Shown here in pieces: positions 1 through 64,000 of a stretch of 64,000 nucleotides of DNA; the stretch's first letter is position 1; the number at the start of each line of letters is the position of its first letter. The stretch spans positions 1 to 64,000 of the forward strand of contig NW_025777423.1 in NCBI RefSeq assembly GCF_021130785.1. Direction: 5' to 3'. Source of the DNA: Homalodisca vitripennis (taxonomy: Eukaryota; Arthropoda; Insecta; Hemiptera; Cicadellidae). The notes under the pieces are model-generated. The model ran no database searches. It was not told where the DNA came from and worked only from the letters and a program-made list of their open reading frames with translations. The position numbers were made by a program, and so were the translations under genes.

Positions 1-257
1 TGACACTGAGACATATTTTTCAATTATTAATTACTTATTACTTATTAATTTATATTATCAATTTTTAGGGATCTAAAATTAGTTGTGTTACAATGTTACC
101 CATTGTAGCTGTGGATAAGGTAGGCTAGTAAGTATTTTGAAAATTTAATTTATATGGTTTAACTGTCTATAGCTTGTTATTCTTGTTATGTTTAATCCAG
201 GTAAAGTGTGTTGTTTCATGTATTTATGGATTAAAATCGTAATCTAATTGTTTCTAG
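1..257. other. AT-rich flank, probable nudE intron
   Basis: No coding sequence recognised. The stretch precedes a consensus 3' splice site (TTGTTTCTAG) at 248-257 and is read as intron on that basis. A second AG at 68 and a GT at 118 bracket a short open stretch, but its translation does not resemble NudE, so it is not called. Confidence 0.4.
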
Positions 258-313
258 GCGCTGGAAGCAAAGCTGGCATCCTGTAGGAACACCAATGGGG
301 ACACTTACACGAG
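258..313 (+). CDS. nudE: internal exon of nudE (NDE1/NDEL1 family), penultimate coding exon
   Basis: A 56-nt exon lies between a polypyrimidine/AG acceptor (AG at 256-257) and a strong donor (GAG|GTGAG, GT at 314). It translates in phase 0 as ALEAKLASCRN followed by TNGDTYTR, leaving two bases of the next codon. The ALE-KLASCRN core matches, from memory, the conserved segment after the coiled coil in NDE1/NDEL1 proteins (VGALESKLA-CRN in vertebrates). NudE is a coiled-coil scaffold linking LIS1 and cytoplasmic dynein, acting in nuclear positioning, mitosis and axonal transport. Upstream exons lie outside the window. The 20-residue match is short, so the assignment rests on the motif, the splice borders and in-phase joining to 12691. 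A chance open exon is the alternative. Confidence 0.6.
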
Positions 314-3300
314 GTGAGAGTATGCTTAGTTTGAGGGTAGAAATTAAAACGTATTCGTCATAAATTGTCAATATATTCTTTTAGATTTATTTGTTCATGA
401 AAAAATTTGAATTACATAGAAAATTTCATTGTGTAACACAAATGGTGCCCAAGGTACCCAAAATATTTTGCCATAGAGCTGTGCTTACTGCATTCACACT
501 GTTATTCAAAATAAAGAAAAGATGTTTCTGCCCAAGTTGATCCCCTAGCATAATCTTTTTAAACTTTTTCAACATTAAAACTGTTTAAATCAGTGTCCAA
601 AACAGGAAGCAAATGTTCACAGCTACATGTAGTTCACTAAAACTTGCCATCATAAAAAAACAAATAGGGAAGACAGATAAGATGACGGGTCGACAAAAAG
701 AGCAGCACTAAACTGCCAATGAATGCAGGCACCGTGTACACGTGTAGTGACAATAGAATTGTGTACTTTGTAAGCCCTGAACCTGATAGCATTATTTCAA
801 TTTTTTCGTACCCAGTTGTGATACATTTCTAATACAAGATGAAATAACAAACATATCACAACATTTTATTACGTTATATAGTCTAAAATACGCTGTATTT
901 AAAGGAGTAATAAAAAAAATGTCATGTTCTCACAAAAATTATAATAATATTGAATAAAATAGTTTACTAGAAAACAATGTACCTACTATCAGTAGAGGAA
1001 AATGCAACTTTGAAAAATAACAACACGATTTAGTTAAATTGGTGAATGGGAAGAAAACAAATTCTTTTGCATGTAAACAGTCATGGGAAAGGTTTCATAT
1101 GGAATATAAACAACTGTCAAGTTGAGTATGAGACCTGGGGTTTTGTGAAATTGAGTGGACATACAAGACAAGTATTAGCTTAATTAGCTTATCATAATAA
1201 AGAAGGAGAAAAGTATCCCAAGACGATGTGCTTGTGATAGTATCCAGAACCAATGATGTCACTGTAAATCTTGGAATCAAATGCATTAAAGAAGAAACTC
1301 TGGAAAAAACTAACGATGCCAAAATTTGCGTACATTACAATAATTGTTACATCTACTATTTGTACTCGTACTATATTTTCAAAAATGATCTTAGATGTAA
1401 TTTCAATTGAGATATCCAGCTGATGAAATTCACATTAAATAGATACCAATCCAATTATAACAACTAAGGAAATGTCATCAAATAACATTTGTACTCACAT
1501 TAGATTCATTTACCTACTTGCTGTGCATCTGTCATGTGCTCCTTATCAATTATATGTGTAACTTTTTAGATTTATGTTGTCAATTATGCCTTTGGCTTGT
1601 TCATTGCTATGTTTTTGATAATTTGTCCATTACGTCCATGTTAATCCTGAGAGTCTCGGCAGGTCACTCTTGTCTGACCACAACAGATTTATCACAGAAC
1701 TCACTTCTACTCAGGTAATTGATCTGTTGACTCAGCAGGTCACACCTGGTAATTAGCTGTTATTTTAATGTCCGCTTGGCAAATACCTAATCGTGTATGT
1801 CATACCAACTCGTATTTAAAATTGGTATTATCTGAGCTCTGATCCATTAAATCACTCGGGGATTATGAACCAGAATTCCCCAATTGTTGAACACTACTTA
1901 AGAGATTACAGATTTTTTTCAGCCATACCTAAGTAAGGATCATAACACTATAAATAATTTTGAAACTGTCCAATACAGTGGATCAAACATTGTTATTGGC
2001 GGAGCTGACAGACTGGACATGATAAGTATTCTCTGATCTGACATAGAGAACTTTGATAGCTACCCTTAGAAGGAAGTCCTATGTAATGCAATCTAATATA
2101 AGAAAAACCTAGCAGTAAGGGTCAACTTTTGTCTTAAGCTTGATAACTGAAAAAGAGGATGGCCAGTTTTAAAAATAGTGTTTCAGTTTTGTTTCCACAC
2201 TCTGGCAATGTGCAAAGGTCTGTTATGTTTTAAAATCATCCATCTAATAATCTTTTTTATACATTAACCATGTATTTTCAAAGGACATAAAAGGGGCTAT
2301 TACTAGTTTCTTCAGATATTTTTCAAAATCCAAAATCACATTTGGCTGGCGCCTGAGGAATTTTGTAGATATTAGTTAGTTATGAAATAATTCTTATCCT
2401 CCCATATATTTAAATGTTTGAAATGAATGAATGAATGAAAAAGTGTTTTTATTTTTGACCAAAATATATAAATACAATACATAAAAAAAAAAAAAAAAAA
2501 AACACTACATCTACAATGGCTTGAATGCCATCTGTAGTGGTTAGCAGGAATGATAACTGTACTAATCTAAGAATAACAAAAGTCAAGTTAAATGGCAATA
2601 ATAATTTAAAATTATAAATCAACACACTGGGACACTTTTCCAAAAACTGAATAAGGCTAACTTAAAATTATTTAATTTCTCAATTTTAAACTAATCACAA
2701 CTTTTTTCAATAGAACAGCACACACGCACATACACATTTTATACACATATAACACCTTAAACTCAGAAAAATTAAAACAAAATTACGTTATAAATGGAAG
2801 AAAAAACAAGGTGATGACTGAAATATACAAATATTGTAATTAAAATATTTTCCCCTTTTTCCTACCTTAAATTCGACCCTAAAAATTGAATTCCTGGATT
2901 AATTGCCATCTATACTTCCACACGGTGCTCATGAAACCCCCCAAAACCCGCCAATTCCTACCGTTTAAATAATATATATATTCATTTTTGTTTAATGTTG
3001 ATTTACCAAAATAGTATTTTCTTATTTCCCTCAAAATTGGACACACTGATACGAAATGAAAGACGGATTCAGCTTCATTTAAATTGCACAAAGAGCAGTT
3101 ATAATTAAATTCTGGTAACCATGGTTTGTAATTTAAGTCAACCAGTTCTGCCCTGGCTTTGATAGCCCACGATATTGTAGGGATATCATAACGATCAGTA
3201 AAAACACTCCCGTCACCGAGGGTCAGGTCCAAGGTTAAATACTGTGAGCGGTTGACCGCGGTGCGGGCCCTGCCTTCGCACTCTGCCCGCCACCGAGCGC

Positions 3301-4628
3301 TCATTCCAGATACCACCTCTATCAGCTGGTTGCGTAGATTGCCCAAGTTATCGGTCGAGAAATCCACCTCCACTCCACACTTTTCACCCAACAATTTCCA
3401 TTGTTTACACCAATAGATGTTTTTCAAAATTATTTGCTGGGCTAAAATGTAGGGCAAACGGTGGTGTTCTAAATTTAAAATTTTACAAATATAACCAGAG
3501 CTAATTTTTTTAGTGTATGTAACAATCTTTTCAAAATTTGTTTCTAAATATACTGTAAAACATAGTTAGGCGTATTATAAGGTAGACGTAACATTTTTTT
3601 AATAAATGTTCTCTGAACTGATTCTATTGCATCATATTCTGTGAAGCCCCATACCTGAGCACTGTAGCAAATAATGGATCTAATAATAGAATTGAAGCAG
3701 ATAATCTTTGCACTCAGAGGAGCTTTATTAGAAAGAATCAAATTTCGCCAAATTGAATTGATTGGAAATTTAGCCATGGTCAATTTTTCTTGAAAATGCA
3801 GTCCCCAAGATAGGAGCTTGTAAAAAAACATACCCAAGTACTTGTACTTATCGACGACTTTAATTCGTTCTTCTTTTAAAGTCCAATTGTCGTTAGATAT
3901 TAGTTTTTCCGCCATTTATAAAAACCAATATGTTAGATTTAGCTAAATTTATTTTCAAATTCCAAGCTTCGCAATAATGTTCTAGTCTATTAATCATATA
4001 CTGTAGACCTGCAGCAGAAGGCGACATGAGAACAATGTCATCAGCGTACATGAGTGTATTTACCCGTGTACTCCCAAAACTACAACCCCCCTCCACCGCT
4101 TCGGGCAGATCATTCACAAATAGCGAAAACATTAAGGGACTGAGAATACAGCCTTGCCTTAAGCCTATTTTGGTATCAAAACTCTCATTTATATCTCCTT
4201 TGCACCATACATTCGCACTTGTACCATCATAATAATTAGTTAGAACATTTAACATTTTCGTTGAAATACCCATATTCGATAGTTTAAATTGCAACGCTTT
4301 CCTGTCGATGACGTCAAAAGCCAAAGAAAAGTCAATAAAGAAGCAGTATAATTTTCCTTTTTTGTTTGATAGCTGGAGTTTAATAATGTTCGAAAGGTTA
4401 AATACATTATCAATTGTAGAGTATCCTTTTCTGAACCCCGCCTGATATTCAGTTAGCATTTTCTTTTCATTCACCCAATTGTATAGCCTATTATTCAACA
4501 TACTGGTAAATAGTTTACAAATACAATCAATAAAAGACAATCCCCTGTAGTTGTTACTGTCATTTACATCGCCCTTTTTGTACAAAGGAAAAACAATAGA
4601 CTTCTTAAAACTATCGGGTACTACACCC

Positions 4629-4633
4629 GTATT
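4629..4633. repeat. target-site duplication of inner LINE, 3' side
   Basis: GTATT, matching 9150-9154. It follows the pentameric tail of the inner element (minus-strand sense) and begins the resumed RT codons of the outer LINE. Confidence 0.75.
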
Positions 4634-4716
4634 CAAATCAAATCAAATCAAATCAAAATCATTTATTTCTCATTAACATTAACATGTATCGAGAATTGTC
4701 AATATGTATAAAATAA

Positions 4717-7686
4717 CTAAATACTAAAAATATTGCTATATCTGGTAAAACTACAAATTAAAAATATATTGAAAAACAGTACTAATGATAGTTTTACTTG
4801 TAAGGTTGGGTGGTGGGGGCACAAAAATTCAGAGAGTGAGTAAAAACAGTTTTTCACAAGAAAGTCTTTTAGTTTGTTTTTAAAAGATGCAAGTGAAGTG
4901 CTGGCTTTTAAATAATCTGGCAATCTGTTATAAATTGTAGGTCCTAAATATTCTATTGATTTGCGGAACATATTGTTACTATGGTGGGGTACTGTTAAAC
5001 TATTTTTATTTCTGGTGGGATATATATGATTGTGGGTAGGAAAATCGGTAATGTGTTTAAAAGTGTAAATTGATACGGAATAGATAAAAATGGAGGGGAG
5101 GGTTAGTATACGTTCTTGGTGAAACACTTGCCTACAGCTCTCCAGGCCCCTCAACCCAAACACTAAACGAATAGCCCTCTTTTGCAATTTGAATACTCTT
5201 TGTAACAGAGAAGATGAAGCAGTTCCCCATGACATTATGCCATATGACATCACAGAGGAAAAGTAACCATCATATACCATTTTCAGTGCACTACTTTTCA
5301 GAAAATTTGAAAGACATCTTAAGGAAAACAATATCGAGTTGAGCTTAGAGCAAAGGGCCTCCACATGCTGACGCCAAGAAAAACCAGCATCCAGATGAAC
5401 GCCCAAGAAACATACTGAATCAACCTCAATGATGTCAACCTCGTCTAAAGCAATAAAACCCTTAGAAACTGTCTGAGATCGAAAGTGAAGAATGGATGTT
5501 TTGTCAACATTGAGGAATAAATTGTTGCGAATGAACCAAGAGTTCATTTTTTCGATTGTAGTGTTTAATTGAAGATTTAACGCTATTGAAGAGTCTGCCC
5601 GAACAATGACCGTGGTGTCATCAGCATATTGAGTGACGCGAGCCTCAGGGACACAAGAGCTTAAGTCGTTTACATATAAGGCAAAGAGAAGAGGTCCCAA
5701 GATAGAACCTTGAGGAACACCCATGGAGACCTCAACGAAATCTGACTGTGCCGTACCAAAGGAGTTGGTAACCTGGACACTCTGGTAACGATTTGAAAGG
5801 TAGGACCTGAACCACAGCAGGGGACAACCTCTGATGCCGTAGAGTTCAAGCTTATTAAGGAGTTTCAGATGGTTAACTGTATCAAACGCTCTCGTGAGGT
5901 CGCAAAAAACACCAGCTACGTGATTCTGATTGTTAAGATGAGTAAATACATATTTGGAAAATTGGGCAATAGCATCGGTGGTGGATTTAGAAGGAACAAA
6001 TCCAAATTGGGTGTCACTCAGAATGGAATTTCTGATTAGAAAGTCTGTTAGTCTAACATGAATGAGACGTTCGAAGACTTTGCTGATGGTTGGTAAAATT
6101 GATATGGGACGATACTGTTGAGGCGAAGACCTACTGCCTTTCTTGAAAACCGGAATGACCTTAGAGAGCTTCATATCCGATGGAAACTTCCCCTGAAGAA
6201 CTGAGTTGTTGAACAATTGAGTTAAAGGAGGGCTCAAGGGTGAAGCAACCCGTCTAATTACTGAAGGACTCATTCCAAAAACGTCAGGTGTTGAACTGGT
6301 TTTCAAAGATGAAATAGTATTGAACATTTCATGGAGCGTTGTTGGGGCTATGAAGAAACTTGATGGACAGTGGTGTATTTTAGAAGAGCTGTTAGTGCAA
6401 CTATTTGTTCCGTTTATGGTTCTAGCCAGTGGGGCACTCATAAAAAAATTGTTAAACATTTCAGCGATATGACGTGGGTCAGAGACTGCAGCTCCATTAT
6501 CTTGTAGCTCCTGAATATGTCTTTTCCTATCTGTTTGCTTTCCAGAGTTTTCAGACACTATGTTCCATACAGTTTTGGCAACATTCTTACTCTTATTCAG
6601 ACGGCTTTCGATCTGAGATGTTTTCAGAGATGAAATTAGTAACTTGTAGTTTCTCTTATTGACCTTATACAATATCCTATGCTGTTCAGAAGGATAGTCA
6701 CGCTGCAAAATATACAGGTCCTTGAGATGTTCTCTGGCCAAGAGAACTTCTCCTGTCAACCAACCAGGCCTTTGACGTTTTTTACGCTTCGATGTGACTA
6801 AAGGAAAGGCCTGGTTAAAGCAGGATGATACTTGACTGAGGAATAACGAGTATTGGTCATTTATGTCCTCGTATAAGAAAATATTATCCCAATCAACTGA
6901 ATCTAAAAGTTCATAAAGAACATTAATATTTCTGTCTGAGAAAACTCGGTAAGGGGCAGAGTTACACCCCTTAGATGTAATTGACTGAATTACGGCTGTA
7001 ACAAGCTGTGCTTCATGATCGGACAAACAGGAAGGGACCACCTCAGCTCTCACATGGTCAGGCTCGATATTAGTTAAAATATTATCGATGCATGAACCTC
7101 CTGTTGATGATGGGCGGGTCACTGATGAAATCTGAGCTCTAATTGAAAAACTTTGAAAAATGTCGGAAAATAGTAAAAACTGCCTGTCATATTGCCTATC
7201 AAAATGAACATTGAAATCCCCACAGACAAATATCCTCAGATCAGGTTTATGTAGGATTCTAAGCGATTCCTCAAAACATTTCAAAAACAATGAAAAATCG
7301 CCCTGGGGGGATCTGTAAATAGTGATGATAGTGGTGTTTAATTCAACTATGTGAATGGTGATGGATTCAAAATTAAGTTCTGAGTTCAGGTGAGAGGTAA
7401 CCTGCTTTTCCACAACGGTATACGAAAAAGAATCACTGACCAGAGCACATACTCCGCCCCTGATCCTATCAGACCTGCAGAAGCCACCTGCCACCCAATA
7501 GCCCTGAACACTCAGCGCAGCAAAGTTGTTTTTAGATAGCCAGTGCTCGGTTACACAAGCAATGTCGACATTCCTACTGTGTAGCAGAGCTTCTAAAGGA
7601 CCAGTTTTGTTGGAAATTGATTGAATGTTTTGGTGCAGAATCTTGATAGGCGGAGTCTGTTGGACTGACTCTATAATAAAGAGTTG
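4717..7686 (-). CDS. endonuclease-reverse transcriptase (ORF2) of the inner LINE
   Basis: An uninterrupted frame of 989 codons, open from a TAG at 7687-7689. Numbered from the first open codon, the APE-type endonuclease has ILHQNI (N20), TEHWL (E47), CGDFN (D157, N159) and LSDH (222-224). RT follows with VFCDLTRAFD (D595), MGVPQGSILGPLL, and QYADD at 686-690. The C-terminal region (LPDYLKASTSLASFKNKLKDF) is typical of CR1/Jockey elements. The protein nicks the target and primes cDNA synthesis from it. No RNase H or zinc knuckle was seen. There is no ATG before the HQN motif, so translation must depend on -1 slippage from the esterase frame, reinitiation or a non-AUG start. All catalytic residues checked are present, so the domain may be functional. 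Confidence 0.92.
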   Translation of the reverse strand, partial: QLFIIESVQQTPPIKILHQNIQSISNKTGPLEALLHSRNVDIACVTEHWLSKNNFAALSVQGYWVAGGFCRSDRIRGGVCALVSDSFSYTVVEKQVTSHLNSELNFESITIHIVELNTTIITIYRSPQGDFSLFLKCFEESLRILHKPDLRIFVCGDFNVHFDRQYDRQFLLFSDIFQSFSIRAQISSVTRPSSTGGSCIDNILTNIEPDHVRAEVVPSCLSDHEAQLVTAVIQSITSKGCNSAPYRVFSDRNINVLYELLDSVDWDNIFLYEDINDQYSLFLSQVSSCFNQAFPLVTSKRKKRQRPGWLTGEVLLAREHLKDLYILQRDYPSEQHRILYKVNKRNYKLLISSLKTSQIESRLNKSKNVAKTVWNIVSENSGKQTDRKRHIQELQDNGAAVSDPRHIAEMFNNFFMSAPLARTINGTNSCTNSSSKIHHCPSSFFIAPTTLHEMFNTISSLKTSSTPDVFGMSPSVIRRVASPLSPPLTQLFNNSVLQGKFPSDMKLSKVIPVFKKGSRSSPQQYRPISILPTISKVFERLIHVRLTDFLIRNSILSDTQFGFVPSKSTTDAIAQFSKYVFTHLNNQNHVAGVFCDLTRAFDTVNHLKLLNKLELYGIRGCPLLWFRSYLSNRYQSVQVTNSFGTAQSDFVEVSMGVPQGSILGPLLFALYVNDLSSCVPEARVTQYADDTTVIVRADSSIALNLQLNTTIEKMNSWFIRNNLFLNVDKTSILHFRSQTVSKGFIALDEVDIIEVDSVCFLGVHLDAGFSWRQHVEALCSKLNSILFSLRCLSNFLKSSALKMVYDGYFSSVMSYGIMSWGTASSSLLQRVFKLQKRAIRLVFGLRGLESCRQVFHQERILTLPSIFIYSVSIYTFKHITDFPTHNHIYPTRNKNSLTVPHHSNNMFRKSIEYLGPTIYNRLPDYLKASTSLASFKNKLKDFLVKNCFYSLSEFLCPHHPTLQVKLSLVLFFNIFLICSFTRYSNIFSI

Positions 7687-8456
7687 CTAGTATCCGAGAA
7701 CATTGGCGAGGCCGACGGAAGAGCCATGGGGTCAATTTGCTCCTTGTCAGAACAAGAGATGGTTGTGATTGTGGTATTATAGGGAGTTGATGCAGAAGAA
7801 GACAGGTCAGACAGAGGATATGATGTGTCAGGTGAAGAGCTGGTAAAGGTACTGGGACTGGAGGCAGTTTGACAATTGTTTTGGTATGGTATAAAATTTG
7901 ATCCGGGGTGGCCCCTCAACTGCTGCTCAGGAAACAATGCATTCAGCCACTTAGATAGTTTAACACCAAAAAGACTCTTGCCTGCTTTACTTAGATGCTT
8001 GCCACTCTTTGCAAAGAGCCTCTTGGCCAGGAAGTGATTTAAAAGAACCAGAGGGGTTTTAGTTGTTACTGACAGAGAAATGTACATATTGTTGACACAC
8101 TCTATCTCAAAGGCTTTTGCAGGATGCTGTTTCAGCAGTTGAGGTACTTCGGTAAGAACTATTTTACATGAAAAAGTATTAATTATATGTAACAACATTC
8201 CCTTAACCTTTAAACAGTGACCAAGGCTTGTATTGTTAGTGCCTCCAACAATTATAACAATGTCATTTTCATTAAAAGCTTTCCTACAACTGCTTAGCTT
8301 CGAAAGAACAAATGCCATAGAGGCGCCTGGGTAGCAATGTTCGAAAACCTCTGCATTTTTTAAAAGGGGCTGTAATGTTTCCTTAAGATCCCTGGAGTGA
8401 CTATCGCCATAAATATGAATTTTACACTTTGGTGTCAGTCCGGGCTCATTAGACAA
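7671..8456 (-). CDS. SGNH-hydrolase (esterase) domain of the inner LINE, ORF1 part
   Basis: Numbered from the TTG at 8456, the frame shows SGNH block I (YGDSHSRDL, Ser19), a block II-like Gly in YPGAS (G44), block III GGTNN (Asn74) and a block V-like KHLSKAGK (His154). The Asp that normally sits three residues before the His is Ser here. Esterase domains of this type are known in ORF1 of CR1/L2-like LINEs, where lipid binding or membrane association has been proposed. The C-terminal 85 residues are Ser/Thr/Pro-rich and low in complexity. No ATG precedes the GDSH motif: the frame opens after a TAA near 8505 and overlaps the protease frame, so a +1 shift or a single indel joins them. It ends in TAG at 7671-7673. 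Confidence 0.8.
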   Translation of the reverse strand: MSNEPGLTPKCKIHIYGDSHSRDLKETLQPLLKNAEVFEHCYPGASMAFVLSKLSSCRKAFNENDIVIIVGGTNNTSLGHCLKVKGMLLHIINTFSCKIVLTEVPQLLKQHPAKAFEIECVNNMYISLSVTTKTPLVLLNHFLAKRLFAKSGKHLSKAGKSLFGVKLSKWLNALFPEQQLRGHPGSNFIPYQNNCQTASSPSTFTSSSPDTSYPLSDLSSSASTPYNTTITTISCSDKEQIDPMALPSASPMFSDTSNSLL

Positions 8457-9066
8457 AACCGCTTTTGTCCCATGGGGTATTACTGGTTGGTGATGCTTTG
8501 TTTAGTATTACTTTACTAGAGTTTCCATTAAGAGCTATTGTTTTATTGTATTTAGAGACATATGATTTGGCATTTTTTATCAACTCAAAACCACAACTAA
8601 AACTGTCTTTTTGTTGCTTACAATTTTTTTCTTCAAACGAAATGTTTTGGTTATTGAGGACTTTGTCAAGGCTGTTACAAAAATCAAGAGCACAAGTACT
8701 GTTGACTCCTCGCAGGGAATCTAAGTGAACATACTTGCCCTCAACCCTGTTCAAAATAATCAGGCTCCAGTGAGTGCCCTCACTGTTACAGTGTGATTGT
8801 AAATTTTGCGTGGAACCATGCTTAGGAGGCAAAGTAGAGTTACTTATGGGGGCTAGCAAGAGTTTAAAATTAGAACCTGTAATAAAGGAGGGCTGAGACT
8901 GAGAGTAAAGAAACCTAATATCAAGGCACTCAGCCGGTGACAACACTAGTACCTCGTCAGAATTCAGGTCCCTGATACCATCCCAAACCTCCTCATCACT
9001 CAGCCAAGTGGTTTGTTTAACTCTAGAGTTCCCAGTCTTTGGCAAGTTTTTATTCCTCGAACTCAT
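8449..9066 (-). CDS. C48/Ulp1-like cysteine peptidase domain protein of the inner LINE
   Basis: A 205-residue frame; the ATG at 9064-9066 is the first in frame and lies 83 bases inside the element. The N-terminal WLSDEEVWDGI resembles the start of Ulp1/SENP folds (WLSD/WLTD). The catalytic set is visible in the correct order and spacing: H99 in GTHWSL, D116 in HLDSL, Q151/Q152 in CKQQKD and C158 in DSFSCGF. C48 peptidases cleave SUMO or other ubiquitin-like conjugates; the substrate here is unknown. At about 205 residues it is close to a bare catalytic domain. The frame ends in TAA and overlaps the next frame by one register. It could assist ORF1 maturation or remove SUMO from host factors, which is inference only. 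Host capture of the domain is likely. Confidence 0.78.
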   Translation of the reverse strand: MSSRNKNLPKTGNSRVKQTTWLSDEEVWDGIRDLNSDEVLVLSPAECLDIRFLYSQSQPSFITGSNFKLLLAPISNSTLPPKHGSTQNLQSHCNSEGTHWSLIILNRVEGKYVHLDSLRGVNSTCALDFCNSLDKVLNNQNISFEEKNCKQQKDSFSCGFELIKNAKSYVSKYNKTIALNGNSSKVILNKASPTSNTPWDKSGFV

Positions 9067-9149
9067 GCTTTGGGCACCGTTCAAGGTTGAGCCGGAGGAA
9101 GGCGGCGGGACAGGACACCGCAGCCCAACAGGCTTAAAATATTATAATA

Positions 9150-9154
9150 GTATT
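9150..9154. repeat. target-site duplication of inner LINE, 5' side
   Basis: GTATT, matching 4629-4633. In the minus-strand sense it encodes the end of the outer RT segment ...IFNT just before the inner element begins. Confidence 0.75.
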
Positions 9155-9214
9155 AAAAATATTATTATAAATTTCCAAAAGTTTGTTTTTTCAGACTGAT
9201 ATGAGAGTTCTTAA

Positions 9215-9238
9215 AAAACTCATATCAAAACTCATATG
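9215..9238. repeat. 12-bp near-perfect tandem duplication in the outer LINE
   Basis: AAAACTCATAT occurs twice at a 12-base period. In the minus-strand RT frame it follows the PYEF motif and creates an in-frame TGA; the second copy carries on as YEFFKN. It is one of three short tandem duplications that damage element genes in this window. Confidence 0.7.
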
Positions 9239-10754
9239 GCACTCTGTCTAATCCAGGCGCCTTATTAATTTTAGCCTTTTTCAGAACTATTTCCAGCTCA
9301 TGCAATGAAAAATTACAATCGAGAAACTCGTCGGCAATATATGGGCTAGCATAGCTGACGCTTGCAGCTAACAGAGGCGGATAAGGAGTCTTATGAAGTG
9401 TCCGAGCCACTCGTTAGGGGACAAATTTCCGATTATCTTCGGTTCTCGATTTTTAAAACTATTGATTGCATTCCAACATGTTTTGGAATCAGATGCATTA
9501 TACAAATTATATATAATATTATCAAGATATAATTTATGTTTATTTTTACACGTTAATTTGTAATTTTTATTTTCTTCTAAATATTTTTGTTTAACTTGTA
9601 TAGAATTTGACTTTCTAAATAAATTAAGTAAACGGAATACTTTCTTTCTAGCAGTTAAACATTCATGGTGAAACCAAGACTGCTTAGCACTGAAAAAAGT
9701 ACATGTGTTCGGGGTTTCTTTTAAGTGAGCAGATTTAATAATACATTTTATTATATTGTTTATGTTAAGTTGATTGTCATTGACAAGCTGCACCTGAGCA
9801 ATTTCCCGACCAACTTTGTCGCGATAATGAATCTCGTCACCTTGTGTCCATTTGAGTTTCGGCAATAACGGTAGGGTTTCGCCCCCCATTCGCGCCCCTC
9901 CCACAGCAACAGGAGCGTCCACACTGAGGGTTACCTCTATTGGCAAGTGGTCAGAACTAGGGAACGGTACAATTCTGAAATCTTTAATCATATCAAGACA
10001 ATTAATTGAAGCCGCCGCGAGGTCTATAACTGAATTCCCCATTGGTCTCACAAAAGTAAATTCCCCATAAGTATCACCCGCAGATCGCCCATTCAAAATA
10101 ACTAAACCCAAATTATCGAATAGTTCTAAACATTTTTTACCTCTGACATTTACTAACCGATCTTTTGAATTTCTACTTTCATTTAAACTGTAGTTAGTCA
10201 ATCCGAACGTTTCATAAATCTTGTTCAGTTCCAATTCAAGCGTTCAAATCTCCCATAATAACTAAATTGCTAATAAAATTTGCTTTAAAGAAGGACTCTA
10301 CATTACGAAAAATAGTTTCCCAACCATTAAAGTTTAAATAAAGTGGAAGAATCGATATAATTTTTCTTCCAGTATTGATTTGTACAAAGTTAAGGTGTTC
10401 TATTTGGATATACTGTATTTTTGAATTAAATTTTGAATCTAAATTGAACAAAATAATTAATCCACCACTATAACGACCAACATTAGCTACTCTAGTTGCA
10501 TAATCAAAGTGAATTCTATAATTTTTAAAATGGTTTGAGATAAAATCCTTGTCGTGTTCTGTTATGAAAGTTTCCAAAAATATAAATATATCGTAATTTC
10601 TAATCATTTCTTTAAATCCAACGTCTCTCACCTTATTCTTTAGACCACATACATTAAAAACTAAAATTTTACATTTTTCTGTTGCTCCACCGAATTCATC
10701 TGCACTAACGTTGACCTGCTGCCTCGTCCGGGGTATGGAATTGGCGTGTCCTCC

Positions 10755-11387
10755 TCACTGCCCGCAGCCTGCGTTGTTCGCACTGATGTCACCCTCCGAT
10801 GTCGGCTGATGTTGTCGCCCCTGGCTCTCTGTTCTCCCCTTTACTCCTGGTGCGCGAGTTCTAGCTCGAAGTTGCTCCTCTTGCAGTTTTCTCAAGAAGT
10901 CGGAGAAGTCATGACCCAGCAGTTCGTTGAGTCTCTGGCTCCCGTCATCACGTCCCGCCATCAATCGTCCCTCTTCCCAGGTGAACCGCACACTCTCGAT
11001 GGTTAGGTGGTCAAAGGCGAGAGGCATTCTGCGCCGCCCACTGACTCTCTCGACCTCCGCCCGCACAGCAACCAACTTGGCCCGTTTTTCTCGAATTTCT
11101 CGAGGAAAATCTCGGTGGACGACGAATCCTGTGCCCTTTAGTGTTCTCACCTGCGACATTATGTACTCGAGATCCCCGTCGTCCGGTATATGAGCAATAA
11201 TAGTGTTGCGGTCTCGGCCTAGCTGATGGGCTCTGTTCACCCACAACCCGTCACCACTCCCCAACGTGTCCGCACAAAACTTCCTGACAACCTGTTTACA
11301 ATCAGACTTATGATCAAATTTTAGCCCTTTAAAAATTAAATTATTTCGCCTGGACCTTCCCTCTAAGTCTACCAGCTTGTCCGACAT
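10755..11387 (-). pseudogene. LINE ORF1 protein, L1-ORF1-like RNA-binding domain
   Basis: A 210-residue frame opens with MSDKLVDLEGRSRRNNLIF and runs through an L1-ORF1/Transposase_22-like RRM. Supporting features are RRNNLIFKGLK near residue 15, a basic central segment, and HIPDDGDLEYIM-type spacing before FVVHRDFPREIREKR. Proteins of this type coat the element RNA as trimers. The usual N-terminal coiled coil is missing: two stop codons lie about 25 bases upstream of the ATG, so the copy starts at the very end of where that coil should be. The last 40 or so residues read like an out-of-frame tail. It precedes the EN-RT frame of the same element. Confidence 0.65.
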
Positions 11388-12690
11388 AACCTTACTCTTG
11401 TTTGAAATGCTTTATTAGTACCAGACTAATCCAGAATAACTTGTTTTAAACCTAGTGTATCAGGTGATTCATGTCATCCTTCTACTGACTGTTGGCCGAG
11501 CATTAGTGAAGCCTATCCCTTAAGAAGATGGAACAATTTTATTTCTGTATGTCTGTCTGCACGATATCTTTATTATGAACTAATCTATGGACTTGCGAAG
11601 TGTATGAAGCTCCATATGAGGAACACTGAGTTCGATAATGGTGCATGTCACTTCACAGGATTTGGCTGAGCATTAGCAAATATTTTTATATTGGTCTTAT
11701 GAGTAACCTTGATGAAGGCTTTGGGAAAATAGCAGAATAAATAACTTTGTAAACATCCATAGGAGATTTTAACATGTTACATAATAATACATGTAACCTA
11801 GCTACTCCAATATATTCAACTTCATTTCAAGGGGACTTGGTGTGTAGATTTGTATTATCTAACACTGAAATGAAACCCAATTTAAAAACAATGAACAAAA
11901 ATGTATCATGTATCAGGATGTCTCAAGAAAAATTGCATGTGTAGACTTCAAATTTCATATGAAACTTCATTTCTACATAGGCAAGAATGGGTTCTATGAT
12001 GGTGCATGTCCAACCATGGAATTTGGCTGAGCACCATTGAAGTCTATCACTCATTAGGCTGACACAATTTCTCTTTTGTTTGCTGGGGAATGTACAAAGT
12101 TATTTTCTGTATGATTGTATTCTTTCTAGCTTCAATAATTACATGAGCTACAGACAATTTCTTTTGTATAAAAAAATTATTGCATTGAATCTCAGCAAAA
12201 CCTGTTACATGACACATAGTTTGTCATACTCCTACCTTGTTTATTATATATATGAAACTCATTATCTAGTATTAAAACTAATGATAGGCTCTGTAATTAA
12301 CTACTCAGAAATTGTCACTTAAAATTACCTATAAACCATTAGTTCTTAGATTAGGAATAATATTCTTCTGACAAATATTAGTTCATATATTAGGAATAAT
12401 AATATTCTTCTGAAGAACAAACCAAATGTTATATTTTCTTCTGGTTTAATTATTAAATTTTTATTTTGTTAGTGTTGCAGTAAGATATCACAGCATTTCT
12501 TGACTTAATATGTTGAAATAAATGGTTTTATCATTACAATTTAAAAATGTAATAATTTTACATTTTGAAAAGTAATATTTTTTATGAAGGTCAGCTTGTA
12601 TGAGACTTACGTGGTAGTAGAAAAATAAATAAATAAATAATCAATGTTTCGTGTAAAGTAAGAAATTTAAATTTGATTTACTTTTCCCAG

Positions 12691-12754
12691 GACCAGGAGA
12701 CTGAATCGCTCCAGTACATCTTCACCTACTATTCACAACTTGGGTAGGCAGTAA
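12691..12754 (+). CDS. nudE: last coding exon of nudE
   Basis: The acceptor TTACTTTTCCCAG precedes the exon. Its first base completes the AG left by the exon at 258-313, giving Arg, and the frame continues TRRLNRSSTSSPTIHNLGRQ to TAA at 12752-12754. The peptide is basic and Ser/Thr-rich, as expected for the unstructured C-terminus of insect NudE. The assignment depends on in-phase splicing over 12.4 kb and on family resemblance from memory. A second frame of the same exon is open to TAG (DQETESLQYIFTYYSQLG), so a different upstream exon phase is the main alternative. Confidence 0.45.
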
Positions 12755-15187
12755 ACCCCTCTCCCTCAATATGACGGCAGTGCCTTTGACAGTACGGATA
12801 GACTACACGGAGTGATGTGAAAGTGTGAACGTTCAACAAACATTTAGTTCTCAAATTGAAGAGACTTTATTTATCAAGACTATTTCAATTGATTGTTTTG
12901 TGACTGAAGTATCGTAATGTTCCTTTTTTCTACTTGCACGTCCCGAGCGTGTGTACGAAGTGATCTAGACATGACTTGAGAAACCCTCCCAGCTCTTGTC
13001 ATTAGATATTCTCTCTGATTTCGCACTACAATGTAGTGGGAGGTTTTTAGTTTATGCTTTATTACTGGTTTTCAAGACTCGGACAGAACTTTGTCACAGT
13101 TGCTTCTGGAAAGAAAAGATTGGTGATTCTTTTTTTTATTAATTGGTCTTATTTCTATTTAATAGAGGGTGAAAGTATTGTTGAAAATATTGGCTTCGTT
13201 TTAGTTAAGCTTTGAGCTTTTTTGGGAAATCTAAATTTCAATCTATTTAGGAAACATTTTGCTAAAAGATTCCATGTTCTACATTAGCGTATTTGCAAAT
13301 TCCTCGTTATAGATTTATAATAATATGTAATGTAATTAGTGTAATATCAAGAGCTTAATCTTAAGTTTAAAAGTTGGAATTTTAATTTTTCTTGGACCTG
13401 TTGCTCTCAAAAAATATTTTAAAATTTATGTTGATTAAAGTTTGTGTTTTAATACTTGGCTTAGTTAAAGGCCATTTTTTAACATTTGCCAATACTATCA
13501 GTGGAGTAAAATTACTGTAATCAAACCCTTAAGCAAAATTATTTATTGATATATTTATATTACATTTTATCTCTTTAAAAATCTTTGTTTTGCATAACAA
13601 CTTTAATTCAAATGTAGTAGTGTGGTTTCAATAATTTATTTCTTAATGGGAAGCAGTTTAGACATTTTTATTTCCCTTTGTTTTAGGAAATACAGCACAA
13701 TGTATCATCTCTGAGATTTAGTTTTATATACTAAAATTGTAATAATTTTAAAATCTAATCCATGTTAACTATTTTTAGAAATAGATATAATTAAGTAGAT
13801 CATAAAAATGGTATAATGTTTGTCACCTATCAATTCTATAAATTAATGAAATCAAATAAATTTTTAAGAAACTTTAATTACTATAGCTACTTAATTTATT
13901 TGTAAAGCTGTTGTACAGTGTTTTAATTCCTTTATTTAGCTTTATTTTTTAATATACATATATATTTATAAATTCTATAAATATTTGCATAATATTATGT
14001 ACATGTCCCAGATTGATATTGTTTGTAATGATATTTTATATGATATATATTGTAAATAAAATATTACATCTTAATGGTTAAATGCATAAAACAATATTTC
14101 AGTACATTTAAATTAACTATGAAAAGCATTGTTTTATGGCACAAACATTTTGGAATTTTTAAGTGAAGTAGTGAATGTTTATTCTTAAAAATTATATATT
14201 TTATGAAAATTTTGCTAGACCAGTATTGCTGTGCCAAAGTTTTAAGTTTTTACACTCATTTCAAAATTTATGTGATGAAACAAGTTTTTATAAAATATTA
14301 ATATTATTATTGTGATTTAATATTTCAAGAAAGTAAAGAGAATACTAAATATAAGTCTAAAGATTATCTATGATAAAATTTGAACTTAAAAAATTCTGAT
14401 ATTATAGAAGTTTATTTAATATAAATAAAATTAATGGCTCCATATTTTTGTTTTTGAATGTTGCAAAAGTTAACCAGCTTATTTGTTTTGACAAAACAAA
14501 ATTTTAGTTTGGTATAAACATTTACATTCAGTATTGTGCTTGAAATGATAACCTTTTATAATTAAACACCCTTCGGTTGTGTGTTTTGTCATTGCAGAAA
14601 TATAAACAATTTTGCTAATCAATATTTTCTTAGTTTTAAGGAATGGATCAGTTTATTAATGCATGAATCTATCAAGTGGAACACATCAGATTAATATTTA
14701 TTATAGTTTAAGTTTGTTGTAAAAATTGTGTAAAATATTGTTTTTTATATTAAAGTATTTTGCAATAAGTAGAGTGTATAAATATTAGTATCTAATATTT
14801 TGTCCCAAGATAATTTGGTCTGTAGGCAAATATTAATGGCGTTTAATTAAAATGATTATAGCAATTGTGTTATATTTTTTTACCCATGAGTATTCATATT
14901 GTTTGAGTATGTTTTAGACAAAATGAACGTTACTGACAATGTTGTCAGAATAAAATGAATATAAAGACATTTTTTGTACTGAATATACCAATTTAAAAAT
15001 GAAATAACATTGAGTTATTGATAGAGTTTGTAAGTTAAACCATATTTTTTAATACTATTTGGGTCTTTACGTTATTTTTTATGTAAAGTTTATGAGTGTT
15101 TCATCATCTTTATTTATTATTTTCTTCAAATGGTTTTATTTTTGTATAATAGTAAAAATTAGAATCTAAGTATTTTGTTTAAACATT
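12755..15187. other. nudE 3' UTR and downstream AT-rich sequence
   Basis: No coding sequence recognised. The first several hundred bases would be 3' UTR if nudE ends at 12754. AATAAA-type signals occur (for example near 13855 and 14052), but nothing singles out a cleavage site. From about 13.2 kb the sequence is very T- and A-rich and without repeats. Confidence 0.35.
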
Positions 15188-15830
15188 TTAGTGGTATTGT
15201 TTAGATATTATGTACTGCATTGAATTTTTATCTCCAGTATGGGAAACATGTTTCAATCTTGTATACTGTATAAATATGTTGCAACATGTTTTATTCCTCT
15301 GATAGCATAAACAGAGAAGTTCAGCTTGATGTAAAGAGTGCCCAGCTTCATGTAAGCTATCCCAGAGTAGGTTAAAGTCAAAGGTGATTCCCACTGGTGA
15401 AAAGTAGCTCCACAGTGACTTCTGATAAGGCTGGGATTTGACTCCCTATTCTACTAAAGTTACTTCTGTTTTTGTTGGGTTTGCCACTAGGCAAACTGGG
15501 TGTCATTTGAGGAGCAGAAGTCAATAGTCATGTTCAATACAATTGATGCTCTCAGATCTATTGGCCATTCTACGGCAAAATTAATTGTATCATCTGCATA
15601 ATCACAGTTGATCCTTAGTTTAGTTAGGAATGTTTATTTGGCATTGGTTTAAACATTAATAATCCAAATATAGAGTTTTGCGGCACTTGTGTTTTGATTT
15701 GTAGAGGTTTGGACGGCATGATTTGCATACTAAAATTTGTTGATTGGCAAGTTGTACCAAAATTATCAGCTTTGAATAGGCTATTGAAAAATCAATTTGT
15801 TAAAATCCATTTCAGATAGTTATTTACTAT
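15188..15830 (-). pseudogene. decayed LINE reverse transcriptase relic
   Basis: On the minus strand, ordered RT landmarks survive despite stops and frameshifts. VPQNSIFGLLMF (near 15690-15650) corresponds to GVPQGSILGPLLF. CDYADDTINFAVEW (near 15605-15565) is the catalytic motif with both aspartates. GITFDFNLLWDS (near 15394-15355) corresponds to the LGV-D--L-W thumb motif, followed by an Ile/Leu-rich segment. This is a Jockey/CR1-type RT fragment of a few hundred bases. Both ends are undefined and no tail was found. It lies just downstream of nudE on the opposite strand. Confidence 0.6.
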
Positions 15831-17064
15831 TTTTCACTTACTTATTTCCGGCACTCTTAATTCTGAAGTAACAATTTTGTCTTGGTAAATAGATAGTTTT
15901 CACAACCAAATATATATTTACCATAATTTCTTTGGTTATATATATGATAACTGATTGGATTATTGTAGTATCATTGTTTGTCACGTTTATACTCGTATTT
16001 GAGTAACCCGTGTAGTTGTGAAATAAAAATTTAGTCTTGGTCGGATTTAAGTAATAAGAAATAGATTTATTCTAAAATATTGGTGATAAAATAATGATTT
16101 ATTGTAAACTATGCGCAAGTGATGATGGATAGTGCTCTGACCTTAAGTGATTTGAGGGAACAGGTGGAGTAGGTCTCGGAAAGTTAATCTAGTGATGGGT
16201 CAGATATAGAGAATATCTTAGTGAAATCACATTATATTGATTATCTGTTTGATCATCTTATTATACATCCTAATTCAGCAATGTTCAGGCGGATGTAAAT
16301 AAAGATTAGCTAAATTAGCTAAACACTGTCTATGTTATTATGCTGTATTGTATTTATGTACTTACATGAATCGCCGAGTTTCCTCTGTGTACATTCGTGG
16401 ACAGCAGCAGATCGGCAGTAGGCAAATTACCAACCGCTAAAAATAGTTTTTTGTCCTTTGTTTATGAAGAACCGTAATTAGGTAACCTATTATTAAATTA
16501 TTGTGTTTTGTAAATAATATTTGTTTCCAATTTGTATTTCCTATGTTTACATTTATGCAACATCTTGTATCAGCTGCTCGACGCGAAGCAGATCACCAAT
16601 ACATATTGTTTACTTTTAAATTTTTGTAGTTGTATCCGTTTTCTATACAAAATATATTGTTTATTTTTTTCAAAACTAGTGGTGGATTGAAATGTATAAA
16701 ACATTTTAAGTGCATAATAGATGCTCATATTTTTGAAGATGAAAGGAATTTGGAACGGCTGTTACTTAAAATGGTTATCTTGACGATTAAAACGCTAATT
16801 TGAAGTTGAAATAACTAAGTTTTGTTTTCTGTGTAGCATGGGAGGAAAAGTTGACCTTGGCAAGCATATGGCAGTTGCAGGGTGGCAGTCTGCTAATTGT
16901 GACTGACTCGCTTGGCATCTGTCGCAAGTACGATGTTCACGGCACAACAGGAGGCACAATGTGTTCTATGCTACGCAGAATTGAAATTGATTATTAGTTT
17001 ACAACGTCGGTTTTAGGTTACGTATATATGTAATAAAGCAATTTGTCACTGGTTTAACCAGTTT
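15831..17064. other. AT-rich spacer, no gene seen
   Basis: Nothing recognised on either strand. A moderately GC-richer patch at about 16850-16990 has no open frame of note. Confidence 0.4.
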
Positions 17065-17490
17065 TGTAACACAGAAAGTGTGCTGAAAGGACATTTGATT
17101 AGCCAGCCAAAAACGAAGTGAAGACAAAATCGAAGAAATCCGAGTAACTTGTATCAGAAACCCGAAAGAATAGATAGACTGACGAAGTCTTCAGATAAAT
17201 GTAACCACACATTCCACGATGTTAATCTTAAAACATTGAGACTCCATGCCTACTAAATTCACTTAACACGTCAGATTAAACTCGCCGATCGCCCTTAACA
17301 TACAGACTTTGCCAGTTTTATGCTCAATGAGGAAAATTTGTGATTTGGCACTTTTGTGGAGGCAAAATTCGGAAGTGATCGCAACTGAGACACCAGATAT
17401 GCCACATAATACTTGGCGAGAAATATAATACCGCTTTGAAATCTGCAGAGCAACAAATGTTGCTCACATCAAAACGTGATATGGTATGAA
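17065..17490 (+). pseudogene. DUF4817/mariner-type transposase relic with the catalytic core deleted
   Basis: Scattered plus-strand frames match, in order, an insect transposase family related to Tc1/mariner (helix-turn-helix DUF4817 plus DDE). EEIRVTCIRNPKE (from about 17128) corresponds to the V-R-SF-RSP-KS segment, LRLHAY-IHLTRQIKLAD (about 17240-17290) to the RL-L-PY-LQL-Q-L segment, and FASFMLNEEN (about 17310-17340) to the start of the DDE region. It then jumps directly to TPDMPHNTWREI (about 17392-17430) and FEICRATNVAHI, which match the family's C-terminal end. The SDEA-F catalytic region is missing, so the copy looks like an internal-deletion derivative that then decayed. No terminal inverted repeats were identified. 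Confidence 0.55.
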
Positions 17491-19467
17491 AACGGAATTT
17501 CTTATTCTCTCTTCAATTTGACATTTAAATAGTTTAGTTATCTTGAATAGTTTTTAAGTAATGATGGTTCAAAACTAAGCATTCTTTTTCGGAGATCCTG
17601 TATTCTGGAACCCATATTATAATGTATTAAATTAAAGTAGATGGTAGGAGCATATAACTTTGTTCTTGAAATAATACTAATTTTCTGAACCTTTTCAAAT
17701 TCCTTTAAAGTAGGGTGGTATTCTTAGTTTTTTTATATTATCACAAAGTCTCCAAAGGATTAAGAATAGTAAAAACTTAATTGATAATGATTTTATTTAA
17801 ATCATACTTAGCCTAAAAAGGTTTTAGGATTCGAAATATAAGAATATAGTTTTTAAGATTTGGAATGGGGTATATAAAAGTTCAAAAAATTTTGCATTCA
17901 TCCATTACTAGTTCTCTAGCCATCTGTCTTGCTATGATTTTCTGCACATATAGTCTGTGTTTCTTGGGTCATACATGTTTATTAACATGGAGAAAAATAC
18001 AAAAATGTTATGTAATGCTTATAAAATTTACTAAAAATGTTGTAATAAACAATTTTTGGTATCTCAAGTGGTTTTCAAGATATTCATTAATCCCATAAGA
18101 ACTTTTCTATAACCAAGAACTGCCGATATTTTGAAACAAGTTAGAATTTGGTACAAAAATTGATTTTTTTAAATATCTCGAGTAAGTTTGTTGGCCAGCT
18201 TGGTATCCCATTTCTTTCCATTATCGTGACTGTTTAAACATAAAAAAATTCACAACTCTGTAATGATGAACCTATAAAAAGTTAAATTGTATATTATAAA
18301 ATTTCCTAAGCAATTTTTTGTAAACATGTTATTTATCTCGAACGGTTTTCGAGATATTGAGTACATGTAAATCTCATGAGAATGATTTAATATTTCATTT
18401 ATCACAAACTACCTATTTCTTCCGACTCAGCCAGGACTATTGTATATTTTTTTGTAGTTTTGATAAAATCTGTTATACTATTTCATAAATTTTATGTTAG
18501 CCTGTAAAATGCAGTAGTGACACAAAAACATAAAACAAAATACAGTATTAAAGGACAAATGTTTTTCAAAGTATTTTTAAAATGAACATTTTAGTGAATA
18601 ATTTGTAGGTTTTCGTGGAAATATTGATTTTGATTGCTTATGAATAAATAAATTACACAAATGATTTTATTGAAAAATAATTATGAAAGTTTTTTATTGT
18701 ATCCTTGCATTTTTTACTTTTTTGCGGAAGTTGCACAAAATAAGTTCCAATGCAAATATTCTAAAACTATTCTATACTAGTTTTGAGCTATTCTTGTTTT
18801 GTTTCTAATTCTTTTCATTCAGTAGGGTATCTTTTATTCAGATATTTAGGTATTTGCAGACTATGTCTATATGTGGTGTAAAATATAGACAGATTCATTG
18901 GGTTATAAAAAAGAAATAATAATGTTATAGATTTATCAAGAGGTGAAGGCCACACTAATGGACTAATCGACTGTCTTGGATGAGTAATGCAGCAACGGGG
19001 ATCGTTTTCTTGGCTGTGAAATCGTCTTTCTGAAAATAATTTATGTATTGTTTTAATTCAGGTTCGTTGGGCCAATGAATCTGTATTAATAAAGTTTCCA
19101 TGTAAGGTTTGCGTAGCTAACAATTTTATTTTGTACAATTCAATGTAATTAATTTGGCTTACAGGTTCGTTGGAGTAGTGAAGTGATCGAACCTCAATAT
19201 TTACTGTAAAGGCTAGTTCGCCCAACGACTCAGTATAAAGTATATATTTAGCAAAAAGCTCGTTGGGCAAACAACCAACACTTCAACCTAGTTGTTCCCA
19301 AATATACTTGATAATCAAGGTTTTTAAAAGGAAGTAATCAAATTACCAGGACTTACCATAAAACTCGCCATGTTGCACCCACGTTAAATTTTGTTCCCAT
19401 AGAAGTTCCCCGGACCCCTTACTGCCATGAGGGAGATCCCACACTCTCCCCGACCGTCCGGTAGGGG
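17491..19467. other. AT-rich spacer, no gene seen
   Basis: No recognised coding sequence. At 19060-19275 the motif TTCGTTGG or its complement recurs four times in both orientations (near 19062, 19164, 19218 and 19259), without a clear repeat unit. CTCGCCATG at 19364-19372 is the reverse complement of a segment inside the array that follows. Confidence 0.35.
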
Positions 19468-19721
19468 CTTGAAAGTCAACTGAACGATCCAGTTTGTAAA
19501 TGCGCCTTGTTCATGGCGAGTGGAATACTGTTAGAGGCCGGTGATTGCTCTTGCCTGAACGTCAACTGAACGATCTAGTTTGTAAATGCGCCTTGTTCAT
19601 GGCGAGTGGACTACTGTTAGAGGCCGGTGATTGCTCTTGCCTGAAAGTAAACTGAATGATCTAGTTTGTAAATGCGTCTTGTTCATGGCGAGTGGACTAC
19701 TGTTAGAGACCGGTGATTGCT
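19468..19721. repeat. 86-bp tandem repeat, about three copies
   Basis: The 86-base unit is anchored by GT(C/A)AACTGAA(C/T)GAT at 19475, 19561 and 19647, and by GTTCATGGCGAGTGG in each copy. Copies differ at a handful of sites, so the array is fairly young. It is GC-richer than its surroundings. No open frame spans the array in a meaningful way. Confidence 0.9.
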
Positions 19722-21894
19722 GTGTTAACAAGCAAAATTTCCTCATCACAAACATGAAAAAAAAACGTAAATATAAATATATGTGTTTGAATACAGAGTT
19801 GTTGATTAAACGGTCTGTATAAAGTGAGAGACGACCTACAAAAGTACGACTGAAAGCGGAATATCACGCACAGTAAAGTAGGAACGTGTCAGTTGGATAT
19901 TTAGATTAAACCATAAATCTCATCCCAAGGCGTTATAAATAGCGAGATGACGTCATACCGCTGGAGCTGGAAATGCGGAATCATTTACATACTGGGACTG
20001 ATATCACTTTTTATTGTCTCTACAGAATGGAGAACGAATTTGTTTTTGTGACAGGGTCTGAGACATCTTTTTGATTTAGGGTCTGTATGATTCTTAGTCG
20101 GACTGAAGAAATTTTGTTTGTCGAACTTTAATACTACATCAAACAATTTTTAAACTTAACTATTTATCATTCAATGATACGCGATGAACGTTTTGTTGTA
20201 ACTTCCTTGGTAAAATTTTTTCGGAGAATCTTATATAATAACACTGAATTAAAATTTGACCATGTTTTAACTTTTTTAAAATTAAAATTAACTCCACTTC
20301 ATCAATTATTATTTAAAACATATTTTGTTAAAAAATTCTACAGAGTCAGAACATAAAGTGAATTTGGATTCAATTACAGCTTACAAAATACGCAGTGTAG
20401 GTGGTTTCGTGTAAATTATATGAATTACTACAACTGATTTCACGGTATTTTATCTGGGAATATTCTAGCGATATCTATCTAAATATTGACACAAGTTTCA
20501 TATGTTAAACAATGTATTTCAGTCAAATAAGTGTAGATTGGCTATTTAATTTTAATTTTTAATACAGTATATTTATAAATGGCTATGAATAGTACTAATA
20601 TAAATGCGAGGGCAATGCTGTTATTATCATAGGACTCGGTTAACATGTTGTAGAAATACTGTTGGAGACTTTGCAATCAAATAGTTTTAGTAAAAAATGT
20701 ACAATCCCTTGTTAAAGCGTGAATACTAAGATATTCTGCAATAATATACATTAATGTACTCTAATAACATGCGTCCCGAAATAAACCCTGAATGCAATGT
20801 CAGTTTCTGAAATATAATAATATGCCTAGGCTGTAATCGCATTGTTTCGTTTTACAAATCATACATTTCACGTTATACAGGTATGTATTGAACATTGTAC
20901 GGAATTGCTTAAAGCACTTTCTAAAAAAATGTTTGACAAAATATCATTTATTTAATCTACTGCCACGATACAATAACATATTTTTCAAATTATTGTCAAA
21001 TTCTGAATTGGAGGCAATGTTGAGTTTCAATAAATAGATGTTCTCTTCAGGATTTATACCTTTACCCGCCATGACAGGCTAGGTCACAGAATATTTTAGA
21101 TAATTAAATGTAATGAATTTACATTCGGTATAATTCTGTGAATTAATTCAATAAATACCAGAGATATTGTATACATTATTTTGATATTTCACACAATTTC
21201 TTAATGATTTAGACTGTACAAAATTCTTTACAAATTAACATTTATATGACAAGAGGAATTTGTTTGTAAAATTACTTATTTCGAAACGTTACTTGTTATT
21301 GCAACAAAAATACTCTAGTATAAGCAGCCTATTACAGCCCAATCCGTTCCACATTCTTCATTATACCATAAGCATCCTTATTATGCTCAGGGATAAGTAA
21401 GAAGTCACTTGAGATTCCATTGAATAAGATCCTTATGATTGGTATAATGTATGATTCAGAGAAAATTAAACAGACCTAAGTTATAATCAGTAAACCTCGA
21501 GTTAACAAAACAAAATTGTATAACTACGTTCAAAAATCATACTGTTCTTCTGAAAGCAGAGACTCGCACTTTGTCACTTACATAAACAGGTTAAAAAGTA
21601 GTTGGTGAAAATATCGAAAGTTCCAAAGTGTATATGGTTATATTAGAACTTATTTTAGGTTTTCTAACAAAGGTAAATTAATCATGATGGTAAGATTGAT
21701 ATGGCATCACGTGTTGGACATTACGTGGGAGAAAGTAAATAAATCACATATCGAGGTTATTGAAAACCTTTGCTGTAACATGTCATTTTTTACAGGTGCT
21801 TAAATAAGGAATTTTTTTGAGAGGATAATTTTTTTAGTTTAATGACATGTTATGATTTTTATTTCTTCCACCTACAATTATACTCCAGTAGCTC
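19722..21894. other. AT-rich spacer, no gene seen
   Basis: No coding frames with recognisable content and no repeats found by eye. Confidence 0.35.
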
Positions 21895-22164
21895 AACACC
21901 ATCGCGGGAGACGTCAGCTGGCGGGGTCCGGCTCGACCGGGTAAGACGCGGAGCTTCAGGATACATCCGCCGGAGTTCGCTTCAAGGGCTGAAGCGCCTT
22001 ACAGCGGACACCTCATGTACTACAGTACGTAAGTACGCTGTGCCTGGCTGGCTCGCTCTCTCGGTCGGTGTCTCTCAGTCGGAGTCGTCGTCGAGTCGGA
22101 GTCGTCGAGTCGGAGTCGTCGAGTCGGAGTCGCCGCCCCCACATACGCTACGATAAAGTGCAAG
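21895..22164 (+). promoter_or_regulatory. CpG-rich island with candidate first exon and splice donor
   Basis: An abrupt, GC- and CpG-rich block in otherwise AT-rich DNA. It ends in GATAAAGTGCAA|GTAAGT, a good 5' splice donor (GT at 22164). A short frame starting at 21842 runs through it, but its Ser/Arg-rich translation looks like the product of the embedded GAGTCG repeat. A non-coding or 5'-UTR first exon with a promoter is the simplest reading. No downstream exon was recognised in the window, so the gene it would serve is unknown. Confidence 0.35.
22076..22133. repeat. 14-bp GAGTCGGAGTCGTC minisatellite
   Basis: About four head-to-tail units with minor variation, inside the CpG-rich block. 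In the local frame it encodes alternating Ser/Arg/Glu residues. Confidence 0.85.
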
Positions 22165-22366
22165 TAAGTAGGTACTTATTTACCTGCAAAAACACGCTTT
22201 TACCTGCACTTGCCTAGTCACTAACGATAAGATAAGTACATGACATTACGTACTTAAGCTGCTAATAGAATAAATTATAGATATAAAGTGTAGCAAGAAA
22301 ATAGATCAGTACGAATAGGGTTAGATTCTATTACTAGCGACGAAGAGTTTGAATTAGGCTGTTATA

Positions 22367-22659
22367 TAGTTTATCGTTTCTTTTCGAGGCCGTTGGGTCG
22401 CTTGACGTACGTTGGCACCAGCGTTCCTGAGCTTCGGGCTAGGCGTAATTTAATTTAGTTTTACTTAGTTTATCGTTTCTCTTCGAGGCCGCTGGGTTGC
22501 TTGATGTACGTTGGCACCAGCGTTCCTTAGTTTCGAGCTCTAGTCGAGCTATTTCGAGCGAACTAGTGTTCGCATTTAGTTTTATTTAGCTTATCGTTTC
22601 TTTTTTAGGCCGCTGGGCGCTTGACGTACGGTGGCACCAGCGTTCCTTAATTTCGAGCT
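22367..22659. repeat. three-copy 73-bp module with an internal inverted repeat
   Basis: Copies at 22367-22440, 22466-22539 and 22587-22659 begin TAG(T/C)TTATCGTTTC and end in CGTTCCT...TTCG. They are separated by spacers that themselves share an ATTTAGTTTTA segment. Each copy contains CG(C/T)TGG and CCAGCG about 25 bases apart, which can form a short stem around the near-invariant TTGA(C/T)GTACG. Substitutions are spread through the units while the ends of the module stay recognisable. The array lies 200 bases beyond the candidate donor at 22164. Confidence 0.8.
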
Positions 22660-25600
22660 TTAGTTGAACTAGCAACTGTCGTATTAGGGAACGTTTAGGT
22701 AGTGGAACAGTCATACTAAAGCAAATGCTGACGCCTTCCCTTTATTCCCTTTCGTTTCCGAGTCTGCGATGATGAAAGCATGTTGATCCGTTGATCATCG
22801 GTGCTGTATTTGCTTCGGCTTTTGGTTTTACATTAATTCGGTTCTGAGCTGAACTTGGAAACTACCTCTCCCTTTCGAACACTGGATTTTACCCCACTCG
22901 ACTGTTCTATCCGGTGTCTTAGGGTTGTATATTTTTATAAACTATCCCTGACCCGATTAAACGTTATATTGCTACTGTATAAGTACGTTAAACTTTCAAA
23001 ACTATAGAATTTAAAATCCAATTTTTATAATGAAGTCAATATTTTAAATACGTTAAATTTTATTAGTGACCTGTGAACCATGGTATATAATGGTTATTTT
23101 AATACTTTACCAACGTGCCAGAATAGTTATAACGGTACAGAAGGGGGTTGATGACAAGAGCAATTGAAATACTAATATTAGGGTTTTGGACATTGTTATA
23201 TGTTACCAAATTAATGTATAACACAACTTTCCGAAATCTATTTCAATCCTCAAAACGTTGTGTTGTACATTTTGTAACATATAACGATAGCGAATGTCCG
23301 AAACCCTATTACCCTTTAAAACAAAAAAAACTTAATGACTCATTGTCACACACATTTGGATTTAGTCCATACAATGCATAGCTTACATAACATTTGTAAT
23401 AACTACAAATTGTCCTTAAGGAGAGTCGGTAGCTTTATATCGATACAATGTTAATTTGTTGAACTATAAGGTAGTTTTTATATTATTAGAGAGAGAATAT
23501 TAAACAATTCCTGCACTATTTGGTATATCCTTATGCAAATGTTAACACTAGGTGTTGTAAGCAAACAGAAAAGTATTTTAATTTTTTTTAAATGTAGTGT
23601 ATTATTTAAAATTTGTTGTTTACAATAAAAAGAATTAAACTATCTCAGGAGTACAGTAATTTTAAATCCTCGTGTTAAGTGATATATAATATTGCCTACA
23701 AGATAAACAAAATCATAAATAATACGGCGATAAGTGGCTAAAATACTCGCTTTAGGGAATTTGTCTATGAAGAAAACAGTTATATTTCTAAGGATTTCCT
23801 CTCCTTAGGTAATACATTCTTGCTTCCGTAAGATAATTTCTCAGCATCTTTTACGGCCTCATATTCATCTTACAATCTCTTTTTTGTCTAACTTGTATTT
23901 TCCCGAAACATTTATTTTTGAATTACATTGACGCTTTTATTACTTTTCTTGGTTGCGCACAGTGTGTAAGTCACATAATTTTAGCACAATTTCCTCCAGA
24001 AAACAATTTCTAACTTGTCATGTACTCCACACCTTACAATATTTCTTTCGTCGAATCATGGAATGAATGGCTTCATGAACTGCAAATTTGGTAACCGATA
24101 CCATATTGTGTTGAGAGACCTCCGAGTAAGCACTTTCCTCAATGTGTAAGGGTGGGAAAGGTATCTTAGAATAGGTTTAGGTAAACATCGATTCATTGGA
24201 ATTGCTCTCTCCGTTGTCCGCTGTGGGCGAACGTGGAGGCTACCACGCTGACTGGAAGTCTAACGTGCTTTAGACCTTGTACTACACAATTTTAAATTTA
24301 CAGATAATTTTTTGACGCAACTTTGAATAGTTATTGTTTAATTCAAATCAGAGTAGAATATATTATGATAGAACTACAATAAGATTTCACACTGATTCAA
24401 AACAAGATCATTCGAAAACTCTAATAACTCTAAAAAACTCCGAAACTCTAAGGATAATAACTGCATACATACAGTTGCAACTAAGTTTTTCGATAGTTAA
24501 AATAATGTTATTAATGCATTTTTGCGTACTATCTATAATAATGTAGACACATATTTTTAGTGAGACCAGGTTATTTCTTCGATACTCAACTCAAATTCTC
24601 TACCGAGAAAAGTTTATCGAACATACAAGGCGAAAATGTAAAGGTGAATCATATTAATAGAGATAAAAGTGGAGGGAAGAAAATGCTGAAAGGGAAGGGT
24701 GGGAAGGAAGGAGAGATGAGCCTCCCTGTTTGGAGAGCACTCTATCATCAAAGAAAGATGGCGAGAGGTCGCTGTGCTTCAACAACCACCAGCAATGAAC
24801 GGAATGTTGTTATTAATCTGAGTTTCATTAGTTCATGTAAAGTATTTACTCCTCCAAGTAGAACTTTGTAAAGCTGCCTGTGATAGCAGAGGTCGCTTGG
24901 AAGTTTATTATTGAAAATACCTCACTGGTTATAGAAAACTTGTTTATCAAAATTACCTGTAATTAAATTCCGTTAAAGTTTTCTCCCGAATAGCTTTAAG
25001 TGACAAAAGCCAAATTTTATCTCAGTAGAGTCTGATGGGCAAGTATATAAACTAAAATATTATTAGCAGCATACATCTTACAAACTGGAAATTCGTTAAA
25101 CTAATTTATTATCAGTTATAAAAATATCAACTAACCTCGAACTACACCATTGGGCCCAATGTTATGGTTTCAATACATCTATACAATCGATTGTTCATTT
25201 TTGTTCCGATCCTTTAATCAGTGAAGTGTATTTAAACATTAACATGATATTTAAAACTTTGTAAGTTGTTTTATCTTTTGGATGGGAAGATTTCACACAA
25301 TTCCTTGATGGACTATGTTATATGGGTTTATTTTGGTCTTAAAATAAACAGAGACAATAGATTTTCGGTATTTCAAGTAACGATATTGTTCTTTATAGAT
25401 AAATTGTAATTTTAATATTAGCAATTAAGCTAGTTTTTGTAGAATTTGATATATTAGTCAAGACAGACAATGTTTTGACACAAACCCATTATGTTGTGGT
25501 AATCAACAGTTATCTGCCTAGAGAACAAATGCTGACCCTCATTCCCAGATATCCAGCGTCAGCTCTATATTTTTTTTTATTTTACTCTTTCATACTATGA

Positions 25601-28342
25601 CGTCATTACCTGTTGAAATATGATTTCGTTTTGTAAGTCAGTTATTTGGTAGGTTGGTTGTTTACTTTAATTGCATTGTGTTTATTCGATAATTTAATGT
25701 ATAGTATCATAATTTTCGTGTTGTGGTTTTGTTTAGTGATTAGTGCTATAATTCCTGTTAACAGATTTTTGTACAAATAATAATCAGTTTACAGAAATTT
25801 TAGTTATAAGTATCTTTTTTACTGTAGGTCGATACCGTACTTCTCATTTTGACTAGCCTGTTCACTAAGATGTAATAGCATACAAATGTGGAAAAATGTT
25901 AAGTGTCAGTAACAATTAGAAATTCTTTTCAAAAAATATATAAAACATGGTGTTTTTCTGTATTTATATTTTGACAATAAGAATTATATGAAATATACTA
26001 AAATTCATTGTTATGTACCTTTATTACATCTCTACCTGCACTTTTTGTATTATTCTACATAATATAATAAATGTGTAATATAACAATTTTAAAGCTAAAA
26101 ACTATATCAGGTTTTGTATTTTCTGAAAATTGGTACAATTACGAACTATAGCCCTTCTTCTGTATTTTTTCTTAAAGTTTATAAACAAACAATAGAAATG
26201 AACATTTTTTAAAAATGATTTATTTTGATATAGTGGAGTTTTTTATGTAACATATGGTACGCATTGTATGTATTGTAATACGAGGGTTAAAAATATATGT
26301 TTTTACTTTAGCTTGATAGGTTGAAATAAGCTAATTGTCATATAAATAGTGTAACGCGAATCATATGGTGCGAGCAAAACCACTAACAAACATAAAACTA
26401 ACCGTAATAATATACATGAAATAAGAAACTGGTGCTATTAGAACGACAAGTTGGTAAATGTAGCGTAAAAATATATGAAAACTTTGCACTAAAACCATTG
26501 AATTCAATGAAACTTTGATATATAAACAATGAGATCTGCAAAAAATTTACTCTTTGCTATAAACCTGTCTACAGGTAGAGTCGGTAATTAATGTTCTAAT
26601 ATCTTCCGGTAACAATGGAAGAAAACAACATGAAGGAATTGTGTCTTAGATCATATAATTGAACTTTCCTTTTCCTTGTGATAATTGTTTGTAAATGAAT
26701 AGAATTCAGTATACCACATAGAACTAATTGGTATAATATTATTTTTATTTAGTAATTATATTCCTATAATAAATGTAAATCTAAACACTTTTTAGTTTAT
26801 TTGTAAAAGTGTGTACTTTTATAATATTATTTAAACTATGGAGTACAACAAAGTTAGAAATATTTTCTGAATAGCCCATAAAAATATGGGATAAAATGCT
26901 ATTAATTATATTTTTTAATGAGACATCTCCCTTAACGCTACTATCAGAAATAAGATCAACTGCATGAGGTTTAACATTGTTTTTATAGGGAGAACTTATA
27001 TAAAGCCCTATAGATAAGTTATTTTGTTATTTTACGTTAATAAATGAATCGGATTAAGACTGGTTGGTGTGGAGTCTGTTTCAGCCAGGATTTTGTAGAT
27101 GACATTTTGGATGTGCGGTCTGTCGTTTTGTTTTTCACCATCCACGCATCTTCCGGTATCTCAGGGAACTCAGTTTTTGGTTTTTGATGTGAAAAGTAAA
27201 AAATAAAAGAATATTTTTTTAATTAACTGGATTGTTCCACAGTACGATAGGTCAATATCCCATAATTCTATAACTAAACTAAGGTCATAAAACAACATGA
27301 GGAGGGATGCTTAACAGAAGGGTAAACAATTTTCGAGCAGAACCACTTCGCCTCAAAGTTTCATAGTTGTAGATCAGACGGTTTTACTATTTACTGGAGG
27401 ATTTTGGTTTTGTACCAATTATATTTAAGCACAATTAGTACTTACAAACTCAGTCGCTTGAGGGCGAGACGAAATCTAATTACCACATACCGAAAATAAT
27501 TTCACTTAAACCGGGAGTGAGCCAATTTAGATGAGCTACTTAAAAATAGCACACGGAGTATTTGATTGCTAATGAAATTGTAAAACGAGGTATCATTTAT
27601 GTGCTGTAGGTACTAACTATGTAGGTATTAATCAATATGTATTACAAAAAAAGTACTCAGTTTTTGATGTTGTTCACTATCCCTATGGGAAATTACTGAG
27701 AACTACATATGGATAATTTTGAACTCGAAACAAATTTATTTTGTTTTATACTTTTCAATATGCGACTTTACATAATAGACAGTTAATTAACTTTGCGCAT
27801 TTTTATTTACAACACAATATTTAAACTTAAAATAAATGTTTACTAATAACTACCCTAACGTATTTCTCCAATGAACGAGTGATGCTGTTAAATCACGGTT
27901 TAGCGAGGAATGACGCAACATTAGCAAAGAGATATTGCGTAAAATTACCGTCACATGTCACATTATCCCATACGACTTTCATATTACCGTCACATTGTCA
28001 CGTTCCTACCATTGCCACGTTTGTAACATAACATAACTTCCATATCATTCTTAAATTTTTATCATGACACAAACTAAACGACGCGGCTTAGTGATTATTT
28101 ATAGAAACCATTAATATTTATTCTTTTGAAAAGTATTTTGATAAACAATTATATCTTTTTAAGAGAGTATTATAATATATAAGAATTAGTAGCGTAGCGT
28201 TATAGTGTAATATGTAACAGTAACAATTACATATAAATAGTTTTTAGAGCTTTGTATAAATAGTAAAAGGTAACAATGCACATTTTCATGAGGTTTCCCA
28301 GCAAATTCTTTGTTGTAACAAACAAAAATATGTATGTCTTAA
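22660..28342. other. long AT-rich spacer, no gene seen
   Basis: No coding sequence or complete mobile element recognised. A moderately GC-richer patch at 22680-22920 contains two close GTTGATC copies. A frame at 24560-24871 is open but its translation is basic, low in complexity and unlike any family I know. Confidence 0.35.
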
Positions 28343-28352
28343 GGGTACTGCA
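28343..28352. repeat. 10-bp target-site duplication, 3' side of the LOA-type LINE
   Basis: GGGTACTGCA, identical to 33704-33713. It directly abuts the T10 run (poly(A) on the minus strand). Confidence 0.9.
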
Positions 28353-28433
28353 TTTTTTTTTTGCTTTAGGGTATTGGGGTGGATTCACAGATCCTCACAC
28401 GTCAACCTGAGCTTATTGTGTGCCCCTTTGATG

Positions 28434-31400
28434 TTAGAGGGGTAAGCCTATCTTTGTGCCCTTAATTAGGCTAAGACGCTTTTCCCCGATACTAGCATCT
28501 GGTTCGTCGCCTGGTTGTTTATCACCGAAAAGAGCCCTTCTCCTTGCTCCCAGTCTCTCACAGTCCAGTATTATGTGTTTTGCAGTCTCTTCAGACTTAT
28601 TGCAGAGTCTACACTCCGAGTCCTCATTTCGTAAACCTAGAGTGTTTAGGTGTTTCCTGAAGTGGCCGTGTCCAGTGATCAAGGCAATCACTTGCTTAAC
28701 CCGATCCCTGCCCAGCCCCATCAGCCATCTGGTGAAGCCGGAGCTAGAATCAGTGAGCAGTCTTTTGCCGAGTGCTTGTCCTTGGTGACTCTGCCACCGC
28801 AAGCGGTGTGTCTTCCTAGACCATTTGTTTATACTTTGGTAAGCGGCTGACTTGCTTATACCACAACTCGGTTCTGGACCGGTGTATGGCATGCTTGCTC
28901 CGCTTTTGGCAAGCCTGTCGGCGTATTCGTTGCCACCTATGCCTGTGTGGCCCGGTACCCAACCAAGACGCACAAAGTTGCGTGATCCAAGCTTGCAGAG
29001 AGTGTTAAAGCACTCCCACACAAGCCTGGATGAAATGCTGTTGGAGTCAAGAGCTTTAAGAGCTGCCTGACTGTCTGACATTATACAGATGTTCATTCCC
29101 TGATACCCTCTGGTGAGGCCTAGGTTGGCACAGGCTAGGATACCATAGATTTCGGCTTGGAATATGGAGCAGTTCCGACCCAAACTGCCGCAAAGGGCAG
29201 TTCTAGGGGATTGACTAAACACTCCATATCCAGTTCTTCCCTTAATAAGCGAGCCATCCGTGTACCAGACAAAGCTCTTTCTTATTGTTGGGATGTTATC
29301 TTGCGATTTCCACTCATCTCTGGAGTAGAAGTCAACAGAGAATGGCTTATTGAATACGAACTCCGTTCTCATTATGTCGGAGACCATTTCGAGAATAGCG
29401 CTTGGGTTTACAGCTTCAGTGATGGCACCATGGCTCGCGTTAGACGCGCCATTCCTCCACAAGCCAGCAACCATCAGCCGATAAGCTGACTTACGCGCTT
29501 CAGCTTTTATATGGACATAAAGAGGTAGAAGTCCTAAAGCCACCTCGAGGGTCGCTGAGGGACTGCTCCTGAATGCTCCGGTTGCAAAGATTGTGCCAAG
29601 CCTTTGCAAGCTTTCAAGCTTGGCTTTGGCAGTTACCTGATTCACCTTTGTCCACCAGACTAATGAACCATAAGTGATTTGAGGCCTTACAACTGCTTTG
29701 TAAAGCCATAGTGCTATATGGGGTTTTACGCCCCATGAGATTCCTGCAAGTCTCCTGGACGTCATGAGCGCCCACTTTGATTTGTGCAGGATATTGTTAA
29801 GATGATCATTCCACGTAAGCTTATGGTCTAGAGTCAGTCCTAAATATTTAACTGTCTTTGACCACTCAAGCTGTGTGGATGCGAGTTTCAGCCTAGAAAG
29901 AGACTCTAGGTTCTTTTTCCTAGTGAATGGTACAACTACTGTCTTAGAGGGATTTACTTTCAGTCCCTCTCCCTGACACCAGTTGTGTACATGTTGAAGG
30001 TTGGTATTCATGATATCAACAACAACATTTGTATATTTTCCCTGTACCATAAGGACTATGTCGTCTGCATATCCTTGGACATAGATTCCATTGTTAGTAA
30101 GGTCCTCAAGTAGACCATCTACTACTAGATTCCACAGTAGAGGTGACAGGATGCCTCCTTGAGGACATCCCCTTGTAGGTGCGATCACAAGCGATTCTTC
30201 ATTGAGATCGGCCCTGATCCGTCTGGAGCACAGCATGGACCTAAGCCACCGGCACAGAGCTGGCTCGAGGCCACGTCGCTGTGCTCCACTTACCATCGCA
30301 GTGAATTTAGCATTGTCAAAAGCTCCTTCAATGTCTATGAAGGTGCACAATGCCAATTCCTTGGCGCACAGGCTATCCTCAATCCTACTGACTAGTTGGT
30401 GCAGTGCTGATTCACAGGATTTACCTTGCTGGTATGCATGTTGGTTGCGATGAAGGGAGTGTTTGAGAGAACTCCCTTTCTCAGGTGCCTCTCCACCAGT
30501 CTTTCTAATGTTTTCAGTAGAAACGAAGATAAACTGATGGGACGAAAAGATTTAGGGACAGAATAGTCCGCTCTCCCTTTTTTAGGGATGAAGACCACCC
30601 TGTTGAGACGCCAGACTTGTGGTATGTACCCATAAGCTAGGCTCGCCCTGAATAGTTCACATAGAAGGGTAAGGAGATTCTCCGGCCCTTGTTGAAGCAG
30701 GGCCGGAAAGATTCCATCCCCTCCTGCAGATTTGAAAGGGGCAAATTTAGAAATTGCCCATTTGGTTTTAGAGAGAGTGACAATCCTTCTGGCAATGGCC
30801 CAGCCACCACGATAAGCTCTTGGCCGTGAGCCTGCCTCATGGTTACCAGACGTTCCAGTGTCGTCATTCTCAAAGATACAATCAGGGAAGTGAGTCTCAA
30901 GGAGAAGTTTGAGGCTATCACTAGACCCGGAAGTGTGTTGACCTCCCTGGGACCTTAATGATCCCAAGTGACCGGTTGGACCTGAGACTAGTAAACGTTG
31001 CAGTCTAGCTGCCGCGCTTAACTCATTTACCTTCTGTGTAAACTGCCTCCAGGAACTTTGTTTTGCCTTTTTAATTGCTAAGCTGTATTCTGTTAGAGCT
31101 CTATGATATGACTCCCAGATACGGCTCCTTTTGCATTGATTGTACAGCTTCCTGACATTAGCCCTTTTGCGAGCGAGGTCCGCAGTCCACCACTTAGTAT
31201 TGGTTCGACTCTTCCCCCGTCGCAATGGACGATTGTCGTGGAAGCTATTGATTATAGCATTCTGCAGGTCAGAAGCTATCTGATCTATGTCTGTGAAGCA
31301 TCGCACCCTTCCGCCTACCGATCCCAACTGTGACTGAAGGTCAGACTTATATCCCAACCTGTCAGTCCTCCTGGGATTGCGATAGAGGACCTCTGCAGCC

Positions 31401-32080
31401 TCATCTTGCAAGTTGAAGCGGATATACCTGTGATCCGATAATGAGGCCTCTTCGCTTACGTGCCACTTATCAACCATTCCAAGTATACCTTGTGTGCAGA
31501 TTGTTATATCAATAACTTCTTGTCTAATTCGTGTTGCGAACGTAGGGCGGTTACCTTTATTACATATAAATAGGTCCCTACTTAGAAGAAATTGTAAAAG
31601 TGCCTCACCTCTGGGGTTAGTGTTGGTGCTGCCCCATCCAGCAGAGTGATGGGCGTTGGCGTCACAACCTAGAAGAAGTTGTTGACGTCTGGCTTGTGCT
31701 TCTTCCACCAGGAGCTCTAGGTCTCTTGATGGAGGGAGTTCCCTGGCATCATATGGCAAGTATACGGAGCCTACAATTGTGCTCTGCACTATGCCTCCAT
31801 TCTTCCAGGTCAGTGTGCCCACAGTGAGATCTCTGGAGCAGAATTCGTTGAGGGTTAGAAAATCCAAGCCTCTCTTCAACAGGATGCAGGTCCTGACATT
31901 CCTTAGAGAGGTACAGTAAATTAACTTACCTTTGGTTTGATTTAGGCCCGCCACTCTCCCTTGGTGAAGCCATGGTTCTTGAATCAATGCCAGATGAAAT
32001 CCCTCCTGGAGGAAGAACTGGCAGAAGGCTGCCGAGGCAGCCCTACTGTGTTGGAGGTTGATTTGTAGAACTCGTGGCAT
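28434..32080 (-). pseudogene. ORF2 of the LOA-type LINE: endonuclease, RT, RNase H; one frameshift
   Basis: The first ATG (32078-32080) opens MPRVLQINLQHS, the endonuclease start. IQEPW, GCDANAHH and SLSDHRYIRF follow, then RT (FRPISLSS). Near 30470 one frameshift breaks the protein; the correct continuation is visible in the next frame (HRNQHAYQQGKSCESALHQ, then FIDIEGAFDN). RT goes on through RGCPQGGILSPLLW and GYADD. RNase H is complete: in the 640-residue downstream piece the catalytic residues are D367 (YTDGS), E402 (AEIYG), D428 (SDSQ) and D480, with H470 in PGHTG. A C-terminal CCHC (CRLCNKSEETAKHIILDC) ends the protein. About 1,215 residues would be expected. Apart from the frameshift it looks intact. 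Confidence 0.9.
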
Positions 32081-33314
32081 TGTCCTTGACTGTCGAGGAG
32101 ACAATTGAGACCTGCCAGAGTCCTAGGTTGGCTCTACAGTTGGAAGCCTTCACAGCCTTGTAGCAGACCTCGTCCAGGAAACAGACGAATCCGTAACCTT
32201 TCGGATCTGGCTTGGATGGAAGGATTTTCCACTCGTTTACATTTAGGTTGGGATTCTGCTTTTTGAACATTTCAAGTACCTTTTCAGGTGTCTTCTTCAG
32301 AAGCTTCGAGTGAGCTCTGAAAAACACCCTAGTGGACCTCAAGATGTCCTTACGCAGACCCACTCTCAGAGAGATGTCATCTCCCAGAGGTTTTATTCTT
32401 TGAATAACTTCTTCCAGACAACGTTTGGTGTGCTCGTTGATGCATGAAGCAATTAAAACACCTTTCTCTAGATAGGTGCCCGCAAACGATGGAACGGAAC
32501 CATCCTCCAGGGGTTGGATTTCTTCCATAATTGCGTCCTCGATGGCTTCTCCTTGCTCTGCACTAAGCTTCGCCTCCGGGTAGCCTTCGAGGGCTATGGC
32601 CATTTTGATCGCTGCGACCTCTCTGTAGGTAGCCTTGGGTGTGCTACCAGAGGCCTCGGGATCGTGGGCTTCGGGATTTTGGGTTTCCCTCCTAGCCTTC
32701 TTTGCGGGCCCCTCAGCGGAGGGTGGAGTGACCAAGGTGCCTCTGGGGCGTTTGGCCGACCCCTCCCCCGCCTTGGTACCCGCAGTTGGGCCCGGAGTTG
32801 AGACCTCCTGCCGTTCTGGATTCTTTTTCTTCTCTTTCCCCCTTCTCCACTTGGAAGGGTCAAAAGCTTCACCCTTTTCAAGAAGTTTAGCCTTTAGTGC
32901 TTCTCTTCTTTGAGCAGTGGTGAGATTAGGCCTCTTCATTCTGAGGTTGCCGAGTTGCTTTGTGGCATCATCCAGCGTACCTGTAGACATGGGAGTGCTT
33001 GGGCTGTTGAGGAGTTGATCTTCTATATCTTGAAGGGATTTTACTTCCTCAGCGCTTGTACTACCTTCCTCAGATAAAGCCTTGCCATGTATGGGAGCTT
33101 CAGTGTGCAATGGAACCTCCTGTGTTCCTAAGGCACTTTGTTGAGGAGAAGGTAGGGATGTTGGCATAACAACCTCTTGAGTTGTGTTGCCAGGTGATGG
33201 TATGTGCGAGGTAGCTTCAGGAGCTACCTCAGCAGGAAGAGGTAGGTTAGAAACAGCTTCAGGAACTGTTTCAAGGGTTGGTTGGTTTTGGTTTTTGTTT
33301 CTGTTTTTCTTCAT
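32043..33314 (-). CDS. ORF1 protein of the LOA-type LINE, DUF4780-like RNA-binding domain
   Basis: 423 residues from the ATG at 33312-33314. Residues 1-110 are Pro/Ser/Thr/Glu-rich and probably disordered. Residues 120-215 are highly basic (RMKRPN, KWRRGKEKKKN, KRPRG, KKARRE), suiting nuclear import and RNA contact. From about 225 to 410 a folded domain (TYREVAAIKMAI ... PSFAGTYLEKGVLIASC ... GYGFVCF) resembles DUF4780, seen in ORF1 of LOA-like elements. No CCHC knuckles are visible. It would package the element RNA with ORF2. The last 38 bases overlap ORF2 in another frame, so ORF2 translation is probably coupled. The frame is uninterrupted. Confidence 0.8.
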   Translation of the reverse strand: MKKNRNKNQNQPTLETVPEAVSNLPLPAEVAPEATSHIPSPGNTTQEVVMPTSLPSPQQSALGTQEVPLHTEAPIHGKALSEEGSTSAEEVKSLQDIEDQLLNSPSTPMSTGTLDDATKQLGNLRMKRPNLTTAQRREALKAKLLEKGEAFDPSKWRRGKEKKKNPERQEVSTPGPTAGTKAGEGSAKRPRGTLVTPPSAEGPAKKARRETQNPEAHDPEASGSTPKATYREVAAIKMAIALEGYPEAKLSAEQGEAIEDAIMEEIQPLEDGSVPSFAGTYLEKGVLIASCINEHTKRCLEEVIQRIKPLGDDISLRVGLRKDILRSTRVFFRAHSKLLKKTPEKVLEMFKKQNPNLNVNEWKILPSKPDPKGYGFVCFLDEVCYKAVKASNCRANLGLWQVSIVSSTVKDNATSSTNQPPTQ

Positions 33315-33703
33315 GTTGTTCCCACGAGTAGCTAGGGAATGGAGGGTCGACCCAGACAGAGCCCCGCATGCCTGGGTAAGCTTTTTTTAAACTGGAGGGT
33401 CCCCGGTGTCCAGAGTCCGCATAGTAAAGACTGGTTTGCCACCAGCCATTCAGCCCTGGCCTACGCTGTTCCACCGTGGCTTGGCCCCTAGTGGGAGAAA
33501 TGAAAGGAAAACTAAATCGAAGGGTTGAGGAAGTTTACCTCAGATAGAAGAGAGTGAAGAAGAGAGATAGGCTGACACATAGAAAAGTGTGCCAGCCATA
33601 GGCCTCCAGAACAAGAAGAGAAGGGATCTGGAGCATTAGCTAGGGTACCTCGGGATCGCCACTACCCGTACGGCCTCGAAAGTAAGACCGCCCCTGAGGG
33701 CTG

Positions 33704-33713
33704 GGGTACTGCA
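33704..33713. repeat. 10-bp target-site duplication, 5' side of the LOA-type LINE
   Basis: GGGTACTGCA, identical to 28343-28352. Confidence 0.9.
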
Positions 33714-34789
33714 TAGTACTGTATTCTGTATATAGGCTTTTAAATTTTGTTTTTAAATGTACTAATTAAATCTTTAACACACCAAAATGTTGAGTTTAAC
33801 CTAAAGATTTTTGTCTGATAACCCATGAAACGTTTCAAAGTTTGAAGATGTCATCACAAGATCACATAAACAGATGTGTACAGTACAAGCACACGCGCAC
33901 ACTCAGGTGACCGCAGTGTCGTCTCTCTATAGCCAGAACACAAACATTGTTTGCTGTCCAAACGTTGGCCTCTTTGTTTGCTGTTTATCCTTAGAACAAA
34001 CAGAAGTCATGTGCAGTGCGGCACAGCGTGTGTCGACTGTTACTGAGATATCTCTCCTGCCTGTTGTACTGGGTTTGTAATAATAAATCTCAATCTAATA
34101 GTAAACCATCTCCATTATGATCTGAAATCCAAGTTAAGTGTTAGAAAGGGTTGCTGAGCCGAAACTTTAAAGCAGAAAATATTGGTTTCTACACAATCAT
34201 TGCATGCGTGCTTTTTAATATACCTAAATATATAAAAACTCTTTTTGACATCAAAATCAAATTGTAAGAGTCCAATCAAACAAAAATCTAATTATTTTGA
34301 TCTTAAATATATTTTTAAAACACTTCAGTAATATATGTTGAAGAATCACTAACAATAATATTTAAAGAATGCTGGTTTGCTTTTTGTATTATTGTGTCAA
34401 TCGTAACCACATTATATATTTTGGTTTTCTTGGAATGATACTTAAAGGTTTCTTTTTTCACAGAAAAAGAGTTCTTATTATTAAATCTCTATAGAGAACT
34501 TGGTTTTACACAGTTGGGAATATATAAATGACAGCTTTAATTATATTTTACTGTCGGAAATAATTTAAAAGATATTTTGAGTTGGTAGTAACCATAGCGG
34601 TGAACACCAGTTAGAATAAGAGGGTTACTCCCAGTTTATTATAATAAAGTAAGGAACAACAAGTTCATTTGTTTTTAGTCGATAAAGACGCTTATTAGTA
34701 AGTCATGAAAGTGATGAAACATTGCAAGTATACTAGAAAGAAGTTCACTGGTAGAAATTCATCGTCGTCAAAGCTCAAAACATTTTCAG
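33714..34789. other. AT-rich spacer, no gene seen
   Basis: Nothing recognised apart from a short ACACGCGCACAC run near 33889. Confidence 0.35.
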
Positions 34790-34930
34790 CGGTCTTTGAA
34801 GATACCAAGTCCTTAGTTGGGATCACAAGTTAAGGGCGTAATGATGACAGACAGTTACCAACTTAACTTTGTTCAACCGCTAAACTTCATTGAACTCAAT
34901 AAACTGGCGAATCCTCGAGTTGTTAACTGC
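34790..34930 (+). repeat. dispersed repeat family, copy A
   Basis: Shares an extended, diverged match with the reverse complements of 36935-37080 and 43320-43455. Anchors are GGTCTTTGA, AGTTAAG...TAATGATGACAG and, with copy C, CAGTTACCA and AAACTTC...AA-GAACTGG. No coding content was recognised; it is an unknown old interspersed element. Confidence 0.6.
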
Positions 34931-36042
34931 AGCCAAAGCTCGTCTGCCCTTATCTTGGAAAGGAATTTTGGGGTCAATACCATCAAACTGTGAATATATA
35001 ACAAAGTATCATTGTGAACGTTCATTAGTGGCACCGGTTCGCTTACCGTTATTTTCCTTTGTGAATTTCATGGTACGGTTTAAACAATGCAATTTATATG
35101 GAATGTAGAAACATGTTTGGAAATATTTTCGAATATGTTTAAATACGCGAACAAATCTTAACACCGTAGTCTGTTTTATTAGCTTCTGTCTATTGGTATG
35201 TATTTTAAATTAGACACAATTACCATATCCCAAACTACGAGTCTCCCTAGATTCTTGAGCAGCCTGCACATATAATATATTTATTTACTACAAGTAAAAT
35301 CAAAATAAATAATGTTTTAGTGGTACATGATTTTGGCATACGTCATCATTATATGTTGTACAATATAGGATACTAAAGTTCAAGAACTGGTACTTTACAG
35401 TTAAAAATGCATAAAATCTAACAAATAAACAATAACTGATCCTCGGTATTAAAAAAATTCCATATTGGAAAAAAATGTTGATAGGAAAGAGGAGAAGGAG
35501 TTGGCAGACATATGCAGTCTTTGTTTTGATTCATATTTTTATCAATACAAAAATATTGGAGGTAATAAAATCAAAGAGTAAGTAATACTTTTAACTATTT
35601 AAAAATGTACTAATTGGTTAGATCATGTATTATGTACATCAATGTTTCCATGGAATAATTCACTGGCAAATATATATATCTTTATGTATATTTCCACCAG
35701 ATTTTTACCATAAGTTTTGTTGGTAATCCTGGCATCTGGGATTGAATTGTATGAACATGTTTCATGTTTATGCTTGACTGAGAACACTATTTTCCTCCGA
35801 TTCAATCTTTCTTTAGTTCATATCTTAACCTATATTTGAAAGTAAACTACAAGCAAAGAGTTTGCACTTACAAGTTATAGTACAATCCTTTCGTAAATTA
35901 CAGGATACTACTAAATTTAGCACTTCCCAAAAAATAATTTTTGTTGCTAACGAAAATTTTACAATATGTCAATATATTGAGCTATACTTATTTAAGAATA
36001 TTATATTACAATCGATTATTGTTATTTACCTGCAACATCCAG
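34931..36042. other. AT-rich spacer, no gene seen
   Basis: No recognisable features. Confidence 0.35.
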
Positions 36043-36300
36043 TATGGATTCGTAGGCAGGCAAGTAGCGGGTAGGCCGGGACTCTTGTCCCTTCTGTGGT
36101 AGCGTCTCTGCAACAAGCAGAATGGCTACTGATCATCAGTACGTCCAGCCCCAAGAGGGGTTTGCGTTGGGTCGTGGGGAATTGTTGAGTGTGTGGTTTT
36201 ATTTAGGTCGGTGAAAAGTAGTGTAGTAGGTTGGGAAGTGAAGTGAAGTGGAGAGTCGTTGGTTTTTGTTTAGTATATTTAGTCTTCTATGGATTCGTAG
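36043..36300. mobile_element. SINE-sized insertion with 13-bp target duplication
   Basis: TATGGATTCGTAG occurs at 36043-36055 and again at 36288-36300, bracketing a 232-base insert (36056-36287). The insert is GC-rich over its first half (GCGGGTAGGCCGGGACTC, CCCCAAGAGGGG) and T-rich at its right end, in strong contrast to the flanks. The length and the long direct duplication fit target-primed retrotransposition of a SINE or a 5'-truncated LINE end. No canonical tRNA A/B boxes, poly(A) or RT codons were recognised, so the parent element is unknown and the orientation is unproven. Confidence 0.6.
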
Positions 36301-36934
36301 CCAGAATACAGTTACATTTTAAAGGAAAAAATCAGCTGCCTATCATACCCAGCAGCCCAGCCAGCTGTACCTTGTAGTGTGTTTCGACATCCAGTATCTA
36401 AATTGGATTAACCCACAACAGTATATATCTATTCTAAACATTATTCTAGTTCATTATCATGTAAATACATTCTCTTGATTATTAAAGTAATTAAAGTCTG
36501 CTATTTATTAACATTATACTTAAATGTTGATAATTCTGGTACACCTGTCCATGTGACTTTTAATGTATGAATAAATTTCCCTAGTGGTTGATGGTAGGGT
36601 GGCCCATAGGACATGTAACATTGAAAGATATGCTTTTTAAAAATAAAAAATACACATTGAATTAATTTGTGTTTTTTTCAGCATATGTCAGGTCACTATT
36701 TAAAGAAAGAACCAGAATACTTTCGAAATAATTGTGAGGTTCAAAACCCTTACGGCTGAAGCGTTTTAAGCCGTTTTATAATCAGAAATAGAATTCTTCT
36801 TTTCAACCCTTCAATCTATCTCGGTCTTTACTTTTATTATTTGTATACACTATTCAGATTATATCAATCAAAGTATCAATTTGTGTAATCCAGTCATCCC
36901 TCGGATTTGGTTGGTTGAAACGTGGTTTTTCTCT
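36301..36934. other. AT-rich spacer, no gene seen
   Basis: No recognisable features. Confidence 0.35.
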
Positions 36935-37080
36935 CCAAAGTTAGCAATTCAATGGTTAAAACTTTATTAAGTTGGGGAAGTTGGTGGAAGCTGAACACAA
37001 TTGAGAAGTGCCCGTCATCATTAAACTCTTAACTCTTGCTGTTAACTATCTGACTTGATCTCGTCAAAGACCACAAAAAG
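36935..37080 (-). repeat. dispersed repeat family, copy B
   Basis: Its reverse complement aligns with copy A at 34790-34930 through GGTCTTTGA, AGTTAAGAG and TTAATGATGAC. It is the most diverged of the three copies. Confidence 0.5.
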
Positions 37081-38594
37081 TTTCTTAATGTTTTAGCGCT
37101 AACTGTAATCAATTTCAGTTTTCCTTTCTCTTTGAGTATTTAGTATTGTAACGATTACGTCTCAGTCGTTCATTGTGAACCGAATATTTCTTTTACTTAT
37201 TGTTATTTTTACAAAAACGTTACGTCATTAGCATTCATAAACTCTATTTAAGTATTGATGTTAGTAATAAGACTAACGTCACTTTGGATTCGCAATATGT
37301 GATTAATTTCACATGAATTTAAATAAAATTAATAATAACATAAATACGATATATTTACTCCGAGCAACAGTACTTTTGAGTTACAATGGCAGAAACATAA
37401 CTGGCTAGGAGACTAATCTCTACTACTAAAACTTTTCTGCCTACAACTACAACTCATCCATCTCCCCATATAAACACAGCCTTTAGAAATTTAATAACCA
37501 CTCTGTGTTCAGTTGTAAATTCTACAATATAAATTTATGCGTTCTAAAGGAACAAAATTAAATAAACCAAAGTTAAAGTCAGACCAACAACAAAACCCAT
37601 CCTATCTTTTTAAGAGCTGTGTCTGGGAGGGGTATAGAAGGACCATACGTTTTTGAAGTCAACAAAACTCAGGAAAAAGGTCATATTGAACATGTTAATA
37701 GCCGAGTTTAACCGATTTTGCTTCCTTTAACTTGTATTTATTGGTAAAATCTATATGTAATGTTATTGTGTTTACCATAATAAAATATTACCAATTCAGT
37801 ACTGTTTATTTGTGCTAATACTGTAATAATTGCGTCAATAGTGTACTGCAATGTTATCGTACACGTTAGTCAGCGGATGTCTGTTATTATGTTTATCTCA
37901 GATCTAGTGTAACTCAGTTGTTCGTAATTTAAAAAGATTTTGCTATAACATTTTAAAAATGTGTATGTAACAATTCATCTTCAGCTAACAGATTTTAATC
38001 CAAAACTGTCAGAACCAAAGATGGCCATCTCCTTTAAATCTGAGTGCAGGGGATTAAGCTGTATAATATTGGCCGATATATTCTCAATCAGTCATCTGTC
38101 TATGTTGTTTCATAGCACAGGCTGTTAGTTTTTGTATTATGTAATCTATATTATTTGTTGAAGTTGTTTTCCTTTTCTATTATTTATAAGGGTTATTTTA
38201 TTACTTCGATAATAGTACTAAACTTGTGCAAGTTTTAGTTTTATCAATTCTATTAAATGTGTGACTTTGTAACTGTGTTCTGATATGGCTCATTTCCCTT
38301 GTTTCTCATGTTTTGAGTGCTTAATATCATCATAAACTTGTCTAGATGTTAAACGTTTTGTTTTTCTTATGTGGGTGAACATCAGTCTCATGGAACTAAG
38401 AAGAATCCAAGTTTTAGGTTATGTGCGACGCATCTGTTGGATTTAATTTAAAGTATACATCTGACGCAACAAAACAGGATAGTAAGTAAAGATTAGGATT
38501 CCTTAAAATAACCATTGTTGTGTTTCTTCGGGATATTGGTATCTTCAAATCAAGGTTTTCAGTGACGCTCCTTTATTGCCTTGGTTTCAATGTT
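37081..38594. other. AT-rich spacer, no gene seen
   Basis: No recognisable coding sequence. GCAACAAAACAGGATAG near 38466 recurs in variant form at about 38656, on the other side of the palindrome described next. Confidence 0.35.
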
Positions 38595-38648
38595 TTTGCC
38601 TAGGCAATCACATAAACATGTGATTGCCTAGGCAATCACATGTTTATG
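38595..38648. repeat. perfect 38-bp palindrome with a second TTGCCTAGGCAA core
   Basis: 38611-38648 is a perfect inverted repeat without spacer; each arm is 19 bases (CATAAACATGTGATTGCCT and its complement). The central TTGCCTAGGCAA also occurs at 38596-38607, so GCCTAGGCAATCACAT is directly duplicated. The palindrome could extrude as a cruciform or bind a dimeric factor, or be left over from a fold-back insertion. Confidence 0.95.
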
Positions 38649-41600
38649 ATCTGGAGCAACAAGACTGGATAGAGTGATGGAATAATTTTGTACTTTAGAT
38701 AATGTACTATAAAATGTGCATATTGTATGGGTTCTTTTTTATGCAGGACCTTATGCAATCGCCCTACAACGGCGATAGAAGACTAACTGCAGGAGTTTGT
38801 ATTTCTTTTAGTGACCACAGCTGACTCATGTCATTAATTTATTTTTAAATGTCATAATTAATGACAGAGTTTCAGTTCATGTCCCTGTTGGATGTAGGAT
38901 ATATTTTAGAGTAATAATACAAGAGGAGTTTTAAAATTAGATGAGAAAAGAGGTTTTCCTAAGAAAAAAAAGAGAAAGATTATATGGTATCCATGGACAT
39001 TAACACGAATTATCTCACACTGCGGTTCTTGTTACCTCTTTATACGATTCCCTTATCATGTAAAGTACATTATGGAGCAGTAGAACGTAGAAAACTAATA
39101 AGTTTGGAATGCCTGCAAATTAGCATAACGTGCCACACTTATATGAAAGTACGTTTCACAATTTATTTAAGAAATATGGAGATGTTTCCTCTTGAAGGGT
39201 GAATGAAAAATATTCTGAAGCATTAAACAGAGTATGTTGGAACAATAGTACTGTATTTAATTACTTGGCTTATATTATCTCAGTTTATTTTATTTGTCTT
39301 AGCAGTTCCTTGAAACTCATCCTTGATAGTTTGCAGTATAGGTTTCAGGTTTGCAGTTTTTTTCCTTTCCCCTTCGATTGGATTTAATTGTGCAAAGAAA
39401 AAATTTGACAATAAGCTTGAAATGCAGGTTTGAGAAAAAACGTTCCCCCTCTTCTTGTAAAAAAGTTAATATGTCTTGATTTAATTAATAATAGTAATAA
39501 TAATAATATGACAGATAATTATTAATCAATTTCAGTTTGAATATTATAACCTCTAAGATATATTTTTTAAGGTTTGGAAAAGTAAGCACTTTAATAATAT
39601 TTAATAGTATTACTAGTAATACATACCGATATAATAGTAATTGATAGGTTCGTTTTAAAAGTTTATTATTTACAATGGATGATCTGAAAGACTAGTAGGA
39701 ATTTCGACATTGGCTAACATTATATGTTACAACAATACGTTTCGAGGATTGAAACCCACACTCTTATTGATGTGTTAAAAGCCCTAATGTATAAAACTGT
39801 TAAAAACTAAGAAGTGCTGCAAAGGACTTCCACTCAAAATTATATTTAAGCTATGATTAAATATAATTTAATATTTACCAGTTACCAGATAGTAACTGGT
39901 ATACTATCTGCATGAATTCCAGTCTGGAGAGAATGAACCCAAGCGATGTCACTGCATAGGAGGCTATATCACAAACAATACGACACCCAAACTAGCGACG
40001 GTGGAACACTGTCAAGGAAATCAATGTCAGCATTTCCTGTGGTATGGCGGCGCGTCATCTGAAACAAAGAAAACAGGAAGGCGATGGTCTTGATTGGAAA
40101 AGGTAAAAGACAGCCCCGCCTTCGGCCTCATATTTTGATCCTTGACCTCAATTTCATGTTGTGTGTAGGAATTTTATTAATTAAGATTTGATTGATAAAT
40201 ATTGTTGGGTTTCCAGTTAATTATTTTTTTATATTGGTACCCAATGTGGTCTAACCTCAACATAAGGTTCAACCCTTGTAACGGGGTGTTATCTTTTTTG
40301 TAACATGTAATGTTGGTAAATGTCCGAAATTCAACTGTTCTTACTTAAAAGGTTTCGTAATACAACTATACGCACATTAGCCTTCGTTCTGATTGTCTCA
40401 AATAAATGCCTCCAATGACATTTTGAAGGTTGAGGCTCTACTTTGCTGCGTTTACATAGTTTTACAATAAAACCTATACATTAAATATCTGAAGGTTTAA
40501 TTGGCACAGTAATTAGAATTTATATATCATAAAAATAATGTTGTAAAAAAATAAACATATTTCCTTAAAATAATATGTTTTTCTATATTATTTCACAATG
40601 AAAATAATTAGTTAGTAAGAATAAAAATTTTAGCTTCGTTCCAGTTTCTTATACAGACTGTATTGATGTATACATCTCGGATTTATTAATAGAGTGTTTA
40701 AACACATATGATTTTTTTATTCCTAAATGTGCAAAAAGGTTATGTTAGGTAATTAATATTAATAAGAAGCTACAATATTTTAATTTTAAGTTGTGATAAA
40801 CGTTCTATGTGATGTGATGTGAGAAACATTAAGATGCGATAAACCTAACAATATGACAGTAATATGACAGCAGTTTGTGGTAATGTGACATACACATACT
40901 TGTATTTGAGTATAATTCCATATGACACCTGTCCTCTAAGATTGCATTATCCCCACTGATAAGTGCATAATAGATAATAAACACAATATTCCTCTTTACG
41001 TTTATAAAAGTTTAAGAAAGCTATAAAATATCAATGATTAAGTGTTTCTTGTAATACAAATTTCATCCCAGCATGTCTTTTACAGTGTTTATATTTTGTG
41101 GATATTATAAGGCTTAGATATATTAGTTCCTATTCCTTTACCATTGGCTTGGGTATTTTTTAATTTTTCAATCAATGAAATAAATGGAAGCAAAAGAGGG
41201 AAATGGTGGGATGAATGGGTAGAATATCTAAACCTACAAAACACCCACAGTTTTGCTTATTTTTTAATCCTACTAAGCTTTGGCGAGCTCTTTTGATGAA
41301 TCCCAAGCTACCAATAGGTGAGACTCTAAGTAGTCAAGAACTTTGTATTCTAAGGAGTATCTAAATGTTGTACATGACCCTTGGAGAATCACTTTATGAA
41401 ACACATCCTCGGACAGTCATTCTATGAAACACATATTCGGAAAATCATTATATAATACACACCCTCGGACAGAGACTATACGACACACACTGAGACTAGC
41501 ACTCATTAGGACTGGTACGGTATCTTCATCAAGAGAAGTATTAGTTCAAATTGTAACTCCTTCAAACGTGAACTTTCCATTGTAGAGACTCTACACTACT

Positions 41601-43319
41601 AGTCGATAATAAATAATTATTCATGTAAATATATAAAATTAATCTACCCAAATTATGTGATAGTGAAAAAAGTACTGTTCAATTTTGTCTAATTAATTCA
41701 AATAAAGGTGAAATAATATCTTGAATGGAAGGTGACTCTCAACACATTTAATGTAATATCATAATTTTTTATATATCGAGTTGACCTTGAACTAAAAACA
41801 ATAATAATATTTCAAATCCGATATATTTTACTCGATATCCAATAATTCACGTCTAACAAAATTAAAAAATTATACACAATATCATAGATATATCATTTTG
41901 ATTCCTACAAATAATTCTACCGCCAGAAAATTATTTTCGCTGAGTCAGCAGCTGTTCCAGTTCCTGTTCAACATTACTAATGCTAACACATAAATCTTGG
42001 ACATTAAGGTTAAGGCACATTCGCTGGACATCGAGCTGAGAGATTGTCCTGTGAAGAGGTTCGCTAAGTTACATGGCGCGTTTTACAGTTAACGAGATCG
42101 TGAACTATATCTGGAATTCCTAGCAAAATAGTTCTCTGGGATAAGCCAAATAAAAATAGTAGTACTTTGGTAAATTACAATAGTTATAATAGTTTAAATA
42201 TATGAATGAATTTGTATCACTATGACATAGAATGATGATACATATTACAGTATCACCACTCACAGTCAAACAATAATAAGGCTTCTTTCTTGTCGCAGTT
42301 CTTCTGGAACAGAGAGCATGAAATAGAACCTAAGCAGATTGCATTGTGATGGATAAAGCGAATTCCATATGTAAATTTTACCGAAAGAGATCCTGCATTG
42401 TTTTCTTTGAGTTAAATTAAATTTTTAACATCTGCATACTCTGAAGCAGTTTCATAATCATAAAAAGTACAAAAATAAAAATAAATTTTTATTATAAAGA
42501 ATATTTCCTAGGTGAGCAAGCATTAATCTCTAAGGGGCGAGATTATTCCCATGAACCATCTTAGTAAAGCCAAAGGGCTGAGTGGAACATGGGATCAAAA
42601 AAGCAATACTTATAATTTTTCAATTAACTTCTAGTATAGTTTTCTAGCTATCAGCGGAAACTACTATAATTATACTATAACGTTGTGCACTGTAAAGTCC
42701 AGCCAGCCATAACTAATACTATTAGTTTATGTTCTATCACACTACTGGCTCCTCCTATACTCTTGATCTTTAATGAAAGTTCATTGATATAATAGATAAC
42801 AGTGTAGTAGTTATATTTTATATTCAGTATTTTTATGCATTAATTTAATTGCTAAATAATATTATTGTTTACTGGTTGACATTGTGTATCGTAGCCAATT
42901 TTTTTATTTCAAAACATAGAGCTTGAAAACCAGATAAAGTAACAACATAATTATATTGCTCCTAGCAAGAAAGAAGTCCTCACAAAATGTAACTTTTTCA
43001 ATCTAAAGGTTTGAAACAGTAAAAGGGAGAGAAAATGTTTTTTTATCATAAGAAAGGAATGAGGAGTCATAAGTAAGATTTGTTATATTAAGTTTCTTTC
43101 TAAAATATTTTAATAAATATAACTTTATAAAAGGAAAATTACAAAAACTTTAATTTCAGAGAAATATTTGTTATTGCATCTGCCATTTTTACTGTAACGT
43201 AATTTGAAGGCGTATAAACTACAACAACCAAAGAGCAGGTCTTTCCCAACAATACTAACTCTTAACTTGGAAATGATTTGGAAACCACATAATTTTCTTC
43301 TTCCTCATAATTGTATGTA
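38649..43319. other. AT-rich spacer, no gene seen
   Basis: No gene recognised. A degenerate array of about 29-30 base units (TATGAAACACAT...TCGGA-A) lies at 41388-41490. The GC-richer patch at 39930-40130 shows no coding content that I can identify. Confidence 0.35.
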
Positions 43320-43455
43320 CCCAAAGTTAGAAGTTAGGAGGCTCACCAGTTCATTAACTGCAGGAAGTTTGGTGGTTACACACAAGTCAAACTGGTAACT
43401 GCCTGTCATCGTTATATCCTTAACTTGTGATCAGTTATATCCAACTTGCTTTCAT
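43320..43455 (-). repeat. dispersed repeat family, copy C
   Basis: The reverse complement shares GATCACAAGTTAAGG, GATGACAG(G/A)CAGTTACCA and AAACTTC...GAACTGG with copy A at 34790-34930. It may extend to about 43204. Confidence 0.6.
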
Positions 43456-45079
43456 TAAATACCACTGAAACTTTTGAGATATTAAACATTGTTCCGTGAA
43501 ACCCTTTTATTTACGAAGTGAATATGTCTCGTATGTAAGAGCACGTACTGTGCGACTTAAGGAAGTAGGGATGAGGGGGTCATGGACGAGAATCACTGAA
43601 TGTCAAGGTATAATTTAGATGAGCTCCAGCATAAAGAAATCTTTAATATCATTTTCAGAACATACGGACTTTCATAAAATGAAGTTGTATTAGTGGTTGA
43701 AGGAGATGAATAAACACCAAAGGTAAAAGAAATATGGAGAATATCGGTTACCACATACTTTTCAAATATATTGTTACCAACGTATATCTTAATTTAAATT
43801 ACAATGTATATAATTTTATTGCGTTTAAGCTTTCTGAAAATATATATTTGCCGTGTTTTCAATGTAACCGGAAAACTTACAACACCTTTAAATAACGATT
43901 CCAATGACTATGTTATGCAATTAACATACTGTTACGTCATAGTTGCCGAATGAAGGCTATTCTACGACGTTATTAAATATAAATTTAAATACATAAGTGA
44001 CTTCATCTATTTAAATTCTCTATTTAAAATTATACTCTGTCAAATATATTTTAGTTTAATATTTGTTTATTTTAAAGTAGTTTGCTGGAATCGCGTACAT
44101 TGTAGATTATACAATCTACGCCTCACAAGCCAATCAAAACCAAGCCGGATCACTGTGATTGCACTGATTTACCTTGCTGTATATAACCCAAGGTTTGTTT
44201 TAGTTTTACATTATTTGTTAATTTCCTAAGTAACCGGCATTAACCTCTTGAGTAGTATAAAGAATAATAAATTTAAGTTAAGTTCATATAAAAGTGTATG
44301 TTAGTGTAATTATATGGTCAATTTTGTAATGCAATATATTTTGCTGCAATAAACATACAGCATGATAAAGATGACTTGAGAAAACACAATTGAAATTGCA
44401 CAGAATATACAGTTGTTTTATTTTTCCTGAGTGGACCTAGAGGTTTCCTGCTTGATTGTTTAGTTAGCCGTCGCGTGTGTGTTTGTTAAATAAATATAAA
44501 CATGAAGGTGAAATTGTTCTTTATTCCAGAGTTCCGTACAATCAGAGAGTTGGAGTGTAATAAGGTCCGTATGAGAGACCATAAAGAAGCAACATTTTTA
44601 ACTTAGTTTGAAAGCCTTTATAAGTTTGCTGTCATCATAATACAATAATAGTGATAAATGTTACAACAATCTAATGCGAGTACTGTTAGTTACTATGTAC
44701 GTACTTTATTATCAAAGCTGGTTTTAATTTATATTGATTGTGATGTTTATTCGGTAAAAGTTGTACTATTGCAGAAATCGTTTGTTCCTAAGGAGAGCAA
44801 TTACTTTGAGAACTTATGTTATTGTTACTTGAATACACAGTGTTAACCATGGAGAAAGAAAAACACTAATATTGTGAGTTTTAAATTTAACTAGTAAATA
44901 ATAGAGTTACATTCGCCGGTGTTGTCGTTGGCTCTGCAAAATGTGTTCCATAATAAAACATAAGGGTCTTTGGATCGTTCGGTCTCACGAATTGGATAAA
45001 TATCACTCGCAGACTAAAGTTTCAGTTGAAGTATAATTCCATTTAAATGTGCTTTATTTAGCAAAATATTCCTAATATA
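43456..45079. other. AT-rich spacer, no gene seen
   Basis: Only a small stem-loop, GTAGATT-ATAC-AATCTAC, near 44102 stands out. Confidence 0.35.
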
Positions 45080-45219
45080 AAGGGTGTTCATAAATTGCTG
45101 TATCAAACTTCACCATTTGATACCTCAGGTCAAAGTAAGTCATAAATATCATATAAAGTATAGCCGTATCTTACTTAGTTTACAATCTGACTGTCATATT
45201 GTAATTTATGGACACCCTG
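45080..45219. mobile_element. 140-bp mariner-type MITE
   Basis: The left end AAGGGTGTTCATAAATT and the reverse complement of the right end, CAGGGTGTCCATAAATT, are terminal inverted repeats with two mismatches in 17. Both ends are bordered by TA (45078-45079 and 45220-45221), the Tc1/mariner target duplication. CAGGGTGTCC-type termini are common in mariner-like elements. The interior is non-coding, so the copy would need a transposase from elsewhere. Confidence 0.7.
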
Positions 45220-45435
45220 TATACAGTTTAAAAAACATTGTAATAAAAACAGTCAGAATTAAATATTATATAAAACAACTAAGACATCTTCAGACCACCA
45301 CAAACGCAACAGTGTGCAGTTATCAGGAAATCGATATGTTTTTAGGAATTTTTTTCCGAATCAATTATTTTTTGTCACTAAAAATTTAAAGAAAACAAAA
45401 TTATTATACTGAGTTAGTTATTAACAAAACACTCT
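45220..45435. other. short AT-rich spacer
   Basis: Nothing recognised between the MITE and the 155-bp satellite. Confidence 0.35.
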
Positions 45436-46365
45436 CTGGGGCCAACACAAGACTGATGATGACAATAAACAGTTAGGATTAGGGCTCACATAACACGTTT
45501 GGCCGTATTATATTGTCCAGTTACTGCAGTAATGGTTTACCGTTGATTAACGGGAAATAGGCATTCCATTACTGGGTATGAGTTAGTATTCTGGGGCCAA
45601 CACAAGACTGATAATGACAATAAATAGGTAGGATTAGGGCTCACATAACACGTTTGGCCGTATTATATTGTCCAGTTACTGCAGTAATGGTTTACCGTTG
45701 ATTAACAGGAAATAGACAGTCCATTATTGGGTATGAGTTAATATTCTGGGGCTAACACAAGACTGATGATGACAATGAACAGTTAGGATTAGGGCTCACA
45801 TAACACGTTTGGCCATATTGTATTGTCCAGTTACTGCAGTAATGGTTTACCGTTGATTAACAGGAAATAGACTATCCATTATTGGGTATGAGTTAATATT
45901 CTGGGGCTAACACAAGACTGATGATGACAATGAACAGTTAGGATTAGGGCTCACATAACACGTTTGGCCATATTGTATTGTCCAGTTACTGCAGTAATGG
46001 TTTACCGTTGATTAACAGGAAATAGACAGTCCATTATTGGGTATGAGTTAATATTCTGGGGCTAACACAAGACTGATGATGACAATGAACAGTTAGAATT
46101 AGGGCTCACATAACACGTTTGGCCGTATTGTATTGTCCAGTTATTGCAGTGATGCTCTACCGTTGATTAACGGGAAATTGACTGGTCATTATTGGGTATG
46201 AGTTAATATTCTGGGGCTAACACAAGACTGATGATGACAATGAACAGTTAGGATTAGGGCTCACATAACACGTTTGGCCGCATTGTATTGTCCAGTGCCT
46301 GTAGTAATGGTTTACCGTTGATTAACGGGAAATGACTGGCTAATAATTGGTATGAGTTAGTATTC
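45436..46365. repeat. 155-bp satellite, six head-to-tail units
   Basis: CTGGGGC(C/T)AACACAAGACTG starts units at 45436, 45591, 45746, 45901, 46056 and 46211, an exact 155-base period. Units 2 to 5 are nearly identical and the outer units are more diverged, as expected for unequal exchange. Most units carry the palindrome TTACTGCAGTAA and a GTTAGGATTAGGG stretch. No frame is conserved across the units, so the array is non-coding. Confidence 0.95.
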
Positions 46366-46451
46366 TGGTTAACTGAAGAGCTATTGATTGGTTTGACTTG
46401 ATGAGCCCGACACATTACCATTGTTTTATTCACAATTCAGCGTGAAAACTA

Positions 46452-46597
46452 CTGTAGAAAAACTACGGTAGACATACACCAACACTGAACTAATTTTTTC
46501 TATGGAGAAAATTTGTTTGATGCACTGTAGAAAAACTACGGTGGACATACACCATCACTGAACTAATTTTTTCTGTGGAGAAAATTTGTTTGATGCA
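46452..46597. repeat. 73-bp tandem duplication
   Basis: CTGTAGAAAAACTACGG begins copies at 46452 and 46525, and the two 73-base copies differ at only a few positions. It lies just right of the 155-bp satellite but is unrelated in sequence. Confidence 0.9.
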
Positions 46598-46607
46598 CAA
46601 GTTAAAG

Positions 46608-46611
<4 letters not shown>

Positions 46612-46651
<40 letters not shown>

Positions 46652-46662
46652 ATATATATATA
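46612..46662. repeat. (TA)n microsatellite
   Basis: About 50 bases of alternating TA with one phase break near 46640. Confidence 0.95.
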
Positions 46663-49600
46663 AAATTGCCACATGATGTCTATTAAGTTGGGTTTCATTG
46701 CAGTGAATAATAAAAGTCTACATGACAAGTGACAATTTTGTGAGCGTGGGGATGCGTTTCTGCTCAGGCTTCATGTTTTAACCACATACTATAATCTTAT
46801 ATGATTGTACAATGTGTTTAAACAATACAAGTGTACTCTCCAAATCTCCACTACAACAGATTGTAATATCTGTTTAGTCGCTATTCAATTTACAGCCATA
46901 CACAACTGCGAACATCAAAGGGTGAAATGTTATCAACTGTGAATCCTCACTCGCTACATTTACCCTTTACACTGCGCGCCTTCCCGCGAGTTATGCTCGG
47001 GTAATATTCATGAAAGCTTTTAAAGTAAAACTGTCTCTCCTTTATTATACATACATCTACTTCTGTATGTCACATCCTTTAGTGCTGTCACTATACATAT
47101 TCAGTTAATTATATTAAATATTTTCAGGAAACATTAAATACGGTTTGTTTTGTCGTCACATTCACACTTCTGGTATATCCCTCTTAAAATGTCACCACAG
47201 AAACTGAATTATTTTAATAACTGTTTCCATTAACTAGTAAACACACTTTTGATGAACAAGTAAGTTTGAGTAAACACTTATACAAGAAACTTTAATAAAC
47301 ACTAAATATATAGTATTGTTCTACTTTTGATTAATTTTAAGGTATTAAATTTTATTCACTTTCCATGGATGCAACACAATCACATTGAATTTATTCTAAT
47401 CATAATTACTTTTGGACGACGCAAAACCCTAGTTTGTATAAGCCGCAGCAACAGTTAGTTTTTTTGAAATTTCTGAGTGTGCCAACTTAGCGCTACCGCT
47501 ATTTTTGCAGTGAGTTCTGTGGAGTAGTCGTACCGACGAACCCTTACCGTGAACCTAAGTTATACAGTTATACGTTTATATTGTGTAATCCTGTTGACGA
47601 ATTCTTAATGATCCATTGAACGTTTTAGTGACAGATAATACTTCATGCGTTTTAATTACGTCATCACAATGTTCTTTAAAAATTAAATGTTTCCAATCTT
47701 TGTTTTTCTTGAATCTACAATCTACAAGAAAAGCAACAGGCCAGAAAAAAGTATTGAGTGTAAAACTGTACCAGAGGAGCGGGTTGACTCGTTTGACCAC
47801 ACCACACAAATTTTCGATCAACAGAAATACAACACACTGGCTTCTCTGTATCTTTATGTAATGATCAATATCAATTTGGTTAACTCCAAAATCCTATGTA
47901 ATCTATGTACATATATCCAAACAGGGTATCCAAACGAGAAGGTCCTCTTACAAGAAGACCAATTGTAAAGTAACTAAGCTGTGAGCTTATTCAGGCTTGG
48001 ATGCAACATCGTTTCCAAATCCCTAACTTGAGCAAACCTCTTCGCCAATCATTGCGAGATTTCAATTAGAAGAACCAGTAGCTTGACCAACTGCCATCCA
48101 ACAGCAAGGATGAAAAGTATGCAGCTTAAAAAAACCATCAGCGATGTGTGGAAAGCATCAAGAAGTTGTGCGAGGAAAGCACGATCTAACGTAAAATAAT
48201 AAACCTATGTGCATTTACCTGTTACATTTACATGTTAGTTAACATAAAAGCTAATTTTAGTAAAAACTATAACAATTGTATCTCAAAGTACTGTAGTCTC
48301 CCAGGCGAAGCCTTACCAGTAACGGAAGTTTTTAGAGCCCTACTAATTAAGGGTTAATAAGATGTTAGAGAAAAGTAATTACTTATATATTACGTAGACT
48401 TATTTGTTTTAAAACGTTTTAATATCTAACAAATCTGATCAAATTTAAGTCTTCTCAACGCCCAAATCACGTTAAACTAAAATTAGGTAGTATAGTATTA
48501 ATATTTACTTAAAGTATTAATTAAAAATTATATAAACTAAAACTTATATTAAACGAAAATTGACTAGATATTTTGATGAAGAACCAAATAGTTTCAGAAG
48601 GATAGTTTAAGGAACCATATTTTTTGTACAAAGGATTAATTGGCCAATTAAAAATAAAAACAATAAAACATAGAGCACTCCTACTCTCAGTATTTTAATT
48701 CACAATATGCAAATACTTCTCTCGTTGGATATAACGACCATAGGAATATATATTTGTAAATGAGCTGGCGGCTGCACGAGACAACAAAATTATATGTGAA
48801 AAGTTTTTCATATTTACGACTGTCCGCCAAACAGAGCTCTCCCCCCCCTGAGCTATCTCGCAGCCTCGTGCTCTTGGTGCGCATTTGCATCAATGTAGCG
48901 TACTTCTCGTTATCTGGGTAAAATATATTTGAGCGTGTTTTTCTGATACAGATTTTCTGAGACAAAAAATTTTTTATAACAATTACATATTTACCGACTT
49001 AGCTGTGCTCTGGATGGCATCTAGACATAATAAAAGGTATATTGATGCTAAATATATTAGAGTATTTGGCTTTCTTTCTTCTAACTTTAAAGTATTACCA
49101 CAAATAGTTCAATACCTTGCAACGAATGACCCAAGCCTTCAATTATTTCAAAAAGAACACTGTTTCAATATAGAACAATGTTTCAAGTCACATACAATTA
49201 CAAAGGAGTTCTTATCATATAAAGATTTATATAATTTGTATAAGAGAAAAATGGAGCTATTGTTGATAACTTAAGCCAATAAACTTGGCTCAGTATAAAC
49301 ATATCTTATGTATCTTATAATGAACTTAGTCTGGTAAAACATGTTTTCAATAAATATACAATACTTATACACTTCATGTCGAAGGTCATAAACTTCTAAA
49401 TTAATAACACTTCATTGATAATAACAATATTTCTTCAATCTTAAGTATTCCGATTCATTATCCCAACGCTTTAAAAACAAATACATACGAGTAAATAGTT
49501 CTACTTTATTTCGTTCAATTATTACAATTTGATTATTTAGTTTGAAGAAAATAAAAGTCAATAATAAAAAATAAACCAACACCTTGCTACGGTATAGTCT

Positions 49601-50904
49601 ATAGTTCTCTATTTAGAATATTGTGACAAGCAGATAGATTTTATCTTCACTTTGGATCAGATTTATCAAAAGATCACGCAGAAATCTCCACTAGACACTT
49701 GCAACTGATAACTGAACTTATTATGTTATAGTTTTTCATATTATAGTTAGTCTGCAATCTCTCTTTGCTCTCTCAGTACTTATTTTAGTTCATCATCTAC
49801 CGAATCAGAACAAAAGATATGTTTTCGAAAGACTTCCTTTCAGTTAATTTGTTTTAGTCTTTACCTGTTGAAAAAATGAGACAACGTAAATTAAGACGTG
49901 ACAAATTTGTTCTTTAAATTCACAGAGAGTAAATGTTAATCAACCATTATCTTCAAGCACAAGGTATTATCTATTTTCACAATACACATAGGACGTTTTG
50001 TTTTACAACATGTTTTGCGTTGTTTATACTGATAGTTTCCTAAGAAACTTACTATACATTGCGTTCTTATGCCAGATAAGACTTCTTTATTCATTTTACT
50101 TTTTTGTTGTGGGCTTCTACTATAAATCTCCATCCCAGTAACCAGTGGTTCAATAAGAAATCTGATTTGAAGCAACACTCCTGGTCTCCGCCCTTACCGC
50201 TAATAATCTGCAATATTTCTCTCAGGTTTGGGATAAATAAACACAGGTTTAATATGTGCTCGAGCAAGTACAAGTGTGGTTAAATTCCTCTAATTTTTGG
50301 AGACTGAGACGCACACCTTAGATTAAGATTCAGATACGATAGTATAAGCATTTTTAATATTTCAGAATTGTTTGAACCCTTCCCCTTCATTCTATGACAC
50401 TATTACGTGGCGTAATACGTTTCTCAATATCTCTATCCCCTTCTGCGGTGTATTTCCATTCCGAAATATCAACAGTATTTCTATTTAGACCTCCTTTTTT
50501 CATTTTTATGTTTTTAAAAGAGCTACTCGAGACCATCCACTATTTATAAGAATCTTACGGTTGACTTAAATCTGTCCAGCACGAAAAAAAATAAATAATC
50601 CAATGGAACAATCAAAGGTTTTTGTTTTAAGTCAATAAGGTTGAGATTATTGTTACTTATGACACTTTGGGCGTGTATGAGTTCATTTTTTACACGACAC
50701 ACTAGTTAGTTATAGATATTCTTATCTACCTGTAGGTCTCGTGGTTATCTTCAAAGAGATATTTTTTCAGTGAATTTTTCCTAGGAGATATTACTCTTCA
50801 GATCATCGGTTCTTCCTGTTATCAGATTTTTTGGTTTTTGCAAAATATGTTCCAGTTAAGGTATCGGCTAGCTTTATTAAGAACACAGCCTTCATAAGCC
50901 AGAG
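46663..50904. other. AT-rich spacer with unassigned open stretches
   Basis: No gene recognised. At 47986-48056 the frame ELIQAWMQHRFQIPN ... SLRDFN is codon-like before a stop, and RCVESIKKLCEE follows in another frame near 48150. This may be a decayed coding relic of unknown type. A 89-residue frame at 49005-49274 begins in sequence context that gives no family clue. Confidence 0.3.
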
Positions 50905-51855
50905 TACTTACTTAAGCTGAACCTGGACAAAATCAAACCCATGATTGTTTTTCATGAACGACTTGCCAATTCCATTGACCTACAAAATACACCAAAAATA
51001 ACTGTAGACTGAAAACTCTTACCATACGTTGAAAGGGTGAAAAGTCTAGGACTAATCATAAACAACACACTTGGATGGACCGATGCAGTGGTGTACACCT
51101 CTAACAGGGTGTTCGCTGTTGTGCATACAGTGAAAAGAATGCAGGGACTTTTACCATTTCACTTTAAACTTCTGTTGATAAAATCACTTGTGTTTCCCTA
51201 CTTTAACTACTGCAGTTCTGTCATCAATGACATAACTGTAGCCCTTAGCAATAAACTGCAAAGAACACAAAACTGCATTAGCTTTCTGTTTGATTTACGT
51301 CGAAGGGATCATGTTACGCCATACGCCATATTTTATTCAGTTATACATTCTACAATAAATTGATTCAAGATCGATTTGAATTTTGCCATTGTTTTACTCT
51401 ATTATTAATACAGATTCACCAAAATATTTATCTGAAAACTCTTACTTTTTGGCGGGGAGTGGCCCAAGAAAAACTCGGTCTGGTGCACTAAGTCTCAAAA
51501 TTCCAGTACACAGAACCACAACCTATAACCGATCCTTCACCATTACTGCCTGCAAGTTATGGAACTCCTTAACAGATTCTGTCAAGCAAATTGAGAGCCG
51601 AGAACAGTTTGTGGCGGAGCTGAGACGAAGATACCTAGACCGGATGATCGTGGAGGGCGGCGGGCGGCGGGTCTACTATTTGAATCCTGACTTTGTGAAT
51701 GGAAGAGAGAATGGAATATTGTGTTTGTAAGTTTTAGTTAGGTACACATGATTTTTTACCATTAAGATTGTTTTTTGTCTAAGAGGTTAAATGTAAGAAA
51801 GGGCCATATGGTCCTAATTTCGCATCAATAATGAAGTGGTTTTATTCTATTCTAT
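50905..51855 (+). pseudogene. 5'-truncated CR1/Jockey-like LINE fragment, RT C-terminus to 3' tail
   Basis: The frame starts in the RT region after the catalytic motif (LKLNLDKIKPMIVFHE), has one TGA, then runs VERVKSLGLIINNTLGW with the thumb motif (51037-51363). After a frameshift it continues in 51383-51730 with AGSGPRKTRSGALSLKIP, ACKLWNSL and FVAELRRRYL, the usual CR1/Jockey C-terminus. The 3' end has TTTATTCTATTCTAT at 51841-51855, a short pentameric tail in place of poly(A). Its 5' end is truncated, typical of incomplete reverse transcription. It belongs to a family different from the inner LINE at 4634-9149, whose tail is TTTGA-type. No target duplication was identified. Confidence 0.8.
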
Positions 51856-54800
51856 CACTCAGTATAGAGCAACGTAATGGTAACATTTCGAATTCACTAC
51901 GACACATGGAGATAATTATATTAGACATATTTCAGCCACTGGTATTGTGTATTTCTCATATAAAAAGTATATAAAATATTTTATTGTATATGTTTCATGC
52001 AATAAAATATTTTATATACGTATAATATAACGTACAGCAATCATCAATCTTAGTTGAAAATTTCAAACAGACACACCAAATTTAAACCCCTGTCAAACAT
52101 ACAATTTTATCATACTGCTGTCATTCCTGCCAATTATCCCACTTCCAATGCTTGTTGCCGGTTTGCTAACTGCTCGGTTACCCAGTCAGTCGTTTGACAT
52201 GAAATCGTCAGCACAGTAAAATACGAGTGTTTCTGTGTCTCGTACTTGGGACACATTGTTTCCAAACCCGCACAAGGGATACGTACAAACCTGAACATAC
52301 TCGTAGAGTTGCATTATGAAGAGCTGGACAGATGCCTTAATTTGGACGGTACTAAAGTGAAACATGGAGGGATAGTGAATATTTGTAAGCTAAAGCTTGT
52401 TGAGCCAATTACCAGGTGCAGCAACAACACCTGCGACTCTAGCGGTTACTGTTGTAAGCTTTGCTAATATGCGGTACTACATGCAGTACCTATTCTGTTT
52501 GTTTAGCTATACATTGCAATAATTGCAATATACTTCTAATTAAATATAAATTCTTATTGGAGATTACAACTTGTCAAAAATGGGTACATGCTGATAACAA
52601 ATGTAACATCGTACAGTAATTTATATAAACAACGGCTTGTATTTACTAAATATAGGATAGAATGTGTTTTGTCACATATGTGTACATTAACTGGTTCTAA
52701 AGAAACGGTAAATGATAGCTTACTTCTTACGAAGCAAACAAATTTTGGTTTCTCTACTGCTGGGTTTATTTGATAGACTATTTTTACGGTGCGGTGGCCG
52801 TAGGTAGTACGAGCCCGAAGGGCACCTGACAAAAATATATGTTATATATGGTGTGCTATTATAGAGGTCTACACTAGGGCCACCACTAGGGAGGGTATGT
52901 AATTTATGTAAATAAATTACATACTTACTTAAATAGTACTTAAAACAAGTGTTTTCTCTGTTACACTGATGATATACATTAATACACACCTTACTTTAAC
53001 CCATAACAGCCTAGTGGCGTGAAACAGTCAATTAGTATGTACAATATTTACTTCCGAGTGTGGTACTCTTACGTTGTTACCTTGGCTGATATTGTTAATG
53101 TTACTGTAGTTGACAAGTCTGTAGACGAAATAAATGGAGGCAATGGAACTTATTATAGAGTGGAGAGTAAATCATACCCTCAAACATTAGTCAGAAAAAA
53201 AAAACTTGTATTTAATTTGAAATAATTGTTTGCAGAAATCTTTGAATAATTAAGGAATACAAAATCTCAAAGTTAATAGAATATTTATACTTTACTTCAA
53301 CAAAGAGAAACTTGAACTGATGATGAACAGCACTCTATGAATGCCTGACGTACAGTAGTTATTAGTACACGTTTTACAGGGATATATCGATTAGAAAGAA
53401 TACAGACAATTTTATCGTATCATGTAAAGCTTTTACTTAATTGATATTTCTATATTTTTACTACCGTTACGCTGTTGTCAATGGCATGCAAGTACAACTA
53501 AGCGACTGACAACAACTGTTTTGCATGATTCAAATTTAATCTGTAATAGAAGACACTTTTCTCTATACTGCACAGAGCTAAATATTTATTGTACAACTAC
53601 TGTGCCAAAGATACATGCGAGTTGCATCACTATTAATAACATAATACAGATCGCTTCCCCTGTGTACCTAGCATGTGACAAGGAAACCGTACCACCAAGT
53701 CATTCGCGCACAGTTGGTCTTAGTTATGTATTTTGATATTAAACTACAATAAACTCAAAGAATATTCGCTCTGGGACTTCTGCTCTGTGCATTCCTCAGG
53801 AAAGAACAAACGCCTCCCGCAGAATTTGTAGTTCTCTTCTGAATATATTTGCGAGTGGACACTTTTTCAGGTTTGAAGTAGGCTACCATTGAAAAGTCAA
53901 ACGTTTGGGTGCCCGGCAATCGTGATTTACATCGATATGTCTGTATATTTGTGCGCACTTGGGCGTGCGTGTATCACAATTTAAACACGGTGATTATTAC
54001 TTTGAATATATTTTAAAGAATACGAATATTAAAAATATTTTTGCAAAACTCAGAAAACTAAAGCGTTAAATTAGTAATATAAAGGAACATTTTATTAGAA
54101 GTAAATTTACGTGTTGCGTATTACAATTCCTTATACTTTTAGTTTGTAAAAAAATGTTTCTACTTTTAAGTAGTTAGTAAAGTATAAGAATGGGCTGTTT
54201 GAAAAGTCTAAATTTTCTCCTAACTCATGTCACAAGTACTTCCAATCATTTATTAAAATGATATTAACTAAAAATAATTCACATGTTCGCTGTATTGTGT
54301 TTAATACTTAAAAATAGTTTCAGATCTTTATTTTAAAGTAGTCTACATGCCCACAAAGAATGAACTGGGAGTACGCAACACGTACTGGTCACTGGGTTTA
54401 CGCTATGAATCCATGTCACAGGATTGTAGTCTTCAATAAATCCTTTCTAGCATGAATTGCCTTGCTTCTTCATCAGATCACAGGAGAGTCGTCTACGGTT
54501 GAAAAGAGTTTTGTAAACATATTTCTGGTGTCCTCCGAGATTTACGGTGTAAAGTTTAATTGTAAATTTCTTTGCAACTACACAGATAATAATTTCTCTT
54601 GCGATGTATTATTCTCAGTAACGTATATGAATGATTTTTTATAAAGGTTAGAAGTTAACTGTATGACTAAATGTTGTAATTTTATTCCTTAGCTATGCAC
54701 AAAATGTAAATCTAAGATAAGAATACCATATGGCTCTAATTTTCTTTTTCCGATCAGTGTAAGTGTAAATAAATTGTTATTTTGTACGTAATAACTTCTA

Positions 54801-56459
54801 CTATAGTTACGCTCCACTGTCGTGCAGTTTCTGTATGGCAGTAAACTGAAGTTATAGTTCCCCGCAATAAAACATAACCTCAATCTGCTAGGAGGTAAAT
54901 CACTAACAGCTGTTCCTGCCACTACACAGTTGTGCCAACTTAAGTACATCTAAACTGAAACATTAGAGTTATGTTCCGGCCAGACGCAGGTTCTGAGTTG
55001 ATAGTAAACTTAAGTAATATTTTCTCGATATACAACATAACCTCAATGTCAGCGGGTAAAGTACCAACATCTGGTCTTGCCTTTAGATAAACTAACATTA
55101 TAAACATTTCAATAATTCTACAATTTTGAGACAGTGGAGAATGTAAATTAGTAACATATCTGGCAATTAAACATAACTGAGAGGTTTTAAGAGGCACGTT
55201 AGTAACAATAAAATATAAATCAATCCCCAAACCAGTGGTTTGGCTGAATATTAGTTATGGGGTGGTAATGTATTTTTTTAATATTAAAACGGGTTTTCCT
55301 GGCCGTCTTATATTAAAAAGTCTCAAAGTAGAAAGTCGTCACTTTCAATAGCCAATTTGTTCTATTTGAGTACTAATTATGTTTATCTACAGCCAGTAGT
55401 AAGCTTAAGTACAGGCCTTCATTATAGATCCTTCTGAGGAATCCATAATCAAGGGTACTGGTAACTTTAGCCACTCTAGATTAGTTTACTTCTGAAAGTG
55501 TTTAATTTAAAAGAATGTTCTACAATTTATTAGAATAATATAAAATAAATTAGTAAGTTGTTAAAGCTGTCATAACTTAATTTGTAAATCGTTCTGCTTA
55601 TGTTTTTCTTTGATGGTTATTAGAGGCAAGCATAACATTTAAGAAAAACCCGATTAGGTAAACGGCCAGGTTAGATTACGAAGAAATATAGTCAACAGTG
55701 AAATATTTACTTCAGAGATAAAATGTAATTCTATATGATACGTTTAGGATTTACAATATTTATATCCAAACCGCATGAAACTCTAATTCATATGTACATT
55801 TCAACGCTCAGTATGGTTCGCTCGTTGCCAATGCTCCCACATAAATTGGTGAGTAAGCCCTTCACTGTGCGATCTTCAAGCCATATGTTGGAACTTGTTC
55901 ACGTTAATACTAAATAACGTTTATGTCCGAACGTTTTTACAGAAAAGTTGTACTTCATTTAGTAAACTAATAATGAAATGAACACCAGCCTTCTTGGCTT
56001 ATTCACTAGCTATCATTCTGTTTTTCTCAGACCAAAAGTAATTTTTAACTCTTATCTCGCACAAGTGCGTTTTTGTAGTTAGTCAGGAAAATTTTTGATT
56101 GTTTTGAGAAAAACTGAAATGTAATCTTCAGTTAGCGTATACGACAATGAAGGTGAATAAAATTTTTACTGTCTACACTATACAGTACATTAACCTTATT
56201 TTATATAGGTAAATAATATAGGTAATATTTCTAGATACGCTTAACTTTGCATAGCTATAAATTAGTTCAAGTCCAAAAGGAAGAGCATTTTTTTGTATTT
56301 TGTATTTTTGATCAGACATCTTTTAAAAACATATCTTAAATAAAAGGTAGACATCACAAACTCCTCGTTAAATTCTGGTCGTGTAGGCTAATATATAAGC
56401 AAATTACATTTATAAATAGTTGATATTTTTATTTTAATAAATGTATATCTCATATATTT
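51856..56459. other. AT-rich spacer, no gene seen
   Basis: No gene recognised. ACATAACCTCAAT occurs near 54870 and 55036 in loosely similar surroundings, perhaps an old duplication. The Cys-containing frame at 52246-52467 and the minus-strand frame at 53958-53755 match no family known to me. Confidence 0.3.
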
Positions 56460-56790
56460 ATGGAAATTTCAATGGATGTACAGAAAATATCTGGTGGATA
56501 TAAAACTGATCATAAGTATGCAATGAATGGATATGCATAAATCGGGTGGATTTTATAAATATTCATACAAGATCCAGTGTATATACAGTGTACTTTGGTG
56601 GACATTTCAAATATCCACGGATGATCTAATGTATATACAGTGTACTTTGGAATATCCACAGAAAAGTCAACAGGATATACAATGGATATACATTATCTGT
56701 AAATTCCGTATATATTCTGTAGATACAGCTGTATATACATTGTATATCGTGGATATCCATGGTGGTCTTACATTGAATATACAGTAAATG
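56460..56790. repeat. palindrome-rich GTATATAC/GGATATCC region
   Basis: TGTATATACA-type and TGGATATCCA-type inverted motifs recur through about 330 bases. The 20-mer GTATATACAGTGTACTTTGG is present at 56579 and again at 56631. The density of short palindromes is well above that of the neighbouring AT-rich DNA. Confidence 0.6.
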
Positions 56791-58060
56791 GGATAGGTTT
56801 TGTGCTGTATGGAAAGATGTGCAATCAATTTTTTATCTTTTAGTTGAGATAATAATTTGGAATGAGCTAATGATGGATTCACGAGCTCCACAACTACAAG
56901 ATTGGTGACAGAACCTGCGAGAAAAACTGGACCCTCTCTTGTATAAAGTCTCGTTGTGTTCCTGATGAACAATTGTGTTTGATCATAAATGATAATTGAA
57001 AAAACCTGTTAAACTCTTTTGATACCTCCATTTCATCATCCTTCGGTTGGTCGAACTACTGATATTGTCTAAAATTGAATTTTTGATGTTTAGTATTAAT
57101 AATACCCCAAAATAGCCGAAGTTTCACATCTTAAGGCAACACAGTTTGCATAATCCTTTTAAATATATTATGACCGTTCAGTGTCATATAAATAGATTTC
57201 ATCTTCATGCGCGTAATTAAAAATTTAGCGCAGCCCCATATTATTCCGAGCGATTTAAAGTACCCTGCTAGGATGCGCATCTCTATGGAACAGGATCTAT
57301 CAATTTTGTATAATAAAATTCAAATACAATTAAGCTAGATACCGCCTCTCTTAGTTTTATAAGGCCATGGAAACTATAAAACCAAAATCCTAAAATTGAC
57401 GGACGTTAAAAATATCGCATTGTACAGTAATTATACCATTTTGAGGTTAAACCTACAGGTTAGAGGTAGATGGAAGTTTATATAGCCATATTGTCATGAA
57501 AAGAATATTTCTTTTGATTGAATATTTTAAAAAGAGTTGTCACTCTTCAATTTAAATTGGAACAAAGTTTGTATTTTTTAGATAAACAAATTTTTTAGTA
57601 ATAAGGTCTTTTTTGTTATAATATTTTGTTGGGTTATGATTTATATAACTGTTAATGTTTTGATATTTTAGACCTCAATATATAATTCAAATATTATAAA
57701 TAAGACTTCCACCTATAAGTTTATTTATTTAAAAACAATGAAAAATGAAGAGTCTTTACATATTTACCGATATAATTACAGTTTTTAATATACCTTTTTA
57801 CGAATCTGTTTTAATTACAAAGTCACGAGTTACTGTATCCTATGACAAGTCCACTCATTTAATTATTTGTATAGTGTAATGACGATCAGTCTGGTAGATA
57901 TTACGAATTAAGTGTATACCGGGGGTTAGTTGTGACGTATGTAAATTGGACCTGCCATGTTCTAGCCGTCCACACATGCAAATTACAACAGCATGAGACT
58001 TTACAACAAGGAGAATATAAATGTGCTCATGTCCCAGGTGGCATCGTAAACACCGCAAAC
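56791..58060. other. AT-rich spacer, no gene seen
   Basis: No recognisable features. Confidence 0.35.
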
Positions 58061-58400
58061 CTGAGACTCCGCATACTCTGAATCGTGTTCTGAAAACATT
58101 GTATCTTGTTTGTGTATACAAGTTACACTGTTTGGACTTTAAAACACTGATCGTTTAAATCTGCTTATGTCCATATGACGTCAAAAAAAAACGTAGATCT
58201 GAGACTCCGCATACTCTGAATCGTATTCCTGAAAACATTGTATCTTGTTTTGTGTATACAAATTACACTGTTTGGACTTTAAAACCCTGATCGTATAAAC
58301 CCGCTTATGTCCATGTGTTGTCAAAAAAATCGTAGATCTGAGACTCCGCCATACTCTGAATCGTATTCTGAAAACATTGTATGTATCTTGTTTTGTTTAT
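58061..58400. repeat. 138-bp tandem repeat, two and a half copies
   Basis: CTGAGACTCCGC begins units at 58061, 58199 and 58338; the third unit breaks off after ATTGTAT near 58385. Copies differ mainly by small indels in T- and A-runs and a few substitutions. Confidence 0.9.
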
Positions 58401-61183
58401 AACATTTTAACCACGTATATACCCTTATTGTATCAGACCTTTAAAAGAAGCATTACCTCTAATAGATTTACTCATTGTGAAAGTACACATGCATCTATAA
58501 ACGAAACAAACCCAACCCGCGATTTTGTCTTTAAGTCTTTCAACCTCTTCATTACTAATTATTAATGTTAAGTTTAGAGCTAATCGGTGTGACTGATTTT
58601 TCTTGAGAGCAAAGTAACAATTGTCAGCGAGAGTACCGAACGTGCCGACAGAACGATAATATACCAGTCCCAATCTAAATGCATGAGTTTAAATATTTGA
58701 TACCACTAACTCTTTGTCAGGACAACGGTTGTTCTCGCTTTTGTCTTAAACAGAAAGTCTATTGTACGTGTTGTGAGCGTGTCCGCAACATTCTCTTGGG
58801 ATTGAACTCATGAGACACAACTAAAGAAGAAACTGGCTTGGAACTCAATGAAACTCCTGTGTCTGGTTCATATTGTTAGATTCAAGATTTGCGAATGTGA
58901 GATAAAGCAATTACACACATATTTCGTGGTGACAAAGAATATGAATATCGAAAAATTCAACGTGTAAAATACCAAAAACATAAATATAAAAATGTTAATC
59001 AATCCAAAAAATAATACAGCAAAGGCTTAGTTGTCACTAAAAAGATTTTTACTCATAACCCTCGATTATACACGAATGCGACCCAGCGCATTATTAGAAT
59101 TACTAATACTAAAAATGATAAATGACTTTGTATGATAATGATTATATTAAAACAGAAAATACTGGTTGAGTATTTACAATTACAAAACTATACTCACGTA
59201 CAGTAATATGCAATTGCGTTTGTATTTACTACATTTTTGTTAGGAAGTGACGTATTTTCTTATTCCTCGAGATATTAAATTAAGCCAATGTGCCTTACTG
59301 TTGTATCATGGCTCATTTCGTTTTGAACACACCTTCTTATGTCTGTAAAGTTGGATCACTCCAAATGTCCCAACGACTTGTAAATGATTAGAATTATTGT
59401 TATACCTTTGGTTTAGCTATTGTCGACATTAAAATTGACGATATTTTGTTAGATTTTGACATACTCGTAGTAATTAGGGTGGACCGACTTGGGGTTACGA
59501 AAACTACGTGGCTATGATTCTTCTGACGTGTTTCGGGTTTAGGTTTGAAAAAGAATAGACCTCTTACCCATTAGTTGATTACGTGGCAGAAATGTTGTGC
59601 GTTAATAGCAGGCTCTACGTGATAACATGTAATAATGATCTAATTTTTATGAATATTACTTTTGAATATTGGGTATTTTTTATTATTAAAAATTTTAATG
59701 TAACATGTTTTCTTCTTAAATACGAGTATATTTGCCGATTGTTTCATTTGCTGGTAAATGAAACTTTAGACAAAACACATACGAATGGTTTTGATCGTAT
59801 GACATTTATTAAAATTTGTGAATGCTATTAATGATTTACTTGTGTGTAAGCAGCATATAACTTAAACAATAACAAGTTTAGACTTGAATCTGGAATACAG
59901 GCCTGGAATTTGGATCGAATTACAGCTTTTAAACTTCGGTGCTCATAGGATCAAATGTTAATACCCAACATAATACCAATTAAACGTTTCTTACTTCAAA
60001 ACTTTATCTTTGATAAACTGATTGGAACATTTTATGCTGTGATATTTACTTTCTAATTTTATTTATTGTTCTTTTGTTCAACAGTATTTCGTTTTATTCA
60101 TATGGGTACATTTACCATAATGGATACTGAAAATGGAGCAAGCATAATATCCTTCGAATTATAATTAACTTCAAATTTAAAACCCATAAATTACTTAATC
60201 AACATAAATTCAAAAACTTTATTCGAGAAAACGTGGTGCCATAATATGGAGATGTCTTGGTAAAACGTGTGTGTGACAGATAAAGCTAAGTCAAAAGGAT
60301 CATCCATAGAATATATCTACAATGTTTCTCAACATTCTAGGTCTCACCCAGTCACAATGAGACACCCTTGATCATCAAAATGCCTCTACATATCATCTTT
60401 CGCGGTTCCAATGGTTGGGAGTGGAACATCTCACGCTACCAGATGAGAGACGGGTATCCTGTGTCTTCACGGCTACTACTGCTGGAAACGGAGCATTGAG
60501 GTTCTAGAAAAATAATAAGTTCTAACTAAAAGAAAGGAACTTAAAACGAAAGAGCAGCCAAGAGATGATAATGTTCTTGGCCACAGGAAGGAAACAGGCG
60601 TGAAATACGCGTACTTCAGAAGTCCTGTTGAAATGATCAATAGATTTGGAGTTCTAAAAAATGTAAATTTGCAAATAAGCAAAATATCCTTGAAATTCAT
60701 GAAACTGCATCACATAAATAAAAAACCCATAAAATCAGTGAATCAACTCTTCAAAGACACATGTGATGTCAACCAGGGCTGAGCAAGACAATCAAGTACA
60801 TTGGCCAGGCATAATTTAGCGAGTTCAGCTCACCTCATATTTAACGGGAATCTGGAAATCTAGAAAGGGCAGCTTCCAAATTTTTGATCCTTGAAAAAAA
60901 AAAGGTATTGTGACCTATGAATCGCAGAATATATTTTGAGCATTTGATCTCTGGGCTTTTCTCTGCCAAGGTGCCAAGGTAATTTTGTATTTAACATAGA
61001 GCGATGATCCACTCATTATAGCAAGCGCTTTCGAATGAGTGACTTTGGCTAAGCAACTAATGAAGTATCTGGTGAGAACGGGTCTTCCAGTTCTACAAGG
61101 AGAAGCCATAACTTATCAGCCTAGCGCAGGTTTCAATATTTAATACAATATAAGGTTCTCTGCAGTTTTAATTCAGGAATCAC
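58401..61183. other. AT-rich spacer, no gene seen
   Basis: No gene recognised. From about 60300 to 61130 composition is more balanced and short frames occur on both strands, but none resembles a known protein. Confidence 0.3.
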
Positions 61184-61203
61184 TTAACCCTTTCACTACT
61201 ACT

Positions 61204-61618
61204 GGGACACATATTGTCCTAGACAAAACAGAAAAAATATAAATGATAGTTTGTATGAAAATAAAGGTAAATTTAAGTGTTTTTATGTAAGTGGAGTATT
61301 TAGTTTTTGTTAGGTTGGCAACCAGCTGCTCCACAGCTTCAACATTGCTAGCAACAGCTTTTTTATACTGGCCATATTGTTGGAAAAAGGTGTGTTGTTT
61401 GAGGTTATGGTCATGTAATGTTAGTAAATAATTGTCTACTATGTTTAAAAGTATTATTTAGTTCATTAGTGAGTTAGACTTGGTGTTCACGTTGGTCATA
61501 TAAGTAGTTTTTATATTTGGTATAAGTTTTTACCAATTTTTTCAGTGAACTATATTTGTAATTGTTTCACGGGACACATATGTTCCAATGGTAGAGGACA
61601 GTGGGACAAATATATCCC
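61204..61618. promoter_or_regulatory. three GGGACA palindromic motifs near the piggyBac left end
   Basis: Imperfect 16-bp palindromes GGGACACATATTGTCC (61204), GGGACACATATGTTCC (61571) and GGGACAAATATATCCC (61603) flank the leader of the transposase gene. The last two are 32 bases apart and both are followed by (A/C)ATTGG/CAATGG-like bases. Subterminal repeats in piggyBac elements bind transposase, and that is the likely role here. The two inner copies also sit just before the ATG, so autoregulation is possible. Confidence 0.6.
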
Positions 61619-61636
61619 ATTGGTATAGGAGTTAAT

Positions 61637-63337
61637 ATGGGTGACAATTTAGGCTCAAGTGAAATTGACAAGGAACTGAATGAGTTTCCTTCTGAAATCA
61701 GCAAACTATTTTACGATAGTGGCAATGATCCGGAATATATTCCGACAGACAATTCTGATAGTGAGCAGGATGTACCCTTTTCTGATCATGAGTTGGAGGA
61801 TGCAATCTCTGAGTTACCAGCAGCATCATCAGTCCTTCCTGCTGCATCAGTAACATGTGATAATGTCACTTCTGTGACATGGAGAAAGGTAAGTGATACT
61901 TTTCTACCAAGAAAAAAGAAACCTGAAAAAAGGCGTCCAATAATACTTGAAAATGTTGATAGAGGTTCAAGCGAACTGGAAATTTTCTTTCAAGTTTTTC
62001 CTAAAAGTCTATTCATGTTTATTTCTCACTGCACTAACCAGAGACTAGACTTGTTACAGAAAAAAATAAAAATAAAAGTAGAAATGACAAATTGTTATGA
62101 TATTATGCTTTTAGTGGGATGTATTCTGGTCATGTGCTACAACTATCTACCTAGCCTCTCAGATCATTGGTCAACTCATGACTCAATGGGTAATAAAGCA
62201 ATCAAACTTGCTATTTCAAGGCAACGATTTCAGCTATTAATTTCTAAAATGTATTTCAATTTGCCTGAGCAACCCGAAAATGCTTCAAAGACATATTATA
62301 TCGATGAAATGATATCATGTTTGAAATTTACCTTTCCTAACGCAAGAAGTGAAGCAAGTTATCAAAGCATAGATGAGTCTAGATGAGTCCATGGCAAAGT
62401 TCAAGGGAAGATCTTCCCTCAAACAATGTCTACCTTTAAAACCAATAAAAAGAGGCATCAAACTATGGGAAAGGTGTGACGCTGAGACTGGGTACTGTTA
62501 TGATTTGAATGTTTATGCTGGGAAGGAGACAGAGAATGTCGATGGTACTCTAAGCGAAACAGTTATAGAAAAACTTTCGTCTAGCATTCGAGGCGATAAA
62601 GGAAAAGTTGCACTATCGTTTGATCGGTTTTTTACTTCTGTAAACATACTGAATACCATCAGCCACCCTTGTGTTGCTACCTGTATTAGTAATAGAAAAA
62701 ACATGCCACACTTTGATAAAAAGCTGGAAAAGGGAGAGTTCGACTTTTTGGGGAATGATCTTGGTGTCCTTGCTGCTAGGTGGAAGGATTCAAAAGAATT
62801 TGTGGTCCTCAGCAATTTTCACAAGGATACTGTTACAAATGTTCAGCGAATGCAAAAAATTGGCGAGAAAAAACTAGTCCTATGTCCTGAATCAACTGCT
62901 TTCTATAACGAAATCATGGGCGGTGTAGATCTTTCCGATCAGAAAGTTAGTATCTATGATTTTGACAGAAAATCTAAGAAGTGGTGGAAGAAGTTATTTT
63001 ATAAGCTCTTGCTAACTTCTGTTGTAAATGCTTGGATTTTATATGAAGAGATTCAACATAAAAAACCTCTTTACTGTCATTTGTTGTTCCACTAGCTGAT
63101 CAGCTGTTGTGTGAAGGACGGAAAAAAACATCAGTGAAAAGAAGAATGAGCTGTGGAAGACCATCAAAAAGGGCAAAATACATGGTAAATGTTGGCTCAC
63201 ATTTACCAGTTAAAGAGACCACCAGACGGAGGTGCAAAAGTTGCTCTGAAAATAAATTCGAAAAGAGAACAAAAACCATGTGTGTGGAATGTAATATACC
63301 TCTATGTAAGGACTGTTTTTCAAAGTATCATTTATAA
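61637..63337 (+). pseudogene. piggyBac-like transposase (DDE_Tnp_1_7), frameshifted
   Basis: The ATG at 61637 opens MGDNLGSSEIDKEL. An acidic N-terminal region is followed by the core domain (FFQVFPKSLFMFI, NCYDIMLLVGCILVM). The piggyBac Asp triad is present: SIDES before MAKFKGR near 62372 and 62385, SFDRFFTS near 62620, and MGGVDLSDQ near 62925. The C-terminus (63107-63334) carries a cysteine-rich finger, RRCKSCSEN...CVEC...CKDCFSKYH, typical of the family. Two lesions break the frame: a perfect 10-bp tandem duplication at 62370-62389, and a shift near 63075 where the next frame carries on as FVVPLADQLLCEGRKK. Without them about 560 residues would be encoded. The enzyme cuts and pastes DNA at TTAA. 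Confidence 0.85.
62370..62389. repeat. perfect 10-bp tandem duplication inactivating the piggyBac transposase
   Basis: TAGATGAGTC is present twice in a row. One copy fewer gives a continuous frame through the first catalytic Asp. Confidence 0.9.
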
Positions 63338-63476
63338 ATTGTAACTAAACAGAAAACAAATCTTAATTTTGTAATATTAACAATGTTTTGCACAAAACAA
63401 TAATAAACTTTTTCTAAAATTATTGAGCACTTTATCAAAAGACGACTATATTCTTTTTTTGTAAAAAATAATTACT

Positions 63477-64000
63477 TTACGAATGCACAATTTGGTTTTT
63501 TAGCTGGTAAGTCTTGGTAAGTCTACCATTGATGCAGTTGAAAAGGTTGTTACTGAAGTTCTTAAGGCATTTGAAAAAAATTCTTTCTTGGCTTTGACTT
63601 TGTTAGATTTAAGAAACGCTTTCGATATTATATCGCATAAAATACTGCTTAATAAGCTCTCTAAGTATGGTGTAATGGGCAAATAATTAAACCTTATACG
63701 TTCGTACCTTGTGAATAGAAAACAGGTGATTGTAATGGGGGATCAGGGGTCTGGTATGCGGGAAGTGGTTAGAGGTGTTCCCCAAGGTCTGTTTTGGGGC
63801 CACTCCTATTTGTCATTATGATTTGTCATTAATCTTCCATCCAACCTCCCCCATGAGTCTGAAACATGAATCTGCTCTTATTAGTGGAAAAGGGTGGTGA
63901 CTGGTTCTCAGCAAATGAGTTAATACTTAATGATGATAAAACAGAACAATAATCATCTTTACGCTAAGGGAAGTAGCTGGAGAGTTAGTCAATCAGCATG
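63477..64000 (+). pseudogene. 5'-truncated LINE RT fragment, continues past window end
   Basis: RT motifs of Jockey/CR1 type start abruptly: [11 protein letters not shown] near 63483, then after a perfect 10-bp tandem duplication (TGGTAAGTCT at 63505 and 63515) STIDAVEKVVTEVLKAF, TLLDLRNAFDIISHK (catalytic Asp), and after a stop IRSYLVNRKQVIV and VVRGVPQG. The YADD region appears deleted; DWFSANELILNDDKTE follows near 63900. The fragment is dead. It begins within the expected piggyBac copy, so it probably inserted there; its 3' end lies outside the window. Confidence 0.75.
63505..63524. repeat. perfect 10-bp tandem duplication in the RT fragment
   Basis: TGGTAAGTCT occurs twice in a row, breaking the AGKST codons of the RT. 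Confidence 0.9.

Follow-up and report, generated by a model that had tools for sequence, protein, structure and literature searches.

Many LINEs in the genome of Homalodisca vitripennis encode an ORF1 protein that joins a C48 peptidase to an SGNH esterase. In intact copies, ORF1 is one open reading frame containing a FLYWCH zinc finger, a helical region, the C48 peptidase, and the SGNH esterase, and an endonuclease-reverse transcriptase (EN-RT) follows. Families A, B, and C have FLYWCH and C48 scores above the Pfam cut-off, and the C48 domain of family D falls under it (E 0.22). The helical region is probably a coiled coil, with only weak Pfam coiled-coil matches before the esterase. For families A–C, we consider the chances about even that an ORF1 of this layout is fused to ORF2 by a -1 frameshift and that its C48 domain is a trans-acting isopeptidase.

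The window, that is, the whole stretch of 64,000 nucleotides that was analyzed, holds a young, 5′-truncated copy of such a LINE nested inside another LINE. Its features are as follows:

3544–4628, minus strand: 3′ part (RT) of the host LINE that received the insertion, from joined-flank matches
4629–4633, no strand: left target site duplication, GTATT; four aligned empty sites have a single GTATT
4634–9133, minus strand: 5′-truncated LINE copy of family A, 99.6% identical to the full copy L040 over 4500 nt
4634–4656, minus strand: 3′ terminal short tandem repeat (TTTGA)n, from the sequence
4717–7494, minus strand (open stop-to-stop 4720–7686): ORF2, AP-type endonuclease and reverse transcriptase (RVT_1 1.5e-35, Exo_endo_phos_2 8.3e-7)
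7671–8456, minus strand: SGNH esterase part of ORF1, in the same ORF as C48 in L040, with a profile match to 4c1b
7674–7680, minus strand: position of the -1 slippery heptamer adjoining the ORF1 stop, TTTATTA in the window
8449–9084, minus strand (open stop-to-stop 8452–9141): C48 (Ulp1/SENP8-like) peptidase part of ORF1 (Pfam E 1.4e-5)
8770–8772, 8719–8721, 8611–8613, and 8593–8595, minus strand: C48 catalytic codons for His, Asp, Gln, and Cys, respectively
9134–9149, no strand: filler between the truncated 5′ end and the target duplication, outside the match to full copies
9150–9154, no strand: right target site duplication, GTATT, from the same empty-site alignments
9155–10631, minus strand: 5′ part (EN) of the same host LINE, from joined-flank matches and empty-site alignments

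With EN and RT, a 5′ truncation, a target duplication, and a simple 3′ tail, the copy has the features of an AP-endonuclease LINE, and it lies between target duplications as the first-pass annotation had placed it. Homology to full copies begins at sense base 17, which puts the truncation at approximately 9133. When the flanks of the insertion are joined, 40 scored matches (of 83 candidates) span the joint; the four that were aligned all continue through it with a single GTATT, and relative to these empty sites the window flank has 12–13 extra bases away from the joint. C48 and SGNH lie in different frames in the window copy and in a single ORF in full copies. The peptidase that had been described as bare is therefore a fragment of ORF1, and an independent protease gene is ruled out because full copies have one ORF.

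In the profile search proposed for the peptidase frame, Pfam Peptidase_C48 scored 25.5 bits (cut-off 20.7, E 1.4e-5), and in the PDB the frame matched SENP8 at 3.6e-6. A six-family profile that includes family A reached SENP8 at 3.9e-18 and, at 2e-13, a pair of bacterial effectors that includes NopD, whereas SENP1 reached only 0.09. By these searches, the nearest solved relative of the domain is SENP8, not SENP1/2, and the earlier label of a deSUMOylase-like enzyme is too specific; SENP8 is a deneddylase. The catalytic residues given earlier as H99, D116, Q152, and C158 become H105, D122, Q158, and C164 when counted from the first TTG. The predicted structure of the window domain (mean pLDDT 67.7, pTM 0.65, with residues 86–103 directly before the His below 50) has the His in front of a strand, the Asp where the following strand ends, and the Cys close to the start of a helix, an arrangement compatible with the Ulp1/SENP fold. 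In Homalodisca vitripennis, LINE ORF1 proteins account for several of the database entries that bear the name 'SUMO1 sentrin specific peptidase 8'.

Other copies and related families retain the protease frame and match C48 by profile, so at the sequence level neither of the refuting outcomes named in the first-pass annotation arose. Among 32 chosen rows, the aligned ones keep the C48 order of catalytic residues, with His in 30/31, Asp in 30/31, Gln in 31/31, and Cys in 31/31; the Trp that follows the His is present in all 31. An N-terminal W-x-x-D motif, which we take to be part of the SENP8 clamp for the Gly-Gly tail, has Trp in 25 of 30 rows and Asp in 27, the remaining three having Glu; B, C, P0008, P0009, and P0032 have another residue in place of this Trp. 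Pooled C48 pairs of families A–D, one chosen pair per family (selected from six pairs in B and from three in C), give 11 synonymous and 7 non-synonymous changes (dN/dS 0.17, p 0.0003). The ratio points to purifying selection on the protease, for which the first-pass annotation had proposed a test, but it rests on 18 changes that include post-insertion ones, and with the B pair that fits least well (2 synonymous, 3 non-synonymous) the pooled count would be 10 versus 9.

The window SGNH frame alone gives a Pfam E of 0.075. A six-family profile matches the solved LINE ORF1 esterase 4c1b at 1.5e-10, and family D alone does so at 9.2e-5; in these comparisons, the domain is nearest to this zebrafish LINE enzyme. 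The 4c1b match and the RVT_1 match bear out the earlier reading, in which EN-RT is preceded by an SGNH esterase. The catalytic Ser and His, in the GDS and GxH motifs, are invariant in six full ORF1s. In A, B, C, P0008, and P0009, Ser or Asn takes the place of the catalytic Asp of block V; family D keeps this Asp, as do those D-type rows in which the block could be located.

When families are defined by C48 domains less than 80% identical, the C48-SGNH proteins examined sort into 23 families, between which C48 identity is 19 to 69%. Across these families, the divergence of C48 is correlated with that of SGNH (Mantel r 0.73; 0/5000 permutations as high). In the C48 tree, the presence of FLYWCH requires 2–3 changes, and the long branches of P0006 and the bacterial row meet. 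Three proteins match the leafhopper genome across both domains at just 31–53%, and other genomes therefore carry the C48-SGNH module.

ORF2 is in the -1 frame and overlaps ORF1, and canonical slippery heptamers are present in families A–D. These have the form X_XXY_YYZ in the zero frame within the overlap, with the downstream ORF at -1. In one group, the heptamer lies exactly 30 nt upstream of the ORF1 stop in 15/20 junctions, and in three other families it adjoins the stop; at the latter position, 12 other family A copies have TTTTTTA compared with TTTATTA in the window. Single folds of eight junctions, which differ, showed no shared RNA structure downstream of the slip site. In the copies examined, the first ATG of the ORF2 open frame is at residue 410 (A), 156 (B), 139 (C, where the frame is a 217-residue fragment), and 78 (D). 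Because of the heptamers, the -1 frame, and the late first ATG, ORF2 probably arises as part of a fusion with ORF1.

Based on these observations, we propose that ORF1p would be the main product and that a minor ORF1-EN-RT fusion would arise when ribosomes shift to the -1 frame at the ORF1 stop or shortly upstream of it. C48, a putative active isopeptidase, would most likely work in trans on proteins around the element RNP and strip them of a ubiquitin-like modifier, be it NEDD8, SUMO, or ubiquitin; these proteins may be silencing factors of the host or products of the element itself. As suggested for ZfL2-1, the SGNH esterase may target membranes or lipids. The main rival, which we regard as unlikely, is that C48 resembles a retroviral protease in its role and cleaves the frameshift fusion of ORF1 and ORF2, and possibly ORF1p as well, into functional pieces. 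The evidence for a fusion suits this reading, as does the Ulp1-like protease likewise upstream in NeSL and Utopia-1_TSP. Gly-Gly pairs in the linkers of P0008, P0016, P0017, and P0035 also favor self-processing over trans action, but linker Gly-Gly between ORF1 domains is absent in families A, B, C, D, and P0009, which counts for trans action. Similarly, a GYNGGxGK loop is present in most D-type SGNH domains, but it lies inside the esterase and is missing from A–C. Furthermore, in seven sister ORF1s, Pfam found no C48 at E 0.1, and their C-terminal tails, known from protein sequence alone, are SGN (P0044, P0054, P0055), GNGQ or GNGQL (P0046, P0053, P0063), and SEN (P0050). These tails suggest a similar slippery site at the junction, and fusion would then not depend on the protease.

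It is distinctly improbable that C48 is a non-catalytic module that binds ubiquitin-like proteins or has a structural role. The weak Pfam score of family D would agree with this, and the substituted block V Asp of the esterase indicates that enzyme residues can drift in an ORF1 protein; however, the His, Asp, Gln, and Cys of C48 are nearly fully conserved while the C48 domains of different families are 19–69% identical. The nested window copy with its separated frames could also reflect the capture, by a single copy or through nested insertion, of an unrelated fragment of a C48 gene. The chance of this is negligible: nine places (window included) are 97–100% identical over C48 without stops, and C48 and SGNH share one ORF across divergent families. 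A chance or nested chimera is ruled out by these other copies and the single ORF of full copies.

Returning to the trans-acting isopeptidase, an active C48 would mean that many LINE families encode a directly assayable enzyme and would open a way to study SUMO/NEDD8-dependent transposon control in an insect that feeds on plants. Independently of C48 activity, the conserved heptamers suggest, in a form that can be tested, that ORF2 is produced without an early start codon as a gag-pol-like fusion. More tentatively, AP-endonuclease LINEs of a large and ancient clade may have evolved a retrovirus-like mode of expression, in which a gag-like ORF1 bearing the protease would be fused to pol through -1 frameshifting, and their SENP8-like enzyme may be a deneddylase/deSUMOylase that shields the element against silencing dependent on ubiquitin-like modifiers.

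Our literature search, with most subscription papers and RepBase outside its scope, found no description of a LINE with a C48 and SGNH ORF1 and a -1 frameshift. Ulp1 also comes up in two papers on the LINE-1 endonuclease, presumably as a reagent for removing tags. These are not the first LINEs with Ulp1: according to the available passages of PMC4640811, the nematode LINEs NeSL and Utopia-1_TSP came before, likewise with a Ulp1-like cysteine protease upstream of RT. The first-pass annotation had left these protease-bearing LINEs out; the word esterase does not occur in that paper. The passages describe a restriction-like endonuclease and one protein, whereas the window family has an AP-type endonuclease N-terminal to RT and two overlapping ORFs. 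The esterase-type ORF1p of CR1/L2/RTEX LINEs (ZfL2-1) has a coiled coil followed by an SGNH esterase, a layout that the window family would share if its helical region is a coiled coil, and the available text mentions neither C48 nor FLYWCH (PMC3905857). A GDSL esterase is likewise encoded by ORF3 of bdelloid retrotransposons, but these are LTR elements, and Ulp, SUMO, and C48 are not mentioned in the part of the paper available (PMC5408684). Ginger1 and Mutator are mobile elements with C48, but they are DNA transposons, and the Ulp1 domain of Ginger1 lies at the C-terminus of the transposase, as stated in the accessible portion of PMC2836005. The closest solved C48 relatives, SENP8 (1xt9, 2bkq) and the bacterial effectors 8oi3 and 8rqi (NopD), are cellular or secreted enzymes outside mobile element proteins. 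For LINEs, the available sections of PMC5009743 note that HeT-A gag needs a frameshifting event and that the TART mechanism is unknown, and they name no -1 site for ORF2. The -1 slippery heptamers linking ORF1 to ORF2 are new here, and the same sections list U_UUU_UUA, U_UUA_AAC, and G_GGA_AAC, heptamers that the -1 sites of HIV and coronaviruses share with these LINEs (PMC5009743).

The LINE copy in the window is 5'-truncated; over 4500 nt it shows 14 mismatches and 5 gap bases (99.6% identity) against L040, a full copy at another place in the same genome (2.3 Gb). This copy is nested in a different LINE. A genome search with its joined flanks gave 40 scored matches among 83 candidates, and the four aligned matches cross the joint uninterrupted, each with one GTATT, which identifies GTATT as the target duplication. 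Relative to these four matches, the window flank carries 12-13 additional bases away from the joint. The features are as follows:

4629-4633 and 9150-9154: target duplication GTATT, from the four aligned empty sites
4634-9133, minus strand: 5'-truncated LINE copy, from the match to L040
7671-8456, minus strand: SGNH frame, overlapping the C48 frame in another reading frame
8449-9084, minus strand: C48 frame, overlapping the SGNH frame
9134-9149: filler

Elsewhere in the window, three long minus-strand frames (28437-33386) resemble another LINE, and two plus-strand frames (61595-63092) resemble a piggyBac-type transposase.

A genome search with the C48 peptide (150 of 793 candidates scored) revealed at least nine places, the window included, that are stop-free and 97-100% identical across residues 1-208 or more; other copies retain the protease frame. 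Full copies have a single open frame, 782 codons long and 747 when counted from the first Met, in which Pfam recognises FLYWCH, Peptidase_C48 and, weakly, SGNH; the EN-RT frame follows and overlaps it. The protease is part of ORF1, and its description as a bare C48 frame in the first-pass annotation does not hold. In this family (A), ORF1 of L039 and L040 carries, by eye, a tandem repeat of ~33 residues whose copy number varies among otherwise near-identical copies. Families B (~40% identical to A in BLAST segments) and C (29-42%) show the same domain order, while family D has a helical-looking N-terminus, then C48 and SGNH, without FLYWCH. D-type SGNH domains also contain a conserved GYNGGxGK loop within the esterase, absent from families A-C. 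The GenBank H. vitripennis proteins P0010 and P0003 are 97-99.7% identical, and P0013 99% identical, to translated copies, which points to that species as the source of the genome. Several GenBank J6590 H. vitripennis proteins titled 'SUMO1 sentrin specific peptidase 8' appear to be ORF1 products of these LINEs. A different multi-copy element (L001-L008), which may be Ginger- or LTR-like, has an integrase-like frame; behind it stands a frame as long as 438 codons that matches C48 more strongly (E down to 2.5e-23).

A profile built from eight C48/SGNH sequences returned 53 proteins. From 64 proteins, 32 were aligned, selected mainly by length and score; 27 of the 32 span both domains and represent 23 families (<80% C48 identity). 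At E 0.01, Pfam detected C48 in 26/32, Lipase_GDSL_2 in 16/32 and FLYWCH in 6/32. Against this genome, P0012, from a metagenome, reaches at best 52-53% along its length (short parts up to 70%), P0009 44-45% over C48-SGNH (FLYWCH part up to 67%) and P0035 31% across both domains (parts to 38%). Given these low identities, the three seem to come from other genomes, though the assembly may be incomplete. Others that carry no species name may belong to the same insect, such as P0022, whose tail is identical to that of L058.

The proposed conservation of the catalytic residues is borne out, and the changes within families fit purifying selection on the protease. In the 32-row alignment, His is present in 30 rows (Arg in one, one gapped), Asp in 30 (Tyr in one, one gapped), and Gln and Cys in 31 each (one gapped row each). 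Within families, one pair each from A-D gave 11 synonymous and 7 non-synonymous C48 changes (dN/dS 0.17, one-sided p 0.0003); the B pair was chosen from six and the C pair from three, and the counts would become 10 and 9 with the least favourable B pair. Across families, C48 distances track SGNH distances (r 0.73, reached in 0 of 5000 permutations). Against the PDB, the profile matched SENP8 best (3.9e-18). Two bacterial effectors, one of them named NopD, followed at 2e-13, and after them came the esterase of zebrafish ZfL2-1 (4c1b, 1.5e-10), yeast Ulp1 (0.0056) and SENP1 (0.09). When the C48 domain of the window copy is modelled with AlphaFold (8 rows, mean pLDDT 67.7, pTM 0.65), His105 precedes strand 106-112, Asp122 ends strand 117-122 and Cys164 lies near the start of helix 161-191, a predicted placement that fits the C48 arrangement.

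ORF2 overlaps ORF1 in its -1 frame. Within the overlap, U_UUU_UUA adjoins the stop position in 12 distinct family A copies other than the window copy and in 5 copies of family B; U_UUA_AAC adjoins UAA in family C, and G_GGA_AAC lies 30 nt upstream of the stop in family D. In codon shuffles, the chance of such a heptamer in the overlap is 0.012, 0.027, 0.027 and 0.094 for A-D, A and B being related and non-independent. The review PMC5009743 counts U_UUA_AAC and G_GGA_AAC among the sites most prone to shifting and names U_UUU_UUA as that of HIV. Twenty further D-type junctions (L056-L075) were taken from stop-free places among 61 scored matches. In fifteen of them, which fall by eye into about nine types with differing flanking residues and intervening codons, GGGAAAC or TTTTTTA stands exactly 30 nt ahead of the ORF1 stop and ORF2 is in the -1 frame. 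L068, L069 and L072 belong to one family with GGAAAAC at the expected position (seen by eye in L068; in L069 and L072 the script settled on other frames), and no heptamer was found in L056 and L074. Of the 64 proteins, 18 carry the SGN-x10-stop signature, among them P0012, P0014, P0016, P0021, P0022, P0024 and P0059, whose names do not mention Homalodisca. When eight junctions were folded singly, no shared RNA structure emerged downstream of the heptamer. The simplest reading of these junctions is -1 frameshifting, which would join ORF1 and ORF2 into a fusion protein. The first ATG in the ORF2 frames read lies at residue 410, 156, 139 and 78 (A-D). ORF2 may instead be made by reinitiation at a non-AUG codon.

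As to the role of the protease, we see about an even chance that the C48 domain would be a trans-acting deconjugase, a reading favoured by the similarity of its sequence to SENP8 and by a conserved Trp next to the catalytic His on its C-terminal side; the replacement of the N-terminal Trp in B, C, P0008, P0009 and P0032, however, speaks against it. If frameshifting does yield a fusion, self-processing by its C48 domain becomes an attractive idea, for which NeSL/Utopia provide a parallel. Two observations count against self-processing. No Gly-Gly separates the ORF1 domains of A, B, C, D and P0009, although P0008, P0016, P0017 and P0035 have one in a linker. Seven sister ORF1s (P0044, P0046, P0050, P0053-P0055, P0063) have an RH1-like coiled coil and SGNH without Pfam C48, yet end in SGN, GNGQ(L) or SEN, tails that suggest a similar slippery site; the -1 site seems older than the protease or independent of it. 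We consider self-processing the less likely of the two readings, though the main rival.

Esterases in the ORF1 of LINEs are known, as are Ulp1-like proteases in LINEs. The literature searched yielded no account of the two combined in a single ORF1 of AP-endonuclease LINEs, together with -1 slippery junctions and, in some families, FLYWCH; RepBase and most subscription papers lie outside it, so a RepBase entry could exist.
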